The notes under the pieces were generated by a model. The model had not been told where the DNA came from. It was given only the letters and a program-made list of their open reading frames with translations, and ran no database searches. Below, piece after piece: positions 1-64,000 of a DNA stretch of 64,000 nt (positions are counted from its first letter, which is position 1; each line of letters begins with the position of its first letter). This DNA is from Corynebacterium sp. Lineage in GTDB: Bacteria; Actinomycetota; Actinomycetes; Mycobacteriales; Mycobacteriaceae. The stretch spans positions 159,105 through 223,104 of the forward strand of contig JAUMTW010000005.1 of assembly GCA_030531005.1 (NCBI GenBank), in the 5' to 3' direction. Both the position numbers and the translations under genes were made by a program.

Positions 1-458
1 CATGGAAGGCAGATGCCGACACCCCGCAGCAGATTGTGGAAATGATGGGCCTACAGCCAAAACATCCCCGCCAAACCCTGGGGGTGGAGCTCATTCCACG
101 CATAGCCCGACTTTGTCGTCCGATTGAGGCCAGCAGTCAGATCTGCCACAGCGATTTTTCTGGCACGGTACTTTTCGATCGGAACCAGGCGCCAGTGCTT
201 GTTGACATTGTTCCGGTAGTGCGTTGTGCTGGCTATAGTGCAGCTGTCGTTGCGGTGGATGCCCTTATCGCGGGGGCAGTAGACCTTGGGGTGCTACAGC
301 GTTTTGCAGGCGTTGCGCACTTTGAGCAGCTGGTATTACGTGCTCTGTTATATAGGCTGATTGTGCATTGTGCACATCCGTTGGCAAGCATCGAACTTGA
401 TTCGAACATTCGTTCTATTACGGATAGTGTGCTGTCCAACATTCATGTCACACTATAA
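1..458 (+). CDS. 3' end of TIGR02569-like actinobacterial protein (truncated by window edge)
   Basis: The reading frame is open from the first bases of the window to the stop at 456-458, so this is the C-terminal part of a gene that starts upstream. The visible protein is about 150 residues with no motif I can tie to a reaction. Position is the main clue: in mycobacteria a conserved protein of the TIGR02569 family (Rv3205c) lies a short way upstream of adnA on the same strand, and the gap to adnA here is only two bases, implying co-transcription. The family assignment is inference from gene order and general resemblance. No function is known to me. Confidence 0.6.
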   Translation, partial: WKADADTPQQIVEMMGLQPKHPRQTLGVELIPRIARLCRPIEASSQICHSDFSGTVLFDRNQAPVLVDIVPVVRCAGYSAAVVAVDALIAGAVDLGVLQRFAGVAHFEQLVLRALLYRLIVHCAHPLASIELDSNIRSITDSVLSNIHVTL

Positions 459-460
459 GC

Positions 461-3400
461 ATGCAGTTTCCCGAAATTCAGCTGTATCAGCCTAGTTATC
501 AACCCATCGATATTGACCTGCCATTTCCACATGCGCAGGCAAGTGATCTGGTGGGCACCTGGCGTATCCAAGGTGTTGCCGGCAGCGGTAAAACCAGTAT
601 CCTCGCAGCCACGGTCGCTCGCGCTGTGGCTTTGGGGATTCCCGCGCGCGAGATCTTGGTGATAACTCCTTCGAAGGAGACAGCCAGCTTCATCAATGCC
701 GAGATCACCGCGCGCTTGCGCGGCACAAGTTTTATCGGGGAGGCGAACTTCGCCTACTCCATCCATGCGATCGCTTTCGGACTGCTCCGCACTTGTATTC
801 AGCGCGATCCAAGCTTGCCCTTTGATTCCGATGTGCGTTTGATCTCTGGCCCTGAGCAGGATGTGGTGATCCGTCAACTCCTCGGTGAAATTGCCGCTGA
901 TGACCAAGCCCGCATGCAATGGCCACGCGAAGTTCAAGATGCGCTGGATTTTTCTGGGTTTGCCCGCGAGCTCCGCGACTTTATGCTACGTGCCTATGAG
1001 CGCGGTATTGGACCAGAAGAACTGCGCTCCATCGGCGAAGATGTTGCCGAGCCCCTATGGGTGGCAATCGCAAACTTTATGGCCCAATACGAGGAAATCT
1101 CAGCGCTGGCAGGCTCAGAGAACGTTAGCGCTTCAGAGCTGCTCAGTACCGTCGTCAAGCTGCCATTGCCAGAGATGCCCTGGAAGTACATTTTGGTTGA
1201 TGATGCCCAGCATCTTGACCCAAAGTCCGGGGAACTTCTTGATACTTTGCGTACTGAGGCGACCTTCTCTGTAGTGTGTGGCGACCCGGAACAAACCATC
1301 TTTCAATTCCGTGGCGCCAGTAGCGCATGGTTTGAGCAATTGATCTGCCAGCATGAGGTAAACCTCGTGCACTCGCACCGGATTGCCTCAATTCAGCGAC
1401 AAATTGCCCCGAGTCAAAAAAGTCATGATGATGCCATCGCGGCGACGCTCCGCCGCACCCATCTCAAAGAAAAGGTGCCTTGGTCGCAGATGTGTGTGAT
1501 CGTGCGCTCAACTGGGGATATCCCACAATTGCGCCGTAGTCTGCTTGCTGCTGGTGTGCCCGTGTATACCGATGGCACCGCTTTAGTGTTGGCAGAAGAA
1601 CCAATTGTCGCTGAACTTTTTGAAGCAGTGAGTGCAGCCCACCATGTGCAGGCCTACGCTCAAGCCTGGCTTGCATATACGGGGACGGATGCTGATGATG
1701 CTGGAACTGCTGTGCAAGCAGCACAGCTTGCGCAGTTACGCCGGCGGGCCTATGCCACAGTTGAGCGCTTAGGCCGTGGCCAGCTGGTTGGTATTGAGCC
1801 TTTAGTATGGCAGGGCTTAGTGCGGATGCTGCGCCGTAATGCCCATAAAGCGGGTATGTCCTTTGCTGATGCTGGAGCGGATTTAGGCCTGGATATGCTG
1901 TGTCTGTGGGTGGCCGAACTCACTACTGAAAGTGATGCCGCAGAACCACAAAGTCGCCGGCAGATTTACACCACGCTGCTAGACTTAGTACGTGCTGAAG
2001 ACGAGCCCTTTCTAAAACCACTGGCGCAGTTACGCGCGGTCATCCAGGCCCCGGTAGGCGCAGCTGGTGTGGAGCAGGTGCTATGGCGCATTTGGTCTAC
2101 CGCCAATATTGCTCGCAACCTACAAAACTTGAGCATCCAAGGCGGGGCGATCGGCTCCCAAGCAGACCGCACCTTAGATGCGGTGATGGCCCTATTCGAT
2201 ATTGCAGCAAACTGGGTAGAACGCCGCCCTGGTGGCACCATGAGTTCGTTTCAGCGCTATCTCATTGAGCAGGAATTGCCTGCTGGCGTGCGTGAACGCG
2301 CCACGAGTAGCCGCGATGCGGTGCGCTTGGTGACTGCCCACGGTGTGAGCGGACACGAATGGCACACCGTGATTCTGGCACAAGTGCAAGAACAGGTCTG
2401 GCCTGCCTTCAACCCCCAAGGCACTTTGCTCAAGCGAGAGGCTTTTGTGGACTACTGTGATCGCGGCATCCATCCAGATACCTACATTGCCCGAACTGCC
2501 GAGCAGCTGCGAAGTGAAGAAAACCTCTTCCACGTTGCCTTAACCCGTGCCAGTGATGCCGTCGTGGTCTTGGCCATTGATGACGAACATGCCAAAATTC
2601 CACTGGTACCCTCGCGCTTTCTACATCATTTGCATCCAGCAGAAGAAGTACTCGGGGCCGCAGAACAATTACACCAAGACCATAGTGATGCCATTGATAT
2701 GCGCGATGATGTCCAACTTGGTGAGCAAATACGGGTATTAAGCGCCCCAAATCTGGTAGCGGAGCTACGCCGCGTACTGGCAATGGACATTCCAGAACAA
2801 ATTCGACAGCAAGCTTTGCGCCAACTGGCGCGCCTGGCAACAGCTGGAGTACCTGGCGCTGATCCACAGCAGTGGTGGGGCAAGCAACCAAGTAGCACTG
2901 CTAGTGTGCCGCAGTCAGTGCTGTCGCCATCCACGGTGGAAGAGGCCTTGACCTGTCCGTTGCGTGGTGCACTCAAAAATGCATTTCCCAGTAACTCCAC
3001 TGAATCTATCCTCGCCGGCAATATTGTGCACAAAGCCGCAGAAGCCATTACCACCGGGCTGCCGCATGATGCGGTAGTGGAGGCAGCGAGCAGCCTTTAT
3101 GCTAGCTGCTTGAATATGCCGCAATGGTGGCGTAATGATGCCATTAAGACTTTCCGGGAAACCTTGCGCTGTTTGGCGCTGTGGTTGAGTAAGCATACCG
3201 ATACTGCCAAGCTTGTTGAGATTCCAGTTAACGTTGAAATTCCGGTTCCTACTGATGAGGATGCAAACGCTGAGCTCTTAGCAGGCACAGCATCGGAACC
3301 CGTGGTAATCAAGGGCCGCATTGACCGGCTTTTAGAGACTAAAGATGGCTACACCGTTATTGACTTCAAGACCTCAAAGTCGCCCAAAACGAAAAAACAG

Positions 3401-3730
3401 GCCGAAGAAAACCCACAGTTGCGTACCTACCAAGTAGCCCTCGAGCACGGAGAACTCTATAACGGCGAAATCCGTACTGGAACCGGGTTGCCGACTGCAG
3501 GGGCATGCTTGGTCTACCCCGCTCGTAGGCTCAAAGGCGGAGTCGCCAATGAACGTTTTCAATCAGCCCTTGATGCGGAAAGTAGCAAGCAATGGACCCA
3601 CACTCTCTTTGAATTACGAGACCAACTCACTGCCACCGACATAGCCGCTGTGGAATCGAGCGAATGCTCCCACTGCCCAATTTTGCCCATGTGCCCCGCG
3701 AAAACGGAAGGAGCAAGCCTCTTATCATGA
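461..3730 (+). CDS. adnA: AdnA subunit of the AdnAB helicase-nuclease (UvrD-like motor plus RecB-type nuclease)
   Basis: This is a 1089-residue protein of the usual AdnA size. Walker A is GVAGSGKT at residues 38-45, a Walker B-like ILVDDAQH lies near 243-250 (canonical form is DEXQ) and motif III is GDPEQTIFQFRG. The C-terminal RecB-family nuclease shows GRIDRL, VIDFKTSK and QLRTYQ. A cysteine in EALTCPLRG together with a final ECSHCPILPMCP forms the Cx(n)CxxCx5C pattern of AddB/Cas4-type Fe-S nucleases. In mycobacteria AdnAB resects double-strand breaks and AdnB supplies the main motor, so the atypical Walker B fits AdnA being the weaker ATPase. The start follows the previous stop by two bases; the stop overlaps adnB by ATGA, pointing to translational coupling. 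Confidence 0.93.
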   Translation: MQFPEIQLYQPSYQPIDIDLPFPHAQASDLVGTWRIQGVAGSGKTSILAATVARAVALGIPAREILVITPSKETASFINAEITARLRGTSFIGEANFAYSIHAIAFGLLRTCIQRDPSLPFDSDVRLISGPEQDVVIRQLLGEIAADDQARMQWPREVQDALDFSGFARELRDFMLRAYERGIGPEELRSIGEDVAEPLWVAIANFMAQYEEISALAGSENVSASELLSTVVKLPLPEMPWKYILVDDAQHLDPKSGELLDTLRTEATFSVVCGDPEQTIFQFRGASSAWFEQLICQHEVNLVHSHRIASIQRQIAPSQKSHDDAIAATLRRTHLKEKVPWSQMCVIVRSTGDIPQLRRSLLAAGVPVYTDGTALVLAEEPIVAELFEAVSAAHHVQAYAQAWLAYTGTDADDAGTAVQAAQLAQLRRRAYATVERLGRGQLVGIEPLVWQGLVRMLRRNAHKAGMSFADAGADLGLDMLCLWVAELTTESDAAEPQSRRQIYTTLLDLVRAEDEPFLKPLAQLRAVIQAPVGAAGVEQVLWRIWSTANIARNLQNLSIQGGAIGSQADRTLDAVMALFDIAANWVERRPGGTMSSFQRYLIEQELPAGVRERATSSRDAVRLVTAHGVSGHEWHTVILAQVQEQVWPAFNPQGTLLKREAFVDYCDRGIHPDTYIARTAEQLRSEENLFHVALTRASDAVVVLAIDDEHAKIPLVPSRFLHHLHPAEEVLGAAEQLHQDHSDAIDMRDDVQLGEQIRVLSAPNLVAELRRVLAMDIPEQIRQQALRQLARLATAGVPGADPQQWWGKQPSSTASVPQSVLSPSTVEEALTCPLRGALKNAFPSNSTESILAGNIVHKAAEAITTGLPHDAVVEAASSLYASCLNMPQWWRNDAIKTFRETLRCLALWLSKHTDTAKLVEIPVNVEIPVPTDEDANAELLAGTASEPVVIKGRIDRLLETKDGYTVIDFKTSKSPKTKKQAEENPQLRTYQVALEHGELYNGEIRTGTGLPTAGACLVYPARRLKGGVANERFQSALDAESSKQWTHTLFELRDQLTATDIAAVESSECSHCPILPMCPAKTEGASLLS

Positions 3731-6700
3731 TTACTGCAGCAGCGATTTCCGAAGCCCTTGGCCAGCGTTTTGCCCCAAACGCAGAACAAACTGCCGTCAT
3801 CGAATCGGATCCGCACCGTGCGATGCTGGTTGTCGCCGGGGCCGGGGCAGGTAAAACCGAAACAATGGCAGCCCGGGTAGTCTGGCTCGTAGCCAATGGG
3901 CACATTTCCCCCGACCGTGTCTTAGGGCTGACCTTCACTAATAAGGCTGCGCGCGAATTAGCCGAACGCATCCGCAAGCGCCTAGAATCCCTGGCTGAAT
4001 CCGGGGTACACCCCGAGGGCATGGACGCAGCTGATTTCCGTGAATTGCTCAAAACCTCTGAGCCAACTGTGCTGACCTACGATGCCTACGCAGCGAAAAT
4101 CGTCGGCGAATATGGACTCCTGGTTCCGTGCGAGCCGGGTGCTCGGGTGATAACCGGCGCTGAACAATTCATGCTGGCGCGTGAAATCCTGCAGGACTAC
4201 AAACCTGCCGCCGAGCTGCGTAGTAATGAAGGCTCCGTGCTGCGACCGGATACCATCGTGGATCGCGTTCTCGAACTCGACGCAGAGTTGCGCAATAACC
4301 AACTCAGTGTTGCCGAGGTCGAACAATACACCACTGAATTGCTTGCAGAATTTTCCAGTTTCGAAGACAAGCTCACCTTCCATTCGGAAACTCAAAAGTT
4401 CATCAGCGCCCAAGAACAGCGACGGCAGCTACTGCCCTTGCTCGAGCTATATCGCAAAGAACTCGCGCAGCGCAACCTGATTACCTTCGGCGCTCAAATG
4501 GAATATGCCGCAACTGTGGCCCAAAAATCTGCACGCGTGCGTAAAGAACAACGCCAACGCTTCGGTGTCATCATGCTCGATGAGTATCAAGACACGAGCC
4601 ATGTGCAACGTATTTTGCTGCGCGAACTCTTCCGCGGTAAAAGTGTTACCGCTGTTGGTGATCCCATGCAATCCATCTATGGATGGCGTGGGGCGACTGC
4701 CGCCAATCTGGAGCGGGTTATCGAAGATTTCAGTACCCCAGAGTATCCGGCCCAGCGCTACCAGATGACCACCAGCTTCCGAAACCCCAGCACGGTGCTT
4801 GAAGTCGCCAATGTGGTGGCCAATAGTCTGCAACCAGTAGACGCTACGGAACGCAGCGTTGCAGAACTACAAGCACATCCGAGCAATGGAGCCGGAGAAG
4901 TCGAGCTGAGCTACTTTGCCAACAGTACGGCCGAACTTGAATGGATCGCCACCGAATTAGAGCAGCGTGAAGGTAGTGCCGCAGTACTCGTGCGTACTAA
5001 TTCCCTCGGCGTTCAAATCGCCCGTGTTTTGGATCAACATGGTATTCCTTGCGAAATCATTGGCCTTGCAGGTCTTCTTGGGGTACCAGAAGTTGCCGAC
5101 CTCCGCGCACTTGCTACCTTGCTGATCCATCCTGATGATGATGCCGCTGCGGCGCGTATTCTCGGTGGTCCACTGCTGAATCTTGGCGCAACTGATTTGT
5201 TGGCCCTCGGGAAGTGGGAACAAGCTCTAACACGCCATCACCGGGTCACCCCCACAGTGGAAAGCCTTGATGCACCTGCGTTACGTGCTTTGAACTTTGA
5301 ACTACCTGATACTCAAGCCCAACAACAGTGGGAGAGCTACGTCCAGGCACTGCTGGCATTTCGAAGCAATCATGAACAACCAAGCATAGGCCTGTGTGCC
5401 GCCATTGCCACTTGGGTAGAAACCGATAATGCCGCTTTGCGAGACGCAAATCTCAAAACGCCCAAATTCTCTTCGGAGGCGCGCAAACGCCTGCGCACCT
5501 TCCACCGCAGCCTGAGCAAACTGCGGACCTTGGCCTTGCACTACAGCCTCGCAGACCTTTTTGCCGAAATTGAGCAAGCCTTTGGGCTTCGAACCGAAGT
5601 CTTACAGCGCGCTCACCCCCATTCTCCGGGGGTCGCAGGTGTGAGTCATCTCGATGCCTTTGCTCGGCATGTGGTGGACTACACTCGCAGTATTGGTGGT
5701 GACTTGGCAGCCTTCCTAGACTATTGCACGATTGTTGCCGAACATGATGATGGGTTTAGCCGTGGTGAAGTCACCCCACGTGAGGACTGCGTGCAGATCC
5801 TCACCATTCACAAAGCCAAAGGCTTGGAATGGGATACCGTCGCCGTTATTGGTGCCCAGGAAGCCAAGTACCATAAGAGCCCGAGCTTCTGGGGAACAAC
5901 TGCCAGCATTGTTCCCACCGCCTTGCGTGGGGATCGTCAGCGCAGTAGCAATGACTCCATCGGCATACCCGTGTTACCAGCCCATATCTTCGATGATGCC
6001 CGGGAGCGATTGGCAACGTCGACGGAGAAAAATCTGCAGAAAAGCGTTGAAGCCGAAATTCGTGGTGCATTCGACGCGCATAAGGACGCATTAAAGCAGA
6101 CTAACTTCGCAGAAGGTGATCGCCTGTTTTATGTGGCACTGACCCGGGCCAGCAAGAAGCTTTATATCAGTGGCAGCCAGGAAACCGATATGAAGCAGCG
6201 TCCTCAAAAGCCTCTGGAGGTATTCCAAGAAATAAAAGATGGCGCTAGCGGAGCACATGTGGCTTATTGGGCTCTCGATAGAGGAGCGGATAGCGTCGAT
6301 GCAGCAGAGGAGACAGCGCTCGTAGGGGCGGCAGCACTGGATCTGGCAAGCAGCGCTCAACCTCAAACGCCAGTCAACTTCCCTCGCAATTATGAGGTGG
6401 CCGGTGCCCACGAATTGGCTGACATTTTGGTGAGCGAGGAAATCCCAGCATTTGATGACTCCTTTGGTCTCGCAGCGCTGTGGGAAGCCGATGTTGATGC
6501 TCTCATTGCAGAGCACAAGGCGCTTGCGCAGCCGCAACTCGAAGTTGAGCTGCCAACCCAGTTATCGCCGACTTCTTTTATTGCCCTGCATGAAGATCCC
6601 ACCGATTATGCCCGCCGGCTTGTGCGCCCCATTCCTTTTGAGCCAGTACCTTTTGCCAAGCGTGGTACGGCGTTCCATCAATGGGTTGAAGATGTCATGC

Positions 6701-7194
6701 ACCAAGGCGATGTGCTCTTAGAAGAACCAGCAATTGCTATGGAAGCCGACATGGCAGAAGACATGCTGGATAGCACTTTGCGTGAGCTGAAAGACCGATT
6801 CCGCCAGAGTTCCTGGTACTCACGTAGCGGACTATTCGGCACTGAGATTGGTTTCCAAATCGAACTTGGAGGGCACACCTTCAACGGCCGCATCGACGCA
6901 GTCTATCGCGACCCCGATGGCAGCTGGGTCATAGTAGACTGGAAGACCGGCAGAATGCCGAGTGCTCCAGTAATGCGCCAAAAGGAACTTCAGCTCGCCC
7001 TGTACCGCCTGGCATGGGCAGCACGCCAAGGTATTTCCCCTGAAGAAGTCAAAGCCGCCTTCTACTACGTGGCTCATGATCACACCCAGTGGTGCACGGA
7101 ATTGCCTTCCGAGAATGAATTGGCGGACATGCTCGAAGATGCAATTGCAGTTGAAGAGGGAGTAGTCTCAATAGATCATGCAGACAGGAGGTGA
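3727..7194 (+). CDS. adnB: AdnB subunit of the AdnAB helicase-nuclease
   Basis: This is a UvrD/PcrA-type helicase fused to a RecB-type nuclease, 1155 residues from the chosen ATG. That start overlaps the adnA stop (ATGA) and is preceded by a ggaagga ribosome site; the frame is open further upstream to 3664, but that would overlap adnA by over 60 bases. Walker A is GAGAGKT (38-44), Walker B LDEYQDT, motif III GDPMQSIYGWRGA, and a late helicase motif is RLFYVALTRA. The nuclease shows GRIDAVY, VIVDWKTG and ELQLALYRLA. The canonical Walker B contrasts with AdnA and fits AdnB as the lead motor. I see no C-terminal cysteine cluster like that of AdnA. Confidence 0.94.
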   Translation: MITAAAISEALGQRFAPNAEQTAVIESDPHRAMLVVAGAGAGKTETMAARVVWLVANGHISPDRVLGLTFTNKAARELAERIRKRLESLAESGVHPEGMDAADFRELLKTSEPTVLTYDAYAAKIVGEYGLLVPCEPGARVITGAEQFMLAREILQDYKPAAELRSNEGSVLRPDTIVDRVLELDAELRNNQLSVAEVEQYTTELLAEFSSFEDKLTFHSETQKFISAQEQRRQLLPLLELYRKELAQRNLITFGAQMEYAATVAQKSARVRKEQRQRFGVIMLDEYQDTSHVQRILLRELFRGKSVTAVGDPMQSIYGWRGATAANLERVIEDFSTPEYPAQRYQMTTSFRNPSTVLEVANVVANSLQPVDATERSVAELQAHPSNGAGEVELSYFANSTAELEWIATELEQREGSAAVLVRTNSLGVQIARVLDQHGIPCEIIGLAGLLGVPEVADLRALATLLIHPDDDAAAARILGGPLLNLGATDLLALGKWEQALTRHHRVTPTVESLDAPALRALNFELPDTQAQQQWESYVQALLAFRSNHEQPSIGLCAAIATWVETDNAALRDANLKTPKFSSEARKRLRTFHRSLSKLRTLALHYSLADLFAEIEQAFGLRTEVLQRAHPHSPGVAGVSHLDAFARHVVDYTRSIGGDLAAFLDYCTIVAEHDDGFSRGEVTPREDCVQILTIHKAKGLEWDTVAVIGAQEAKYHKSPSFWGTTASIVPTALRGDRQRSSNDSIGIPVLPAHIFDDARERLATSTEKNLQKSVEAEIRGAFDAHKDALKQTNFAEGDRLFYVALTRASKKLYISGSQETDMKQRPQKPLEVFQEIKDGASGAHVAYWALDRGADSVDAAEETALVGAAALDLASSAQPQTPVNFPRNYEVAGAHELADILVSEEIPAFDDSFGLAALWEADVDALIAEHKALAQPQLEVELPTQLSPTSFIALHEDPTDYARRLVRPIPFEPVPFAKRGTAFHQWVEDVMHQGDVLLEEPAIAMEADMAEDMLDSTLRELKDRFRQSSWYSRSGLFGTEIGFQIELGGHTFNGRIDAVYRDPDGSWVIVDWKTGRMPSAPVMRQKELQLALYRLAWAARQGISPEEVKAAFYYVAHDHTQWCTELPSENELADMLEDAIAVEEGVVSIDHADRR

Positions 7195-7204
7195 GTAAGT
7201 AACC

Positions 7205-8278
7205 ATGGCCATTCGTTTTTCCCGCCGGGAAAAAGAGATAGCGTACCTACCGGCAGAATATTCCGATCGCACTCTGCTCAATGTGGTGCAACTGCCCCAA
7301 GGTGAGCGGGTAACCCCCATTCGCTTGATCCTGCGTCGGCTGCTCTATGCGATTATCTTGATTGCTATTGTGGCAGTGCTCGTCTACTTCGAGCGCGACG
7401 GTTACAACATTGAGCTCACCTTCATTGATGCGGTCTACTACGCCTCGGTATCACTGTCGACGACAGGCTATGGCGATATCGTGCCGGTATCCCAACAAGC
7501 CCGCCTCATCAATGCATTGATCATCTCACCGATGCGGATTATTTTCCTGGCGATCTTGGTTGGTACTACACTTGCCGTGCTCACCCGGGAATCCCGCCTA
7601 ATCATGCGCATCCAGCGCTGGAGGAAGACCTTGCGCAAGCACAACGTCGTTATTGGTTATGGCACCAAAGGCCGGGCTGCAGTGGCAACCATGCTTGCCG
7701 ATGGCACCCCACCAAAAGACATCGTGGTCGTGGATCAAAATAAAGCAGCACTTGATCGAGCTAGCTCTGATGGACTCGTCTGTGTGCAAGGCTCTGGTAC
7801 CAGCTCTGAAGTACTGCGCCTTGCCGGAGTGCCCAAAGCCAAGTCAGTAATCGTTGCCCCCAGTGCTGATGACACCGCAGTGTTGGTTACCTTGTCTGTG
7901 CGAGAATTAAGCCCCGGTGCCTGGATCGTGGCTAGTGTGCGTGAATCCGAAAATCAGCACCTTTTAGAGCAATCCGGTGCTGATTCGGTAGTCATTTCCT
8001 CGGAAACTGCTGGGCGCATGTTGGGGATGGCAACAGCTACTCCCTCTGTGGTGGAAGTTATGGAAGATATGCTCTCTCCAGGTGATGGCTTCTCTGTTGC
8101 CGAACGCCCCGTGGGCGAAGACGAAGTTGGTGCTAACCCGCGCCACCTCGCAGATATTGTACTAGGACTGGTGCGCTCTGGTGAGCTCTACCGCATTGAC
8201 TCCCCAGAAGCAGAAGTCGTAGAACCCGGCGATCGCTTGCTCTACGTGCGCCGTGTCGTAGGATCGCAAGGATCATAA
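7205..8278 (+). CDS. Two-TM potassium channel with RCK/TrkA-N domain
   Basis: A membrane K+ channel subunit of 357 residues, homologous by family and position to Rv3200c. A first membrane helix (about residues 38-62) is followed by a pore loop with the selectivity filter TTGYGD, a second helix, then a cytoplasmic Rossmann-type RCK domain starting HNVVIGYGTKGRAA with the GxGxxG nucleotide loop, and a TrkA-C-like tail. The ribosome site aggaggtga lies within the last codons of adnB, and the intergenic gaps on both sides are 7-10 bases, so it belongs to the adnAB transcript. The ligand and physiological role are not visible in sequence. Confidence 0.93.
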   Translation: MAIRFSRREKEIAYLPAEYSDRTLLNVVQLPQGERVTPIRLILRRLLYAIILIAIVAVLVYFERDGYNIELTFIDAVYYASVSLSTTGYGDIVPVSQQARLINALIISPMRIIFLAILVGTTLAVLTRESRLIMRIQRWRKTLRKHNVVIGYGTKGRAAVATMLADGTPPKDIVVVDQNKAALDRASSDGLVCVQGSGTSSEVLRLAGVPKAKSVIVAPSADDTAVLVTLSVRELSPGAWIVASVRESENQHLLEQSGADSVVISSETAGRMLGMATATPSVVEVMEDMLSPGDGFSVAERPVGEDEVGANPRHLADIVLGLVRSGELYRIDSPEAEVVEPGDRLLYVRRVVGSQGS

Positions 8279-8285
8279 GCAATCT

Positions 8286-8999
8286 ATGCGTAGCCTACTG
8301 ATAAGCCCCCACGGCGAAGTGCCCATGGTGGGGGACACCATCGCACTCGTCGATCCCCAACCTGGACCACAAACCCCGATTGGCCCGGAACTTATTGCCC
8401 AAGAAGTGCCCCGCGACCAAGTCGCAATCTATGGCAGCCCACAACGCCCGGTAGAATCATGGGCACTGCGTGCCATCGGCATCGTTCGTATCGCTCAGCA
8501 GCAGCGCTACCATCCCACAACTGGGGAAGCAACCACGCTCAAACTCAGTGGAAAGGACGCAGGGGTATCCGAGACCTCCGATGGGGCAGAGGTATTCCCG
8601 CGCATCGATCCCGCGATCATCTGCCGGGTCACTAGTCCGGACAATCACTATCTGCTCCTGGGGCGTAATGCACTGCGCAGTCACTACTATTCACTGATTG
8701 CAGGGTATGTTGGCCTCGGCGAAAACATTGAAGATGCCACCGTGCGAGAGGTCAAAGAAGAAACAGATCTCGACGCATACGATATCTCCTATGTGTGTTC
8801 CCAATCCTGGCCTTTTAGTGGCGCACTCATGCTGGGCATGCAAGCACACGCTAGCGGCGAGCCCTACACCCGCGATGGGGAACTATTAGAGGTGAGCTGG
8901 TTTAGTGCGCGGGAAATAGTCCACCCAGATTTTGCCTTGCCCCAGCCCCACTCGATTGCCTACCGACTGATTAAACACTGGATAAATCAGCATGATTGA
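8286..8999 (+). CDS. nudC: NudC-like Nudix hydrolase (NAD+/NADH diphosphatase family), without a zinc ribbon
   Basis: A 237-residue protein with an N-terminal NudC-like domain and a Nudix domain. The Nudix box is GENIEDATVREVKEETDL, in which the usual glycine of REUXEEXGU is replaced by aspartate. It is followed by SQSWPFSGALM, matching the NADH-pyrophosphatase signature SQPWPFPxS. Classical NudC has a four-cysteine zinc ribbon between the two domains; here that stretch (about residues 75-110) contains no cysteine. Position between the K+ channel and uvrD2 matches Rv3199c. Expected reactions are NAD(H) hydrolysis to NMN(H) and AMP, or removal of NAD caps from RNA, but the altered Nudix box makes activity uncertain. 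The stop overlaps the uvrD2 start by 8 bases. Confidence 0.85.
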   Translation: MRSLLISPHGEVPMVGDTIALVDPQPGPQTPIGPELIAQEVPRDQVAIYGSPQRPVESWALRAIGIVRIAQQQRYHPTTGEATTLKLSGKDAGVSETSDGAEVFPRIDPAIICRVTSPDNHYLLLGRNALRSHYYSLIAGYVGLGENIEDATVREVKEETDLDAYDISYVCSQSWPFSGALMLGMQAHASGEPYTRDGELLEVSWFSAREIVHPDFALPQPHSIAYRLIKHWINQHD

Positions 9000-11025
9000 T
9001 GTATCAATTCTCGATGAAGACCAACAAATTGCAGTCCAAGCCCCCCGCGGGCCCGTGGCTATTTTAGCCGGAGCCGGCACGGGTAAAACCCGAACCATCA
9101 CATATCGAATCGCCCACCTCATCGACCAAGGTTTCGTCAGCCCCGAGCGCATCCTTGCAGTGACATTTTCGCGCAAAGCCGCAGCGGAGATGAAAGAACG
9201 CCTGCATGCCCTGGGTATTCGTGGTGCCGCCACTGGCACATTCCACTCAGCAGCACTGCGCCAACTGCAGTATTTCTGGCCGCGCTATGGTGGCAAACTT
9301 CAGCTCAAAGTAGTGGAAAATACTTACTCGCTCATTGCAGCAGCAACTGGTCAGCGCTGGGGCAAAGAAGCGATGCGAGAAATAAACGAGGAAATCTCTT
9401 GGGCAAAGGCAATGCTGATTACCCCAAAGGAATATGCCCAGCGCAGCGGTGGCCGTACCCCACCGGTATCACCTACAGAAATGGCTCAGATCTATGAGGC
9501 ATATGAACAGTTCAAATATCGGGATTCCACCGTGTACTTGGATTTTAGCGATATGCTCATGCACATGACTGCGGCCTTGGAAAACTACAACAGCGTGGCA
9601 ACCGAGTTTCGCCAGCAATACCGCAGCTTCGTCGTAGATGAATACCAAGACATCACCCCATTACAACAGCGATTATTAGATGCCTGGTTAGGCGAACGCG
9701 ATGACCTCACAGTTGTCGGTGATGCCAACCAAACCATTTACTCTTTTGCCGGTGCAACCCCAGAGTATTTGCTGGATTTCTCCCGCAAATACCGCAATGC
9801 TACCGTCCTACGCCTGCAACGCGATTATCGTTCCACACCGGAAATCGCCGATTTTGCGAACCAAGTCATTGGCCAGGCCAAAGGTAGGGTTGCTGGTAGC
9901 CGACTGGAGTTAGAAGGCCAGCGCACCTCAATTGATGTGCAACCAGAATTTCACGCCTATCACGATGAAGAGGCTGAAGCAATTGCGGTAGCCGAACGCG
10001 TCGCCGAGCTGATTAAGGCCGGGCACAATCCAAGTGAAATTGCGATCTTATATCGCTCGAATTTCCAATCGCAACGCTACGAAGAAGCGCTAACCCAACA
10101 CAATATCGCCTATACCGTCCAAGGCGAGCAGCGCTTTTTTGACCGTCCCGCAGTCCGGGAAGCTATGAGCGTGTTAATGCGCGCAGGCAACCGGCCACCG
10201 CCGAATATGCCCATGGAAAATATGCTGCGCAAACTCTTTGAAGGTATTGGGCACACCACCGAAAAGCCGACCGGTCGTCAACAATTGCAGCGCTGGCACG
10301 CCTTAGAGACGCTCATTGACATCAGCATGGAATACAATCGCCTCCACGGTGGCCTTAGCATCACGCAATTAGTCCAGCTCTTGCAACTGCGTGCACGCCA
10401 ACAAAAGAATCCCACGACTACGACAGTTTCATTGGCAACCTTGCACGCTTCGAAGGGGTTGGAATGGGATACCGTCTTCTTAGTCGGTCTCGTTGAAGGC
10501 AATATGCCAATCAGCCATGCACTCAAGGCTGGACCTGCGGCGATTGAAGAAGAACGCCGCCTGCTCTATGTCGGTATTACGCGCGCGCGTGAACGACTCT
10601 ACCTCTCCTGGAATACAGCGCCCACGAAAACTGGAGCACCGCAGCAAGCATCGCGCTTCCTTGATACCTTCTCTGGCAAACTGCATCATGCCAGCCGAGG
10701 AATTCAAACTGACCTGCCCCAAAATTGCAAAGTCTGCCATGCAGTACTCACCAGTGCTGCCCAACGAGTTGTGGGGCGCTGTGAAAATTGCCCGGCAGAA
10801 CTCAACCCACAGGCATTGAACGCACTGATGCAGTGGCGCAGTACCCAAGCGGCTCGGGAAGAAACACCGAGCAATTTCATCCTCAGTGATGCCATGGTGT
10901 ACGCCATCGTAGAACTCATGCCCCAGCACTCACATCAATTACAAGCTGTTCCGGGTATGGGGCAGTTGCGGATACGTAAATACGGCAATGCCATCATTCA
11001 TGCCCTGCGCCCATTCATCAAGTAG
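8992..11025 (+). CDS. uvrD2: UvrD2-type DNA helicase with HRDC domain
   Basis: A superfamily 1 helicase of 677 residues (mycobacterial UvrD2 is about 700). It shows Walker A GAGTGKTRT near residue 25, Walker B VVDEYQDI, motif III GDANQTIYSFAGA, a late helicase motif RLLYVGITRARERL, a four-cysteine module (CKVC … CENC) and a C-terminal HRDC domain around PGMGQLRIRKYG. The tetracysteine plus HRDC arrangement is what separates UvrD2 from UvrD1/PcrA. It overlaps nudC by 8 bases and ends the co-directional cluster that began with adnA. It unwinds DNA in repair or replication; in mycobacteria the protein is essential, though its ATPase activity is not. Confidence 0.94.
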   Translation: MIDVSILDEDQQIAVQAPRGPVAILAGAGTGKTRTITYRIAHLIDQGFVSPERILAVTFSRKAAAEMKERLHALGIRGAATGTFHSAALRQLQYFWPRYGGKLQLKVVENTYSLIAAATGQRWGKEAMREINEEISWAKAMLITPKEYAQRSGGRTPPVSPTEMAQIYEAYEQFKYRDSTVYLDFSDMLMHMTAALENYNSVATEFRQQYRSFVVDEYQDITPLQQRLLDAWLGERDDLTVVGDANQTIYSFAGATPEYLLDFSRKYRNATVLRLQRDYRSTPEIADFANQVIGQAKGRVAGSRLELEGQRTSIDVQPEFHAYHDEEAEAIAVAERVAELIKAGHNPSEIAILYRSNFQSQRYEEALTQHNIAYTVQGEQRFFDRPAVREAMSVLMRAGNRPPPNMPMENMLRKLFEGIGHTTEKPTGRQQLQRWHALETLIDISMEYNRLHGGLSITQLVQLLQLRARQQKNPTTTTVSLATLHASKGLEWDTVFLVGLVEGNMPISHALKAGPAAIEEERRLLYVGITRARERLYLSWNTAPTKTGAPQQASRFLDTFSGKLHHASRGIQTDLPQNCKVCHAVLTSAAQRVVGRCENCPAELNPQALNALMQWRSTQAAREETPSNFILSDAMVYAIVELMPQHSHQLQAVPGMGQLRIRKYGNAIIHALRPFIK

Positions 11026-11091
11026 CGCTAAAACGCTAAAACTGGGCAGCAGCAACCCAGCGAGAAAGCCAGGCGCGAAGAAGGGGTGTAC

Positions 11092-11120
11092 CACCGGTGG
11101 TCATGTCACGACCACCGGTG
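11092..11120. terminator. Perfect 11-bp hairpin between convergent genes
   Basis: CACCGGTGGTC at 11092-11102 pairs perfectly with GACCACCGGTG at 11110-11120 across a 7-base loop. It sits between the end of uvrD2 and the convergent gene at 11122, so it probably stops transcription from both sides. There is no long T tract. Confidence 0.7.
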
Positions 11121-11121
11121 C

Positions 11122-11955
11122 CTAGCTATACCCATGACACTCAGGGCATAAAGGATGCGTCTGCATTATCTTGGTGTGATTACGTTGCGAGGTCACTCGA
11201 ATGACCTGCCCCGGCCGAGGGTTTTCGAGATGAATACCAGGTCCTACATGGTGTTGGTATAAGCCTTGAATAATCGCGAAGGCATAAGCCGCAGTAGCAT
11301 AGGCACTGGCTGGATCGATCTCGCCAGGGAAAGGCGCTGCCTGAAGGACTTCACGCCACAAGGGGTCGCGCTGGCAGCGATGAAAATAAGAGCACAGCAC
11401 GCATGGGCCGGCATGGCGTAGGCGCAAAGGACCAATAATGCCTTGGCCATCAATGTGGGTAACTGGAATGACGGTTTCATAGCCGCGTAAGCCTGCAGCA
11501 TAGTCACGGCGCATCCCATTATCGACGGCTAACACTAACGGTACATCGTGGCGCCCGCGCACCAGATATTGCATGATGCTTTCATCCTCGCCGGCATGGG
11601 TGATTTCAAAGCTCAAGTTAGCCGGGTGTGTGCACAGCTCATTGATACGTTCAAAGATTTCGCCTCGGCCAATGATCTGGATGGGGTGTGTGGAGCAATA
11701 TTCAAAAATGCCGTGGGTGAGGAGATCTTCAATGAGTCCATAAGCAGTTGCTGCGGGGAGTCCTATAGCCCTGAGATCAGCGTACAATCCGGTGGTCGCG
11801 ACGCGACCGGCGTTTAAGACTTGTACAATCGCTTCTGGGTCGCTCATTTCGCATTGAAAGACCCCGCTGATGCGTGCATCCAACCCGAATTGGAGCGTCT
11901 GCTTTTCGCGCACGAAAATGGCAGATCCTGGTGTGCGCTGAATAATTTCCCCCAT
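11122..11955 (-). CDS. TOMM cyclodehydratase-like (E1/ThiF-related) protein, Rv3196 position
   Basis: A 277-residue protein resembling the actinobacterial family annotated as bacteriocin-biosynthesis cyclodehydratase domain (TIGR03882). The C-terminal half has a ThiF/E1-like core and a split zinc site: CVLC near residue 185 and CPEC at the extreme C-terminus. In TOMM pathways such domains bind precursor leaders and help turn Cys/Ser/Thr into azolines, but I see no precursor peptide, YcaO or dehydrogenase gene nearby. Gene order matches Rv3196 of the mycobacterial uvrD2 locus, so a conserved housekeeping role is likelier than bacteriocin production. It is divergent from the next gene with a 34-base gap that must hold both promoters. 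Confidence 0.7.
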   Translation of the reverse strand: MGEIIQRTPGSAIFVREKQTLQFGLDARISGVFQCEMSDPEAIVQVLNAGRVATTGLYADLRAIGLPAATAYGLIEDLLTHGIFEYCSTHPIQIIGRGEIFERINELCTHPANLSFEITHAGEDESIMQYLVRGRHDVPLVLAVDNGMRRDYAAGLRGYETVIPVTHIDGQGIIGPLRLRHAGPCVLCSYFHRCQRDPLWREVLQAAPFPGEIDPASAYATAAYAFAIIQGLYQHHVGPGIHLENPRPGQVIRVTSQRNHTKIMQTHPLCPECHGYS

Positions 11956-11989
11956 AGCAATATTTCAACACACAACAAGGGAGCCCGTC

Positions 11990-12487
11990 ATGGATTCCAA
12001 CTTGGAAATTAAGGTGATTCGCTCCACACGCCGCAAGCGCAGCGCTGCAGCGCGTATTAACGGCAATGTGATTGAAGTACGCATTCCAGCGGGCTTAAGC
12101 ACAAAGCGGGAAGCCGCTTTAATCGAGGATGTGGTCGCCAAAGTCCATCGTCGCTCAACCAGTGTTGGGGTGGGCGATGAGCAGCTGACGCTGCGCGCGG
12201 AAGAGCTGAACCGAACGTATCTGGATTCCAAAGCGAGCTGGCGCAGCATTCGCTGGGCGAGTAACCAATTGCGCCGGTGGGGTTCGTGTACTCCAAGTAC
12301 CGGGGAGATTCGGATTTCGAGCAGATTACGAGAAGTGCCTGGCTACGTACTGGATTCAGTGCTCCTCCATGAGCTGGCACATACTATTGAGTCCAATCAC
12401 TCCAAGGCCTTTTATGATTTGCTTGCCAACTACCCCAAACAAGAACGCGCCGAAGGCTTCTTAGAGGCGTGGGGACGAATGGAGTAA
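11990..12487 (+). CDS. YgjP/WrpA-like M48-type metallopeptidase family protein
   Basis: A 165-residue protein with the YgjP (DUF45) fold: a basic beta-rich N-terminus, the conserved WGSC motif (residues about 101-104), then the zincin helix HELAHTIESNHSKAF, which supplies HExxH. Substrates are unknown. The ATG at 11990 follows a weak aaggga ribosome site. It is divergently transcribed from the cyclodehydratase-like gene and faces the gene ending at 12683, with a structured terminator between them. Confidence 0.88.
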   Translation: MDSNLEIKVIRSTRRKRSAAARINGNVIEVRIPAGLSTKREAALIEDVVAKVHRRSTSVGVGDEQLTLRAEELNRTYLDSKASWRSIRWASNQLRRWGSCTPSTGEIRISSRLREVPGYVLDSVLLHELAHTIESNHSKAFYDLLANYPKQERAEGFLEAWGRME

Positions 12488-12551
12488 TAACAAGAACAGG
12501 AAAGAGGGCCAGAAAAGCCAGTAACATCAAGCCCCGACAACAAGCATAGGT

Positions 12552-12625
12552 AAAACAAAACCCCGGTAGCAGTTTGGAAGTGCGTAGAAAGTCTGGAGAA
12601 GAGGCACTTATGTGGGCTACCGGGG
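12552..12625 (-). terminator. Long-stem terminator for the gene at 12683-14089
   Basis: CCCCGGTAGC at 12561-12570 pairs perfectly with GCTACCGGGG at 12616-12625; an inner aagtgc/gcactt pair lies within the loop. Read on the minus strand the stem is followed by TTTTGTTTT (12552-12560), a typical U tract, so it ends the minus-strand gene. Confidence 0.8.
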
Positions 12626-12682
12626 CTAAAATCGCGTAGGCGCGCTGTACCTAGTAGCAGTGTTTTCGCGTATTAGCTGATC

Positions 12683-14089
12683 CTATTCTTGGGGAGAATC
12701 AGGATTCTCCCCATCGGAGTCACTGCCAGTTGAAGTATCATCGCCTGCCGAAGCATTGTTGGCATTATCGGGCTCCTGCTTCTTCTGGTTTTGTAGCATC
12801 TCTTCGAGCTTGGTGATCTCTGCAATGGGGTCGAAGTCATCGCTGGTATCGAGCAGACCATCGATGAACTCCGCAGAATTTTCCAAATCATCCGCACCTG
12901 GCAAGAAGTCTGGGTGATCCCAAATGTGGTCGCGCCGGTCAACGCCAACTGCCACGGTGACTCGGCGCCATAACTCGCGGGCCTGGGCAACTGGAGGAGT
13001 ATCGAATTCGATGGCAGCCAGGGTAGAGAAGACTCGATCAGCGCTACCTCCAGATTCGCGGCGGCGTTGCCATGCGGCATCAAGACTTGCAACGTGCGGC
13101 ATGCGTGGCTCTAGAGCAGCCGTGACCACATAATCCACCCAGCCTTCAATCAAAGCTAACAACGTTGCCAGGCGGGTGGCTGCTTGCAAATTACGCGAGG
13201 TAATGCGAGGGGAGAGGTCGGAGTTTTGCAGGCGCGACATAGCCTCTTGAATGGCGGCAGGATCGCCCCCATCAATATTGAGCTCGCGCATGGCCTCTTC
13301 TACATGAGAGGTATCAATAACCAACCCGGCGGCATATTCCTCGATGGAGACGATCAGTTGCTCACGCAGCCACGACACATGGGTGAAAAGGCGCTGGCGG
13401 GCAACCTCGCGGGCAGCGACGTAATAGAGGACATCATTGGCATCAATATCTAAGTCCGCGGTTTCCCGGCGGATATTTTGCACGAGCAAGGCGGTGATAC
13501 CGGTTGGCGCAAGCGGCAAGCCAAAATCTGTGCCAGAGATAATCTGCAAAGCTAAATCGCCTAAGGTATGTCCCACATTCATCCCGAAATTCATGGAGGA
13601 CATTTGGTTCATCATGCCCACCATAGGGCCCATGGCTTCGCGTGCCTCTTCCGGAATCGAATCTAACTGAGCTTGTGACATGCTTTCCGCGATAGGGGAG
13701 ATCATCCGTTTCCACATTGGCAACGTTTCTTGGAGCCAGCGCTCGGCATCCCAATTTGTCACCTGATTATTCGAGGCAGGTAAAATGGTGTGCTCTTCTA
13801 ACCACAGCTCTACTAATTGTGCGGCTTCTTGGGCGCGCTGAGTGTCATCGGGCTGTGCTGGAGCAGGGTTCTTGCGCTGCTGGCCACTAATCTCTTGGCG
13901 GGCAATGCGCTCAGCCAAGGAATAATTCACCGGGCTAGCATCCCCAGAGCTCATGGTATTGCCCATCCCAGAGAGCATATTGCCCAGCTGATTGAGCATA
14001 TCGCCTAAGCCGCCACCGGGATTATTTTTATCGCGGTCATCATCGCCGCCACCAAAGTTAAAAGAAAATCCAAAGCCATTGTTATTCAT
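12683..14089 (-). CDS. DUF2342 / zinc-dependent metalloprotease-family protein
   Basis: A 468-residue protein matching the actinobacterial DUF2342 (TIGR03624) family, Rv3195 in mycobacteria. The N-terminus is Gly/Asn/Met-rich, the C-terminus acidic and low complexity (about residues 430-468). The core has AAREVARQRLFTHVSWL and later ALIEGWVDYVV. In the family forms I recall, the first motif reads REAAHQRLF, so the putative metal-binding histidine is arginine here. It is divergent from the PDZ protease, with 199 bases between them. Catalytic function is therefore doubtful, although the family identity is fairly secure. Confidence 0.82.
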   Translation of the reverse strand: MNNNGFGFSFNFGGGDDDRDKNNPGGGLGDMLNQLGNMLSGMGNTMSSGDASPVNYSLAERIARQEISGQQRKNPAPAQPDDTQRAQEAAQLVELWLEEHTILPASNNQVTNWDAERWLQETLPMWKRMISPIAESMSQAQLDSIPEEAREAMGPMVGMMNQMSSMNFGMNVGHTLGDLALQIISGTDFGLPLAPTGITALLVQNIRRETADLDIDANDVLYYVAAREVARQRLFTHVSWLREQLIVSIEEYAAGLVIDTSHVEEAMRELNIDGGDPAAIQEAMSRLQNSDLSPRITSRNLQAATRLATLLALIEGWVDYVVTAALEPRMPHVASLDAAWQRRRESGGSADRVFSTLAAIEFDTPPVAQARELWRRVTVAVGVDRRDHIWDHPDFLPGADDLENSAEFIDGLLDTSDDFDPIAEITKLEEMLQNQKKQEPDNANNASAGDDTSTGSDSDGENPDSPQE

Positions 14090-14288
14090 GTTTCCACGCT
14101 ACCTATTTCCAGGGCGTTTAGCCAGAATAACCGCACGCTCTCAGCGAACAGTTACACCCCACAGTCAATTTGCAGTCAGCACAATCACCAGGCCAATTCA
14201 CAAGCACACATAACTGAAACCTTAGGGCGCCTTCATGCGCCGAACTTCTAGCGGGTAGTTGCTAGGGTGATGCGCTAAGCTAGAGCGC

Positions 14289-15332
14289 GTGAAATTGCGA
14301 CTGCAAACTATTGCGCTGGGCGCACTCCCGCTGCTGGTGCTCGGCACCGTGGTAAGCGTGGAAACCATTCCCGGTACTGATATCCACCTGACTGTGCCCT
14401 ATGTGGCAGAAGGTCCAGGACCTATGTATAACACCTTAGGGGATATCGAAGGTGTGGATATCATCGACGTCACTGGCGCTGAGGTTGATGACACAACCGG
14501 TAGCCTATCGATGACCACCGTGGCAGTGCGCAGCAATATGACCTTCATGCAGACTCTGGAGCGCTGGTTAGTCGAAGGCGATACCATCATTCCGCGCGAG
14601 CACCTCTATCCTGCCAATTACAGCGAAGAGGATATTCAACACGCCAATGAGCAGGCATTCTCCCAATCTGAGGCAAATGCCACCAGCGCTGCCTTGAACT
14701 ATTTGAAGATGCCGATCTATTCCCAAGTTGAGACCGTGCAAGATGAGGGGGCAGCAGCAGATATCCTCGAGCCCGGTGATGTCATCGTCAAATTTGAAGG
14801 CGAAGACATCAGCAGTCCGGCACAACTGAGTGAAGCGGTGAGCGAGCAGAAACCAGGGGCAGAAGTTTCTTTGACCTATGTGCGCGATGATGCGGAGCAC
14901 ACCACCACCCTCACCCTTGGTGATGATGATGGCCAAGCCCGCATAGGCATTAGCCTTAGTGCCACTCCGGCTGAAGGTGTCACGGTGGAGTACCGCCTTA
15001 AAGATGTCGGCGGTCCTTCTGCCGGCATGATTTTCTCTTTAGCCCTGATCGATAAGCTCAGTGAAGGCGAACTTACCGGTGGCCGTGACGTTGCTGGTAC
15101 CGGCACAATTAGTGAAGACGGCACGGTCGGCCCCATTGGTGGCATTGCCCACAAGATTACCGCGGCAAAGGAGCAAGATACTGAGCTCTTCTTAGCCCCA
15201 GCGGGAAATTGTGCGGAAGCTATATCCGTTGATGCCGGGGACATGGTTATCGCCAAGGTAGAAACCCTGGAGGATGCCATTGCGGCCATGGATGATTTCG
15301 CCGCGGGTAAAGATGTGCCGACGTGCTCATAG
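14289..15332 (+). CDS. Membrane-anchored PDZ/Lon-type (S16) serine protease
   Basis: A 347-residue protein that starts with GTG and has an N-terminal signal anchor (about residues 5-22). A PDZ domain (LEPGDVIVKFEGEDI) is followed by a Lon-like proteolytic domain. The catalytic serine lies in GGPSAGM and the catalytic lysine in GIAHKITAA, the Ser-Lys dyad of family S16. It corresponds to Rv3194c and Bacillus YlbL. It should act outside the membrane on unknown substrates. It is adjacent to UPF0182 in mycobacteria as here, though three minus-strand genes intervene. Confidence 0.92.
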   Translation: MKLRLQTIALGALPLLVLGTVVSVETIPGTDIHLTVPYVAEGPGPMYNTLGDIEGVDIIDVTGAEVDDTTGSLSMTTVAVRSNMTFMQTLERWLVEGDTIIPREHLYPANYSEEDIQHANEQAFSQSEANATSAALNYLKMPIYSQVETVQDEGAAADILEPGDVIVKFEGEDISSPAQLSEAVSEQKPGAEVSLTYVRDDAEHTTTLTLGDDDGQARIGISLSATPAEGVTVEYRLKDVGGPSAGMIFSLALIDKLSEGELTGGRDVAGTGTISEDGTVGPIGGIAHKITAAKEQDTELFLAPAGNCAEAISVDAGDMVIAKVETLEDAIAAMDDFAAGKDVPTCS

Positions 15333-15401
15333 CACCGCCATCGCAAGCGGCCGCTGCCATCAAAAGCTCCACCCAGCTGCATCCAGTGTGCATAACTCTT
15401 T

Positions 15402-15433
15402 AGGCGCCTAGGAAACGATCTTCCTAGGCGCCT
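15402..15433. terminator. Perfect 13-bp bidirectional terminator hairpin
   Basis: AGGCGCCTAGGAA (15402-15414) pairs with TTCCTAGGCGCCT (15421-15433) around a 6-base loop. It separates the convergent protease and lipoprotein genes. Just downstream, gagcgact occurs four times within 45 bases. Confidence 0.8.
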
Positions 15434-15545
15434 TGAGCGACTGAGCGACTGCTTTAGTACTTGAGCGACTGAGCGCTCTCGCGCAGTAAACCTGAAATGC
15501 CGAAAACCCTATTTGCCAACTAGATGGGAAGAGTCAACTACTCGA

Positions 15546-16169
15546 TTAGTCTTCATCCTCATCTTGAGTGTCTTGCGTGGTGGTGTTCGATGCGCTCGTC
15601 GAGCTAGATTCACTGCTTGATTTCGCAGTGCTGGTGGCATCCTCGGCAGGGGTAGCAAGCTCTAACTCGTAGATGCGCTCGGTAGGATCCACATCATCAG
15701 TATCCACCATCTGTTGCAGTACGAGGCCTTCATTAGGCGCTACCACGGTGATAATTGCAGTCGACCCCAAGGTAGACCAGCCCACAATACGATCGCCCTC
15801 ATCAGCGACTACCTTTGCCCCACGCAGCTGAGTCAGCAACTGGGTCGTAGAAGAGGCCTTGGCATCAGAATCGAAGAATTGGAATTGGCCTACCTTCGGC
15901 CCGCTACATGCCATAGAGTTATCCACCCCGTTGGCATTGCAAGAATCAAAATCCTCAAATAGCGACTTGGGCACCAAGGAACCGAACTGCTCATAGGCGG
16001 CTTGAATATCTTCATCAGCAAAGTCAGTGTCGGGAGTCGAACTACTTTCACTAGTAACTTCACTATTGGTCGCGACAGCAGGGGTACTGGTTTCGGGAAT
16101 TTCTTCATCACCACCACAAGCCGCTAAGGCCAGGGGAAGTGCAAGAACTGCAATAGGCAGCAGACGCAT
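15546..16169 (-). CDS. Secreted lipoprotein of unknown function
   Basis: A 207-residue precursor whose signal peptide ends in the lipobox LAACGG (cysteine at residue 18). The mature part begins with an acidic Ser/Thr-rich linker, has a central globular part with two further cysteines (residues about 78-89), and ends in a Ser/Thr/Asp-rich tail. I do not recognise the domain. It follows the PPA1309-family gene by 27 bases on the same strand, so the two are probably co-transcribed. Confidence 0.8.
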   Translation of the reverse strand: MRLLPIAVLALPLALAACGGDEEIPETSTPAVATNSEVTSESSSTPDTDFADEDIQAAYEQFGSLVPKSLFEDFDSCNANGVDNSMACSGPKVGQFQFFDSDAKASSTTQLLTQLRGAKVVADEGDRIVGWSTLGSTAIITVVAPNEGLVLQQMVDTDDVDPTERIYELELATPAEDATSTAKSSSESSSTSASNTTTQDTQDEDED

Positions 16170-16196
16170 GAGGGGATCCTTTCTTCGCTGACTATC

Positions 16197-16697
16197 CTAA
16201 TTGAGGGTATCAGCTAACGTCGCCAAAACTTCTGGAGCAATATTGCCGCCGCGCAGCTCATAATCATCAGAGGCAAAGGCATCTTCAGGATCCACGTTGG
16301 AATCTTGGGGCAATTGCAAAATGGTGCGCGCAACATTGCCGCGCAGCACCCCGGAGAATAGCCGCGCTGGGCGGGCAGGGGCATCCAGATTCTGGGCTTC
16401 GCGGAAGTGGATCTCTTGAGCCAAGATGGTGCCTACAACCTCTGATGGCCAACTCACTCGGGAGAGATACTCGGCTAATTCCGGGGAACCAGGGGTAAGG
16501 TTTTCGGGCAGGTTGTCTTGCACCACCAGGGCCAAGGGGGATTCGTCATCATCAGGAACAAAACCGGTGAGTAATTCTGCTGGTACCAACGCGAACAGCG
16601 TGGGTGGCTGCCCCCAGCCTTCAGCATGGATAAAATCCACGGCCTCAAGGAGGGCCTTATTCAATGCCGGATCACTGCATACAGATGCCGAATCCAT
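16197..16697 (-). CDS. PPA1309-family conserved actinobacterial protein
   Basis: A soluble 166-residue protein that resembles the PPA1309 family, found next to UPF0182 genes in actinobacteria. Recognisable stretches are FIHAEGWGQPPTLFALVP near residue 23 and SWPSEVVGTILAQEI near residue 86. The function is unknown. The ATG is preceded by gaggaag, a plausible ribosome site. It lies upstream of the lipoprotein in what appears to be a two-gene operon. Confidence 0.8.
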   Translation of the reverse strand: MDSASVCSDPALNKALLEAVDFIHAEGWGQPPTLFALVPAELLTGFVPDDDESPLALVVQDNLPENLTPGSPELAEYLSRVSWPSEVVGTILAQEIHFREAQNLDAPARPARLFSGVLRGNVARTILQLPQDSNVDPEDAFASDDYELRGGNIAPEVLATLADTLN

Positions 16698-16863
16698 TCT
16701 TCCTCTTTTCTTCGAGTGCGGGGTTCCTGGTTAATTGCGTCGAGTCAATGAAGCCGAGTCGATTGCGCCGATATTCAACGAGTAATCGTGCCTGTGTGCG
16801 CAATTGCACTTGCGGCGGTGGCTCACCGTGGTGGATGAGTAGATAGCCAACAGTTGGGAGCAC
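16672..16863 (-). CDS. Possible small basic protein overlapping the PPA1309-family gene
   Basis: A 63-residue frame with a GTG start and a 26-base overlap with the next gene. It is rich in arginine (LRTQARLLVEYRRNRLG) and has no recognised domain. A weak ttgagg lies just upstream. It might be a small leader gene or chance. The 153 bases between it and the UPF0182 start hold the divergent promoters. Confidence 0.3.
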   Translation of the reverse strand: MLPTVGYLLIHHGEPPPQVQLRTQARLLVEYRRNRLGFIDSTQLTRNPALEEKRKNGFGICMQ

Positions 16864-17016
16864 ACCTCAAGGCCACGCGATTGCCAGGATTCTCACGTAC
16901 AGTAGTACGTACCTGTACGAAAGTGTAAAGGGCGCTGCCTGCAATATTCCAATTGCGCCGCTGCAGCATAGAAAGATACTGACAACCTTTTCAAGCACAA
17001 CCTAAAGGAGACGGAG

Positions 17017-20000
17017 TTGGTAAACGGACCAATGCCGCAACCCCCATCGGTGCCCCGGCCCCAACTTTCCAGCCGGCAACGCCGTTGGGCCTGGATTATT
17101 GGCATCACCGTAATAGTTCTCGCCCTCATCCCGATGGCAGTTGGCATTTACACCGATTGGCTGTGGTTCGGCGAAGTGGAATACCGCCAGGTATTTAACA
17201 CAATTTTAGTATCGCGCATTGTCTTATTCCTGGTGTTTGGCCTCCTCGGCGCAGCGCTAACCTGGCTGGCCAGCTGGCTGACCTATAAAGGGCGTCCGGA
17301 TGAATTGGAGACTTTCACTCTTGATGGACCCATCCCAGATTACCGGGCCAGCATAGAAAAGCTGATGCGTTGGCTGCTGGTGGGCTTCCCCGTATTCATC
17401 GGGCTGCTCACTGGTTTTATCGGCCAACAAAACTGGCAGGTAGTCCAGCTGTTCTTTAACCGTCAGGACTTTGGAATGGCCGATCCACAATTCGGCTTAG
17501 ATTATGGCTTCTATGCCTTTGCTTTGCCCGGCTGGAATTTCTTGCTCAGCATCTTCTCTCTGCTCATAGTAATCGCTTTCTTCGTGGCCTTAATCGGGCA
17601 TTATCTGTTGGGTAGCATCCGCATGGGTGATCGTGCCAATGGTACGAAGGCGCACATTAGCCCCTATGCGCGTAACCAACTTGGTATTACTGCGGGTATT
17701 TGGATGTTGCTGCAGGTAGCTTCCTACTGGCTCGAACGCTATGAGTTGCTCACTCGCGAGCACGAGACCTTCATGGGTGGTTCCTTCACAGACATCAATG
17801 CGGTGCTGCCGGCCCGCATCATCTTGATGGTCATCGCCTTGATTACGGCGATTTCCTTCTTCGCGGTCATCTTCTTAAAGGACTTGCGTATCCCCGCCTT
17901 GTCGACCGCATTGATGCTGGTGAGTGCCGTGATTATCGGTGGTGCTTGGCCACTGCTGATGGAGCGCTTCTCGGTAGAGCCAAACCGTGCAGAGCGTGAA
18001 TCTGAGTACATTGCCCGCAACATCGAGGCCACCCGCTATGCGTATGGCATTACTGATGAGCAGGTGAACTATGTGACCGACTGGGGATCCGGTGGGTCCT
18101 CAGAAGAGGCTATTGCTAATGATGTGGCTACCGTGTCGAATATCCGGTTGCTTGACCCAGAGGTCTTATCGCCAACCTTTACCCAGCAACAGCAGCTGCG
18201 TAACTTCTATGGCTTCCCAGATTCGTTGAACATTGACCGCTATGAAGTCGATGGGGAACTGCGTGACTTTGTGGTTGCCGCGCGTGAGCTTAACCCGAAC
18301 TCGTTGCGCGAAAACCAGCAGGATTGGATTAACCGCCACACCGTCTACACCCATGGCAATGGCATTGTTGCTGCTCCGGCCAACCAAGTTGATGAGGTTG
18401 CCCGTGATGTTGGATCCTCGCGTGGTGGCTACCCGGTTTATAGCGTTTCTGATCTCCAAGGCACCAGTAGTGAAGCTGAGGAGATTGGCCTGGGCCTAGA
18501 ACAGGCTCGGTCTTACTTCGGTCCGGTTATCGCGAGTGCGGCCGATGGCGCTGACTATGCGGTGGTTGGTTCTGCGGATGGCTCTGCTGTGGAGTACGAC
18601 ACCGATAACTCCAGCTACACCTATACCGGTTCCGGTGGTGTCGATATTGGTAACTTCTTTAACCGTGCTGCCTATGCCATCCAATACCAGGAGCTTAACC
18701 TGGTGCTCTCTGAACGTGTGAATGAAAATTCCAAGATCATCTACAACCGCGATCCGCGGGAGCGTGTGCACGATGTTGCACCATGGCTGACCACCGATTC
18801 GAAGACCTACCCAACGGTGATTGATGGCCGGATTAAGTGGATTGTTGATGGCTACACCACTGTTGATAGCCTGCCGTATACCCAGCGCACCTCACTGTCG
18901 CAGGCCACGGCTGATTCGTCGAGCCAAAATGACACCGGCAATATCGAAGATCGACTCTTTAACGACAGTGTCGGCTACATGCGTAACTCGGTGAAGGCCG
19001 TAGTGGATGCTTACGACGGTAGCGTGAAGCTTTACCAATTCGATGAAGATGATCCAGTGCTGAAGGCCTGGATGGGTGTATTCCCGGATAGCGTGCTGCC
19101 AAAGAGTGACATTAGCGATGAGCTTAATGAGCACCTGCGCTACCCAGAGGATATGTTCAAAGTGCAGCGGGCCATGTTGGCGCACTACCACGTTGATGAT
19201 GCCCGGGACTTCTTTACGAATGACCGCTTCTGGTCGGTGCCAACTGATCCTTCTGAAGAAGAGACCACACCTGTTACTGATTCCACCACTGTTGCCGCGG
19301 GCACCATGAACAATGATGTGGCCCAGCCACCGTATTATGTGGTGGCCGCCGACCCGGACACCGGAAAGTCTAGCTTCCAGCTGATCACCCCATTCCGTGG
19401 TCTGCAGCGTGAATACCTCGCAGCTCATATGGCTGTGAGCTCTGATCCAGAGACCTATGGCAAGATCACCGTGCGTGTGCTGCCCACCGAGTCGCTGACA
19501 CTTGGCCCTAAGCAGGCCCAGGACACCATGATGTCTTCGGACCAGATTGCCTCGGATCGCACCTTGTGGCGTGATACCAACGATCTGACTAATGGCAACC
19601 TGCTAACCCTCCCGGTTGGCGATGGGGAGATCCTCTATGTGGAGCCACTGTACTCCCAGCGCAAGGATCAAGAATCTGCGTTCCCGAAGCTGCTGCGTGT
19701 GCTGGTCTTCTACAACGGCCAGGTAGGCTACGCTCCAACGATCTCTGAGGCACTCTCGCAGGTTGGTATTGATCCGAAGGCAGCTCAAGATCTCGATGAG
19801 GCTGTGGACTTGGACGAAGGTCCGGTCGCAACCATCGATGATGCCGATGCGGATGCTAAGTCCGAGGCGGAATCCTCGACTGAATCCACCACGAAAACCA
19901 GTTCGGCAGAGGCAACCACTACAACCAGCACCACGACCTCGAGTGCACCGGCTAGTGGGGATGAGCAAGCAGCGATGCAGCGCATTGCAGATGCTCTCGA

Positions 20001-20106
20001 TGGTTTGGAGGATGCTCGCGGTGGCACCAATGAGGAATATGGACGTGCCTTGGATGAGCTGGATGCTGCGGTAGCGGAGTATCAGCAGCTGACCGGCACG
20101 AATTAA
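17017..20106 (+). CDS. UPF0182 family large membrane protein
   Basis: A 1029-residue protein matching UPF0182 (Rv3193c). About seven hydrophobic segments occupy the first 320 residues, followed by a large extracytoplasmic domain of about 600 residues with many Asp/Asn-rich loops, and a Ser/Thr/Ala-rich acidic tail. The chosen start is TTG at 17017 because aaaggagacgg precedes it at ideal spacing; an ATG at 17032 is too far from that site. The function of this conserved actinobacterial family is unknown. tRNA-fMet follows after 90 bases. Confidence 0.93.
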   Translation: MVNGPMPQPPSVPRPQLSSRQRRWAWIIGITVIVLALIPMAVGIYTDWLWFGEVEYRQVFNTILVSRIVLFLVFGLLGAALTWLASWLTYKGRPDELETFTLDGPIPDYRASIEKLMRWLLVGFPVFIGLLTGFIGQQNWQVVQLFFNRQDFGMADPQFGLDYGFYAFALPGWNFLLSIFSLLIVIAFFVALIGHYLLGSIRMGDRANGTKAHISPYARNQLGITAGIWMLLQVASYWLERYELLTREHETFMGGSFTDINAVLPARIILMVIALITAISFFAVIFLKDLRIPALSTALMLVSAVIIGGAWPLLMERFSVEPNRAERESEYIARNIEATRYAYGITDEQVNYVTDWGSGGSSEEAIANDVATVSNIRLLDPEVLSPTFTQQQQLRNFYGFPDSLNIDRYEVDGELRDFVVAARELNPNSLRENQQDWINRHTVYTHGNGIVAAPANQVDEVARDVGSSRGGYPVYSVSDLQGTSSEAEEIGLGLEQARSYFGPVIASAADGADYAVVGSADGSAVEYDTDNSSYTYTGSGGVDIGNFFNRAAYAIQYQELNLVLSERVNENSKIIYNRDPRERVHDVAPWLTTDSKTYPTVIDGRIKWIVDGYTTVDSLPYTQRTSLSQATADSSSQNDTGNIEDRLFNDSVGYMRNSVKAVVDAYDGSVKLYQFDEDDPVLKAWMGVFPDSVLPKSDISDELNEHLRYPEDMFKVQRAMLAHYHVDDARDFFTNDRFWSVPTDPSEEETTPVTDSTTVAAGTMNNDVAQPPYYVVAADPDTGKSSFQLITPFRGLQREYLAAHMAVSSDPETYGKITVRVLPTESLTLGPKQAQDTMMSSDQIASDRTLWRDTNDLTNGNLLTLPVGDGEILYVEPLYSQRKDQESAFPKLLRVLVFYNGQVGYAPTISEALSQVGIDPKAAQDLDEAVDLDEGPVATIDDADADAKSEAESSTESTTKTSSAEATTTTSTTTSSAPASGDEQAAMQRIADALDGLEDARGGTNEEYGRALDELDAAVAEYQQLTGTN

Positions 20107-20195
20107 GCGGTTTGCGGTTGGATTTGTGCCTAGGGGTGAAAGTGTGTATAGTTACTTTTTGTTGCACACAGCCCCTAGGGCTGGCCGCAAATTGG

Positions 20196-20269
20196 CGCGG
20201 GGTGGAGCAGCTCGGTAGCTCGCTGGGCTCATAACCCAGAGGTCGTAGGTTCGAATCCTGCCCCCGCTA
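20196..20269 (+). tRNA. Initiator tRNA-fMet (CAT)
   Basis: A cloverleaf with anticodon CAT at 20230-20232. Two initiator hallmarks are visible: position 1 (C) cannot pair with position 72 (T), and the anticodon stem holds three consecutive G-C pairs (GGG/CCC). The T loop is TTCGAAT. CCA is not encoded (the 3' bases are cta). It is followed at once by a strong terminator and then by the plasmid/ICE remnant. Confidence 0.96.
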
Positions 20270-20280
20270 CTAACTTTTTC

Positions 20281-20318
20281 AGCCCCCACCAGCAGAAATG
20301 CTGGTGGGGGCTTTCTTT
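20281..20318 (+). terminator. Strong intrinsic terminator after tRNA-fMet
   Basis: A 14-bp perfect stem (20281-20294 with 20299-20312) closed by a GAAA tetraloop and followed by ctttcttt. Confidence 0.93.
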
Positions 20319-20651
20319 GTGTTTGGGTGAAAATTGGCGATTGCCACTTTAGGATTCTGATGTCGCGCAGAGGAAGCCACCTGTCGATCTATGCCCAGAT
20401 TTCTAAGCAGCTTGAACGCCAGCTCTGGTGACGGCACCCGGCAGTGATGCGCCGCATGATGCTGATGTGGGTCAGCTACGAGGCAAAGGTGGCCGCGTCA
20501 CCTGCCACTGGTGAGGAAGGGTGGCTGCGCACCGTTGGGCACTTTCACATGAAATAGATGACCAGCCGAACCGATGGCCCATCTAGTCGCAGCCGTGGTG
20601 GCCACGACCACATTTTGGAACCTTTGCCCTCGGAAGCGATAGGAGAAGCTC
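20319..20651. other. Decayed sequence downstream of tRNA-fMet
   Basis: No intact gene. Short plus-strand fragments such as SYEAKVAASPATGEEGWLR are interrupted by stops. The material looks like degraded plasmid or integrative-element coding sequence of the same origin as the following frames. Confidence 0.4.
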
Positions 20652-21014
20652 ATGGACGATAGAAAGGCAGTTGTCGATGACGAGTTCCGACGGATGGTTG
20701 CCCGTGTAGTGGCCAGCGCCCGCAGAGTGAACAGCCGTGGGTTACCACCGATGCGGCGGACTGCATCGGCGTCTCGCGCTGGTCTTGAAGGCATGACCAA
20801 TGGCCGGTTGTTGAAAGAGATGTGGGTGCACCAACTGCGGGAGGACAGTAAAGGAAAGGAATTGTCTGGGCAGTTTATCGCTGATGAGCTGGCTCGTCGT
20901 GGTCTGGTGGAGTCGCAGCGCCAGTGGTATACGGCTGGGGTGTATGGGCGGGAAGCCCGAGAGCGGGTGGAAGATCTTGAAGATGATGTCGCTGAGTACC
21001 GTGCAGCGCTGTGA
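20652..21014 (+). CDS. Hypothetical protein of the decayed plasmid-like element
   Basis: A charged 120-residue protein starting with ATG after a gataggaga ribosome site. The segment from about residue 50 (NGRLLKEMWVHQLREDSKGK) through a predicted helix ending VEDLEDDVAEYRAAL suggests a helical, possibly DNA-associated protein. I do not recognise a domain. The stop is followed by more coding-like sequence in the same frame (AADRDRRVGALDDAAAAG), so it may itself be a truncated form of a longer gene. The antisense frame across it is rich in Ser/Arg and looks like a shadow. Confidence 0.4.
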   Translation: MDDRKAVVDDEFRRMVARVVASARRVNSRGLPPMRRTASASRAGLEGMTNGRLLKEMWVHQLREDSKGKELSGQFIADELARRGLVESQRQWYTAGVYGREARERVEDLEDDVAEYRAAL

Positions 21015-21161
21015 GCTGCTGACCGTGATCGCCGGGTAGGAGCGCTCGATGACGCCGCTGCTGCTGGTGTGTGGTTGCCGGAGCATCGGTAGCTGTAGCC
21101 GCTGCCGTGGGGAGTTTCGCGAACTGATGGCAGAAGCGGATGCGCTCGGGGCAGCGAAGCT

Positions 21162-21380
21162 GTGGTAGCCGTTGAACCACTGACTGCCGGTGATAAGGCA
21201 GAAGAAGTCCCACCTCTGGAGAGTGTGGAGTTTGCGTATGCAGCGTTTCCTGAGGGCGTTGATGTTGCCCTTGTGCAGGAGGAGACCGTGGCCACGGAAT
21301 CGCCGGAGCCGACAAACGAGGTGATCGATTCCAACACAGAAACGGCGACCGATTTGAGTATGTCAGGTTTGGAGCTGTGA
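21162..21380 (+). CDS. Small acidic hypothetical fragment
   Basis: A 72-residue acidic frame (EAEEVP-like composition, many Glu/Thr) with no recognised motif and no convincing ribosome site. It probably represents the tail of the broken gene upstream. Confidence is low. Confidence 0.25.
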   Translation: MVAVEPLTAGDKAEEVPPLESVEFAYAAFPEGVDVALVQEETVATESPEPTNEVIDSNTETATDLSMSGLEL

Positions 21381-21520
21381 ACAATAGAACGAGGCAAGGG
21401 CTGATGTTGTTCTGGCGCGGATGGAAGTGAATCTCTTTACGAAGGGGCTTCGATGTTGCGAAGAAGAATTATATGCCCGCAGCTATTGACTTTCATTAAT
21501 GAGTCATGACGTATTGAGAT

Positions 21521-22031
21521 TTGAAAAAGTTTTTGTTGGCAGCTGTCGCTGCGGTTTTCTTGTTTATCCTTGTTCAGTATATCAACTGGTCAGGCCTCAG
21601 CGAGTGCTTCCGATATGTCATTGGACTTTGTCGAAGTTGATGAAAACAATTCCTTCACGTTTTCGTTTGACAATGGTGACGCACCGGGGATGTATCGTTC
21701 ATTTGGCGCAGGGGCGTGTACCGGGACATTTGCTGGACCTCAACTAGAGGCGGGCGGAATTATCGGATACTCGCTTCATGTTACTTGTAGTGGTACGGGG
21801 TTCCTACCGCTCAGCGCGAGTATTCGGCTCGAAGAAGAGCATCTTGGATTCAAATATGAAACTGTGGCGAGTGCTCAGAGGGCGCTAACTGAAGGAGGAT
21901 ACGGTACTGTCCGCGGTGAAGCAATCTGTGGGCCATCATCTTCAGGACATGATTACCACATAAGTGGTTTTATCCAAGCGGGGGACTCATCGTGGTATTG
22001 GTATATCCAAGGAAGTTCATATTCCCTGTAA
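21521..22031 (+). pseudogene. Secreted protein with signal peptide and mature domain in different frames
   Basis: A frame starting TTG at 21521 encodes a classic signal peptide, LKKFLLAAVAAVFLFI. The mature part (SISTGQASASASDMSLDF onward, to 22031) is in the frame shifted by one base. Removing one c near 21568-21569 would join them as one protein of about 170 residues. The mature domain is about 145 residues with three cysteines, is rich in Gly/Ser and aromatics, and I do not recognise it. Either the gene is inactivated or there is a sequencing error. Confidence 0.6.
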
Positions 22032-22225
22032 CGTCTAGGTCTAATTACAGAGCCACGTAGACAGTTCGCTAGTAGCTTTTTCGAGTCCTCCAGGGTAGTC
22101 TCGTCCAATTCTTTCTCTACGTCTTTGAGAATGGCGTATGCAAGCTCTTTAGTCTTGTCAATTGTAATCTTCTCACGCAGTTCGTCGAGCGGGAGTTTTA
22201 ATTCAACTCTCGGCTCAGTGTGCAT
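21953..22225 (-). CDS. Small hypothetical protein, charged helical
   Basis: A 90-residue protein starting ATG. Residues 8-55 (VELKLPLDELREKITIDK and what follows) are strongly helical and charged, with coding-like composition. The last 30 residues overlap the 3' end of the convergent secreted-protein pseudogene, so the C-terminus may not be original. No domain is recognised. Confidence 0.4.
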   Translation of the reverse strand: MHTEPRVELKLPLDELREKITIDKTKELAYAILKDVEKELDETTLEDSKKLLANCLRGSVIRPRRYREYELPWIYQYHDESPAWIKPLMW

Positions 22226-22330
22226 ACTGTAAGAAGTTAAATCGTCGGAGTAGATTCGAACGGTGCAGCCTGTGAGATTGGACTCCAGAACTACGTTTCC
22301 AAAAAATTAGAGCAGGCAGGCTTCTTATAA

Positions 22331-22647
22331 TCACACGAGCCGACTCCACATCGTCGCGGCAATGACCGATATGGATTCAATGAACATTTCTAAGCCATGT
22401 ATCTGAAGTTCCGTCTCACGTGACCTTAGCAATGCCTCTGCCTTGGCTAGTTTAATCCCAAGCATTCTTTCCGCGGCACGGTCACAAACCAGGACCAGTT
22501 TTCCATCATTCTTCTTAGGGCACCTTTGCGATCGTCAAGAGTTGGAGTGTTGACATTGAATGTGACGAAAAGGACATATGAGGTTCGATCGAAGCATGTC
22601 GTTGCGGACACTGACGGCCTGAAAGTGATTGCTTGAGAAGCGCTCAT
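22331..22647 (-). pseudogene. Frameshifted small protein next to the relaxase remnant
   Basis: The N-terminal part (MSASQAITFRPSVSATTCF …, from 22647) and a C-terminal part (VCDRAAERMLGIKLAKAEAL …, ending at 22331) are in different frames, with the shift near 22490-22505. Joined they would give about 100 residues. I do not recognise it. Confidence 0.45.
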
Positions 22648-22670
22648 GAATCAAATCTACAGCAAGTCCA

Positions 22671-23359
22671 TCAGCGAATAGCGAAGTAGCAGCGGATCCA
22701 AAGGCTTAGGCAGTCTAGAGCATCGAGCCATCGACTTTGCTGTCGACGGAAAGGAGTTCCGCGCTGTACTGTTCGCATGGTCGCCCAGTCGAGCGTGTCA
22801 TTGACGGATTCATCATGAATCTTCTGAATTGTTTCTCGCGTCTGCTCATCGTCTAGTGCCCAGAGAACAGACACTGATTTCACAGGCGAGAACGTCATAT
22901 CGAAACCGGCTGTCGCCTGGCGGATGGAGTCCTTTTTCTCATTGACCCACGCCAAAATCTCCTTTGGTGTTGCCCGGTATCCGCACTCAGACTCGTGTGC
23001 AGGGCGGGCGATGCGCAGCGCTATGGTGTTTCGTTCTTCCTCAGTTGGGCGGCACCCATCGGTGTATCGGAATTCCTTTTCAGCCACTTGCATCGCCTTG
23101 AGTACTTCATCGCCGCCGGTGTAGATCGGGTACGCGCGGCCTAGTTGTAGGTTAGTAATGGAGACTTCGGCCGTGATTTTTGCGTCGGCTTCTGGATGCA
23201 GTCCCTCACCGTAGAGCGCTGCCATGTGCTCCTCAATAACGGTCGAACCAGGGCGGATTGCATCCGAATGAAGCAGCGAAAGACCTTTGCCGTACCAGCG
23301 TGCACAGGCGTGCCGGTGGCAGCGTAATAGTCACCGAGTTTGGTTTGAGCCCCGAATAC
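22671..23359 (-). pseudogene. MobF (TrwC/TraI-type) relaxase fragment
   Basis: The conserved relaxase segment AGFDMTFSPVKSVSVLWAL is present, preceded by ARWYGKGLSLLHSDAIRPG and LYGEGLHP, all typical of actinobacterial MobF relaxases. The gene is broken twice. Upstream, TKLGDYYAATGTP lies in another frame (shift near 23301-23306) and the true N-terminus is missing. Downstream, the protein is lost after TMRTVQRGTPF, before the expected histidine-triad region and helicase. An intact MobF protein exceeds 1000 residues. This marks the 20.3-25.8 kb region as a former conjugative plasmid or ICE. Confidence 0.8.
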
Positions 23360-23842
23360 AGGGCATTTAGGTCAGTTTGTTGTCATAGGGTGATAGTCAA
23401 CCGACTCGCTAGCACTCCTGGGGTTGAGACGCTGTATTGAGCGCGGATTGTGGCTGAATAAACGTGTGGAGCTTATTATCCCTTGTTTCTTTTGATTTGG
23501 CCTGAGGTAATGACCGTGTAGTGGACAGGCTTCCTACTACTTAACCCCAAAGTGTCGACTGGCCGGAGAGTCATCGGAGTGCAAGTCAAGGCTGTAACGA
23601 TTGCCGATAGGTTTCTTCAGTCAAAATAAAATTTTCACCGCCTTTTCGAGAACCCCTTCCTTCACAAATTACAACCAGCGCTGGCTGGCTACACTATGCG
23701 TAGTACGCCACATAACTAAAAATAGGGGATATTTATCACATTTAACTGCAAGGCGTTGGCGGTGCCACTTTCCGAGGTATCATCTTGAATAACACAGGGT
23801 GGCACTCTGTGGACCGTTCATAGCACATGGAAGGGGAGGCAT
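23360..23842. other. Gene-free stretch
   Basis: I see no supported gene here. Short frames lack coding composition. The promoter and the aaggggagg ribosome site of the membrane protein at 23843 lie at its end. Confidence 0.5.
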
Positions 23843-24067
23843 TTGTTTCGAGAATACTTTGGCATCGAAAAGTCTGCTAATTCCACGACCTCAGATAAGA
23901 GGGGAAAAGGTGGATCAGCAAAATCTAGACTAGTATCCGTAGTTTTAGCATTGGCCACTTTTTTCATTTTCAATTGGCTGTTATCAAATGAGTTGATTGG
24001 GCACACCAATGCTGCATTGATTATTGCAGTATTCACTGGCCTGAATTTTTATCTCGCCACATCATAG
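23843..24067 (+). CDS. Small two-TM membrane protein, immunity-like
   Basis: A 74-residue protein starting with TTG at 23843, chosen because aaggggagg lies 4-5 bases upstream. A polar basic N-terminus (about 28 residues) is followed by two hydrophobic helices (VSVVLALATFFIFNWLL and TNAALIIAVFTGLNFYLA). It stops 8 bases before the ATG of the broken secreted protein at 24076. The same pairing of a small membrane protein with a secreted protein recurs at 39010-39510 and 45928-46716, so an immunity role is inferred, not shown. Confidence 0.6.
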   Translation: MFREYFGIEKSANSTTSDKRGKGGSAKSRLVSVVLALATFFIFNWLLSNELIGHTNAALIIAVFTGLNFYLATS

Positions 24068-24075
24068 TGGAAGGA

Positions 24076-24663
24076 ATGCGTATTGAAAATCCACAGCAAA
24101 CGAAGGATTTATATATCCCACTTTGCTGTGTGTTGACCTCTTCAGCTGTCGCTCCAGTAGCTTTTGCACAAGAAGAGCCAGCTTCTGTAGCTACAGATGA
24201 AACAATTCATAGCCGTGAGCCTTACTAAGAGTGTGCGAACAGTCCCGGAAACAAGGTTCCTGAGGCTCTTCCCATTGGCCTGGAATACGGGCCAGGGATC
24301 ACCGAACCCCTGACTGATGAGCTCAAGGGCAAGCTTGAGGCGCATGGAAAGAGCGTTCCCGGTGGAGCATCGGCAAATCGGCACCTAGACGACGGGCAGT
24401 CTATATATCTCAATTCCGACGGTAAGTCTGTGGGTGAACTTACGTCTAAAAACAGTGCCCGCGTCACACGAGACTTAATCCCTCCGGAGGCGAAGGAGAT
24501 CATCGGCGCCTGCCTCGGCGTCGCATGGGAGAGTGGGCCGATTGCTGAAGCGGTTTTCCTAGAAGTTACCTCAGTACAGACAGCAGTAAAGTTTGTCATT
24601 AGACGAATCGGACTAGGGGCAGCCATTGGGTGCGTTGGCGGGATCATCTGGCACTACATCTAG
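24076..24663 (+). pseudogene. Broken secreted toxin-like protein (relative of the 39245 remnant)
   Basis: The frame from ATG 24076 encodes a signal-peptide end (SSAVAPVAFAQ), then runs to 24663 but is interrupted by TAA at 24226-24228. The basic n-region of a more typical signal peptide (LKIHSKRRIYISHFAVC) is in a neighbouring frame. The C-terminal 60 residues are hydrophobic and glycine-rich: IIGACLGVAWESG … RRIGLGAAIGCVGGIIWHYI. The pattern CLGV … RxIGxGxAI … GG … Y is shared with the remnant at 39245-39510. Such a glycine-zipper, membrane-active tail suggests a bacteriocin, but this is inference. Confidence 0.6.
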
Positions 24664-24693
24664 GGCATAGACAGAAAACCCTGAATCCCAGTA

Positions 24694-24725
24694 CTCCTCG
24701 CGTGGCGCCATATACACGCGAGGAG
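24694..24725. terminator. Perfect 11-bp hairpin
   Basis: CTCCTCGCGTG (24694-24704) pairs with CACGCGAGGAG (24715-24725), loop of 10. It lies 30 bases after the broken secreted-protein gene and probably terminated it. There is no T tract. Confidence 0.5.
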
Positions 24726-25073
24726 CGCGTTACCATACAGCGAAGACTGGGTTACCCGGATTATCCGCTCGCGAACTGGCACGTCGCTGAAAAAATTAGC
24801 CAACTTTGGTTATTAGTTCTGGAGCTGTCGGAACAGTAACAATGCCATGCTCACTGAAGCAGTTAGAGACAGTCGGGTGGGTGACTGTGGAAAAGATTTT
24901 AGTGCAAGATTGTGCCGTATATTTCTGATTAGCTCTTTTGGCGAACTACCGAAGATTGGGAACACTAGAAACTATGGCAGTGGGCGATTATCAGCGGGGT
25001 TCAAAATCGAGATCTTGAAGGAGAAGGTATTTACCTGCCATTGCACTATTGGCTGCTCTAGGTGAAGCTCTAG
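24726..25073. other. Decayed coding sequence
   Basis: Fragments such as YTREERVTIQRRLGYPDYPL and, in another frame, YLPAIALLAALGEALGEVVF are present but no intact gene. A 12-base tandem duplication (gctctaggtgaa twice) lies at about 25054-25077. Confidence 0.4.
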
Positions 25074-25262
25074 GTGAAGTTGTATTCTGGGTATCTACCC
25101 ACTGCTAGATTGGCGTTACAAAAGTCACCATTTTTTATTGGAGTTGCGGTGTTTGCGGCTGGGAGTATTGGCTATGCCCGGGGCCTGCGGGAACGCATGA
25201 AGTCAAATCCGGACCTTCAGGAAAAAGCCTTAAAGCTCTATTTAAGAAGCGCTAGCAGATAA
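25074..25262 (+). CDS. Small hypothetical protein with one membrane segment
   Basis: A 62-residue frame starting GTG at 25074. Its centre is hydrophobic (FFIGVAVFAAGSIGYARG), followed by a charged C-terminal helix (LRERMKSNPDLQEKALKLYL). The start lies in a 12-base tandem duplication, so the N-terminus may be altered. No family is recognised. Confidence 0.4.
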   Translation: MKLYSGYLPTARLALQKSPFFIGVAVFAAGSIGYARGLRERMKSNPDLQEKALKLYLRSASR

Positions 25263-25838
25263 ACCTGCTACTGACATTTCGCTCTTAGATGTTAGCGAGG
25301 ATGGTTCGTGCGGCTATGTTGCGTCCATGAACATTTTCGGCTCGGGGGCGGAGAAGTTTGTGGACTTTTCCAATGCTACCTATTTCTTTTTTCCGACGGT
25401 TCCCCCCCCCGCTGATGGCACCGCTCAGCTCTGTAACGGGGCCGACCGCCTCGGTACTGGGCCAGCCGATGCAAAGTCCAGTATCGACGCCTTGGTCAGT
25501 GGTATGGCATTGCTGCTATCCATGTTTCCAGAGGTGTCGAGGAGAACGCCATGATGGTTACAGAACTGCACTTGGAAGATAAAAGAAAACCCGACGTTAT
25601 GATGGCGAGCACTACACCTAGAAAGAAAATCTTTTGAAGATGTTTGGGTCGCTGTTTCTCGATGGGTTGCGTATCCAAGTTGACAAGCTCGCGGCCAGCC
25701 CCCTGCGACTTCGGTGCGGAATCTGTTACCACAAGAATCGGATTGCCGCAACAGATTCCTCCGACGGTGATGACACCACCAGCGGAAGAAATGGTGGTGC
25801 GGAGTCTCATGCGTTTTATACTATCAGCGCTATGCGCA
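25263..25838. other. Decayed region with remnants of a secreted protein
   Basis: Coding-like stretches (ATDISLLDVSEDGSCGYVA, then HLEDKRKPDVMMAS in another frame) are split by frameshifts and stops. A run of nine C at 25402-25410 interrupts the first. I cannot name the original gene. Confidence 0.35.
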
Positions 25839-26735
25839 CTAATCGGTGCTACTTTCCTGGGCATTCTTCCAGGAGCGCACAATCAAATCAGCAAAGACGA
25901 CATCACCGAGCCCAGAGCCTAAATTCTGTACGAGCACGCGGCCTTGAGGGCGTGGCGCATCAAAAAAGTCTCCCGTAGCCTGGTGCGCCTGCGGGTAGCC
26001 TGCTGGGAATTTATAAGACAGTAGAGAATTGAACTGTTCTGGATCGTCAGCAAATAGGGCGCACTGTTTGGCTATATCGGACCCAACTACGGTGGCGTAG
26101 TCGATTGGCAATAGGGATGCATCTGGGCGCAACCGTGCAAGGTCGAGTTCGTAGCCACTTGCCCCAAAGGCAAGTCCGCTGACGATAATTTTGTGCGAAT
26201 AGATCTCGTCATGGTCAATAGGAGTAATTGTGAGGTCGGGGGTGTGGGTCGCAGCCCATTGCTGTAATTCACTGACTGCAGCTGGGCGCCGGCCCCAGAC
26301 GAACATGGTGTGATACCCCAGGGTTTCGAAGATCTGGGCATGGCTGCGCGCTTGCACTCCTGTGCCCATAAACACTGCCCTGTGTGCGTCTGGTTCAAGG
26401 CGGCGCAAGCTGGCACCGGTGACGGCCGCTGTGCGTAATCCAGTAACACCGGTGCCGGCAATCATAGCGGTGGTGTGTCCGCTGTGGGGATCATCGAGGA
26501 GTATGTTGGCCTCAATGCTGGCGGCAATTTTGACCCACTTCATACCAAGTAGGTTCTTTGCCGGCCAAGCTGCGGGCATCGCATTAGCAAAGCCGCTGGG
26601 GAAGGTCACTTGATTTTTGGGGGTAACACTTGCTGCACCTGTGGCAATAGCGCGCAGTGCTTCATCCATGGCATCAATCGCGGTAGCTGGGCTGGGCATA
26701 TGCTGGGCAACGGTGGCTTCATCCAAAACAATCAT
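25839..26735 (-). CDS. Ornithine cyclodeaminase / mu-crystallin family NAD(P)-dependent enzyme
   Basis: A 298-residue protein of the OCD family. The N-terminal substrate half (MIVLDEATVAQHMPS) precedes a Rossmann fold whose nucleotide loop is VFMGTGVQARSHAQIF near residue 140, the GxGxQA form typical of this family. Members deaminate ornithine to proline, reduce cyclic imines, or, as SbnB, act in siderophore precursor synthesis; the substrate here cannot be assigned. The gene stands alone and ends at the border of the decayed region. Confidence 0.88.
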   Translation of the reverse strand: MIVLDEATVAQHMPSPATAIDAMDEALRAIATGAASVTPKNQVTFPSGFANAMPAAWPAKNLLGMKWVKIAASIEANILLDDPHSGHTTAMIAGTGVTGLRTAAVTGASLRRLEPDAHRAVFMGTGVQARSHAQIFETLGYHTMFVWGRRPAAVSELQQWAATHTPDLTITPIDHDEIYSHKIIVSGLAFGASGYELDLARLRPDASLLPIDYATVVGSDIAKQCALFADDPEQFNSLLSYKFPAGYPQAHQATGDFFDAPRPQGRVLVQNLGSGLGDVVFADLIVRSWKNAQESSTD

Positions 26736-26898
26736 GCCATCTACTCTAGGTCACAATGGGATTTAGCAGGTGTGAGGCGGGTTGTGCGCGGAGACTATTA
26801 AGGGGGCAGAAACGCAGAAAAGGGCAGCACCTGAACGTTTCAAGTGCTACCCATACAGTCTGCAGTGCAATCCCGGAAAACTGCAACAGAGTCAGAAG

Positions 26899-27567
26899 CT
26901 AGTTCGGAGTATCAGTGAGCGGAGTAAAGTTATTTTCCACGAAATCTACTGAGTCGCGAAAAACTCGCTGAAAAATCTCGACATCAAAGCTTCCATGCGG
27001 ACCAAAGTGTGCAGGAGTCAGCGGGAAACAAGCGGGTGGTTCATCGCTGGCAATGATGACAGCATAGCGAGAGGTTGCAAATGCAATCTCCAGGGTCATA
27101 CTGGCCAGTTGCGGATTAAGTTCAATCCCAGTGTGTTGTTTCGTGGCCGTGATGAACCCGGTGATCATCTGGTCCGCGAGGCTCTCGTGCAGACTAACAA
27201 TGGCTTCAGTGGTGAGTACCGAAGTTAGGTTGGTGATGCCAATCACTCTGGCCGGAGTGAGGTTCGGATTGCTGGGTTTAGTGAGTAATAGTTCCAGGCT
27301 GTGAGCAGCTACTTCTAGCGGATTAGTTGCTGAGGTCACCTTCGCGAAGCCATCAACTATTTCCTGACAGAGTTGCTCAGTGAAGAAAATGAGCGCATCC
27401 TCGCGGGAGTCGAAGTAGTTGTGGAAAGTGCGCGGGGAAACCTCAGCGCGGGTGGTGATGGTTTGGATAGTTGCTGCCTCAGGTCCACCTTCATTGATGA
27501 GGTCCACAGTGGAGACTGCTAAGCGCAGCCGGGTGCGCTGTTTCTTCTCTTCACGAAACGTTGCCAT
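26899..27567 (-). CDS. TetR-family repressor of the adjacent MMPL exporter
   Basis: A 222-residue TetR-type regulator. The N-terminal helix-turn-helix is clear: TIQTITTRAEVSPRTFHNYF at residues about 34-53. The ligand-binding C-terminal domain is unassigned. It starts 10 bases after the MMPL gene ends on the same strand, so exporter and regulator share a transcript, suggesting autoregulated efflux. A perfect TGCATT-N3-AATGCA palindrome upstream of the MMPL gene (30076-30090) is a plausible operator. Confidence 0.9.
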   Translation of the reverse strand: MATFREEKKQRTRLRLAVSTVDLINEGGPEAATIQTITTRAEVSPRTFHNYFDSREDALIFFTEQLCQEIVDGFAKVTSATNPLEVAAHSLELLLTKPSNPNLTPARVIGITNLTSVLTTEAIVSLHESLADQMITGFITATKQHTGIELNPQLASMTLEIAFATSRYAVIIASDEPPACFPLTPAHFGPHGSFDVEIFQRVFRDSVDFVENNFTPLTDTPN

Positions 27568-27577
27568 GATTCACACT

Positions 27578-30028
27578 CTAGTCTTTAGCTGCACTATCTG
27601 GGGAGTTTTGCGCGTCTTCGCCCTTGTCTCTACCAGTGTTATTTTCGCTGCTGGCATCTGCTTTGGTGTCATCGCTGTTTTCCGAATTAGCCGTTGCGAG
27701 CACTAGGGGTTCTGGGCTTTCCAGGCTCTCACCTTCGACATCCGCATGTGGGAGGATCTTGTCCAACCACTTCGGGAAGTACCAGGCGCGCTCGCCGAGT
27801 AGGAACATGGTTGCCGGGATTAAGGTCATGCGGACGAGGAATGCGTCGAAGAAAATCGCGGCAGCCAGAGCAAAACCCATCACCTTAATGAATTGCTCAT
27901 CCATGAGCATGAAGGCGGCGAATACCGAGATCATGATCAATGCTGCAGCGGTGACTACACGAGCCCCGTGCTTGAAGCCATTGGAAGTAGCATTCGCGGC
28001 AGTCTTGCCATGCGACCACCCCTCACGCATACGGGAGACCAGGAAGACTTGGTAGTCCATGGCCAGGCCGAAGATGATGCCGATCAGCATGATTGGTAAG
28101 AAGGAGATCAAAGGCTGAGTATCGGATACTAAGCCGAGGTAGCCTTCCTGCCAAATGCCAACGGTGATACCGAACGTGGCAGCAACCGAAAGGGCGAAGC
28201 CCAAGGTAGCGATCAGCGGGACCCACAGGGAACGGAAGACGATCACCAGCAAGATGAAGGCCAGGCCGATCACGATGAGCAGATAAGGGATGAGAACCTC
28301 CGACAGGCGTTCGGAGATATCATCAAAGATTGGGGTAGTACCGGTCACTACATAGCTGGCGTTGAAATCAGCAGCGTAATCAGCCTCAGCATCACGTAGG
28401 TGCTCGAGAGTTTCGGAAGTACGCTCGTCTGTTGCACCGGAATCCGGAGTGATGAGCAGCAGGGCGTGGGCGTTTTCTTCATCCATCTGGATGATTTGGG
28501 CATTCTCAACACCCTCGACATCATTCAGCGTTGTCAGTGCGCCTTGGAAGCTGAGCATGGCAGCCTGTGGATCGTCTTCCTCAGTGGTCACCATAGCCAG
28601 CATCGGAGCATTGCGGCCGGGGCCGAAGCCTTCATCAGTGAGATCGTTAGCAATGCGCTGTGGGCTACCCGCACTAGCCATGGCATCAGTTGGCATTGCC
28701 AGGCGCATCTGGGTGACAGGGATTGCTAATATGCCAAGGATCAATACCGAAACGATGGCATAGAGAGCTGGACGCTTGCGGATACGGCGGACCCAACGTA
28801 AGCCGTGTACCGGTTCTTCACGCTCTGGGTCTGGAGCCTGCAGGCGTGTAATGCGGCCACCGAAGGTATGCAGGCCAAGAGTGCCAACGAGTGCCGGTAG
28901 GAAGGTCAAAGCGACGAGGACAGCCATGAGTACTGCCCAGGCAGCAGCATAGGTCATCGCGGTTAGGAATGGAATATTCACCATGCGCAGGGCTAGCAAG
29001 GCAATAATTACGGTTGAACCTGCGAATACCACGGCAGAGCCGGCTTTGCCTAAGGCGATACCCATGAGATCAGCGCGCTGTTCGCGGGTGGTCTCACGCA
29101 TGCGGTCTTGGAGTTCTTGGGGACTAAGATCTGCACCACCAAGGAATCGCACCAATTCAGAGCGATAGCGTGCCAGGATGAACAGCGAGTAGTCGATACC
29201 TACAGCCAGGCCAATCATGGAGGCCAGGGTAGGGGTCATGGAGTTAATGGCGTTAGTGAAGTAAGTAGCTGCATAGACCCCAAGCAGGCTGATCGAAAGG
29301 CCTAAGACCGCAGTAATCAGCGGTAGGCCGGCGGTGATGAGGGCGCCGAAGGTGATGATCAAGATGATCGTGGCTACTGCCAGACCAATGAGCTCACTGG
29401 TTGCGCTAACTTCACTTGGCTGGAAGACATTGCCACCATAGGCGATGGTGTAGCCATCGGTGGCATATTCATCGACTATTTTTTCGAAGGTCTCGATATT
29501 TTCATCAGTGACATCCATAGCGGTTTCAGCATCAAAGGCGATGTCAATGGTACCGATAGTTGCGTCCGCACTTAAGGGGGTGACGGCAGCGAGGTTCGCG
29601 TCAATCTGTTCCTGGGGCACCCCTTGGGCAGTAAGTGTCTCAGTCATCTGCTGACTCATGCCTTGGGCTGCATATACCGGGTTGATGATGGATTCTGGAT
29701 CGCTAATGTCTTCGATTGCTTGGAGATCTGCAATGAAGTCATCGACGGTTTCCATCACCTCAGGGTCGGTGAGTTTCTTGCCTTCTGGTGCTTTGATAAT
29801 TACTGTGCCGGTTGCGCCATTGAGGGCATCATCCATTCCGAAGATTTCCTGAATTTCTTCATTGGTCTCAATGGACTCCATGCCTTCGATGGTGAAGGTG
29901 GTACTTGTCTGTTGGCGCATGGTGCCGAAAGCAGCCGCGAATCCAATGAGGATAATGAGCCAAGCGGCAAAGAATCGCCACTTGTGTAGGTAGGCAGTAC
30001 GCCCAACCTTGTATAGGAAATTTGCCAT
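27578..30028 (-). CDS. MMPL-family RND-type exporter
   Basis: The protein has 816 residues from ATG 30028, chosen because MANFLYKVGRTAYLHKWRFF is the natural MMPL N-terminus and aaagg lies 7 bases upstream; the frame is open for 11 more codons. It has about twelve membrane helices in two sets, each preceded by a periplasmic loop, with repeats such as MIGLAVGIDYSLFILARYRS and IIFGLAMDYQVFLVSRMREG carrying the Asp-Tyr motif of MmpL proton relay segments. The C-terminal tail of about 60 residues is acidic and disordered. Corynebacterial MMPL proteins export envelope lipids or drugs; the substrate here is unknown, and the linked TetR gene favours an inducible efflux role. Confidence 0.92.
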   Translation of the reverse strand: MANFLYKVGRTAYLHKWRFFAAWLIILIGFAAAFGTMRQQTSTTFTIEGMESIETNEEIQEIFGMDDALNGATGTVIIKAPEGKKLTDPEVMETVDDFIADLQAIEDISDPESIINPVYAAQGMSQQMTETLTAQGVPQEQIDANLAAVTPLSADATIGTIDIAFDAETAMDVTDENIETFEKIVDEYATDGYTIAYGGNVFQPSEVSATSELIGLAVATIILIITFGALITAGLPLITAVLGLSISLLGVYAATYFTNAINSMTPTLASMIGLAVGIDYSLFILARYRSELVRFLGGADLSPQELQDRMRETTREQRADLMGIALGKAGSAVVFAGSTVIIALLALRMVNIPFLTAMTYAAAWAVLMAVLVALTFLPALVGTLGLHTFGGRITRLQAPDPEREEPVHGLRWVRRIRKRPALYAIVSVLILGILAIPVTQMRLAMPTDAMASAGSPQRIANDLTDEGFGPGRNAPMLAMVTTEEDDPQAAMLSFQGALTTLNDVEGVENAQIIQMDEENAHALLLITPDSGATDERTSETLEHLRDAEADYAADFNASYVVTGTTPIFDDISERLSEVLIPYLLIVIGLAFILLVIVFRSLWVPLIATLGFALSVAATFGITVGIWQEGYLGLVSDTQPLISFLPIMLIGIIFGLAMDYQVFLVSRMREGWSHGKTAANATSNGFKHGARVVTAAALIMISVFAAFMLMDEQFIKVMGFALAAAIFFDAFLVRMTLIPATMFLLGERAWYFPKWLDKILPHADVEGESLESPEPLVLATANSENSDDTKADASSENNTGRDKGEDAQNSPDSAAKD

Positions 30029-30075
30029 TGTAAGCCTTTCTAGAGAAGAAATTACTTGCACTAATTTAGAAAAAA

Positions 30076-30090
30076 TGCATTAACAATGCA
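30076..30090. promoter_or_regulatory. Candidate TetR operator upstream of the MMPL gene
   Basis: A perfect palindrome TGCATT-AAC-AATGCA, 48 bases upstream of the exporter start. A partly related AATGC … ATTGC stretch follows at about 30112. Assignment to the linked TetR protein is inference. Confidence 0.4.
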
Positions 30091-30437
30091 AATCTGCTGG
30101 CGAGCAGTAAAAATGCTGTATCATTGCAAAAAGTCTGGGTTTTTGGATTATCTCCATTCTGGTGGGCTTATATCGCGGGCTGCTTTTGAGGTTCGCCGAT
30201 AGAGCTCCACTATTGCGGCCTCCGCACTGCGGACTTGTGCTGATGATGCCCAATTCGATCTTGATCCTTGCGACGTGTGAGAATCTCGAATAGGGGTGAA
30301 ATAATCTGGAAATACGCCGCTATCGAAGTAAAATAACCACCACAGATACACCCCAGTGCCGCGGGCTAGCGTTGCTGAAGCCTACTCTCACGCTGATGCC
30401 ACGCGGCACTGAATCAATGAAAAAACTGGGAGGATTT
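30091..30437. other. Divergent intergenic region between the MMPL exporter and lldD
   Basis: No gene is supported. It must contain the promoters of both divergent units. Confidence 0.5.
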
Positions 30438-31676
30438 ATGGCTCGAAAAGTGCGCCAACGCCGGCAATTGCCCAATGTGAAAGAACTTATTCCCTTAATG
30501 CGCTTTGGTAAGCCCGAACTCGATCGCCGGCACGCCCGCCTGCAGAAAGCTGCAGATGTCTATGACCTACGCGCAATAGCCAAACGACGAACGCCAAAGC
30601 CTGCATTCGACTATGTTGATGGGGCAGCAGTGGACGAAATCACCAAAGATCGCACTCGCGAAGCTTTTGATGAAGTAGAGTTCATCCCCACCATGCTCAA
30701 CGGCCATGGCAGCATTGACTTAGGCACCACAATCGCCGGCGGGCAAGCGGCCCTGCCAATCGGAATCGCACCAACTGGCTTCACACGCTTCATGCACACC
30801 GAAGGCGAAGATGCCGGCGCTGGTGCCGCTACAACTTTCGATATCCCCTTCAGCCTTTCCACCATGGGCACCCGCTCCCTTGAAGAAGTCGCTGCCCGCA
30901 GCGGCAAGGGACGCCGCTGGTTTCAGCTCTACCTATGGAAAGATCGCGAAGCCTCGGCAAACTTGCTACAACGCGCCAAAAGTAATGGCTTTGACACGCT
31001 GCTGGTAACGATCGATACGGCAGTCGCCGGTCAGCGCCTACGTGATGTGCGCAATGGCATGAAGATCCCGCCAGAACTCAGCCTAAAAACCGTACTGGAT
31101 GCCTCTTACCGGCCAGAATGGTGGTTCAACTTCTTAACCACCGATTCGCTCAAATTTGCCTCGCTGTCTGATACTTCCAGCGACTTGCCTTCCCTTGTCA
31201 ATGCAATGTTCGATCCGACACTGAGCTACGAGGACCTTGCCTGGATTCGAGAACATTGGGACGGCAAGCTCTTCGTCAAAGGCGTCCTAAATCCAGAAGA
31301 CGCCATAAAGATCATCGCCACCGGCGCTGATGGCTTGGTGGTTTCCTCCCACGGGGGACGACAATTAGACCGCGCACCAGTGCCGCTCCAACAACTGCCA
31401 AAGATTCGTGACGCCGTCGGTAACGATGTTGAGATCATCTACGACTCCGGAGTGATGTCCGGCAATGATGTGGCCATCGCCCTAGCACTCGGTGCAGACT
31501 TCGTACTCATTGGACGCGCCTACCTCTATGGCCTCATGGCCGGTGGGCAAGAAGGCGTGGAGCGCGTGCTCGAGCTTATGGCCCGCGAACTTGATGTCAC
31601 CTTGCACCTACTCGGTGTGAGTAGCGTTCGCGAACTAGATCGCTCAATGGTGCAGGCACCTTGGCTAGAAAGCTAA
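30438..31676 (+). CDS. lldD: FMN-dependent alpha-hydroxy-acid (L-lactate) dehydrogenase, paralogue 1
   Basis: 412 residues from ATG 30438, preceded by gggagga at good spacing; the frame runs 22 codons further upstream without a ribosome site. It has the FMN TIM-barrel signatures [42 protein letters not shown] and [19 protein letters not shown], which holds the catalytic histidine. Family members oxidise L-lactate to pyruvate and pass electrons to quinone. A close paralogue lies at 56181. No lactate permease or LldR-type regulator is adjacent, unlike the C. glutamicum lldD locus. Confidence 0.88.
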   Translation: MARKVRQRRQLPNVKELIPLMRFGKPELDRRHARLQKAADVYDLRAIAKRRTPKPAFDYVDGAAVDEITKDRTREAFDEVEFIPTMLNGHGSIDLGTTIAGGQAALPIGIAPTGFTRFMHTEGEDAGAGAATTFDIPFSLSTMGTRSLEEVAARSGKGRRWFQLYLWKDREASANLLQRAKSNGFDTLLVTIDTAVAGQRLRDVRNGMKIPPELSLKTVLDASYRPEWWFNFLTTDSLKFASLSDTSSDLPSLVNAMFDPTLSYEDLAWIREHWDGKLFVKGVLNPEDAIKIIATGADGLVVSSHGGRQLDRAPVPLQQLPKIRDAVGNDVEIIYDSGVMSGNDVAIALALGADFVLIGRAYLYGLMAGGQEGVERVLELMARELDVTLHLLGVSSVRELDRSMVQAPWLES

Positions 31677-32001
31677 GCAGCTATCGAGCGCCTTTAATCG
31701 GCTGGCTAGAGCGACTATACATGGTTATTCGGCCCGGCTCGTTTTGTGCAGCTCGTTAGGCGTGGCGCTGGGCGTGGCTGCCATCGTTAGGATACCGATC
31801 GTTGGGTGCCAGGCTATGACATCATGAACTGCTTGTGTGACTGATATGAGCGGCCATGTCCCGGGTGAATCCTAAAAAGTAGGGGGCAGGACCTTCTTCG
31901 TAGAAGAGATCCTGCCCTTTTTATTGTGGTCGAGGGATAACTGTATCGGACGGGTGGCATGCGATGCTGAGTACGCCCGGTTAGTGCCCAGTTAGAACAG
32001 C
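31677..32001. other. Intergenic region between convergent lldD and AbgT genes
   Basis: No gene; contains the terminator at 31884-31923. Confidence 0.6.
31884..31923 (+). terminator. Terminator after lldD (probably bidirectional)
   Basis: GGGCAGGA (31884-31891) pairs with TCCTGCCC (31910-31917), with an inner TCTTC/GAAGA stem, followed by tttttatt. An A-rich stretch (taaaaagt) on the other side would give a U tract on the minus strand. Confidence 0.88.
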
Positions 32002-33684
32002 CTAGAATGCGTACTCGTAAGGAGTGCCTGGGCCCAATGGAATGCCGATCCAGTACCACAAGACGAAGAAGGCGAACCAGCCAACGAGCATTGCTATGGA
32101 GTACGGCAAGGCCAGGGACATCAATGTGCCTACGCCAGCACGCTTGTAGTAACGCTGTAAGAACATTAAGGCCAAGGCGAAGTACGGGCTCATTGGGGTG
32201 ATGATGTTCGTTGGAGAATCGCCAATACGGAAGAGCATCTGGGTTACCTCCGGGGCAATACCCACATACATCATCATTGGCACAACCACCGGTGCCATCA
32301 GCGCCCATTGCGCAGAACCAGAGGTGATGAGCAGATTTAGGCCGGCCACCATCAGTACCAAGGCAGCAAAGAGCACGATATTAGGCAGGTCCCAACGTTG
32401 TAGGAGGTCAGATCCCTTAATCGCAGTCAAGATTCCGATATTGGACCACTGGAACCAAGCTAAGAACTGAGAGACCGCGAAGAAGAGTACGATCATGGGG
32501 ACCAAGGTCTTAATGCCGCGTGCCATGAACTCGGGGACATCCGCAGCAGCTTTGATGGTGCCAGCTGCTACACCATAGACCAGGCCTAAGGTGAAGAACA
32601 TCAGCGCGATTGGCACGGCTACCGCGCGAATCAACGGGCTTTCCATCGCGCCTTCGTCGCTATACAGCGGGGAGGCGGGGATGAATAGTAGCGCAAAGTA
32701 AGCCGCCAAATAGGCCAAGGTAGCCCACCCCGTAATCGCCAGCGCCCTTGATTCGGTTGCGCTTAATTGCAAATCTTCTCGGGTGACAGGGGGATTCTCG
32801 TTGGGTTCCTTGCTATTGGCATTATCGCCGCTGGTATCTTTAGGGTCTTCTGCAGGGGCATCGGCAGTGCCATCTTCGACTTTCTGGAATTGCAGCTGTG
32901 ACGTATCCAGGTCGTCGTGGTCCACGAGCTGGCGAGCTTTGTCTTTTACGAAGAATTCGGTGACGGCGGTAATGATGAGCGATAGCACGATGGTCGAGGC
33001 GATAACGAAGAAGTAGTTCGCCAGGGGGGAAACCTCGTAATCAGGGTTAACGAATTGTGCTGCCGAGGTAGAGATGCCACCTAAGAGCACGTCGGTGATA
33101 TTCAGAATCAGCGAGGCGTTAAAGCCTGCCGAAGATGCAGCGAAGGCCACCATCGCGCCGACGATAGGTGAGCGCCCTAAGGCGTGGAAGCTCATTGCAC
33201 CAATAGGAATCAGGATAACGTAGACCGCATCTGAGGCAATGGAGCCGGTTACACCAGCGATCGCCACCGCGAAGGTGAGCATTGGCGCGCTGACTTTGGA
33301 AACCATGGCGCGCACCAGGGCGCTAATCAGTCCGGCATGTTCGGCGACTGCCACACCTAGCATTACCGTAATAATTACGCCCAGCGGTGGGAAAGAAGTG
33401 AAGTTCGTGACTGCGTCGCTAAAAATCTGCTGAATACCTTCAGCAGTCAGCAGGTTTGTGACCTCGATGTTCTCTCCGGTTGCAGGATCTTCTGCGCTGA
33501 CGCCAATCCGGCTACCAATCCAGCTGAAAACTAAGACAGTAGCGCCGAGGATAACGAACAGCCAGAAGGGATCAGGCAGCCTATTGCCGATTTTCTCGAC
33601 GACTCCCAGGAAACCGCCCGGGGAATTTTTCTTGTTCGAGTCAGCCTTGGTGGGTGCAGCCTGTGTATCTTTGGTTGTGCTCAC
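32002..33684 (-). CDS. AbgT/MtrF-family transporter
   Basis: A 560-residue inner-membrane protein with about eleven to thirteen helices and the family start FLGVVEKIGNRLPDPFWLFV. Other family stretches are GSIASDAVYVILIPIGAMSF, GFNASLILNITDVLLGGIST and MVLFFAVSQFLAWFQWSNIG-like segments. A hydrophilic acidic loop of about 60 residues interrupts the middle. Members export sulfonamides or import p-aminobenzoyl-glutamate using the proton motive force; the direction here is unknown. It occupies the place upstream of ftsE where corynebacteria often carry prfB. Confidence 0.9.
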   Translation of the reverse strand: MSTTKDTQAAPTKADSNKKNSPGGFLGVVEKIGNRLPDPFWLFVILGATVLVFSWIGSRIGVSAEDPATGENIEVTNLLTAEGIQQIFSDAVTNFTSFPPLGVIITVMLGVAVAEHAGLISALVRAMVSKVSAPMLTFAVAIAGVTGSIASDAVYVILIPIGAMSFHALGRSPIVGAMVAFAASSAGFNASLILNITDVLLGGISTSAAQFVNPDYEVSPLANYFFVIASTIVLSLIITAVTEFFVKDKARQLVDHDDLDTSQLQFQKVEDGTADAPAEDPKDTSGDNANSKEPNENPPVTREDLQLSATESRALAITGWATLAYLAAYFALLFIPASPLYSDEGAMESPLIRAVAVPIALMFFTLGLVYGVAAGTIKAAADVPEFMARGIKTLVPMIVLFFAVSQFLAWFQWSNIGILTAIKGSDLLQRWDLPNIVLFAALVLMVAGLNLLITSGSAQWALMAPVVVPMMMYVGIAPEVTQMLFRIGDSPTNIITPMSPYFALALMFLQRYYKRAGVGTLMSLALPYSIAMLVGWFAFFVLWYWIGIPLGPGTPYEYAF

Positions 33685-33741
33685 AGTGCTTCCTCTCCTT
33701 ATTACAATGCTTCTAGTATTGCGGCGAGATTGACGGGGACA

Positions 33742-33769
33742 TTGTGCGCATAGCCTATCAGGCTATAGT
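33742..33769 (+). promoter_or_regulatory. Candidate promoter of ftsEX
   Basis: TTGTGC (33742-33747) and TATAGT (33764-33769) are 16 bases apart, about 85 bases upstream of the ftsE start and outside the AbgT gene. Confidence 0.4.
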
Positions 33770-33855
33770 TACTAGGGGAAGTGGAAGCACATTGGATGGT
33801 GGGCAACTAGGCAAAGTCGTTGCAATGGATATTGTTGTTTACTACTGTTACCACT

Positions 33856-34545
33856 GTGATTAAATTCGATAACGTCACTAAGTCATACAAAACCTCGACG
33901 CGACCAGCCCTGGAGAATATCACCCTGGAGATTAAAAAGGGTGAATTCGTTTTCCTGATTGGTCCCTCTGGGTCAGGCAAGTCTACATTCTTGCAATTGA
34001 TGATCCGCGAGACCAACCTCACCAGCGGAGACCTTTACTTAGAGGACTTCCACGTCAATAAGCTGCGTGGTAAGCAGATCAATAAGTTGCGCCAACACAT
34101 AGGATATGTCTTCCAGGACTTCCGCCTGCTCCAGCAAAAGAATGTTTATGACAATGTTGCCTTTGCCTTAGAAGTTATTGGGGCGAAAAAGGAGCGAATC
34201 GATCGCCTAGTGCCAGAAACGCTCGAACTTGTTGGCCTTGCTGGAAAAGAAAACCGTATGCCGAAGGAGCTCTCTGGTGGTGAGCAGCAGCGTGTGGCCA
34301 TCGCGCGTGCCTTCGTGAACCGTCCAACACTGTTGTTGGCCGATGAGCCCACCGGTAATCTCGACCCCGAGACTGCGCAGGGCATTATGATGTTGCTGAA
34401 TAAGATCAACCGCACCGGAACTACGGTGGTGATGTCCACCCACAATGCGCGTGCGGTCAACGACATGCGCCGCCGCGTTATCGAATTAAAGCTAGGAACC
34501 TTGGTGCGTGATGAGGCCCACGGTGTCTACGGCGAAAGTTTCTAG
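33856..34545 (+). CDS. ftsE: Cell-division ABC ATPase FtsE
   Basis: 229 residues from GTG 33856; I chose this because FtsE proteins begin [11 protein letters not shown], although the frame is open 12 codons further upstream. Walker A is GPSGSGKST, the signature [14 protein letters not shown], Walker [13 protein letters not shown], and the switch histidine lies in STHNARAV. It couples with FtsX at the divisome and controls peptidoglycan hydrolases. ftsX follows after 15 bases with a gaagggg ribosome site. Confidence 0.95.
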
Positions 34546-34560
34546 AAGGGGAAGATAGCA

Positions 34561-35463
34561 ATGAATTTAGGCTACATACTGCGCGAAGGCATCCGTGGAC
34601 TCAACCGCAATGTGACGATGACCATCGCTTTGGTCATCACCACGGCTATCTCTCTTGGCTTGCTTGCCACCGGATTCTTGGTCACCAAGATGACTGAGGA
34701 AACCAAGGAGATCTATTTAGATCGCGTGGAAGTCATGGTGCAGTTTAATGAAGACATCTCACGAAATGATCCCGATTGCTCTTCTGCTGAGTGCCAAGAA
34801 GTTCGTGACAAGCTCGTGAGCTCCGACAATGTAGAGTCGGTGACGTATCGCAGTCAGGCACAATCGTATGAACGCTTTGTTGAGCTCTTCCAAGATACCG
34901 ATCCACAATTGGTAGCAGAAACTTCTGAAGACGCCCTGCCAGCAGCATTGCACGTGCGCCTGGAGGATCCATTGGATGCGAGCGTCTTTGATGAGATACG
35001 CAATATGGAGCAAGTCTCGACTGTAGTAGACCAGGCAGATGACCTGAATGCTGCTACCGAAAATCTAGATTCACTGCGTAATGCCACCTTCTTATTTGCC
35101 GGTATCCAAGCAATTGCGGCAATCTTCCTCATCGCCAATATGGTGCAGTTGGCTGCCTTCCACCGCCGCGATGAAATCGCCATTATGCGTATGGTTGGTG
35201 CCTCACGTTGGTATACCCAGGCTCCATTTGTTATCGAAGCACTCTTGGCTACGGTCTTAGGTTCGTTGCTTTCCATTGGCTTGCTCTTCATGGGGAAGAA
35301 TATGGTCATCGATAAGAGCTTGGAAAGCCTATATGAATCCCAGCTCATCGCACGCATCGATGCCGCGGATATTTGGGCCGTTTCGCCAATTGTGGCGTTA
35401 ACCGGAATGCTTTTTGCCGGTATTACTGCACAGATAACGTTGCGCTGGTACGTACGTACCTAG
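34561..35463 (+). CDS. ftsX: Cell-division permease-like protein FtsX
   Basis: A 300-residue membrane protein with a first helix at about residues 20-42 (MTIALVITTAISLGLLATGF), an extracytoplasmic domain of about 130 residues with a CSSAEC pair, and three C-terminal helices; FHRRDEIAIMRMVGASRWY is the characteristic cytoplasmic loop. In actinobacteria the extracytoplasmic domain activates RipC-type hydrolases. It is downstream of ftsE in the same operon. Confidence 0.95.
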   Translation: MNLGYILREGIRGLNRNVTMTIALVITTAISLGLLATGFLVTKMTEETKEIYLDRVEVMVQFNEDISRNDPDCSSAECQEVRDKLVSSDNVESVTYRSQAQSYERFVELFQDTDPQLVAETSEDALPAALHVRLEDPLDASVFDEIRNMEQVSTVVDQADDLNAATENLDSLRNATFLFAGIQAIAAIFLIANMVQLAAFHRRDEIAIMRMVGASRWYTQAPFVIEALLATVLGSLLSIGLLFMGKNMVIDKSLESLYESQLIARIDAADIWAVSPIVALTGMLFAGITAQITLRWYVRT

Positions 35464-35531
35464 CGAGGTTTCCGGTCTTACTGTGTTGAAACGCGGTGGG
35501 AACAGGGATCGTTCCAGACGTATGTAGTGCT

Positions 35532-35570
35532 GGGGTCACTTTCTACAAACTGTGGAAGGTGGCCCCTTTC
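35532..35570 (+). terminator. Likely terminator of ftsEX
   Basis: GGGGTCACTTTC (35532-35543) pairs with GAAGGTGGCCCC (35555-35566), two G-T pairs, followed by tttc. A TATACT -10-like box at 35657-35662 then leads to smpB. Confidence 0.6.
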
Positions 35571-35749
35571 GCTTGCTGTAGATAACCTGTGTTTTTGGGG
35601 CGCTTGCACTAGTTGTTGCAGTAGTTGAGGCGAGTCTTTTGCTGCTCTAAAGTAGCTATACTTGGATAGTTGCGGTGGGTGCGCATACAACGCGCATGAC
35701 ATCAGTAACCGATTAAGCGTAAGTAATATTAGTAATAAAGGAAATAATT

Positions 35750-36235
35750 GTGGCCAAAAAGAAAAAGGCGCCGAGTAATATCATCGCTGCCAATCGCAAA
35801 GCGCGACATAATTACAATATTTTAGATACGTACGAAACTGGCATTGTCTTAGTTGGTACCGAAGTCAAATCCCTACGCGAGGGTAAAGCATCGCTGGTCG
35901 ATGCTTTCGCAACCATAGACGAGGGGGAAGTGTGGCTTCGCAATTTAAGTATTCCGCTGTACTCGCACGGCACTTGGACGAACCACTCGCCGCTGCGTCA
36001 CCGCAAGTTACTGCTGCATCGCCGGGAGATTGATTCGCTGTTAGGTAAAGTCCGTGATGGCAATAAGACACTAGTGCCCTTGTCGCTGTACTTTAAAGAC
36101 GGCCGCGTGAAGGTCGAATTAGCACTTGCTCAAGGAAAGCAAGATTATGATAAACGCCAAGATATTAAGCGCCGTACCGCAGAGCGCGAAACAGTGAGCG
36201 AGTTAGGCCGCCGCGTGAAAGGCATGCGTGGCTAG
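35750..36235 (+). CDS. smpB: SsrA-binding protein SmpB
   Basis: 161 residues with GTG start after aaaggaaa. The OB-fold motifs are intact: YETGIVLVGTEVKSLREGKA, DAFATIDEGEVWLRNL and the basic C-terminal tail KQDYDKRQDIKRRTAERETV. It delivers tmRNA to stalled ribosomes; its partner ssrA follows 140 bases downstream on the same strand. Confidence 0.97.
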   Translation: MAKKKKAPSNIIAANRKARHNYNILDTYETGIVLVGTEVKSLREGKASLVDAFATIDEGEVWLRNLSIPLYSHGTWTNHSPLRHRKLLLHRREIDSLLGKVRDGNKTLVPLSLYFKDGRVKVELALAQGKQDYDKRQDIKRRTAERETVSELGRRVKGMRG

Positions 36236-36266
36236 GGAAACCACAGCGCTAGGACTAGTCATTGTA

Positions 36267-36304
36267 ATTGGGCTTTGTAATTAGGCTTTGTAATTAGGCT
36301 TTGC
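36267..36304 (+). repeat. Three tandem copies of a 13-base unit upstream of ssrA
   Basis: The unit gtaattaggcttt, with one variant copy (gtaattgggcttt), is repeated three times directly before the ssrA -35 box. Confidence 0.6.
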
Positions 36305-36333
36305 TTGACTCTCGCGTGAAGCCGGAGTATCTT
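36305..36333 (+). promoter_or_regulatory. ssrA promoter
   Basis: TTGACT (36305-36310), a 17-base spacer and TATCTT (36328-36333). The mature RNA begins about 43 bases after the -10 box, consistent with 5' processing. Confidence 0.7.
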
Positions 36334-36375
36334 TGGGCTTCTTAGAACAGCTGCACATTCCGGTTCTAAGTCTAT

Positions 36376-36754
36376 GGGGTCGATTTGGTTTCGACTACGT
36401 TGATCAAGCTAGGGGAAGCGTGCCGGTGAAGGCTAGAGACCACCGTTAAGCGTCGTAGCACATTGATAAGCGCCGAGAACACTCAGCGCGACTACGCACT
36501 CGCTGCCTAATTCGTAGCGACTAGCGTGTCTGTCAGCCCAGATACGTTCCCGATCTGGTGACTGGCATCGACTAGGGGACTTGCTGATTTTGGGCGTTAG
36601 CAGCCAAAATTGGGACTTCTAACTGCTAACTGGGCTCATCATCTGGAAGCGTTCGCCCTATCCAGAGAGCCGAGTAGAGATCTGCGCGCGAACTGCGCAC
36701 GGAGAAGCCCTGGCAAGGTGGCGTAGGACCCGGGTTCAAGTCCCGGCGGCTCCA
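36376..36754 (+). ncRNA. ssrA: tmRNA (ssrA), tag AENTQRDYALAA
   Basis: The 5' end (GGGGTCG) pairs with the 3' acceptor (CGGCTCC then A) and the T arm is GGGTTCAAGTCCC. The tag frame runs from the resume codon GCC at 36472 through GAG AAC ACT CAG to TAA at 36508-36510, giving AENTQRDYALAA, the corynebacterial pattern ending in ALAA. With SmpB it rescues stalled ribosomes and marks the product for proteolysis. Its 3' end is a common integrase target and accessory DNA begins directly downstream. Confidence 0.96.
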
Positions 36755-36767
36755 CTCTAGGCATTTC

Positions 36768-36794
36768 CCCCGGTTCTTGTGACCGGGGTTTTTG
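36768..36794 (+). terminator. Terminator of ssrA
   Basis: CCCCGGT (36768-36774) pairs with ACCGGGG (36782-36788), followed by tttttt. Confidence 0.9.
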
Positions 36795-36953
36795 TCTGTC
36801 TGTGCAGGTGAAGGGCGGTCTATACCGAGATGGAGTAGTAACGCAACGGCACGGTTAATCACCCTTGGTCGCCATGTGGTTGCCACGCTTGCCACATGCC
36901 CACGTAGTCTAGAGTCGAGACGTTGCCGCGACTACAGATATGAGAGGCCTGAC

Positions 36954-37064
36954 ATGGGTCGACCGGAGAAGCTGCCGACCGGGGTGGAGAATCTGGCTAG
37001 TGGGGCGTACCGCGCGCGCTACCGGGGCCTGACGGGGAAGAGCTACCGCACCCCTCACCGGTGA
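36954..37064 (+). pseudogene. N-terminal fragment of a tyrosine integrase
   Basis: The 36 residues MGRPEKLPTGVENLASGAYR … GLTGKSYRTPHR resemble the arm-binding N-terminus of actinophage tyrosine integrases (LPxGVxxLxSGxYRARYRGxDGK). The catalytic domain is absent; the reading frame runs directly into the ADP-ribosyltransferase-like remnant. Its location 200 bases after ssrA fits integration at the tmRNA 3' end. Confidence 0.65.
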
Positions 37065-37395
37065 CAACAGGACTCAGGTCCACTGGATACGGCTACTCCC
37101 ACACATCCCGGAACTGCCCAAACCAGATCGTCCCCTCACGGTCTACCGGGGCACCTGTGGCGACGAGCACGACTTGGAATGATAGGGCAGGTCCTGGTCC
37201 ACTAACCGTAACGTGGCCCGAATGTATTGCGACTATCACCGGTACTTCTATGGCGGTGACTGGCACAGCGCACCGACGATGTTTAGTACTGTCGTGGAGC
37301 CTGATGCGGTTCTCGCTGATGTGTGGCCCTTCGGCAACGCCGATAGCGAGATTATCGTCAATCCCCGGTTACTAGGGACACGTGACCGTCTCTGA
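37051..37395 (+). pseudogene. Broken ADP-ribosyltransferase-like phage protein
   Basis: One frame encodes GDNRTQVHWIRLLPHIPEL, then LTVYRGTCGDEHDLE, two stops (37180-37185), then in the same frame GRSWSTNRNVARMYCDYH … DSEIIVNPRLLGTRDRL. The order YRG, SWST and a final E-hydrophobic-V-x-P is reminiscent of the R-S-E arrangement in ADP-ribosyltransferase-fold proteins common in actinophages. The start is lost at the junction with the integrase fragment. The fold assignment is inference. Confidence 0.5.
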
Positions 37396-37413
37396 CTCTG
37401 CGGAGGTGCCCAC

Positions 37414-38031
37414 ATGAGCGAACTCGTTGCAAAGCTCTACGGCCAGTGCTCTGCCGGACTCCTAATTACGGCGAACCAACTGGTACGCGCCTGGTGTGCA
37501 GCGACTGATCCCGAACAGGAGCTACCGCCGTCGTGGTGGGTTGCTCGCTTCAGGGAGGCACTACCGGAGAGGACAACCTGGTACCCAACGCGCCTGTACC
37601 GTGCGGCGACCGCTACTGAGATTGACGAGGGCTTTCTAGGCATTCAGTGGACCACGGAGCGCGCCGATGCTGAAGCCGAAGCACGGAAGTGGTTGAGAGT
37701 ACTTGTGGAGACCGTGGTGAGCCCCGGTGCAATCCTGGCTGTCATCGGCACTGAGTGCGGCGGGACGGCGTTGGTCGACTCCTGGCAGGTCAAGACGATC
37801 TACCTGTCCGAGGACGTACGGGAGAATCGTCCGTCTGTCCACGGTGCCGCCCACTCCGACGAAGAGCCTTCTCAGGACGACCGTAGCGGGGATTGGGCGC
37901 ACCGGCGTCGCTCGAAACTGCCCCCGAAGCGGAAGCAGGCCGGGTGGGAGTTCACAGCTGGTATGTCAGACGGGGCGCAGACGAAACGGGGGGACGATAA
38001 CCACGATCAACACACGCCAGCAGGGGCATAA
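37414..38031 (+). CDS. Hypothetical phage-type protein, possibly ADP-ribosyltransferase-like
   Basis: A 205-residue protein starting with ATG after cggaggtgccc. The middle has TRLYRAATATEIDEGFLGIQ, WTTERADAEAEARKWL and VVSPGAILAVIG, the same order of motifs (YR, W-T-T, late beta strand) as the broken neighbour upstream. An acidic ExE-like residue pair is not obvious, so enzymatic activity is unsupported. The last 55 residues are polar and low complexity and may be out of the original frame. The two neighbours appear to be divergent members of one family. Confidence 0.5.
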   Translation: MSELVAKLYGQCSAGLLITANQLVRAWCAATDPEQELPPSWWVARFREALPERTTWYPTRLYRAATATEIDEGFLGIQWTTERADAEAEARKWLRVLVETVVSPGAILAVIGTECGGTALVDSWQVKTIYLSEDVRENRPSVHGAAHSDEEPSQDDRSGDWAHRRRSKLPPKRKQAGWEFTAGMSDGAQTKRGDDNHDQHTPAGA

Positions 38032-38163
38032 GACGCTCGGATCCCTGGGTAAGAGCTGTTGCACCCCAAACTCGTCAGAGCGTAGGCCTCACTCTCAGTT
38101 CAGAGCAGCGATGAATGCCCGCTGAGAGGAGCTACAAGATGACCAACCAGCCGAAGTGCAAGA

Positions 38164-38470
38164 TTGAACAAAAAGGGAAGCCTACTCAAAGCTAAGGAAA
38201 TCAAAAGCGGAGCGAAGAGGTTCAACGCCGCAGGGTTCGGAGGAGAACTTCTAGGAACCGGAATTGTCGTCTTCATCGTGTTCCTTATTATTGGACATTA
38301 TTGGACTAGTCTTCGGAAAAATCGCCGGAGTATCCGTCGCGATCACCATTGCAGTACTGCTAGTACTGATGGTTGCGCTACATCGTTGGCTTGAGTCCGA
38401 CTATCAAGAATCCCTGACTGTGAATGTTTTCTACCTAGAACATTCGCATAGCAACTACAGGGCTTGGTAA
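38164..38470 (+). pseudogene. Two-TM membrane protein broken by a 10-bp tandem duplication
   Basis: The first frame (TTG 38164, LNKKGSLLKAKEIKSGAKRF … GIVVFIVFLIIG) and the second (LVFGKIAGVSVAITIAVLLV … HSNYRAW, stop 38470) join exactly if one copy of the duplicated attattggac at 38287-38306 is removed, giving about 98 residues with two adjacent membrane helices. The function is unknown; position among secreted-peptide cassettes suggests an immunity or phage membrane protein. Confidence 0.6.
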
Positions 38471-39009
38471 TTGGAAAATCTAGTCAGCGAAGCGTTGGCG
38501 CATGACGATTACCGTATTGATGCTGAGTCGATCATTGATGCGGGTATCGCCGGGTTCAACGCGGCTGTGGATGAAGACGGGCGTATATAACGAGCGTGCT
38601 CGAAGAGGCCGCCGCGAAGCTGTAGCAGAAGATGCAGGAGAACAAGAACGTGCACAACACCACCGCCGAAGACGTGACACGCAACTACCTAGAAGGGTTC
38701 AGATAGTCAGCACGTAACTTGATGCAGGCTGTGGTGCCGGTGTATCAGGCGGTACGGCGGCGAGGAAGATGCGTCATCGGTTCGCGTCAACGATGGCCCT
38801 CAATGCGACCTCGCGCTCTGGTATCATCCGGTGGCACAGCTCATCGAGGAGTTCATCAGTGGTCAAGTTTCGCGCTGTAGGCTGTTCGCCCATGTCGTGT
38901 GTTCCCATGCGAACGTAGGAAGCTCGTCTCCGCCCTAGGACGCGCTTCCTACCCCGCGCTGCTCTACAAGGCTAGAAGGCACATTCGCAGGGGGGTGTTG
39001 AGGGGCGTG
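38471..39009. other. Decayed plus-strand coding remnants
   Basis: Short broken frames include ENLVSEALAHDDYRIDAESI (38471-38588) and QENKNVHNTTAEDVTRNYLE (to 38706). These look like pieces of one helical phage or mobile-element protein. Nothing intact follows to 39009. Confidence 0.4.
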
Positions 39010-39231
39010 CTAGTAATCTACTCGCTTACGATTCTTGGCCTTTTTGGTCCGGCCAATTCCAGATATGCGAATGAAGAGGATCGCTAATACTGCCACGGCT
39101 GCAATAGCTGCGAATTGCACCCACTGCGACGCATCTGCCGTGACCACATAAATAGTCAATATCACGACAACGGCGAGTGCAAGAGTGCTCAGCTTCATTC
39201 CACCTGAGTATTCTTCGAACTTGTTTCTCAT
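39010..39231 (-). CDS. Small two-TM membrane protein, immunity-like
   Basis: A 73-residue protein with two adjacent hydrophobic helices (LSTLALAVVVILTIYVVTA and WVQFAAIAAVAVLAILFIRI) and a basic tail (RTKKAKNRKRVDY). The ATG follows aaggagagca. It begins 13 bases after the stop of the toxin-like remnant upstream, the same arrangement as at 45928-46716. No family is recognised; an immunity role is inferred from context. Confidence 0.6.
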   Translation of the reverse strand: MRNKFEEYSGGMKLSTLALAVVVILTIYVVTADASQWVQFAAIAAVAVLAILFIRISGIGRTKKAKNRKRVDY

Positions 39232-39244
39232 TGCTCTCCTTTTC

Positions 39245-39510
39245 TTAGAGGAGGTACTCAGCTAACACGCCTCCGCCGAAAGAGATTGCGTCGCCTTGTC
39301 CGATCTGCCTTAGAGCGTCCTTTGTCGCATTTTCTTAAGAGTTTACTCGGGATTCAATGGCCTCTCGGGCGCTCGCGCTGTTGGCAAAGTAAACTCCGAG
39401 GCAGCCACCCACGACATGTTTGATCTCGTCTCCTGCGCGCCGTGCTTGAATCACGGGCATAATCGGTGCTTGCTGACGGATGTTAACTGAATTGATTGCG
39501 CTGGTTGATA
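39245..39510 (-). pseudogene. Broken secreted toxin-like gene
   Basis: Two frames carry the pieces. VNIRQQAPIMPVIQARRAGD and IKHVVGGCLGVYFANSASAR come first, then, after a frameshift around 39340, NATKDALRQIGQGDAISFGG plus GVLAEYLL with the stop at 39245. The pattern CLGV … RQIGQGxAI … GG … EYL parallels CLGV … RRIGLGAAI … GG … HYI in the pseudogene at 24076-24663. Traces of an N-terminal part (NNINIVNVNNTINQ) continue upstream in other frames. Confidence 0.55.
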
Positions 39511-39598
39511 GTGTTGTTCACATTGACAATGTTTATGTTGTTATCACCATTGTGTAGCGCTGAGATCCCTTTTGGATAGCTGCTTGTCCAGGTGCACC

Positions 39599-39633
39599 AT
39601 TGATCAGCTACCGATTAGAGGCGGCTGATCAAT
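39599..39633. repeat. Perfect 10-bp inverted repeat before the first CRISPR-type repeat
   Basis: ATTGATCAGC (39599-39608) and GCTGATCAAT (39624-39633), spaced by 15 bases, 24 bases upstream of the repeat at 39657. It may be a terminator or part of a leader. Confidence 0.5.
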
Positions 39634-39656
39634 ATCTTTAGCCATTATAGCGGTCG

Positions 39657-39685
39657 TTCTTCTCCGCGCACACGGAGGTATTTAT
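39657..39685 (+). CRISPR. Isolated CRISPR repeat R1
   Basis: A 29-base match to the array repeat (stem CTCCGCG … CGGAG, then GGTATTT) with four differences, two at the 3' end. No second repeat follows at spacer distance; phage-type DNA starts immediately. Confidence 0.7.
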
Positions 39686-39686
39686 T

Positions 39687-39780
39687 GCTGCTCAACATCC
39701 TAGAGTTACTCATAAAAATAGGGGAGCTGGCAGTCATTATCTACGCATTAAAAAACAATGCAGATAAGGGCAAAGACTAA
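39687..39780 (+). pseudogene. Fragment of a small phage protein abutting R1
   Basis: A short frame LLNILELLIKIGELAVIIYA … NADKGKD runs out of the repeat and stops just before 39781. It is amphipathic to hydrophobic. Its natural start is not visible. Confidence 0.35.
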
Positions 39781-39795
39781 CCATCTCCCCATCAG

Positions 39796-39826
39796 CTAGT
39801 CGCCTCGGCTCAGCCGGGGCGACTAG
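39796..39826 (+). terminator. Hairpin
   Basis: CTAGTCGCC (39796-39804) pairs with GGCGACTAG (39818-39826), with an inner CGGCT/GCCG stem. There is no T tract. Confidence 0.5.
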
Positions 39827-39857
39827 CCCAAGCGTACCACAAAAGAAAGGGCAAATC

Positions 39858-39994
39858 ATGAAAAAGCAGACCGGGCAATAATTATTCTTTTTGCCGTAAT
39901 CCTAGTAGTGTCAGTACTGCTACAAAGCTACTCATTCACACTGGTACTGGCAGCAATCAGTGCCGGGTACATACTAGGACAGGCGAAACGATGA
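39858..39994 (+). pseudogene. Small phage membrane protein, frameshifted, first cassette copy
   Basis: ATG AAA AAG at 39858 leads to an early stop, but restoring one base in the A run gives MKKADRAIIILFAVILVVSV … AISAGYILGQAKR, a 45-residue protein with one or two membrane helices. It overlaps the ATG of the helix-turn-helix gene by four bases, as in the second cassette. Confidence 0.5.
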
Positions 39995-40234
39995 ACATCA
40001 CCATTTCGGAAACTGAAACCGGAAAAATATTGTGGCGGGCTACAGACTGTGCAGAACACTGTGGCATAAGCGCTACCACATGGCGCACCTACGTGTCAGC
40101 AGGGTCAGCACCAAAACCAGCCATACACCTAGACTCACGCACTTCCCCTATGGTACGCAGACGAGGTCAAAACCTGGCAAACACAACGCCCAGGCGTACC
40201 AGGATGGATGGAATACATGCGAGACAGGAAGTAA
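39991..40234 (+). pseudogene. Helix-turn-helix phage protein, frameshifted copy
   Basis: Nearly identical to the intact gene at 40441, but one additional t (cacttcccc instead of cactcccc, near 40142) shifts the frame. After it the C-terminus continues in the next frame as PLWYADEVKTWQTQRPGVPG … YMRDRK. The intact region ILWRATDCAEHCGISATTWR is an AlpA/excisionase-like DNA-binding helix pair. Confidence 0.65.
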
Positions 40235-40642
40235 ACCCCCACCTTTCTCTCTAGCCCAACAAGAGAGAAAGGGGAATTTCCTCCAATTCTACCACCAAAA
40301 AAGAGGAGCAGACATGAACAACTACTATAGTCCCATCATAATATTTGCCATATTCATAGCTGCAGGCGTACCGGCAGTTTTCCTACTCGTACCAGCAGCA
40401 GCCATGCTATCTACTTTCATCAGAAACAGGAAAATCCACCATGGAAATAGCAATAATTAACCCAGCTACCGGAAAAATATTGTGGCGGGCTACAGACTGT
40501 GCAGAACACTGTGGCATAAGCGCTACCACATGGCGCACCTACGTGTCAGCAGGGTCAGCACCAAAACCAGCCGCACACCTAGACTCACGCACTCCCCTAT
40601 GGGACGCAGACGCGGTCAAAATCTGGCAAAAACAACGCCCAG
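40018..40642 (+). repeat. Direct duplication of about 175 bases (copies 450 bases apart)
   Basis: Copy 1 is 40018-40192 and copy 2 is 40468-40642. The first 115 bases are identical; scattered substitutions and one indel follow. Each copy carries the body of the helix-turn-helix gene preceded by a small membrane-protein gene, so a two-gene cassette was duplicated or acquired twice. Confidence 0.85.
40314..40460 (+). CDS. Small phage membrane protein, second cassette copy
   Basis: A 48-residue protein (MNNYYSPIIIFAIFIAAGVP … RNRKIHHGNSNN) with one long hydrophobic segment and a basic tail, preceded by agaggagca. It overlaps the start of the next gene by 20 bases in another frame, implying translational coupling. 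The function is unknown. Confidence 0.5.
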   Translation: MNNYYSPIIIFAIFIAAGVPAVFLLVPAAAMLSTFIRNRKIHHGNSNN

Positions 40643-40680
40643 GCAAACCCGGACGGCCATCTCGTAACCTCACGCAATAG
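40441..40680 (+). CDS. AlpA/excisionase-like helix-turn-helix protein
   Basis: A 79-residue protein with ILWRATDCAEHCGISATTWR and the motif WDADAVKIWQKQRPGKPG, typical of small actinophage excisionase-like or AlpA-like DNA-binding proteins that recognise phage control sites. The ATG lies within the preceding small membrane-protein gene. The frameshifted copy at 39991 shows the family exists twice in this remnant. Confidence 0.7.
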   Translation: MEIAIINPATGKILWRATDCAEHCGISATTWRTYVSAGSAPKPAAHLDSRTPLWDADAVKIWQKQRPGKPGRPSRNLTQ

Positions 40681-40965
40681 CCGGTTGCTTTGCACGAAAC
40701 TGCGGGGAGATGTGCGCTAACAGTACTTCTCAAACAGCGCGCCACGTTAGAAGGAGAGGGCGCGCATTAATGCATGTGTAATCCACTTATGAAACCACCT
40801 AATACGGTGTAGGAATCACATTGTCAAAATTCGTGAAATACGGGTACAGTCCTTCCAAAAAAGAAACTGCTGGACCTCGTATGTGTTGGACGCTGCACCC
40901 ACCACGTTTGCTACTCCCCACGGGTAGATCCAACACTCTCAACGTGTACAAATGAGAAAAGTACA
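40681..40965. other. Intergenic phage-derived stretch
   Basis: I see no gene. It ends at repeat R2. Confidence 0.4.
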
Positions 40966-40994
40966 CTCTGCTCCGCGCGCTCGGAGGTATTGTA
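40966..40994 (+). CRISPR. Isolated CRISPR repeat R2
   Basis: ctct, then the CTCCGCG stem and cggaggtat are conserved. The last bases read tgta before tttcc resumes, as if four bases were inserted in the 3' handle. No neighbouring repeat is at spacer distance. Confidence 0.65.
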
Positions 40995-41015
40995 TTTCCT
41001 AAAAAAAACTAAACA

Positions 41016-41035
41016 CCCCGCTACGGCGGGGCTTT
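41016..41035 (+). terminator. Hairpin with short T tail
   Basis: CCCCGC (41016-41021) pairs with GCGGGG (41026-41031) around TACG. It is followed by ttt and a run of nine C (41036-41044). Confidence 0.6.
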
Positions 41036-41067
41036 CCCCCCCCCATTTTATCGAAAGGTTTTTTATA

Positions 41068-41118
41068 ATGACCCCACAAGAATTCCGCCTCCGCCTTAAT
41101 CCAGAAAACCGCAGCTAG
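41068..41118 (+). pseudogene. Short phage gene fragment
   Basis: MTPQEFRLRLNPENRS followed by a stop; an aaagg site precedes it. It resembles the start of a phage protein cut off early. Confidence 0.3.
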
Positions 41119-41248
41119 ACGGGTGAAGTGTCCCTAATGTTACTTCCTACTGCACCGCATAATTTGCAATATATGGCGCCTTGCCATATTTCAATAGCCA
41201 AAGTGGCGAAGTAAAAGGCGATCCCCACTAGTCCAGAAAGGCAATACT

Positions 41249-41311
41249 ATGGACACCCAAAACATCACCACCGGCTGCCACGGCATTGATGCCGTCGTCT
41301 CCGCAAAGTAG
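41249..41311 (+). pseudogene. Short phage gene fragment before R3
   Basis: MDTQNITTGCHGIDAVVSAK with a gaaagg site upstream; it stops 6 bases before repeat R3. Confidence 0.3.
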
Positions 41312-41316
41312 ATTTA

Positions 41317-41345
41317 CTCTTTTCCACGCATGCGGAGGTATTTCC
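41317..41345 (+). CRISPR. Isolated CRISPR repeat R3
   Basis: 26 of 29 positions agree with the array repeat; the full 3' handle GGAGGTATTTCC is kept. Three substitutions are C/G to T/A. Confidence 0.8.
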
Positions 41346-41748
41346 GAGCGTTAAGAAGCTGAGCAGTGCGAAGGCACCTGGGATGATGGTGTGTCGGGTA
41401 GGAATCAGGGGCAACGCTGGTAGCGGTGTGTGAGCGCCAAGGCCTTAGGTGGATCCGTTAGACTGCGTGGCATTCTGAAAAAGATTAAATCCAACGTTCC
41501 TAAAGGTTTCGGTGTTTCCCTGAAAAAGTGAATCCGAGCGTTTCTCACATTTGCTTCATTCGTAGCGTTGTAGTTGTAAGAAGTTCAGCCTGTGGTGTTG
41601 GGGGGGGGATGGACGAGTGGGATGCCAGGTATTACGTGTTTTCCCGGTATGTCCTAGGTGGGTGCTTGAATTGCTGGGAGCGTGAATTCTTATGGTGTTA
41701 GGTAGGTCATGGGTTCAGTGGAATCAGTGTAGCGGAGAGGTTTGGTAA
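41346..41748. other. Decayed phage sequence
   Basis: Fragments only, for example KIKSNVPKGFGVSLKK ending near 41531. A run of nine G lies at 41600-41608. Confidence 0.4.
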
Positions 41749-42162
41749 AGGCGTGATGCGTTTGATTCTGCGATGCGGAAGGTTCCTGCGGTTGATGAGC
41801 CAGTACAGGTTGTTCGTCGGTTACGGGGTGAGGAGCTTGCAGGCAGCGTTATTACTGACGGTTTCGAGCTAACGGATATAAAGACTTGGCGCGGACAGGA
41901 GTATAAGAACTGGGGGTATTTATCGACTTCCACGATCGCGCAAGAACACTTTGGTGAGGTTGAACTACGGTTAACCGTGCGACCTGGTACGCGCGGGATT
42001 TATGTAGGAGAAGACCGCAATGGGGTCAATGGGCTTTCGGCAATTCGTGGTGAGAATGAATACCTGCTAAATCGGCAAACACGGTATAGAATAGTAGATG
42101 TACAAGAAGAAAATGAGACGATTGTTGCATATGCGGAGGTGATTGGTCAAGATGTCAAGTAA
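41749..42162 (+). CDS. ADP-ribosyltransferase domain protein of a phage head module (5' truncated)
   Basis: The coding frame opens after a stop at 41746-41748; the first ATG is 41773. The domain shows all three landmarks of the R-S-E ADP-ribosyltransferases: VQVVRRLRG (arginine strand), WGYLSTSTIA (STS motif) and GENEYLLNRQTRYRIVD (ExE catalytic glutamates). In actinophages this domain is often fused behind a Mu gpF-like or portal protein; the upstream part is missing here, so this is probably the free C-terminal domain. If translated from 41773 (129 residues) it keeps the catalytic motifs. The next gene overlaps its end by 11 bases. Confidence 0.75.
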   Translation, partial: RRDAFDSAMRKVPAVDEPVQVVRRLRGEELAGSVITDGFELTDIKTWRGQEYKNWGYLSTSTIAQEHFGEVELRLTVRPGTRGIYVGEDRNGVNGLSAIRGENEYLLNRQTRYRIVDVQEENETIVAYAEVIGQDVK

Positions 42163-42532
42163 GTATCCCCCACGGTATAAGCCCTCTGGGCTAGAGATGA
42201 TCCCAACACCTCGCTACGCGGTGCGTTGTCTGGAAGGCGCTAAGCCTGGTTTTGTTTGGCTGTATGAGGTTCCAGATGGCTTTGTCATTATGAAGAGTGA
42301 TGGCGAAAAGATTTTGACTGCCACGTCAAAGAATTTAAGAGACCTTGATGCTGACTTCTACAGTAATCAGTTGCAGGATTTTCTCTTGGATCGTGCAACG
42401 GAAGGATTATCTGTTCCAGATGCGTTAGCTCGAGTGCGTGAGCATTATGGTGATCCAGCGTATGAGCTTGCTTGTTCTGATATTAATGACGTGGAGCCAG
42501 AGGTACGCGCTTTGGTTACGTCGTTAGTGTAG
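42152..42532 (+). CDS. Hypothetical phage head-module protein
   Basis: 126 residues from ATG 42152. It has the look of a small soluble phage protein between minor capsid and scaffold genes: VRCLEGAKPGFVWLYEVPDG, then FLLDRATEGLSVPDALARVR. I know no function. A terminator follows at 42581-42605. Confidence 0.6.
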   Translation: MSSKYPPRYKPSGLEMIPTPRYAVRCLEGAKPGFVWLYEVPDGFVIMKSDGEKILTATSKNLRDLDADFYSNQLQDFLLDRATEGLSVPDALARVREHYGDPAYELACSDINDVEPEVRALVTSLV

Positions 42533-42580
42533 CCGTGAAGTAGTCACTGGTGGCAGGTGCGAGTCCTGCCCACAGTACGA

Positions 42581-42605
42581 ACCCCGCTTTTGTGGCGGGG
42601 TTTTT
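42581..42605 (+). terminator. Intrinsic terminator within the phage head module
   Basis: ACCCCGC (42581-42587) pairs with GCGGGGT (42595-42601), followed by ttttt. Confidence 0.85.
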
Positions 42606-42639
42606 CTATGCCCAAAAACACGAACCCAGGAGGTTTATC

Positions 42640-43137
42640 ATGGCAGAGGAAATGACCGCCACCGAAGCACAAGAGCCACAGGTGGCTGCAGCTGCCCAGG
42701 AGGCAGCACAAGGTCGTAGCCCCGAAGATTACGAAAAAGAAATCGCGGAGCTACGCCGGGAAAGCGCGAAGTACCGCACACAACGCAATGAGCTGCAGGC
42801 GGATGCTGAAGCATATCGCAAGCAGCAGGAAGCGGAGAAAACCGAGTTGCAGCGCGCCCAAGAATCGATCAATCAATACCAGTCACAGTTTGAAGCTATA
42901 CAGGCTGAGAATCTTCGACTGCGCCTCGCATCCAAATACGGTATCGCCGAAGAAAATATTGATTTGCTCGGTAGTGGTGATGCTGAGTCTTTGGAGGATC
43001 GTGCGCAGCGGATTGCAGAAATGCAAAAGAAGGCGGTGACCCCACCACCATCACAAACACCGGTAGAAAAGCTTGGTGCTGTGCACCGGGATGATTCGAA
43101 TCCGCCGGATGCTTTCCCATCGAACTGGCCAGTCTAA
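42640..43137 (+). CDS. Phage capsid scaffolding protein
   Basis: 165 residues from ATG 42640, chosen for the ideal aggaggtttatc ribosome site. A long charged coiled coil (YEKEIAELRRESAKYRTQRN … QAENLRLRLAS) is followed by a C-terminal Pro-rich tail, the layout of actinophage scaffold proteins. It directly precedes the decoration and major capsid genes, as expected. It assists capsid assembly and is then lost. Confidence 0.85.
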   Translation: MAEEMTATEAQEPQVAAAAQEAAQGRSPEDYEKEIAELRRESAKYRTQRNELQADAEAYRKQQEAEKTELQRAQESINQYQSQFEAIQAENLRLRLASKYGIAEENIDLLGSGDAESLEDRAQRIAEMQKKAVTPPPSQTPVEKLGAVHRDDSNPPDAFPSNWPV

Positions 43138-43186
43138 AACAGACTGGCTTTTTTCATACCCAAATTTTTTTTAAGGAGTTTTGATT

Positions 43187-43549
43187 ATGGCTAGTACCCC
43201 TATTGAGTACACCCCGGCCTTTAATGTCACCGTGAAGGCAAATGAGGCCCTTGCGGCTGGCACGCTCGTTGCTATCAGTGGCGAGGCGGTTGATCGCTGC
43301 CCAGTTGTAGCCAAGGCCGCAGCTGGTAAGCCGGTTTTCGGTGTTGTAGCCCAGGATGCGGCAAAGGATGCTTTCGTAACCGTATATCGTGCGGGTGTCT
43401 ACGAAATTCTTGCTGAAAATGGTGTTACTGCAGGTGATGCTGTTGAGGTCGCTGCAGGCAAGGCAAAGAAGTCTGCTGGTACTAATCCGGTGATTGGTAT
43501 TGCTGTTTCTAAGACTGCTGCGGGTCGTGCCTTAGTGGCACTCAAGTAA
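43187..43549 (+). CDS. Capsid decoration-like protein (DUF2190 type)
   Basis: 120 residues from ATG 43187 with aaggag 7 bases upstream. The Ala/Val/Gly-rich beta protein (FNVTVKANEALAAGTLVAIS, GVVAQDAAKDAFVTVYRAGV) matches small head-decoration proteins located between scaffold and major capsid genes. It would bind the capsid surface. Confidence 0.8.
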   Translation: MASTPIEYTPAFNVTVKANEALAAGTLVAISGEAVDRCPVVAKAAAGKPVFGVVAQDAAKDAFVTVYRAGVYEILAENGVTAGDAVEVAAGKAKKSAGTNPVIGIAVSKTAAGRALVALK

Positions 43550-43565
43550 GGAAGGATAAAAAATT

Positions 43566-44474
43566 ATGAGTCGAGATCCGATGTTCCCCCTGGCTACTGC
43601 CCAGGTCAATGATGGTGCAATCACCATCGATATGATGCTCAATGAACCTACTCGCATTGATCGCTATGTAGGTACTTTGGTCGAGCGTGATTTGCTGGCC
43701 AAGCACATTTTCGGCAATGTGACCACCTCGGGTGGCGCGCTGCTATTTGATCAGCTGACCAGCAATGAAGCGCTGGCAGCGAATAAGCCTGGTATTGTGG
43801 CACCGGGTGCGGAGTTCCCCGTGCTGCACACCACTACTGAGGACCCAGTCATTGCGAAGGTCCAAAAGACCGGTGGCAAGTTCGGCGTGACCGATGAGGC
43901 AAAGATCCGTAATGACTCTATGTTGCTGCAGCGTAAGACTGCACAGGTAGCGAATACCATGGTGCAGGACTTGGATCGCCGAGGTGTTGAAGCATTACGC
44001 GCAGCCAGCGCTACCGTATCCGGTGCGTTGACTGTTACCTCTAATGGCTGGGCAGCAGCCACAGGGGTGAAGGCAGCTGAGAAGGCAGCGAAGACTGCTG
44101 AGGGCGAGCTGCTTGCTAATCTGCTGGATGCGCAGGAAGCTATCGAATCTAAGTCCCTCGGCTACAAGCCGGACACTCTGGTGTTGTCTCCGAAGGACAC
44201 AAAGAATCTGAAGCTGCTGCTTGGCGTAGCTAATTATGCTGAAGTGCTGTCCAGCTTCGGGCTTACCCTGTACACCACCACTGCGGTGGAAGATGGCGAA
44301 GGCTACGTACTGCAGGCAGGTGCGGTCGGTGTTATGGGCGTTGAATCCCCAATTTCCACTGAAACCTGGCGTGACGCCTCGATCCAAACTACCTGGGTGC
44401 AGACCTGGGCTACTGTCGCATTCGGTGTGACCGATCCATTTGCGATGGTCAAGCTCACCGGGCTAGGGAGCTAG
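43566..44474 (+). CDS. Major capsid protein
   Basis: A 302-residue protein in the place and size range of actinophage HK97-fold capsid proteins. Recognisable stretches include RYVGTLVERDLLAKHIFGNV, KTGGKFGVTDEAKIRNDSML, KPDTLVLSPKDTKNLKLLLG and the final VTDPFAMVKLTGL. It appears intact, with a gaagga site upstream. Together with the scaffold and decoration genes it marks a real prophage head module of about 2 kb. Confidence 0.88.
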   Translation: MSRDPMFPLATAQVNDGAITIDMMLNEPTRIDRYVGTLVERDLLAKHIFGNVTTSGGALLFDQLTSNEALAANKPGIVAPGAEFPVLHTTTEDPVIAKVQKTGGKFGVTDEAKIRNDSMLLQRKTAQVANTMVQDLDRRGVEALRAASATVSGALTVTSNGWAAATGVKAAEKAAKTAEGELLANLLDAQEAIESKSLGYKPDTLVLSPKDTKNLKLLLGVANYAEVLSSFGLTLYTTTAVEDGEGYVLQAGAVGVMGVESPISTETWRDASIQTTWVQTWATVAFGVTDPFAMVKLTGLGS

Positions 44475-44476
44475 CC

Positions 44477-44529
44477 ATGTTTGCATCCCCAGCTGATGTT
44501 CGCATCCGGTGGAAGCATATTCCAGCTGG
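44477..44529 (+). pseudogene. Head-tail connector gene cut off at a CRISPR repeat
   Basis: MFASPADVRIRWKHIPAG is a typical start of an HK97 gp6-like connector (MFAxPADVRxRW). Two bases after residue 18 the repeat R4 begins and nothing of the connector follows. The phage module therefore ends at, or within one spacer length of, the repeat. Confidence 0.75.
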
Positions 44530-44558
44530 CCCTTCTCCGCGCACGCGGAGGTATTTCC
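44530..44558 (+). CRISPR. Isolated CRISPR repeat R4
   Basis: 28 of 29 positions agree with R5/R6. The upstream flank is a phage gene; downstream no repeat occurs until 45182. Confidence 0.85.
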
Positions 44559-44948
44559 TCTCGCGTCGGTCGGCGTCGGTCGGTCGATGTAATAGTGGCC
44601 AAGGGCATTACTCACTCGGCAGTGGCGGCATGTGCTTAAAAGTCTTGTCCACGGTCAACATCATGTCGCGGAACCCACATCTCTGTTGGTCAGGCTCGGC
44701 ACACCCTTGCCCTCAAGCCTCACGGTCATAAGGAGCGCCTGCTGTTTTTGGGCTCGTTGAACGTCCACCCTCTAACGGCTGGCTCGGGTCCGGGATTAGC
44801 GGAGGGGGTAGTTTTAAAGTATTTTCCTGTCAGAGAAGGCGGGTGCGAGTGAATCCCTCTCCTCGCTCCTTGGCTTACGCGCCTCGTTGGCAAGAGCCAC
44901 TATGACGTGTAAACTACGATATTGAATTTTTGATGTAGAAAAAGCATA
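44559..44948. other. No gene recognised between R4 and the terminator
   Basis: The first bases (tctcgcgtcggtcggc…) could be a spacer. The remainder is non-coding or decayed sequence. Confidence 0.4.
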
Positions 44949-44976
44949 CCCCCCGGGCACACCCGGGGGGCTTTTT
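44949..44976 (+). terminator. Strong intrinsic terminator
   Basis: CCCCCCGGG (44949-44957) pairs with CCCGGGGGG (44962-44970) around CACA, then cttttt. Confidence 0.9.
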
Positions 44977-45035
44977 CATGATGTGTGTCATTTATGATAT
45001 ACGTCACATCAAGTAGATAGAATAGCTAGAGAGCC

Positions 45036-45164
45036 TTATTTCCCTCTACGTAGCTCTTCAATTCCTTTTTTAGTTTCATTTACGTTATGGAAAAGTTTCA
45101 CGAAGAAGACGACTACTGCTAGGAGAATCAATAAAGCTATTCCAGGAATAATAAATTCGACCAT
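45036..45164 (-). CDS. Small single-TM protein (42 aa)
   Basis: MVEFIIPGIALLILLAVVVF … KKGIEELRRGK: one membrane helix and a charged amphipathic C-terminus, preceded by aaggaacgtg. The start lies 18 bases from repeat R5, so its promoter must overlap the CRISPR repeats or their spacers on the opposite strand. The size and layout resemble small toxins, holin-like or phage proteins; no family is recognised. Confidence 0.55.
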   Translation of the reverse strand: MVEFIIPGIALLILLAVVVFFVKLFHNVNETKKGIEELRRGK

Positions 45165-45181
45165 CACACGTTCCTTACTTG

Positions 45182-45339
45182 CTCTTCTCCGCGCACGCGG
45201 AGGTATTTCCATCGCCGGGGTGCGAGATAGTCACGGCCGGGACTCTTCACTCTTCTCCGCGCACGCGGAGGTATTTCCTAAGACAAACTAACTTGAACAC
45301 TACCATATATCTCTTCTCCGCGCACGCGGAGGTATATTT
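45182..45339 (+). CRISPR. Three-repeat type I-E-like CRISPR array core (R5-R7)
   Basis: 29-base repeats at 45182-45210, 45250-45278 and 45311-45339. R5 and R6 are identical. The hairpin is CTCCGC/GCGGAG around GCAC and the 3' handle is GGAGGTATTTCC. R7 loses the last bases (tatattt), as terminal repeats usually do, so transcription runs on the plus strand. The second spacer is 32 bases, the I-E length. The first is 39 because actcttc is duplicated in tandem at the start of R6; without it the spacer is 32. No cas gene is in the window. Confidence 0.9.
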
Positions 45340-45344
45340 TGGCG

Positions 45345-45557
45345 ATGGAAATCGCTCAGCGTCGGAAGCGGATCATGCGAGAGCAACGTGCTCTGAGATC
45401 GCAGATTCCGCAGGCAGCGACCGCGCTAAAAGAAGCTTATTGGTCGACTCGGGATCAAGCTGAACTGGTTGGTATGACCGGAGGGCGGATCTCTTGGATT
45501 GGCAGAACGATACCCTCCAGATCGACCGGACCCAAACGCTCCGCGCTCAGGCAATAA
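45345..45557 (+). CDS. Small helix-turn-helix-like protein fragment next to R7
   Basis: MEIAQRRKRIMREQRALRSQ … STRDQAELVGMTGGRISWI is a charged helix plus an apparent helix-turn-helix, seen in small phage or mobile-element regulators. The last 18 residues look out of frame. A start upstream within the repeat is also possible (TTG 45339). Confidence 0.4.
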   Translation: MEIAQRRKRIMREQRALRSQIPQAATALKEAYWSTRDQAELVGMTGGRISWIGRTIPSRSTGPKRSALRQ

Positions 45558-45927
45558 GAGCACCATTTGCCGTGAGGCAACCTGCTAACTACTTCAACGA
45601 CTCCATGGTGCAGACTTTCAGTTACATAAGCTCGGCAAAGCGCCGCCGGTTGGTACTTGTTCTAGCGATTCGTCGGAAATGGCTACAGGTTGTTTTCTGC
45701 TGCAGGGTGGTTGGTCTGATCTTGTGTGGATATGGCGCTAGTTTTTGGGTTTAGTGGGGTGATGGTAGCGGATAGTTGCGTAATGAGCCCGGGTATGGTG
45801 ATGTCGTAGATTCCGTGTCCGTTGGAGGGCATGTCGGCTATTTGGTCAGCGTTTTACGGCAGTGCGACAAAACGTCTGAGCGATTCGAGCGTCTAACTTA
45901 GCTCAAGATTCCATACGAACCTTAGCG
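45558..45927. other. No gene recognised
   Basis: Decayed sequence between the CRISPR array and the membrane-protein gene. I see no coding region. Confidence 0.4.
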
Positions 45928-46203
45928 TCACCTAGATTGTCGATCTTCATAAATCATGGAACCGACAACACTTATTACCCCCGTATATAGTGCAGCAACT
46001 ACAAGTTCGGAAACACTTGCTCTGCGATATCCACCTACCATTATATTAAAAAGTATAAATAGAGCAGGGAAAGAGTACAAGAAACATGTAGCCAGTGCTA
46101 AATTTGCTATCGGTTTCCTCCCTGCTCTCATCCAATAGATCCACAATGCGAATAAAAAAATAGAACCTAGAGCAAAGAGCGCAAACAATCCCCAACTATG
46201 CAT
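45928..46203 (-). CDS. Three-TM small membrane protein, putative immunity partner
   Basis: A 91-residue protein with three hydrophobic segments (GLFALFALGSIFLFALWIY; LALATCFLYSFPALFILFNI; ELVVAALYTGVISVVGSMIY). The start lies 12 bases after the stop of the secreted-protein gene and has its own agaggta site, so the two genes form an operon. Both are intact. Similar small membrane proteins accompany the broken relatives at 24076 and 39245. The immunity role is inferred from this repeated pairing, not from homology. Confidence 0.65.
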   Translation of the reverse strand: MHSWGLFALFALGSIFLFALWIYWMRAGRKPIANLALATCFLYSFPALFILFNIMVGGYRRASVSELVVAALYTGVISVVGSMIYEDRQSR

Positions 46204-46215
46204 TTTAAATTACCT

Positions 46216-46716
46216 CTATTTTCTTATGTGATCTAAGTAGAATCGAACTACAGCATTAAGTACCTTTTGCTTAATTGAATTGGGGATAATTTTCCAGGCC
46301 CATGATCCTATGTTTCCTGCCGCGCATCCGTAGATTGCATTCCTGACATAATCACCGCCACCATCACCTCGATTAACAATGTCCGCAAGAACCGAGGTTG
46401 GTATGCTACTTAGAGCTCCGGACGCGCACCAGGCGACGGCTGCGATAGCAGCACCTGCGATTACCGGAGCTGCTCGTTCACCGTTACTTGCCTCTATTTG
46501 AGCTCGCCTTATTTCAGCCACTGCTTCGGGGCCAAGATAGTCATGGATATCTTGAATTTGCTCTGGTGTAGGTGTCGGACTGTAGGTCTCATTAGGCTGA
46601 GAGAGATCGATGTTGAAAGATGTATCTCTTGTTTCAGAGTGCGCTACTTCAATCGTAGCAATCGGAAGCGATAGTGCCACAACTATCGATGTCAAGCGTA
46701 AAAAGAATTTACCCAT
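46216..46716 (-). CDS. Secreted protein with hydrophobic Gly/Ala-rich C-terminus (bacteriocin-like)
   Basis: 166 residues from ATG 46716, chosen because aaaaggaatg precedes it and a signal peptide follows directly (MGKFFLRLTSIVVALSLPIA … VAHS). The frame is open 27 codons further upstream. The mature protein has a polar, Asp/Glu/Pro-rich half, then a hydrophobic stretch with two cysteines: APVIAGAAIAAVAWCASGAL and YGCAAGNIGSWAWKIIP, ending in a basic amphipathic helix. The small-residue helices separated by a loop resemble pore-forming bacteriocins. I do not recognise the family. Confidence 0.65.
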   Translation of the reverse strand: MGKFFLRLTSIVVALSLPIATIEVAHSETRDTSFNIDLSQPNETYSPTPTPEQIQDIHDYLGPEAVAEIRRAQIEASNGERAAPVIAGAAIAAVAWCASGALSSIPTSVLADIVNRGDGGGDYVRNAIYGCAAGNIGSWAWKIIPNSIKQKVLNAVVRFYLDHIRK

Positions 46717-47122
46717 AGATACATTCCTTTTCACATCAGATATATTATCAAAACTTAACGTAGTAGTGGAATATGCTGATGTCAAGAGTTTTCTCAAGGG
46801 ATCACTAATGTAAGGGGAGGGTTGTTGATCTACGCGGTGGCGTAGCCTCCCCAGAGCTCTACATAATTACAGCCTTCGTACAGTTTCCCACGCATGATGG
46901 ACCTGTTCAGTCATGGATGCTCCGGGCTGAGCGGCTTCCAGCGTCATCTGCCTGTGCATACATGCTATCTGGGATCATGAGATTGAAGCGTCGTGTGGGC
47001 TCTTTATCCACTGCCTTCGGCAGGTTGAAGGCCGCTTCAACGGATGCTGCCATGAGGGGTCCCGGATTTGTGGGCCAGGGCTTACTTGGAAAATGTCATT
47101 TTTACGCGGCCGCTTTGGCAAC
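46717..47122. other. Upstream region of the secreted-protein gene and decayed DNA
   Basis: Contains the promoter region of the secreted-protein operon. No gene is supported. Confidence 0.4.
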
Positions 47123-47760
47123 TCACTCAGCCGGGGTGAGGTACCCCAAGTGCTGAGTGGCGATACGCCAGGTTGTGCTCTTCATGGAAGCTGCCAATGA
47201 GGGCTTTCGCCTGCAGCATCGAATCGAATACGTTGCGTTCCAGGCACTCATACCTGCGGCGACGGTGAAACGACTCGACGAAGCCATTGCTCCACGGTGA
47301 TCCCGGGGGAGGGGATAAAACATATCTTCACGGTGGCCCTCACACAACGCGGCCAAGCGCCGAGAAACAAACTCAGGGCCATTGTCTATGCGAAGGATTT
47401 CAGGGATGCCGCGTGTGCAAACATACTGGTCAGCAGGCTACAAAGGTCGCTAGCGGCAACTGACCGCTGCGCCATGTCCACGAGAGGCTTGCGGGTGAAC
47501 TCATCGAGCATCGATACGATCTTGAAGGGATTACCATCAGCGGTGACGTAGAACTGAAAGTCTATGCTCCACACATGGTAGGGACGCGACGCTGTCACTG
47601 GCTGGATTACGGTGCTATCACCAGTGCGCCGCATCCGTCGAACCTGCTTTGTGCGTCAAGTCCTCCCTAGGCCACAATCGCTGCACCTTCTTACGGTTGA
47701 TCACCATGGATTCATCATGAACCAGCCAGGAACATGCGCGTTTAAACTCGTGACAAGGGT
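47123..47760 (-). pseudogene. IS3-family transposase OrfB wreck
   Basis: On the minus strand, in changing frames: MVINRKKVQRLWPRED (HTH_21-like), then YHVWSIDFQFYVTADGNPFK with the first catalytic Asp and IVSMLDEFTRKPL. A shifted frame gives the DNGPEFVSRRLAALCEG segment with the second Asp, and HLGYLTPAE is the usual C-terminus. At least three frameshifts destroy it. I could not identify terminal inverted repeats. Confidence 0.8.
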
Positions 47761-47904
47761 GTTTGCGAACGCAGTCCAGAAAGCGTCGTTAAGCGAGTCT
47801 GGGGTAAAACCTCAGAAAACTCGTGGCTATATGTAGGTTGCTGAAGCGCTAGGAAAGCTAAGAGAGGGAGAATAACTGTGAAAAATGCGATGCGACGGAG
47901 GAGG

Positions 47905-48092
47905 AAAGCGTACAAAACGTAGCAGATGCGTTTGCTGTGGCGTTAGACGATCGAGCCAAAATTGTATGTCGCGTTGATGTGGAAACTCGTCGCAATCCAA
48001 AATGGCTTGCCGTAGTGAAAGACATAACTGTGAACGAAATCGTTGCTGATCTAGTTGATCCTTATGCTAAGGAACACAAATTAGCATGGTAA
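47905..48092 (+). pseudogene. Hypothetical gene fragment
   Basis: An open frame without a clear start encodes SVQNVADAFAVALDDRAKIV … NEIVADLVDPYAKEHKLAW. It is acidic and helical. A GTG with gagggagaat upstream exists in a neighbouring frame, so a frameshift is likely. Not recognised. Confidence 0.35.
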
Positions 48093-49277
48093 TTGAAGCT
48101 AATAGATGCCTAGCTAAGCTGAGTGATCTTCTCTAATGTTGGAGCATCGACTGGAAAATCCTTAGCGCTTAATTGACCAGTCACATCTGCGCCTCACCAT
48201 CTTTGAGTTTCGCGAATCTTATCGCAAACGATAGAAAATGTCTGATCAATTTCATCAGAATTTGTTTGGTCAATCAGGAGGGGAAGCCGGCCAAGTCCAT
48301 GGAAATTTGCAAGCCGACAATGCTCCTTCGCATGAGTGGCGGCTGAGTCCATTTTTTAATGTACAGAGAATTGAGTTGCCCTATAGCAGCGCGAAAAACA
48401 TCTAATCCTGTGTAATCGTCCTGATCTGGGCTGAATTCTGGCTTATTGACATTTTGTCCCTTCTCTAAATACAAAATCGCTGGCGATAGGCAGTAGCGTC
48501 GCTGCACCAGTGTCTATTCCTGATGACGTCTTCATTGTGTTGCCCTTTGCTTTAGGCTCCCAGTGCCCTAGGTTACAAGTTCCTAAGCGTAGTGGACTGA
48601 TCTATCACCCTGTCACTGGAAATTTGTGCATGCTGTATAGTGAGCAGAAAATCTATGAGCTAACATCGTGAAATTTTTTTTCTCCCTTGAGAAAAATTGA
48701 TTCTTCCGTTTCTATCAGAAGAGGATATAGCACCTGTCGATATCCAACAGCTCTCGGATTTAACTGCCTTGGAGAAAAAATCTATCAACTGTTTCCTAAG
48801 GTTTCTTGATTGCGCCCAGCGTTATATCTATCTGGTTGATGGATGCTTGTGTTGATAGGAGTATTGGTTGCAGACGACTTGAGGTATCAGCTGATGTCAT
48901 GAGAGTTCATCTACTCCCCGTGAGTGGGGAAGGAACGCTTGCCGTATATCTCGCGAAGTTTCTACTTGTCGTCAAAGAGAGAATCTAAAGAAATGAAAAC
49001 TGATCTGCCTCGCCGTATAGCGCCACCCCAGAATGCGCTCCGCAAGATGGAATATCGATCGTCCCTAGCATCCAAACCGGAGCGAACTGTGCATTAAAGT
49101 TCTCTGCATAAGCGATTTTTTGGATTTGAACGGTGTCCTGTACGTCGTTTGTGCCCCTATAAAAGGGTAGATGTATCCATTTCTTGCCACCTATCTAGTC
49201 ATTTGTTATTGTAGAGAATATCCAAAAGGGCAAAATATTGAGTTCAGATTTCTGGTTTTAATAAATAAGAGGTTGTC
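48093..49277. other. Decayed region with small gene remnants
   Basis: Three coding-like pieces stand out. The minus-strand 48274-48507 frame has EFSPDQDDYTGLDVFRAAIG. The plus-strand 48450-48671 frame has no start codon (SIPDDVFIVLPFALGSQCPR … EQKIYELTS). The plus-strand 48697-48855 frame is open from TTG (LILPFLSEEDIAPVDIQQLS … YIYLVDGCLC). None is recognised. The rest holds nothing I can support. Confidence 0.35.
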
Positions 49278-49545
49278 ATGCGTCATCTAAAAGCTGCTGG
49301 TCTTGTATTTTGACGCTTGGACCGGTGGAAGCTACGGGAACTCAAGTAACTTTTGCTGGGCCGGATTTAAGTGTTCAAGTAGTTTCTGATAGCGATATCA
49401 ACACAAAAGCCGCTCCGGCTGTCATTCGGGTTTTGCTTTCCCGTAGCTTGCGAAGCGGCCCGTGCTTCTTATGAAGCAGCGTTTCCCAATAACTCAAAGC
49501 TAAAGTGCGTAAAGAAAGGGAGAGTATGGCACCTAGTACGAGCAT
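49278..49545 (+). pseudogene. Broken small secreted cysteine-containing peptide gene
   Basis: ATG 49278 after aagaggttg starts MRHLKAAGLVF, a signal-peptide n-region. One base later in another frame it continues LTLGPVEATGTQVTFAGPDL … NTKAAPAVI. A further shift gives FGFCFPVACEAARASYEAAF … KLKCVKKGRVW, overlapping the next start. Joined, it would be a secreted peptide of about 85 residues with three cysteines. The family is unknown. The co-directional gene at 49526 could be its immunity partner. Confidence 0.45.
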
Positions 49546-49939
49546 AACGGACACTCCAGCCCCTAGAAGCTGGATAGATTACTGTGAACAACTCGTTTCG
49601 CATGACTTCGACGAAGTTTTGGGGGTCTCAACCGAAACGGTCTTTGATGACCAGAGTATTTACGATATGAGCGAAGTATTAAATTCGCAATATCCTTCGG
49701 CAAATGCAGTGCCGGAAAAGATTCGCAAGGCTCAAGAAGCATACCTCGGGCTGTATATCTTGCACTACAACAGTGGACGGTGGATTCAATTGGCTAAAGA
49801 TATTCATGGCCTTGAGGGGGTTGGGATATTTATCGAATCAGATGAATCTATTGCAGTTCCCAGTGAACTTTGGCAATTACTCTTCCAACAAAAGAACATA
49901 GAAATGTTACTTGCCGCCTTGAAAACGATGAGCAAGTAA
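49526..49939 (+). CDS. Acidic cytoplasmic protein, possible immunity protein
   Basis: 137 residues from ATG 49526 after aaagaaagggaga; the frame is open upstream to 49505. It is all-helical in appearance, acidic and without signal or membrane segments (PRSWIDYCEQLVSHDFDEVL, KAQEAYLGLYILHYNSGRWI, PSELWQLLFQQKNIEMLLAA). Immediately upstream is a broken secreted-peptide gene, and a terminator follows. The immunity role is only a contextual guess. Confidence 0.5.
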   Translation: MAPSTSITDTPAPRSWIDYCEQLVSHDFDEVLGVSTETVFDDQSIYDMSEVLNSQYPSANAVPEKIRKAQEAYLGLYILHYNSGRWIQLAKDIHGLEGVGIFIESDESIAVPSELWQLLFQQKNIEMLLAALKTMSK

Positions 49940-49951
49940 TGGGTTCTCATT

Positions 49952-49987
49952 AAGAGCTGGAATTCTAGGCCGGCTCTTGATTTTTTT
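49952..49987 (+). terminator. Intrinsic terminator
   Basis: AAGAGCTGG (49952-49960) pairs with CCGGCTCTT (49970-49978) with one G-T pair, followed by gattttttt. Confidence 0.85.
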
Positions 49988-50041
49988 ATATCTCACCTTT
50001 TGCAAAAATTTAGATTAACAACCATCGTCTGCGGTATCATA

Positions 50042-50070
50042 CGCTTCTTCGTATACGCGGAGATATCGCC
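50042..50070 (+). repeat. Degenerate CRISPR-repeat-like sequence R8
   Basis: 21 of 29 positions match the repeat (cgcttctt … acgcggagatat). It is isolated, 4.7 kb beyond the array. It may be a decayed repeat or chance. Confidence 0.35.
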
Positions 50071-51260
50071 TTCATGAAAGATTAGGAGTGAAAAGCTGCT
50101 TCAGTGCCTTTGTCATGCGGAAAATACATGAGGGAAGCCGGGGCGCATGGGTGTTTTAAGTGGATCAGAATAATGTAGATATGGGGGTTAAACAAAGATT
50201 CACAAGGGCATGCAGATATATTAAGAATACAGAATTTTATCCCGGTGCGTTTTGTTTGATGCCTTGCTTTATTCCGTTCCGATGCCTTTTCGGGGCTTAG
50301 GATCTATTACTTAGCCACGGAGTTCCCAGGCTAGGCACGCACGTTGCAGGCAACATTATTTGGGAGGTGGGGGGGGGTAGAGGCATGGCTGTTTTGAGGG
50401 AGTATGACACAGCAACATTTAATTGTGGCAAGCTGTGACTAGCGCTGAATATACTATCGCGGTATGGTCACAAAAAGACTAAAGTCATCATCCACGATGT
50501 AATTCCTCGTAGTTTAGTCTGCTGAGAAACTGAGTTGCGTGTAGGGGCTACGAAAAGCTTTCGGTGGCGATACAGCATTTAAAATGCTGAGAATGGCGTA
50601 TCGAATAATAGTCTTTCTTGTTTTCTCCAGTAATCGGCCATGAATAGGCTTTGCTGCTGTTGGTCAATTTTGAAAATGATTAATTATTTTCGGAGTGCGG
50701 CTAAATGAAAAGGATCCTAATGAGGGCGCTTATGCGACCTAGGTTGAGGGATAGGGCAAGATCAGCATCCCTATAAATGATAGGTGCGCAGGTTCTTCTT
50801 GACCCATGGTGAAAAGTTCTTGCTCGGTCGCCTAAGTAAAGGTGTGCGCATGTGTATTGGGCGATTTACGAGTTTGTGGTGATGAACATTCCCGAAGTAC
50901 TTGCGTCATATTTGGGAGCGATGTGGTGATCTGCTTATCGATGTTGAAGCCAAGGAGGTGAATGACGCAGCTTCTGAGGTGTGAGCGAGAATCGAGCCAC
51001 TGCAGTAGCCGTGAAGCAGATGCTGATGATGATGAGTGCCTCGCAGCAATTTGGTGTCCTAATTGAATCTCCCATGTAAGGTGCGCGACCTGAATGCCTA
51101 TTGGGATATTTGCTTGTTTCACAAAAGTCTCCTTACTTGGAATGATGAGGGGATTTGCTTCCAAGGTGTATTCGCGTTGGTTAGAAGAGTTATGGATGCT
51201 TCATTCCTATTGGGTCTTCGCTCAGAATTGCTAGCTCAAAAACCGCAGTGCATGGCCTAA
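50071..51260. other. Gene-poor stretch
   Basis: I see no supported gene in 1.2 kb. A run of nine G lies at 50369-50377. The right edge of the accessory region is probably here, before the MmpS-like gene. Confidence 0.4.
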
Positions 51261-52148
51261 TTATTCGAATGCTGCGGCAAGGTCAGCATTGCTAGGGTTG
51301 CAAAATGCCTCAGATAGTGGGCCGGTTGCGGAATCTTCAGCGATGATGACTCCATTTGCCTCGACTTGGCAGGTAGTTTCCCCTTCTTCATCGATACCAT
51401 TGGTGGTGAATAAATATGCGCCGAATGATTCAGACACTGGCGTAGTAATCTCCCAACCAGGCCCTACGCCTTGTTCTTGGGCATTGGTCTGTTCGCCGTT
51501 GTTATAGGTGACAGCGACATCGGTGGAGGTGCCCACGATGCGATAAGTTACTTCAAAATTCTGTGGCAAAGGTGCCATGACTTCGCTGGCGGGTTGTGTA
51601 CTTGTACTGGCAGCATTATTGGCACTACTACCTTCCTCATCATTCGTGGTGAGGATTGCAACCAACCCGATGAGGAAGACGATGACAGAAAGGGCGAGCA
51701 AGGCGAAGACCCAATTCATTGGCTTCTTATACCAAGGGGTATTGAAGGGATCGTGGGCTTTACCTTTGTTCTTCGCAGGTTGCTGCTTAGGCTGTGAGGC
51801 CGGACCAGTTGGTTGCGGCGCACCAAGTTGGTGAGCAAATTGTGTTGGCGCACCAGGATGCCCAGGGGGCATGCGTTGAGCATGAGGTCGAGCTTGCGGC
51901 TGGTTTTGTGGCTGGCCAGCACCTGGTCTGCTCGGAATTCCCTTACCGGCACCTTGTGGGTATACAGGAGATTGCGGGGTATCGTTATGGTGCGGAGTGG
52001 CACCAGGAACCTTATAGTTCGGAGTCATTCCTTGGGAAGGTTGTTGCTCAGGATATTGGCCTTCAGGGAATGGCTGCTGTGGCGTGGTATTTCCCTGTGG
52101 CTGCGATTGGGACGACCGTGGGGCGCGGGGATGCTGGGGGTGGGTCAC
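51261..52148 (-). CDS. MmpS-like membrane protein with proline/glutamine-rich cytoplasmic N-terminus
   Basis: A 295-residue protein. Residues 1-135 are Pro/Gln-rich and disordered. A single membrane helix (NWVFALLALSVIVFLIGLVA, about residues 142-162) is followed by a Ser/Thr linker and an extracytoplasmic domain: FEVTYRIVGTSTDVAVTYNN and WEITTPVSESFGAYLFTTNG with two cysteines. The beta-sandwich pattern VxYxV.G…a.vtY resembles MmpS accessory proteins of MmpL exporters. No MMPL gene is adjacent; the nearest is at 27578. Confidence 0.7.
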   Translation of the reverse strand: MTHPQHPRAPRSSQSQPQGNTTPQQPFPEGQYPEQQPSQGMTPNYKVPGATPHHNDTPQSPVYPQGAGKGIPSRPGAGQPQNQPQARPHAQRMPPGHPGAPTQFAHQLGAPQPTGPASQPKQQPAKNKGKAHDPFNTPWYKKPMNWVFALLALSVIVFLIGLVAILTTNDEEGSSANNAASTSTQPASEVMAPLPQNFEVTYRIVGTSTDVAVTYNNGEQTNAQEQGVGPGWEITTPVSESFGAYLFTTNGIDEEGETTCQVEANGVIIAEDSATGPLSEAFCNPSNADLAAAFE

Positions 52149-52526
52149 GTGCAGTTATCCTTTATTGCTCTGGGCACTTCGAAACTGTGCTACTCGTATT
52201 TGGCGGCAACGTTGGCCATTGATTCTTTATCATAGGCAATCCTTGCCTGATTTGGGGAGTGTTAGCTGAGAAACTTTCGGAGGATGCCGTATGAGCCTGC
52301 TGTGTGGAGCAGTAGGATTTGGCTTTTCTGCCGCAAAACATTAAGCGCGATAGTGTTTCGGTTCAGTGCGCGTTGGCCAAGTTTTGGTTGAAGTGATTTT
52401 AGTGCGGTGTCATTGAAATGCCGCTAGCCCCTAATGCCATAGTGGCTACTAGGGGGTAGCGGGGACACGATTCCGTGCGAGCATGGCACCGGATTCGCTG
52501 ATGTGGGGGAATCTCCTGGCGCAGGA
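52149..52526. other. Intergenic region
   Basis: No gene. An imperfect inverted repeat (CCGCTAGCCCCTA, 52422-52434, with TAGGGGGTAGCGG) precedes the end of the flavin reductase gene and may terminate it. Confidence 0.5.
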
Positions 52527-53060
52527 TTAGAATTCGACGTCGCCGCCTAAACGTTGGAATGAAGAATCCGCAAAGATGAGCGGGCTGGCTTCTTTGTCAT
52601 TTGCTGTACCCAGTACTCTAAAGATTCCCAACACGTGGTCGCCAGCAGCAACTTCTTCTTCCAATTTGCAGCTGTAGAAGGATGTGCCATTTTCCAGGCC
52701 CACTGCGCCATGCTCAGTGGAGAACCAATCCACATTTGCGAAACGATCGCCTTCACGGGCAGCAAGCTGGCGGGTATAGAGGGCATGATCGGTCGAAAGG
52801 ATCGTCAGTCCAATTGCTGGTAATTCGCGCAGACGCTGCCACGTGCGGGAGCTGCGCTGGATACTGATACTCACCAGCGGAGGATCCAGGCTCAGCCCTA
52901 CAAAAGTAGCGACAACAAAACCATCGGGTTGGTCATCAACAAGACCTGCAACTAGGGTTACCGCTGCAGGAGCGCGGGAAAACTGCTTGCGCAACCGGTT
53001 GGCGGAATCCGGATCCGGGTGAAAGGGCATAGCCGTAGTGGCAAGTGAGCGGCGCGTCAT
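52527..53060 (-). CDS. Flavin reductase (FMN-dependent, two-component partner)
   Basis: 177 residues from ATG 53060, selected for the ttttggaga site upstream. The flavin-reductase-like beta barrel is clear: RKQFSRAPAAVTLVAGLVDD, PDGFVVATFVGLSLDPPLVS and LRELPAIGLTILSTDHALYT. It follows the LLM monooxygenase by 56 bases and should supply it with reduced FMN, as SsuE/SsuI-type reductases do. The pair is probably under McbR sulfur control. Confidence 0.88.
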   Translation of the reverse strand: MTRRSLATTAMPFHPDPDSANRLRKQFSRAPAAVTLVAGLVDDQPDGFVVATFVGLSLDPPLVSISIQRSSRTWQRLRELPAIGLTILSTDHALYTRQLAAREGDRFANVDWFSTEHGAVGLENGTSFYSCKLEEEVAAGDHVLGIFRVLGTANDKEASPLIFADSSFQRLGGDVEF

Positions 53061-53116
53061 AAGCGTATCTCCAAAAGGTGAGTCGAGTTTCAATACAGGG
53101 TGCTGCACCTTGTCGT

Positions 53117-54274
53117 TTAGCCGTGAGTAATGCTTAATCCGCGGCGCTTCAGTGCGGGAATTACTCCATCGCCGATGTGGTAGACCTCTTCGAGGTGTGG
53201 GTAACCTGAGAGCACATAGTGGCTGCTCTGTGCCGTGCGGTAATACTCTTCAATACGTTCGGCGACTTCATCGTATGAACCGACCAGGGCAGTGCCGGCA
53301 CCGCCGCGAAGCAGGCCCACGCCAGCCCAAACATTTGGGTAGATTTCCAAGGAGTGCACGTCGTCAACTCCCTGGAAAGCCGCACCATTGTTGTGCAACG
53401 CGGCCATGCGGCGCTGACCTTCCGACTGGGATTGTGCCAGGCGCTGCTGCACCTTCTTGACCTCTTCTGGATCAATGCCAGAGAGCAAGCGCCGTGCCTC
53501 ATCCCAGGCTTCTTCGCTGGTAGGACGAGCTATGATGTGGAAGCGAATGCCCTGCTCGATTCCATCGCCTCGGCCTGCGGCCTGTACTTGCTGGTTGATC
53601 CACTCTGTTTTTTCTGCCACGGCAGCTGGTGGCTCACCCCAGGTGAGGTAGGTGTCTGCCCACTGGCCGCCAATCTTGCCAGCGGCTGCCGAAGAGCCAC
53701 TGAAGAAAATTGGCAGGTGGCGCTCCAAAGGCTTTGGAAGTTGCGCGCTCTCGAGCTGGTAATATTTGCCCTTAAAATCGCTCGGGGCGCCGCTATAGAG
53801 GATCTGCTCTAAGGCGGATAAGAATTCCCCGGCGCGCTCATAGCGTTCTTCCTTGGTGGTGTGATCACCATATGCGCGCATTTCCGTATCCTCACCACCG
53901 GCAACCAGGTTTACGCGGATGCGGCCACCGGATAAGCGTTCCAGGCTGGAAATAGTTTGTGCGGTCAGTAGTGGGCTGGTGGAACTTGGGCGCAACGCAA
54001 TTAAGAACTGCAGGCTCTTGGTCGCTGCAACCAGACTGGCAGCGATGATGAATGGATCCTCGCACCAGTTACCAACTGGAATGAGTACCGAATCAATGCC
54101 ATTGCTTTCTGCAGCTTTGGCCAATTGGATGAGGTAGTTGAGGTCCACATCACGGTTTATGGCCGCTAACTCGTTGTGGTAGGTGCCACTGCCGTGGCCG
54201 CCGCTGAGGATGCCGCGAGAGTCTACGAAAGGAGGCAGAAACCAGTGCAAAGTGATGTCAGTTTGTTGCGTCAT
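53117..54274 (-). CDS. FMNH2-dependent alkanesulfonate monooxygenase-like (LLM class)
   Basis: 385 residues from ATG 54274 (MTQQTDITLHWFLPPFVDSR); an in-frame ATG three codons earlier and further codons to 54352 are less likely. Family stretches include LIQLAKAAESNGIDSVLIPV, LRPSSTSPLLTAQTISSLER, RIRVNLVAGGEDTEMRAYGD and FFSGSSAAAGKIGGQWADTY, as in SsuD/SeuA-type enzymes that release sulfite from sulfonates. The adjacent flavin reductase completes a two-component system. An exact McbR-type operator lies 10 bases upstream of the start. Confidence 0.88.
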   Translation of the reverse strand: MTQQTDITLHWFLPPFVDSRGILSGGHGSGTYHNELAAINRDVDLNYLIQLAKAAESNGIDSVLIPVGNWCEDPFIIAASLVAATKSLQFLIALRPSSTSPLLTAQTISSLERLSGGRIRVNLVAGGEDTEMRAYGDHTTKEERYERAGEFLSALEQILYSGAPSDFKGKYYQLESAQLPKPLERHLPIFFSGSSAAAGKIGGQWADTYLTWGEPPAAVAEKTEWINQQVQAAGRGDGIEQGIRFHIIARPTSEEAWDEARRLLSGIDPEEVKKVQQRLAQSQSEGQRRMAALHNNGAAFQGVDDVHSLEIYPNVWAGVGLLRGGAGTALVGSYDEVAERIEEYYRTAQSSHYVLSGYPHLEEVYHIGDGVIPALKRRGLSITHG

Positions 54275-54283
54275 GCTCTTCAT

Positions 54284-54299
54284 TAGACCAGCCGGTCTA
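54284..54299. promoter_or_regulatory. McbR-type operator
   Basis: TAGAC-CAGCCG-GTCTA exactly matches the TAGAC-N6-GTCTA consensus of the corynebacterial sulfur regulator McbR. It lies between the monooxygenase start and its promoter region. Confidence 0.75.
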
Positions 54300-54786
54300 G
54301 AACTACTCAACAATTCGGTACAGAAGATGCACACCGACAAACCTACATGCACAAGCGATTTTCAGCTTCTTTGCTCGTTGATGCCTATTTCGCTCCTAAA
54401 AGCAGCAATGCAGATCGTGCGGAAAAAGCCACTACCTTTGAATAAAATTACGCAGGTTTTTGTGTGTGATTGCAGTTGCGGGACTTGTCAGCTCCAGCTT
54501 CGCAGCGTTCCAACATATTCAGTGTGCCAGCATGTCGATTCCTGGCATGTTCCAGTACGTCGATTCCCGGCATAGTGTGAGCCTCGCATTCGATAGCGTC
54601 ACCTGGGAGCGAAGATGCTGGAATCCTATTCTGAACAATCCAGGGGAGCGGGAGTGTATAAACTAGTTATCTAACGCTGCTGCGACCCAGAAAATAGTAT
54701 AACTTTCCTGTCGAATTCGACCGTAAGCAGCGTTTTGCCCGTTTGTGCAGGCAGCTGAGAGTGTGCTCCTAGAAAGGATAAAAGTC
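54300..54786. other. Divergent intergenic region
   Basis: No gene. A direct repeat of tcgattcc(t/c)ggcat occurs near 54537 and 54562. It contains promoters for both flanking units. Confidence 0.5.
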
Positions 54787-55296
54787 ATGCGCTTATGGTC
54801 GCTTCATCCAAGTTATTTGGATGCCAAAGGGCTCGTCGCAGCCTGGCGTGAGGCTTTGCTTGCTCAAAAAGTCCTTGCCGGAAAAACCGCAGGATATCGC
54901 CAGCATCCGCAACTCATGCGCTTTCGTGCGGCGCATGATCCCGGAGCAGCGATCGCGACTTTCTTGCGTGCAATCCAGGAAGAAGCTACCAGCCGCGGCT
55001 ATAACTTTGATGCCACGAAGATTCCAAACCTATCAGCGGATGCGCAAATAGAAGTAAGCAGCGGCCAGATAGCGTATGAAGCCGATTTCTTATTAGCAAA
55101 GCTTCGTAGTCGTGCACCGGGCTCGCACCAAGAGGTCATCTTGGCCCAAGACTGCGTCGAACCAGACAACCTAATAATACGTGTGCACCCCTTATTTACA
55201 GTGGTGCCTGGCCCTATTGCCAATTGGGAGAAAATCCCTCCGGACTATCAACCGCAGTTCTTGCCGCCGCACTATTTTTCCCGCGAGCAACCTTAA
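54787..55296 (+). CDS. Pyrimidine dimer DNA glycosylase (DenV-like) family protein
   Basis: 169 residues from ATG 54787, chosen because MRLWSLHPSYLDAKGLVAAW is the family start and agaaagga precedes it. The N-terminal half fits the Pyr_excise family (REALLAQKVLAGKTAGYRQH, PQLMRFRAAHDPGAAIATFL), related to phage T4 endonuclease V. The C-terminal 90 residues are less conserved. It would cut at UV dimers or act as an AP lyase; this is inferred from the family. It is monocistronic. Confidence 0.8.
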   Translation: MRLWSLHPSYLDAKGLVAAWREALLAQKVLAGKTAGYRQHPQLMRFRAAHDPGAAIATFLRAIQEEATSRGYNFDATKIPNLSADAQIEVSSGQIAYEADFLLAKLRSRAPGSHQEVILAQDCVEPDNLIIRVHPLFTVVPGPIANWEKIPPDYQPQFLPPHYFSREQP

Positions 55297-56180
55297 AACT
55301 GCAGGATGCAATTATGGCCGAGGTATTTTATCGTGCGGTTGGCTAGATCCACACTAGAACCGGGGGACGGCCTGGATGCGCGCGGTGATTCTCCAAGTTA
55401 TCGCCTACTCAGCACTACTTATTTGTTGAGCGCTCACTGTATTTAGCGTCCCCTTGGGGAGTATCAGCGCCGGCTGATGCAAGCGTGACGGTGGTACGCA
55501 GGTTTGTGCACCATGGCCCCACCCATGGGCTTTCTCTGGCAAAATTTTGAGCATCCTTCAAATTCGCCGTACCTGGCCCTACGGACCGTATAAGAGCGGC
55601 CCGTGCATCGGATGCGGCGGGCATGTTTGTGCTGCACTGGCTTGTGTTCGAGGTCTCGGACGGACGCACTGATTCGGCAGCTTAGGCTAGTAGTTGTAGA
55701 GTAGAGATCGTACGGAATAGCGGGGTTGGGCCTGAGTGTCCATTGTCGACTGTGGATTACGTTCCGCAATAATCAGCGCGGTGCTGCGGGTGGGCAACTC
55801 TCGTCGTGCAGGTTGCCCACCGAGTCGAAACAAAGACGCCTTCGAGTTTGATGCTCCTTCAATTTCATGAGCCCACGCATTGCCTGGCAAGAGCAGGAGT
55901 GGGTAGTGCTGCGAGCCACGTAAAACCAAGTATCGCAGTTGCGGTTGCTGCGATGGGGGAGCATCGTTGGTGAAAGCTGCAGGTAGGAGCTTGAGGCGTC
56001 GCCCCCGAATCGCCCCCGCTGCAACAATTATTTTAAGTGCATATTAAGTGAGGCTACAATTAGTTTTGTTAGGCTTCCCGTGGTTGGCATGTTGCGCATT
56101 TGCACAGGGTGCTCATCGAGTGGAAGTTAGCTCAAGAAACTGCTGTCACACAATGCCAGAAGGCATAGAAAGGTTCGGCA
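55297..56180. other. Long intergenic region before the second lldD
   Basis: No gene is convincing. A minus-strand frame at 55687-55929 (SQHYPLLLLPGNAWAHEIEG …) has some coding character and may be a remnant. A perfect 10-bp inverted repeat GGTGGGCAAC/GTTGCCCACC lies at 55789-55798 and 55812-55821. Confidence 0.45.
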
Positions 56181-57455
56181 ATGGCGCACGTAGAACGTCA
56201 AATCCCAAATCCTTCGGAAATTTTTGAACTGCTGCAATTCAAAAAGCCCACCCTCAACTTTAAGCAACGTCGTCTTGATGATGCTCAAACCATTTGGGAT
56301 CTGCGCAAGATTGCAAAGTGGCGCACTCCTTCTGCAGCCTTCGACTACACCGATGGAGCTGCAGATGACGAGATCTCTATGGAGCGCGCTCGACAGGCAT
56401 TCCGTGACGTGGAGTTCCACCCCTCTATTCTCAATGACGTTTCTGAGGTAGACACGAGCTGTGAAATCTTCGGTGGCCCTTCTGCGCTGCCATTCGGTAT
56501 AGCACCGACCGGATTTACCCGCCTGATGCAAACTGAAGGCGAACTTGCCGGTGCTGCAGCTGCGGGACGCGCTGGTATTCCTTTCAGTCTGTCTACCCTG
56601 GGCACCACTTCAATTGAAGATGTTAAGGCTGCTAACCCCCATGGCCGCAACTTCTTCCAGCTCTATGTGATGCGTGAGCGTGAAATCTCTTACGGCTTGG
56701 TAGAACGTGCTGCCAAGGCTGGCTTCGATACGCTCTTCTTTACCGTGGATACTCCTGTAGCGGGCGCTCGCCTGCGTGATAAGCGCAATGGTTTCTCCAT
56801 TCCACCACAGATTTCTGCGAAAACAGTGATTGATGCCATTCCACGTCCTTGGTGGTGGTGGGACTTCCTGACCACCCCACAATTGGAGTTCGCCTCCTTG
56901 AGCTCTACTGGCGGTACCGTGGGTGAACTGCTAAATAATGCTATGGATCCATCCATCAACTTCGAGGATCTCAAGATTATCCGTGAGATGTGGCCAGGAA
57001 AGCTCGTGGTCAAGGGAGTGCAGAACCTCCCGGATTCCAAGAAGCTCGCCGATCTCGGCGCTGATGGCATCATCTTGTCCAACCACGGTGGGCGTCAGCT
57101 TGACCGTGCTCCTGTGCCATTCCAGCTGCTGCCCGAGGTTGCCCGCGAGGTTGGCAAGGACTTGGATGTAGCCATGGATACTGGCATCATGCACGGTGCG
57201 GATATCGTGGCAGCTATTGCTCAGGGCGCGAAGTTCACCTTCATTGGCCGCGCGTACCTTTACGGCCTCATGGCTGGTGGCGAAGCCGGTGTGGATCGCG
57301 CAATTGCTATCTTGGCTGAGCAGGTTGAGCGCACTATGAAGCTGCTGCAGGTTTCCAGTCTTGAAGAACTTACCCCAGATCACGTTACTCAGCTGAACAC
57401 GCTGACCCGCAATCAGGTAAACGGCGTTTCCGAGAGTCAGTGGCTGCATCAATAG
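56181..57455 (+). CDS. lldD: FMN-dependent alpha-hydroxy-acid (L-lactate) dehydrogenase, paralogue 2
   Basis: 424 residues, ATG after agaaagg. It has the same FMN-barrel motifs as the gene at 30438: [59 protein letters not shown] and [19 protein letters not shown] with the catalytic histidine. It is longer by 12 residues at the C-terminus. This copy is closer in layout to C. glutamicum LldD. The substrate may be L-lactate or another 2-hydroxy acid. A terminator follows. Confidence 0.9.
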
Positions 57456-57532
57456 GGAAGGCATCTCACTAGCTTGAGCTGTAGCCCGCGCTATGCAGGT
57501 GCGCATTCAGCGCTTCTAATTTGCCGGAGTAG

Positions 57533-57576
57533 GGATTATCCTCGAAGGGATTCGAGCATTTCCTACCCCGGCTTTT
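57533..57576 (+). terminator. Intrinsic terminator after lldD
   Basis: GCCGGAGTAGG (57533-57543) pairs with CCTACCCCGGC (57562-57572) with one mismatch, inner CTCGAA/TTCGAG stem, then tttt. Confidence 0.85.
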
Positions 57577-57693
57577 GCGTGTAGTTAGAGGCTGAATTGC
57601 TCTTTGTGGATCTGTTGAAGAGGTGAGGAGCTCAGAATTTTCGCATTTCATCAGGGTTATATTTAGATTCTGCCCGCATTTCTATCCGAAAAG

Positions 57694-57709
57694 TAGACAG
57701 AGTAGTACG
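57694..57709. promoter_or_regulatory. Weak McbR-like half site upstream of metY
   Basis: TAGAC-AGAGTA-GTACG: the left half is perfect, the right half matches at only three of five positions. McbR controls metY in C. glutamicum, so it is noted, but it is weak. Confidence 0.3.
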
Positions 57710-57787
57710 CTTTGGCAGTAAGCAAGCGCGAATGAGTTAGCGAGTGCTTGTGGAAACGAACAATGACTCCAACAAAAGGAAGATCTC

Positions 57788-59128
57788 ATGCCACAATATG
57801 ACAATAGCGATGCTGCGAATTGGGGCTTTGCCACCCGTCAGATCCATGCCGGCCAACCCGTAGACGAAACGGGAGCGCGCAATCTGCCTATCCACTTCAC
57901 CTCGAGCTATGTATTCAATGATGCCGAGCATGCCAAGCAACGCTTTGGGCTCGAAAACCCAGGCCCAATCTATTCCCGTTTAACCAATCCCACGGTTTCT
58001 GCCGTCGAAGAGCGTCTGCAGTCTCTCGAAGGTGGTGTGCACGCCGTGGCCTTCGCCTCTGGCCAAGCCGCGGAAACCGCCGCAATCCTCACTATCGCCG
58101 GGGCAGGCGATCATATCGTGGCATCTCCACGCTTATACGGTGGTACCGAAACGTTGCTGCAGGTGACCTTGGCACGCCTTGGGATTAGCACCACTTTCGT
58201 AGAAGGCCCCGACGATCTTGCATCTTGGCAAGCAGCAGTACAACCGAATACCAAGTTATTTTTCGCGGAGACCTTCGCCAACCCCCAAGCAGATGTGTTA
58301 GATATCCCGGCAGTTTCAGCAGTAGCGCATGAAAACCAGGTGCCTTTGCTGGTAGATAACACTCTTGCCACTGCCGCTTTAGTTCGCCCTTTGGAATTGG
58401 GTGCAGATATTGTGGTGGCCTCGTTGACTAAGTTCTACACCGGTAATGGCTCGGGACTTGGTGGCATCATCGTCGATGGTGGCACATTTGATTGGACCCA
58501 AGAAAATGCAGCCGGTGAGCCAGTATTCCCGGGATTCGTTACTCCAGATCCGGCATACCATGGGCTACGCTATGCCGACCTTGGGGAGGCGGCCTTTGGG
58601 TTGAAAGCACGTGCTGGTCTGTTGCGCGATACCGGAGCAACCCTGTCTGCCTTCAATGCTTGGGTGATTGCCCAAGGCCTGGATACTTTGAGTTTGCGTG
58701 TGGCTAAACATAATGAAAATGCGTTTGCTGTTGCTCAATATCTGGCGGCACAGGAGAAGGTGGCCAACCTTAACTATGCCGGCTTGCCCAGTTCGCCGTG
58801 GTATGCGGTCAAAGAAAAGCTTGGTCTGGAATACACTGGCTCGGTCTTGAGCTTCGATCTTGCCGTGGATGACCCAAGCAGTGATGCCGCACGTGCGCTG
58901 GCCTGGAAGTTTATCGACGCCCTGCGCTTGCATTCGGACCTGGCCAATGTAGGGGATGTGCGCTCCCTTGTGGTTCATCCTGCCTCTACCACTCACTCGC
59001 AATCTGATGAGTTGGGCTTACAACGTGCTGGTATTAGTCAGGCAACAATCCGGCTTTCGGTTGGCATTGAAGATGTCGAAGATATTCTGGCTGATTTGGA
59101 CCGTGGATTCGCCGCAATTGCGGACTAA
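57788..59128 (+). CDS. metY: O-acetylhomoserine sulfhydrylase
   Basis: 446 residues starting ATG after aaaggaagatct. It is a PLP-dependent Cys/Met-metabolism enzyme: GFATRQIHAGQPVDETGARN, FASGQAAETAAILTIAGAGD, and the PLP-lysine segment SLTKFYTGNGSGLGG near residue 210. It makes homocysteine from O-acetylhomoserine and sulfide. In C. glutamicum metX follows metY; here the siderophore genes follow after about 590 bases, so metX has been separated. Confidence 0.95.
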   Translation: MPQYDNSDAANWGFATRQIHAGQPVDETGARNLPIHFTSSYVFNDAEHAKQRFGLENPGPIYSRLTNPTVSAVEERLQSLEGGVHAVAFASGQAAETAAILTIAGAGDHIVASPRLYGGTETLLQVTLARLGISTTFVEGPDDLASWQAAVQPNTKLFFAETFANPQADVLDIPAVSAVAHENQVPLLVDNTLATAALVRPLELGADIVVASLTKFYTGNGSGLGGIIVDGGTFDWTQENAAGEPVFPGFVTPDPAYHGLRYADLGEAAFGLKARAGLLRDTGATLSAFNAWVIAQGLDTLSLRVAKHNENAFAVAQYLAAQEKVANLNYAGLPSSPWYAVKEKLGLEYTGSVLSFDLAVDDPSSDAARALAWKFIDALRLHSDLANVGDVRSLVVHPASTTHSQSDELGLQRAGISQATIRLSVGIEDVEDILADLDRGFAAIAD

Positions 59129-59291
59129 GTTGCTACCTCGGAAGCATTTTTCGTAAGCACAAGTATTTCTTGTAAGTATTTGCTAGCATTTGCTGCCGCC
59201 GCAGCTTCTAAGTGCAGGCTGCCCCGTACACCGTGGCAAGGGGAATTTACATGGAGGGGAGCGGTGGCAGCTTGCGCAAAATGTTTCCTCT

Positions 59292-59334
59292 CGGCGCTGC
59301 CCACTGGTTTTACTACTGCTAGTGGGCAGCGCCG
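59292..59334. terminator. Perfect 14-bp inverted repeat
   Basis: CGGCGCTGCCCACT (59292-59305) pairs with AGTGGGCAGCGCCG (59321-59334), loop of 15. It probably terminates metY, though no T tract follows. Confidence 0.6.
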
Positions 59335-59463
59335 CAATTGTCTGCAGCAAGCGCAGGCCCTTTCGTGTAAGAGAGCGAGTGGGTACTCATTACGAAGCAA
59401 TGAGATTTTCGCAGTCGTACCGCAAGATCTTGTGTTCAGTGGGCAAGAAACCTACCCCCGATA

Positions 59464-59482
59464 ATAGGGGAGCCTGCGATAA
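59464..59482. promoter_or_regulatory. Weak DtxR-like iron box
   Basis: ATAGGGGAGCCTGCGATAA keeps TAGG, the AGCCT core and the final TAA of the DtxR consensus (about 12 of 18 bases). It is 240 bases from the start codon, so the evidence is thin. Confidence 0.3.
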
Positions 59483-59722
59483 CTATATTCACAATATTTT
59501 CCCAGCTTATAGGGGATTACTGGGAAATTTGCGCCAATATACTGCGAGCGGGATAGAAAATTCGGTACCGTGGAATGGTGCGAGGCGAAAACCTTTGCAT
59601 ACTTATGCGCCAAAGGGTGCGAAGTGGGGTCCGCAAGTGATCCACAAGTAGTGTGTCGTACACAGCCGACAGAGGTTTTCGCGGGATTACCCGCCACATA
59701 AACGTTGTTATGAAAGGAAACT

Positions 59723-60823
59723 ATGTCAAAGACTTTGCCAAAGTTTGTTGCAGTCCTCGCGGCTACCTCTTTAGTGTTGGCCGGCTGCAGCAGTGACGAT
59801 AGTGATGATGCCAGTGACACCGCCGTCAGCACCACCGCCGTTGATGATGTCGCCGTAGTTTCGGTTGAAGACAACCACGGCACCGTTGAAATTGAAACCC
59901 CTGTGGAGTCGGTCATCGCCACCGACAACCGCACCTTCGAACTCCTCGATGATTGGGGAGTTAACGTTGTAGCAGCGCCACAACCGCTGGTTCCAGAGAC
60001 AGTTCCTGGCATTAAGGAAAATGCCGACATTGTGGACCTCGGTAACCACCGTGAGCCAAACCTGGAGGCAACGGTTGCTGCGGATGCCGACTTGATTATC
60101 GTCGGCCAGCGCTTCTCCCAGTACTACGATGACATCAAGGATCTGAACCCAGATACCCCAATCATCGAGTTGGAGCCACGCGAGGGTGAGCCGCTCGCCG
60201 ATGAGCTCATTCGCCAGGTAGAAATCCTTGGTGAAATTTTCGACCACGAAGATGAAGCACAGAAGCTCGTGGATAACTTCAATGCTGCTATCGATCGTGC
60301 GAAGGAAGCCTACAGCAACTCCGACACTGTGATGGCTGTGAATGTCTCCGGTGGCGAGATCGGTTACATTGCTCCAGGTGAAGGCCGCACCTTCGGCCCC
60401 ATCTTCGATCTTCTGGGACTGAATCCAGCACTTGAGATCGATAATTCTAGTGACAGCCACACCGGTGATGATATCTCTGTTGAGGCAATCGCTGATGCCA
60501 ACCCAGACTGGATCTTCGTACTCGACCGCGATGCAGCTGTCGATGCTGCGGAGGAGGGCTACACTCCAGCGCTCGACGTGATTTCGGATGCAGCGGCTTT
60601 GGCGAATGTGACTGCTGTCGTTGAAGGCCACCTGGTACTGGCGCCAGCTGATACCTACACCAATGAGGGCATTCAGACCTACACCGAGATTCTTGACTTG
60701 ATTGCTGATGCCTTCGAAACCGCTGGTAACGGTGATGTAGATAACGGCGCTGTCGATGCGGATGCCGACGCCATCGACGGTGCGAATGCCGACTCTGAGA
60801 CGGAAAACGTAGAGAACGAGTAA
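59723..60823 (+). CDS. Siderophore-binding lipoprotein (CeuA/FatB/YclQ type)
   Basis: A 366-residue lipoprotein precursor; lipobox LVLAGC with cysteine at residue 22. The substrate-binding fold of catecholate/carboxylate siderophore receptors follows: VIATDNRTFELLDDWGVNVV, DLGNHREPNLEATVAADADL and DADPDW-like segments, with GEGRTFGPIFDLLGLNPALE. The C-terminal 35 residues are Asp/Ala-rich and disordered. ATG follows gaaagga. A terminator separates it from the permease genes, giving higher expression of the binding protein. Confidence 0.92.
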   Translation: MSKTLPKFVAVLAATSLVLAGCSSDDSDDASDTAVSTTAVDDVAVVSVEDNHGTVEIETPVESVIATDNRTFELLDDWGVNVVAAPQPLVPETVPGIKENADIVDLGNHREPNLEATVAADADLIIVGQRFSQYYDDIKDLNPDTPIIELEPREGEPLADELIRQVEILGEIFDHEDEAQKLVDNFNAAIDRAKEAYSNSDTVMAVNVSGGEIGYIAPGEGRTFGPIFDLLGLNPALEIDNSSDSHTGDDISVEAIADANPDWIFVLDRDAAVDAAEEGYTPALDVISDAAALANVTAVVEGHLVLAPADTYTNEGIQTYTEILDLIADAFETAGNGDVDNGAVDADADAIDGANADSETENVENE

Positions 60824-60863
60824 ATTACTCATCTACTGCTCTGTTTACGTGTGTGCATAGAAT

Positions 60864-60905
60864 AACGGATGAGACCCATAATTTTGTCTGGTCTTATCCG
60901 TTTTT
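60864..60905 (+). terminator. Terminator between binding protein and permeases
   Basis: AACGGATGAGACC (60864-60876) pairs with GGTCTTATCCGTT (60890-60902) with one mismatch, then ttttt. Confidence 0.85.
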
Positions 60906-60977
60906 CTCTGCCTGGAATCGACGCATACAATATTTGTAATGCATACTATTATAAGCCTTATCTAAGAAAAGTCCTTC

Positions 60978-61955
60978 ATGACAACTCAAACCCTGCGCCG
61001 GGGCAGGGCGCCCCTGTTTACCTGGCAATTCTGGATTGCAGCTGTAGTCGTCTTCGGGCTGATCGTAGCGTCACTTTTTATCGGCGAATACGATGTGCTC
61101 AACGCTGAGGACGGCTGGGAAATGTTTGGGATTACCCGCATTCCGCGCACAATTGCCCTCATCCTTTCAGGCGCAGCCATGGCCATGTCTGGTCTGGTCC
61201 TGCAGCTGCTGACTCAAAACCGCTTTGTAGAACCTACGACCACAGGTACCACTGAGTGGGCAGGGCTCGGCCTGCTGGTTTGTATGTTCATGTTCCCTGG
61301 AGCAAGCGTGCTCAGCCGCATGGTTGTGGCCGTGTTTTTCTCTTTTATTGGCACCATGATCTTCTTCGCCTTCTTGCGCAAGGTCAGTCTGCGATCTTCA
61401 ATTGTGGTCCCAATTGTGGGCATCATGCTCGGCGCGGTGGTCAGCTCCATTTCTACGTTCTTTGCGCTACAAACCAATATGCTCCAAAGCCTTGGGATTT
61501 GGTTCCAAGGCAGCTTTACATCGGTATACCGCGGCCAATATGAAGTGTTATGGATCGTGTTAATAGTAGTGTTCGCGATCTTCTTTTATGCTGATCGGCT
61601 GACCGTTGCCGGACTTGGTGAAGAGGTAGCCACGAACTTGGGCGTGCAATATCAGCGCATGGTCTTAATCGGTACGGGCCTCATCGCCATTGCGACTGGA
61701 GTGGTCACCGTCGTTGTCGGCAACCTGCCCTTCTTAGGGCTGATCGTGCCAAATTTGGTTTCAATGTTTCGTGGAGATGACCTGCGTTCTAACTTGCCGT
61801 GGGTGTGTCTCTCCGGCATTGCACTGGTGACCGTGTGTGATCTGATAGCCCGCACCATCATCTCACCTTTTGAAATTCCGGTATCGGTTGTGCTTGGCAT
61901 CGTAGGTGCAGTGGTCTTTATTGGTCTCATTATTCGGCAGGTGCGCAATGGATAA
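60978..61955 (+). CDS. Siderophore ABC permease 1 (FecCD family)
   Basis: A 325-residue protein with eight to ten membrane helices and the FecCD motifs ITRIPRTIALILSGAAMAMS, LQLLTQNRFVEPTTTGTTEW and VVGNLPFLGLIVPNLVSMFR, the last contacting the ATPase. It is the YclN/CeuB-type partner. It starts after aagaaaag. The next gene overlaps its stop by 8 bases. Confidence 0.93.
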   Translation: MTTQTLRRGRAPLFTWQFWIAAVVVFGLIVASLFIGEYDVLNAEDGWEMFGITRIPRTIALILSGAAMAMSGLVLQLLTQNRFVEPTTTGTTEWAGLGLLVCMFMFPGASVLSRMVVAVFFSFIGTMIFFAFLRKVSLRSSIVVPIVGIMLGAVVSSISTFFALQTNMLQSLGIWFQGSFTSVYRGQYEVLWIVLIVVFAIFFYADRLTVAGLGEEVATNLGVQYQRMVLIGTGLIAIATGVVTVVVGNLPFLGLIVPNLVSMFRGDDLRSNLPWVCLSGIALVTVCDLIARTIISPFEIPVSVVLGIVGAVVFIGLIIRQVRNG

Positions 61956-63078
61956 ACTTCACGACCATAACTGCGAAACCAACGAATCCGAATTGCTGGT
62001 AAGCGGCGGATCAGTGGTACGTCAAACAGCTGGGAGTGGAACTGAACTTTGTTTTGGCGACACGAGTCAGCAAAACACACGTCGCGCTGGTGCCTTCCAA
62101 ACTGCAAAAGCGGCGCGCCGCTATTGGATCATCTTGAGTGCCACGACCATCCTGGGGCTATTGATGGCCTTTGGGCTGCTAGCCTATGACAATCCCATGG
62201 ATTTTGGGACGCGAGGCTTTTGGCTGATCGCTGAACGCCGCGCTGTCGCAATCGTTGCAATGTTGTTGGTTGCCTTAAGTCAAGGTATAGCTACAGTAGC
62301 CTTCCAAACGGTAACCAATAACCGCATTATTACCCCGTCGATTATGGGCTTTGAAGCTTTATATCGAGCAATTCATACTTCCACGGTATTTTTCTTCGGG
62401 GCAGCTGGACTGACAAACGCTCGTACGCTGGAAATGTTTGTTTTCCAGCTCGTGCTGATGGTTGGACTATCGCTCCTGCTGTACTCTTGGCTGCTAACCA
62501 GCAGTTTTGCAAATATGCATGCAATGTTGCTTATTGGCATCGTTATTGGTGCAGGCTTGGGAAGTCTTTCAACGTTCATGCAGCGTTTGCTTACTCCAAG
62601 TGATTTCGATGTGCTTACCGCCCGGCTGTTCGGTTCGGTGAATAATGCCGACAAAGAATACTTCCCGCTCGCTATTCCGCTGGTCGTCGGTGCCTGTTTA
62701 ATCATCTACCTGCTTTCAACACGACTGAATGTGTTGGCGCTCGGCCCGGAAGTAACCACCAATCTTGGTCTGCGCCATAAGTGGGTTGCAGTTGGAGTAT
62801 TGGTTTTAGTTTCGGTTCTGATGGCAACCTCGACGGCGCTTGTTGGACCAATGACCTTCCTGGGATTCCTCATTGCCACCTTGAGCTACCAATTCGCCGG
62901 CACCTTCGACCACCGCTATATTTTTCCAATGGCAGCAAGTTTGGGCTTTGCAATTATGACCGGCTCGTACTTCTTGATGAATAACATCTTCCATGCCCAA
63001 GGCGTAGTTTCCATCATTATTGAGCTAGTCGGTGGCGTAGTCTTCCTCACCGTGCTGCTTAAGAAAGGACGCTTATGA
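61948..63078 (+). CDS. Siderophore ABC permease 2 (FecCD family)
   Basis: 376 residues from ATG 61948, overlapping the previous stop; the frame is open upstream but inside permease 1. The cytoplasmic N-terminus of about 55 polar residues is unusually long. Then come FecCD helices with ERRAVAIVAMLLVALSQGIA, TVTNNRIITPSIMGFEALYR and TALVGPMTFLGFLIATLSYQ. It pairs with permease 1 as YclO/CeuC does. It is coupled to the ATPase gene by ATGA. Confidence 0.92.
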   Translation: MDKLHDHNCETNESELLVSGGSVVRQTAGSGTELCFGDTSQQNTRRAGAFQTAKAARRYWIILSATTILGLLMAFGLLAYDNPMDFGTRGFWLIAERRAVAIVAMLLVALSQGIATVAFQTVTNNRIITPSIMGFEALYRAIHTSTVFFFGAAGLTNARTLEMFVFQLVLMVGLSLLLYSWLLTSSFANMHAMLLIGIVIGAGLGSLSTFMQRLLTPSDFDVLTARLFGSVNNADKEYFPLAIPLVVGACLIIYLLSTRLNVLALGPEVTTNLGLRHKWVAVGVLVLVSVLMATSTALVGPMTFLGFLIATLSYQFAGTFDHRYIFPMAASLGFAIMTGSYFLMNNIFHAQGVVSIIIELVGGVVFLTVLLKKGRL

Positions 63079-63830
63079 TTAAGCTCAATAAGGTAAGCAA
63101 GAGATACTCCTCGGAGGTCGCCATTGGACCAGTTACCCTAGAAATTCCCCGTGGGGGCATTACGAGTCTGGTTGGTCCAAATGGAGCAGGAAAATCCACC
63201 ATGCTTACCATGATCGGCCGCTTATTGGACATCGATGAAGGCGCGATTGAAGTTGCAGGCATGGATGTCAGCAACACCAAGTCCGCTGATCTAGCAAAAA
63301 TCTTGTCAATTCTGCGCCAAGAAAACCACTTCATTACCCGCCTAACCGTGCGCCAACTCGTTGGATTTGGTCGCTTCCCCTATAGCAAGGGACGTTTGAG
63401 CAGAGGCGATGAAGAAATAATTTCTCGTTATATCGACTTCTTCGGTCTCAAAGAATTAGAGAACCGATACTTAGATCAACTCTCAGGAGGGCAACGTCAA
63501 CGCGCGTACGTTGCCATGGTGTTATGTCAGGAAACCGAATATGTACTTCTTGATGAGCCGCTGAATAATCTCGATATTGCACACTCAGTGGAGATGATGA
63601 AGCACCTAGAACAAGCAGCGCGTGAGTTCGGGCGCACCATCATCGTAGTTCTGCACGACATTAACTTTGCTAGTGCCTATTCGGACTACATCTGTGCGAT
63701 GAAGGAGGGGCGAGTTGTCGAGTTCGGTCCGGCACAAGAACTGATGCGAGATGAGGTTCTCACCGAGATCTTTAATACGCCAATTCACGTAATTGAAGGC
63801 CCCAACGGGCCCCTGGCAACGTACCACTAA
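63075..63830 (+). CDS. Siderophore ABC transporter ATPase
   Basis: 251 residues. Walker A GPNGAGKST, the signature LSGGQRQRAYVAMVLCQ, Walker B YVLLDEPLNNLD and switch histidine VVLHDINFA are all present, as in FepC/YclP. Start ATGA overlap with permease 2. It energises import of a ferric siderophore bound by the lipoprotein at 59723. No siderophore synthesis gene is in the window. Confidence 0.95.
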   Translation: MIKLNKVSKRYSSEVAIGPVTLEIPRGGITSLVGPNGAGKSTMLTMIGRLLDIDEGAIEVAGMDVSNTKSADLAKILSILRQENHFITRLTVRQLVGFGRFPYSKGRLSRGDEEIISRYIDFFGLKELENRYLDQLSGGQRQRAYVAMVLCQETEYVLLDEPLNNLDIAHSVEMMKHLEQAAREFGRTIIVVLHDINFASAYSDYICAMKEGRVVEFGPAQELMRDEVLTEIFNTPIHVIEGPNGPLATYH

Positions 63831-63967
63831 AGAACAGCGGGGTGTGATGTTTAAAATCCCCAACTACCAGCTGATTTGTTAAGAAAGTGAAAGCTGTGTA
63901 AATTGATGGAGGTCGCAACGAGCGGTCAGGGAATAAATCCTGTGACTGTGTGCTTGAGAGAGTGGTT

Positions 63968-64000
63968 GTGGCGGAAACATTTTTTGGTCGGGTTGACAGG
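63968..64000 (+). CDS. Possible start of the next gene (cut by window edge)
   Basis: GTG at 63968 opens an 11-codon frame (VAETFFGRVDR) to the window end, with gagagag upstream. Too short to judge. Confidence 0.2.
   Translation, partial: MAETFFGRVDR

Follow-up and report, generated by a model that had tools for sequence, protein, structure and literature searches.

In a 64,000-nt stretch of the genome of a Corynebacterium sp. (contig JAUMTW010000005.1; hereafter the window), four of the six intervals of a short CRISPR array hold longer DNA where a spacer was replaced, and in three of them (S1, S3 and S4) this DNA is recognisably that of mobile elements. The longest, S3, is one colinear piece of phage head-gene DNA whose two edges are flush with the repeats and fall in the middle of genes. 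We read the long intervals as what remains of recombination between spacers and their protospacers in a type I-E array without cas genes, and place about as much belief as doubt in this explanation. Confidence in the mechanism behind the flush intervals is moderate.

Repeat copies and the array

Seven same-strand copies of a 29-nt type I-E-like repeat were found across positions 39657-45339, with intervals of 1280, 322, 3184, 623, 39 and 32 nt between them. All coordinates refer to the window, and the repeats, intervals and genes are on its + strand unless noted. R1 (39657-39685) and R2 (40966-40994) are degenerate, with 4 and 6 differences from the consensus; R3 (41317-41345) has 3 and R4 (44530-44558) has 1; R5 (45182-45210) and R6 (45250-45278) have none. 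R7 (45311-45339) has 3, and its degenerate 3' end is as in the last array repeat of genomes G240 and G150. The 29-mer, at no more than 3 mismatches, gave 5 copies (0.00 expected); the 20-nt core gave 7 (0.07 expected), a number attained in no shuffle. A search of the organism's own genome with a 22-mer (at most 3 mismatches) returned only these seven copies. The first-pass annotation had placed seven copies here, four of them outlying at gaps of 0.32-3.18 kb, and counts, genome search and measured intervals agree with it. The three-repeat array that it described at 45182-45339 is also present, but its intervals are 39 and 32 nt rather than 32 nt each. The final 7 nt of the 39-nt spacer (45211-45249) resemble, by eye, a duplicated repeat start, and against phage sequences this spacer gave weak matches at chance level only. 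The 32-nt spacer (45279-45310) was read from the sequence.

Fourteen of 242 genomes of the genus, the organism's own included, contain a match to the repeat core at no more than 2 mismatches, several in ordinary 61-bp arrays of the same repeat. The full hairpin is formed by R4, R5 and R7 (R6 is identical to R5), and R1-R3 fold less stably than these. On the grounds of the congeners' arrays and the hairpin folds, the 29-nt element is a true CRISPR repeat. It is palindromic and of the I-E kind, a label that we take to be correct, the congeners' cas genes having been identified by eye. The regular period of about 61 nt of a type I-E array is missing: of the six intervals, two measure 32 and 39 nt and four 322-3184 nt. 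Profile searches for two Cas families, Cas1 and Cse1, found neither in the organism's genome, and the cas genes of the array appear to have been lost. No congener-like leader was found either; six presumed leader stretches, some uncertain, matched only repeats and short pieces, and the best non-repeat match (E=0.004) lay outside the island that holds the repeats. This degraded mobile-DNA island starts at a tmRNA gene (36376-36757), downstream of which lies an integrase-core (rve) fragment scoring under the curated cut-off. An integrase N-terminal stub was seen by eye at about 36953.

Contents and edges of the long intervals

S3 (41346-44529, 3184 bp) runs colinear with Juicebox-like phages from the MuF gene to gene 10. 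It begins, at the first base after R3, with the decayed 3' part of the MuF (minor head) gene (41346-41760), which is followed by the ADP-ribosyltransferase-like C-terminal domain of that gene in an open frame (41773-42162; PF03496, E=1.3e-12; phrog_3895). The next ORF, between MuF and scaffold (42158-42532), is 37.7% identical to the relative L042 (E=3e-23, frame 42143-42529). Then come genes for a head scaffolding protein (42640-43137; phrog_1793, 52.7% to Juicebox g7), a head decoration or DUF2190-type protein (43187-43549; phrog_673, phrog_122) and the major capsid protein (43566-44474; phrog_1650, E=1.5e-59, 71.3% to Juicebox), and the first 53 nt of head-tail connector gene 10 (44477-44529), which is cut at R4. 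Decay is uneven, the MuF remnant being full of stops whereas the next 2.7 kb hold five open ORFs.

The left edge was examined by ungapped scoring of 30 residues at the first base after R3 against three relatives. The score was 61 with L045 and 44 with L042, values that in each case none of 127,815 other offsets reached, and 24 with L096, reached by 4 of 127,815. At the right edge the match to gene 10 extends to the final base before R4 (window MFASPADVRIRWKHIPAG, Juicebox MFATVDEVRTRWRGYPAG, 10/18 identical), and in five relative loci gene 10 continues without any repeat. Phage DNA therefore fills S3 from repeat to repeat, and its flush mid-gene edges are firm.

S1 (39686-40965, 1280 bp) codes for small membrane peptides and holds a small HTH gene in two tandem copies (450-bp spacing), the intact one of which (40441-40680) matches phrog_597 (E=1.9e-13) and has homologues in corynebacterial prophage loci. 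S2 (40995-41316, 322 bp) holds two truncated gene starts, judged by eye, and a terminator-like hairpin just after R2 (about 41014-41036, read by eye); a DNA relative of S2 was sought and none was found, nor were relatives found for comparison at the edges of S1 and S2. In S4 (44559-45181, 623 bp), the part at about 44573-44978 shares 72% identity with DNA that lies downstream of a Viral_Rep gene at another place in this genome, and a small membrane ORF lies beyond about 44978 on the - strand. The contents proposed at first pass, small membrane and helix-turn-helix cassettes in the 1.28-kb gap and scaffold, decoration and capsid genes in the 3.18-kb gap, were borne out, as was colinearity with phage at the end bases of S3.

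A flush mid-gene edge was also found in a second species. In Corynebacterium propinquum (G133), an interval of 1.3 kb next to two array repeats has its end within an integrase gene and flush with a repeat; integrase homology comes to within 5 nt of that repeat (E=9.7e-9). In genome G132 the distance from the end of an integrase gene to a repeat copy is about 110 nt. These two integrases, and foreign DNA flanked by repeats in direct orientation, would suit site-specific integration of prophages or plasmids at CRISPR repeats followed by deletion of most of their DNA. Att sites are not expected inside structural genes, where both S3 edges lie (MuF and gene 10), or inside an integrase gene, as at the G133 edge, and we regard such integration as highly unlikely. 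Ordinary decay, in which an old array in a mobile-DNA graveyard was broken by unrelated insertions and deletions that end at repeats by chance, accords with the degraded pieces in the tmRNA island, with the uneven decay of the repeats, and with cas remnants beside few repeats in congeners G014 and G139 (three repeats next to a shortened cas1 in one, a single repeat next to a Cas5-like fragment in the other, both genes named by eye). Chance, however, would leave remnants of spacer or repeat, and at both ends of S3, as at the single G133 edge that could be tested, the joint is flush to within a few nucleotides, which makes decay alone quite improbable. The recombination reading is supported because the two mid-gene edges of S3 are not expected from random insertion or from integration at a repeat site.

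Repeats might instead have arrived with several phages and plasmids, as solitary repeats (RNA anti-CRISPRs, Racr) or mini-arrays, and then stayed in the wreckage or provided homology for integration into the array. A solitary, consensus-identical repeat does lie between genes in a prophage of C. striatum ATCC 6940 (G211), followed by a terminator-like hairpin, and the same solitary repeat occurs in IMG/VR contig L027. The G150 array, whose repeat core is identical, contains a spacer that matches this prophage (26/26 aligned, 3 mismatches over 32, PAM GAC). The hairpin after R2 points the same way, as do, in the available text of two papers, the activity of two type I-E Racr candidates (PMC10651486) and the integration via repeat-repeat homology that is envisaged in PMC8616872. 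The C. striatum copy has the position of a solitary repeat within a phage, whereas in the window phage genes are cut at the two repeats on either side of S3, with different DNA beyond them, and the repeats do not lie inside continuous phage DNA. Further, five relative loci read through gene 10 without a repeat, and the whole repeat was absent from all phage records searched. An origin of the window's repeats in phages and plasmids is, in our judgement, distinctly improbable.

Proposed recombination, possible direct capture and the PAM at interval edges

Under the recombination reading, homologous exchange would have taken place between spacers and their protospacers in phage and plasmid-like DNA that entered the cell. 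If a single invader was matched by two adjacent spacers, a double exchange would swap the intervening repeat for the invader DNA between the two protospacers. The product, repeat-[protospacer ... protospacer]-repeat, would have both of its ends flush. We infer this step, the original spacers and the order of events; S1, S2 and S4 would share the origin of S3. A point against the reading is that, for four of these events in a single short array, several pairs of adjacent spacers would each have had to match one invader.

The PAM of the repeat family was derived from 13 spacers with at most 3 mismatches to their target. It is xAC: 11 of the 13 end in AC, as do all 8 with no more than 1 mismatch, against a background of 5-6% of positions. 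Eight interval edges were examined, and xAC was seen or implied at three, two of them with caveats. Both readable left edges fit. At the left edge of S3, 6 of 10 relatives, including L045, the best match at that edge, have TAC as the codon preceding it; the other four have TAT (L044, L099), CAA (L042) and GCG (L096). L042 is also the relative that shares the ADP-ribosyltransferase domain. At the left edge of S4, the same-genome paralogue has AAC, a reading that depends on an alignment made ambiguous by a 10-nt tandem duplication; two Arthrobacter phages that contain the stretch have the AC shifted by one base.

Among the right edges, one of six fits. The window has GAT for S3 (44495-44497, at the xAC position expected of the right-hand 32-nt protospacer; L046 has GAC there), AAT for S4, CAA for S1 (AAC if the spacer length were 31 nt) and GGC for S2, and G132 has AGC. 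In C. propinquum, GAC stands exactly 32 nt inside the interval. A type I-E PAM at the segment ends, a check suggested at first pass, was implied at the readable left edges, with the caveats given, and absent from the window's four right edges. The entry of phage DNA by spacer-protospacer recombination, also proposed there, gains from the colinear and flush S3, the edge in the second species and the three edges where a PAM is seen or implied, and is weakened by the four right edges; it stands as an unproven explanation.

Direct capture would place a PAM at the leader-side (left) edge only. Here Cas1-Cas2, its length ruler possibly defective, would have integrated giant prespacers of 0.3-3.2 kb in the manner of a casposase, duplicating the repeat each time. 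The PAM at both readable left edges and its absence from the window's right edges fit this scheme, which also predicts flush edges and repeat duplication; the two intervals on the trailer side are short (39 and 32 nt) and the remaining four giant, as if acquisition had shifted over time. Against it, the GAC found 32 nt in from the right edge in C. propinquum would have to be coincidental, no leader was recognised, Cas1 was not found, and R1-R3, supposedly the newest repeats, rank among the most degenerate. No experimental precedent is known to us, and a literature search found none. We consider direct capture unlikely. A fuller version is fairly improbable: type I-E adaptation machinery in the course of being lost would have taken kilobase fragments of invaders as giant spacers, with the PAM on the leader side, in a casposon-like throwback, the length ruler failing before cas loss and so leaving normal intervals on the trailer side and four giant ones on the leader side.

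The exact cut at both flanking repeats, seen in one piece or more, suggests that invader DNA can be exchanged into, or swallowed whole by, a CRISPR memory. If spacers regularly swap with their targets, arrays would let in genes of phages and plasmids, a process that may destroy the arrays; gene-sized pieces between repeats would then be a fossil record, readable in ordinary genomes from long intervals with flush, PAM-bearing edges. If Cas1-Cas2 captured the long DNA instead, the length limit of CRISPR memory would not be absolute. Together with the Sulfolobus case described below, examples from archaea and bacteria make the two mechanisms testable against each other.

Comparison with known systems

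Casposons and Cas1-Cas2 insert DNA, which may be long, and duplicate a short target. A long insert with a short duplicated flank would be shared with the intervals described here, but no casposase was seen, and the ends of S3 are, by eye, not inverted repeats of one another. In Streptococcus pyogenes, whole prophages reportedly enter at CRISPR repeats; phage DNA between CRISPR repeats is the likeness, and the difference is that the window holds internal head-gene fragments cut mid-gene. The title of a preprint by Varble et al. 2020, listed as a reference in PMC9071438, states that prophages integrate into CRISPR loci of that species. Casposon and Cas1-Cas2 integration is the topic of PMC6977970.

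The available text of PMC8616872 cites work (Varble et al. 2019, Watson et al. 2018) on spacers that recombine with their phage targets, a process described there as favouring the transfer of CRISPR-Cas together with neighbouring DNA. There too homology joins array and phage DNA, and the joints would fall at spacer-repeat borders; the intervals of the window would instead be fossil invader fragments retained in an orphan array. RNA anti-CRISPRs, as presented in the available part of PMC10651486, likewise bring CRISPR repeats next to phage DNA, and the C. striatum prophage carries a candidate. Their repeat lies in phage DNA, whereas the window's repeats bound phage pieces and are not inside intact phage DNA.

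The first-pass annotation knew of no described system with phage segments as giant spacers, and this has to be corrected, given the reports above and one closer case. According to the available text of PMC3718332, CRISPR_2 of Sulfolobus islandicus LAL14/1 contains SiL-E1, a plasmid 'pseudo-spacer' of about 2 kb exactly between two repeats. It is colinear pING1-like plasmid DNA with five ORFs and every base accounted for, and its authors, who in 2013 called such large spacers previously undescribed, considered faulty protospacer processing or homologous recombination as scenarios and deemed the latter plausible too. S3 resembles SiL-E1, as described there, in being mobile-element DNA exactly between two repeats. 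SiL-E1 is one case in an archaeal array, in a strain with cas genes (subtype I-A), whereas here four long intervals lie in a cas-less bacterial type I-E-like array, the phage head genes are cut mid-gene, the PAM was tested, and a further flush edge was found in a second species. The kind is already known from SiL-E1; the several intervals, the bacterial I-E array and the phage head genes are new.

The repeats and their surroundings

Seven copies of a 29-nt type I-E-like repeat (R1 to R7) were confirmed on one strand, at the positions claimed by the first-pass annotation, starting at 39657, 40966, 41317, 44530, 45182, 45250 and 45311. The intervals between them measure, in order, 1280, 322, 3184, 623, 39 and 32 nt. 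The repeat core matched seven times in the window, versus 0.07 expected by chance, and a search of all 45 contigs of the genome returned R1 to R7 as its only copies. Across the genus, 14 of 242 genomes, including this one, carried the core with at most two mismatches. An identical core was present in G132, G150 and G240, there in arrays of mostly 61-bp period, and in G240 cas genes, which we named from their open reading frames, precede the array. The repeat in the window is a CRISPR repeat. The full hairpin fold was found in copies 4, 5 and 7.

Profile searches of the genome for two Cas families, Cse1 and Cas1, found neither, and no leader resembling six presumed congener leaders was present. 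We read the setting of the repeats as ~14 kb of mobile-element remains that lie downstream of the tmRNA gene. The nearest-relative search at the tmRNA gene, run at a threshold of 1e-200 that was too strict, returned only the genome itself. The right flank had no close relative among 61 genomes, this one included, the largest match having 66% identity over ~420 bases. Against phage and plasmid records, the 33-nt repeat gave no match covering at least 80% of its length, and the 39-nt spacer gave only weak phage matches. Small open frames follow R1 and R7 (39657-39780 and 45311-45557), with the repeat's GGAGG placed like a ribosome-binding site just ahead of them.

Phage and element DNA in the long intervals

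The longest interval, S3 (41346-44529), contains a single piece of phage DNA. From R3 to R4 it holds, in phage order, a remnant of the minor head protein gene MuF, an unknown ORF, scaffold, decoration and major capsid genes, and the first 53 nt of gene 10, which encodes the head-tail connector. The head gene order is that of the related phage Juicebox, and the capsids are 71.3% identical. The MuF remnant ends with an intact ADP-ribosyltransferase (ART)-like domain; gene 5 of Juicebox has an annotated EndoU domain instead. This ART-like end domain lies at 41773-42162, and Juicebox and Poushou are both annotated with EndoU at the same place, a position that may be a swappable cargo slot. No relatives of the ART domain or of the ORF at 42158-42532 were found in viral contigs.

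The right edge of S3 is flush with the repeat: gene 10 is recognisable through codon 18, matching Juicebox at 10 of 18 residues, and the last base of that codon is common to the start of R4. The left edge was harder to establish, the MuF part being riddled with stops. The first match to a conserved MuF motif was at 41376-41438 (E = 0.018), at the right spacing from the ART domain (385 nt versus 393 nt). The frameshift-tolerant MuF score was 53; 60 base shuffles averaged 32.6 and did not exceed 46, and the reverse complement scored 39. When all six frames of the window were searched with the MuF profile, this place ranked first, weakly (E = 0.82). Because the profile alone was weak, an ungapped offset test was used, in which the 30 residues after a conserved Tyr (or the aligned place) of three relatives were compared with the window read from the first base after R3. 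The relative L045 scored 61 and L042 scored 44, values reached at none of the 127,815 other offsets (next best 31 and 24, respectively); L096 scored 24, which 4 of 127,815 offsets equalled or exceeded. The phage homology therefore starts at the R3 border.

The other intervals differ in content. S1 (39686-40965) is a cassette of phage type made up of small genes for membrane and helix-turn-helix (HTH) proteins, part of which is duplicated 450 bp apart; the duplicated part, ~190 bp of a phage HTH gene (40018-40207 and 40468-40656), is 94% identical between its copies. No relatives of the S1 HTH protein or of the small protein after R7 were found in viral contigs. S4 (44559-45181) has a relative at another place in the genome, in a stretch lying downstream of a Viral_Rep gene (PF02407), and because of this kinship we regard it as plasmid- or small-element-like. 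The replication protein gene in question (L086:10387-11361; G000:C1 ~158386-159360) matches PF02407 and is CRESS-like. A simple prophage or IS insertion in one spacer was rejected, as S1, S3 and S4 carry different elements and each repeat bounding S3 truncates a gene. Campbell-type integration of a circular invader via a single spacer predicts an identical 32 nt at the two ends of S3, and was rejected since the ends differ.

Long intervals in other arrays and the PAM test

Nineteen array loci, some of them only partial arrays, were scanned for intervals off the 61-bp period. Short off-period intervals measured 49-183 nt, start to start. G132 had one long interval of ~0.9 kb (876 nt), for which no relatives were found, and another of ~0.8 kb bounded by two copies in opposite orientation. 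A long interval of 1326 nt was found in G133 (C. propinquum DSM 44285). The locus sits at the end of a contig: a pair of repeats spaced 61 nt apart, then the interval, which contains pieces of phage-type HTH and integrase genes, and a third repeat. The integrase homology (64.5% identity, E = 9.7e-9) reaches within 5 nt of the third repeat, and the last bases before it can extend the integrase frame. G133 is a second case of invader DNA ending mid-gene at a CRISPR repeat, at one edge.

Other candidates were rejected as giant intervals. Genes judged by eye to be galE-like and MFS-like occupy the 2961-bp gap (~2.96 kb) in G109 and are followed by a second leader resembling the first, so the locus represents two arrays. 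The repeats of G014 and one copy in G139 look, by eye, like host CRISPR locus remains beside cas pieces, and the other G139 repeat pair adjoins a transposase-like ORF (also by eye). In G139, a lone repeat (L059:6780) lies ~0.4 kb from a Cas5-like fragment recognised by eye (L059:7237-7590), possibly a remnant of a lost CRISPR-Cas locus. In a 60-mer comparison G139 had nothing in common with C. silvaticum (0 of 70 and 0 of 80), while shared 60-mers supported the species names given to G133, G211 and G189.

For the PAM test, 243 distinct spacers from parts of congener arrays were matched against phage and prophage loci. Thirteen spacers had targets with at most three mismatches, and the trinucleotide xAC preceded 11 of these (exceptions AGC and CTG), a count that omits spacer rows with 5-8 mismatches, which were mixed. 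With at most one mismatch, xAC preceded 8/8 targets, six of which are one array's spacers against one phage, Stiles. That phage was targeted repeatedly, as six of eight successive spacers in the G070 array (L009:1648-2075) lie within one mismatch of it. Several source arrays have variant repeats, so xAC is taken as the PAM of the repeat family. AC occurs at 5-6% of positions in the background.

At the left edge of S3, the codon preceding the edge in ten relatives, which include a near-identical trio and a near-identical pair, was TAC in six, TAT in two, CAA in L042 and GCG in L096; among the six with TAC is L045, which matches best here. At the left edge of S4, AAC stands just before the matching stretch in the paralogue elsewhere in the genome, in an alignment made ambiguous by a 10-nt tandem duplication, and in two Arthrobacter phages carrying the stretch AC is one base off. 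The trinucleotides 32 nt inside the right edges were GAC in G133, GAT in S3, AAT in S4, CAA in S1 (with AAC at 31 nt), GGC in S2 (40995-41316) and AGC in G132. Over both kinds of edge, xAC fits 3/8 versus ~0.4 expected by our arithmetic, which is suggestive rather than conclusive.

Origin of the intervals and precedent

The first-pass annotation proposed either recombination between spacers and their protospacers or splitting of the array by insertions and deletions. Recombination is the likeliest reading: spacers would have recombined homologously with protospacers, giving flush edges and a PAM at the left of S3 and the right of G133. Both features are in its favour, and the PAM misses at the right edges in the window count against it. 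With those misses, and with four giant leader-side intervals beside two normal trailer-side ones, a bolder and less probable reading, direct capture of long DNA into the array, may apply instead. The flush mid-gene edges, two at S3 and one at G133, argue against random insertion, site-specific prophage integration and phage-internal repeats. In this last respect they speak against a rival in which the repeats are RNA anti-CRISPR units carried by phages; in its favour are a C. striatum prophage in which a single perfect repeat is accompanied by a terminator-like hairpin, and the match of a G150 array spacer to this prophage.

The lone perfect repeat was seen at L064:9106-9130 (minus strand; prophage of C. 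striatum ATCC 6940, G211) and at L027:5651-5672. It is intergenic, among small minus-strand genes within the head module, and is followed by a stretch resembling the end of a tRNA and by a strong hairpin of the terminator kind. On these sequence features it is a good candidate for a type I-E RNA anti-CRISPR. Small HTH genes matching phrog_686 lie no more than ~2 kb from isolated repeat copies in three species (L065:10699-10923, L062:11229-11459 and L064:6972-7364), and are possible anti-CRISPR-associated regulators.

The first-pass view that nothing comparable has been described did not hold. The report on Sulfolobus islandicus LAL14/1 describes SiL-E1, a pseudo-spacer of ~2 kb colinear with pING1-like plasmids, which lies exactly between two repeats and is missing from other strains; its authors considered faulty protospacer processing and homologous recombination, and called spacers of such size previously undescribed (PMC3718332). 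SiL-E1 is the nearest precedent, and further cases may be in print, most subscription papers lying outside our search. Beyond SiL-E1, the Corynebacterium locus provides an example from a bacterium, in which an orphan array has several such intervals and contains phage structural genes; a PAM test was also applied to it.
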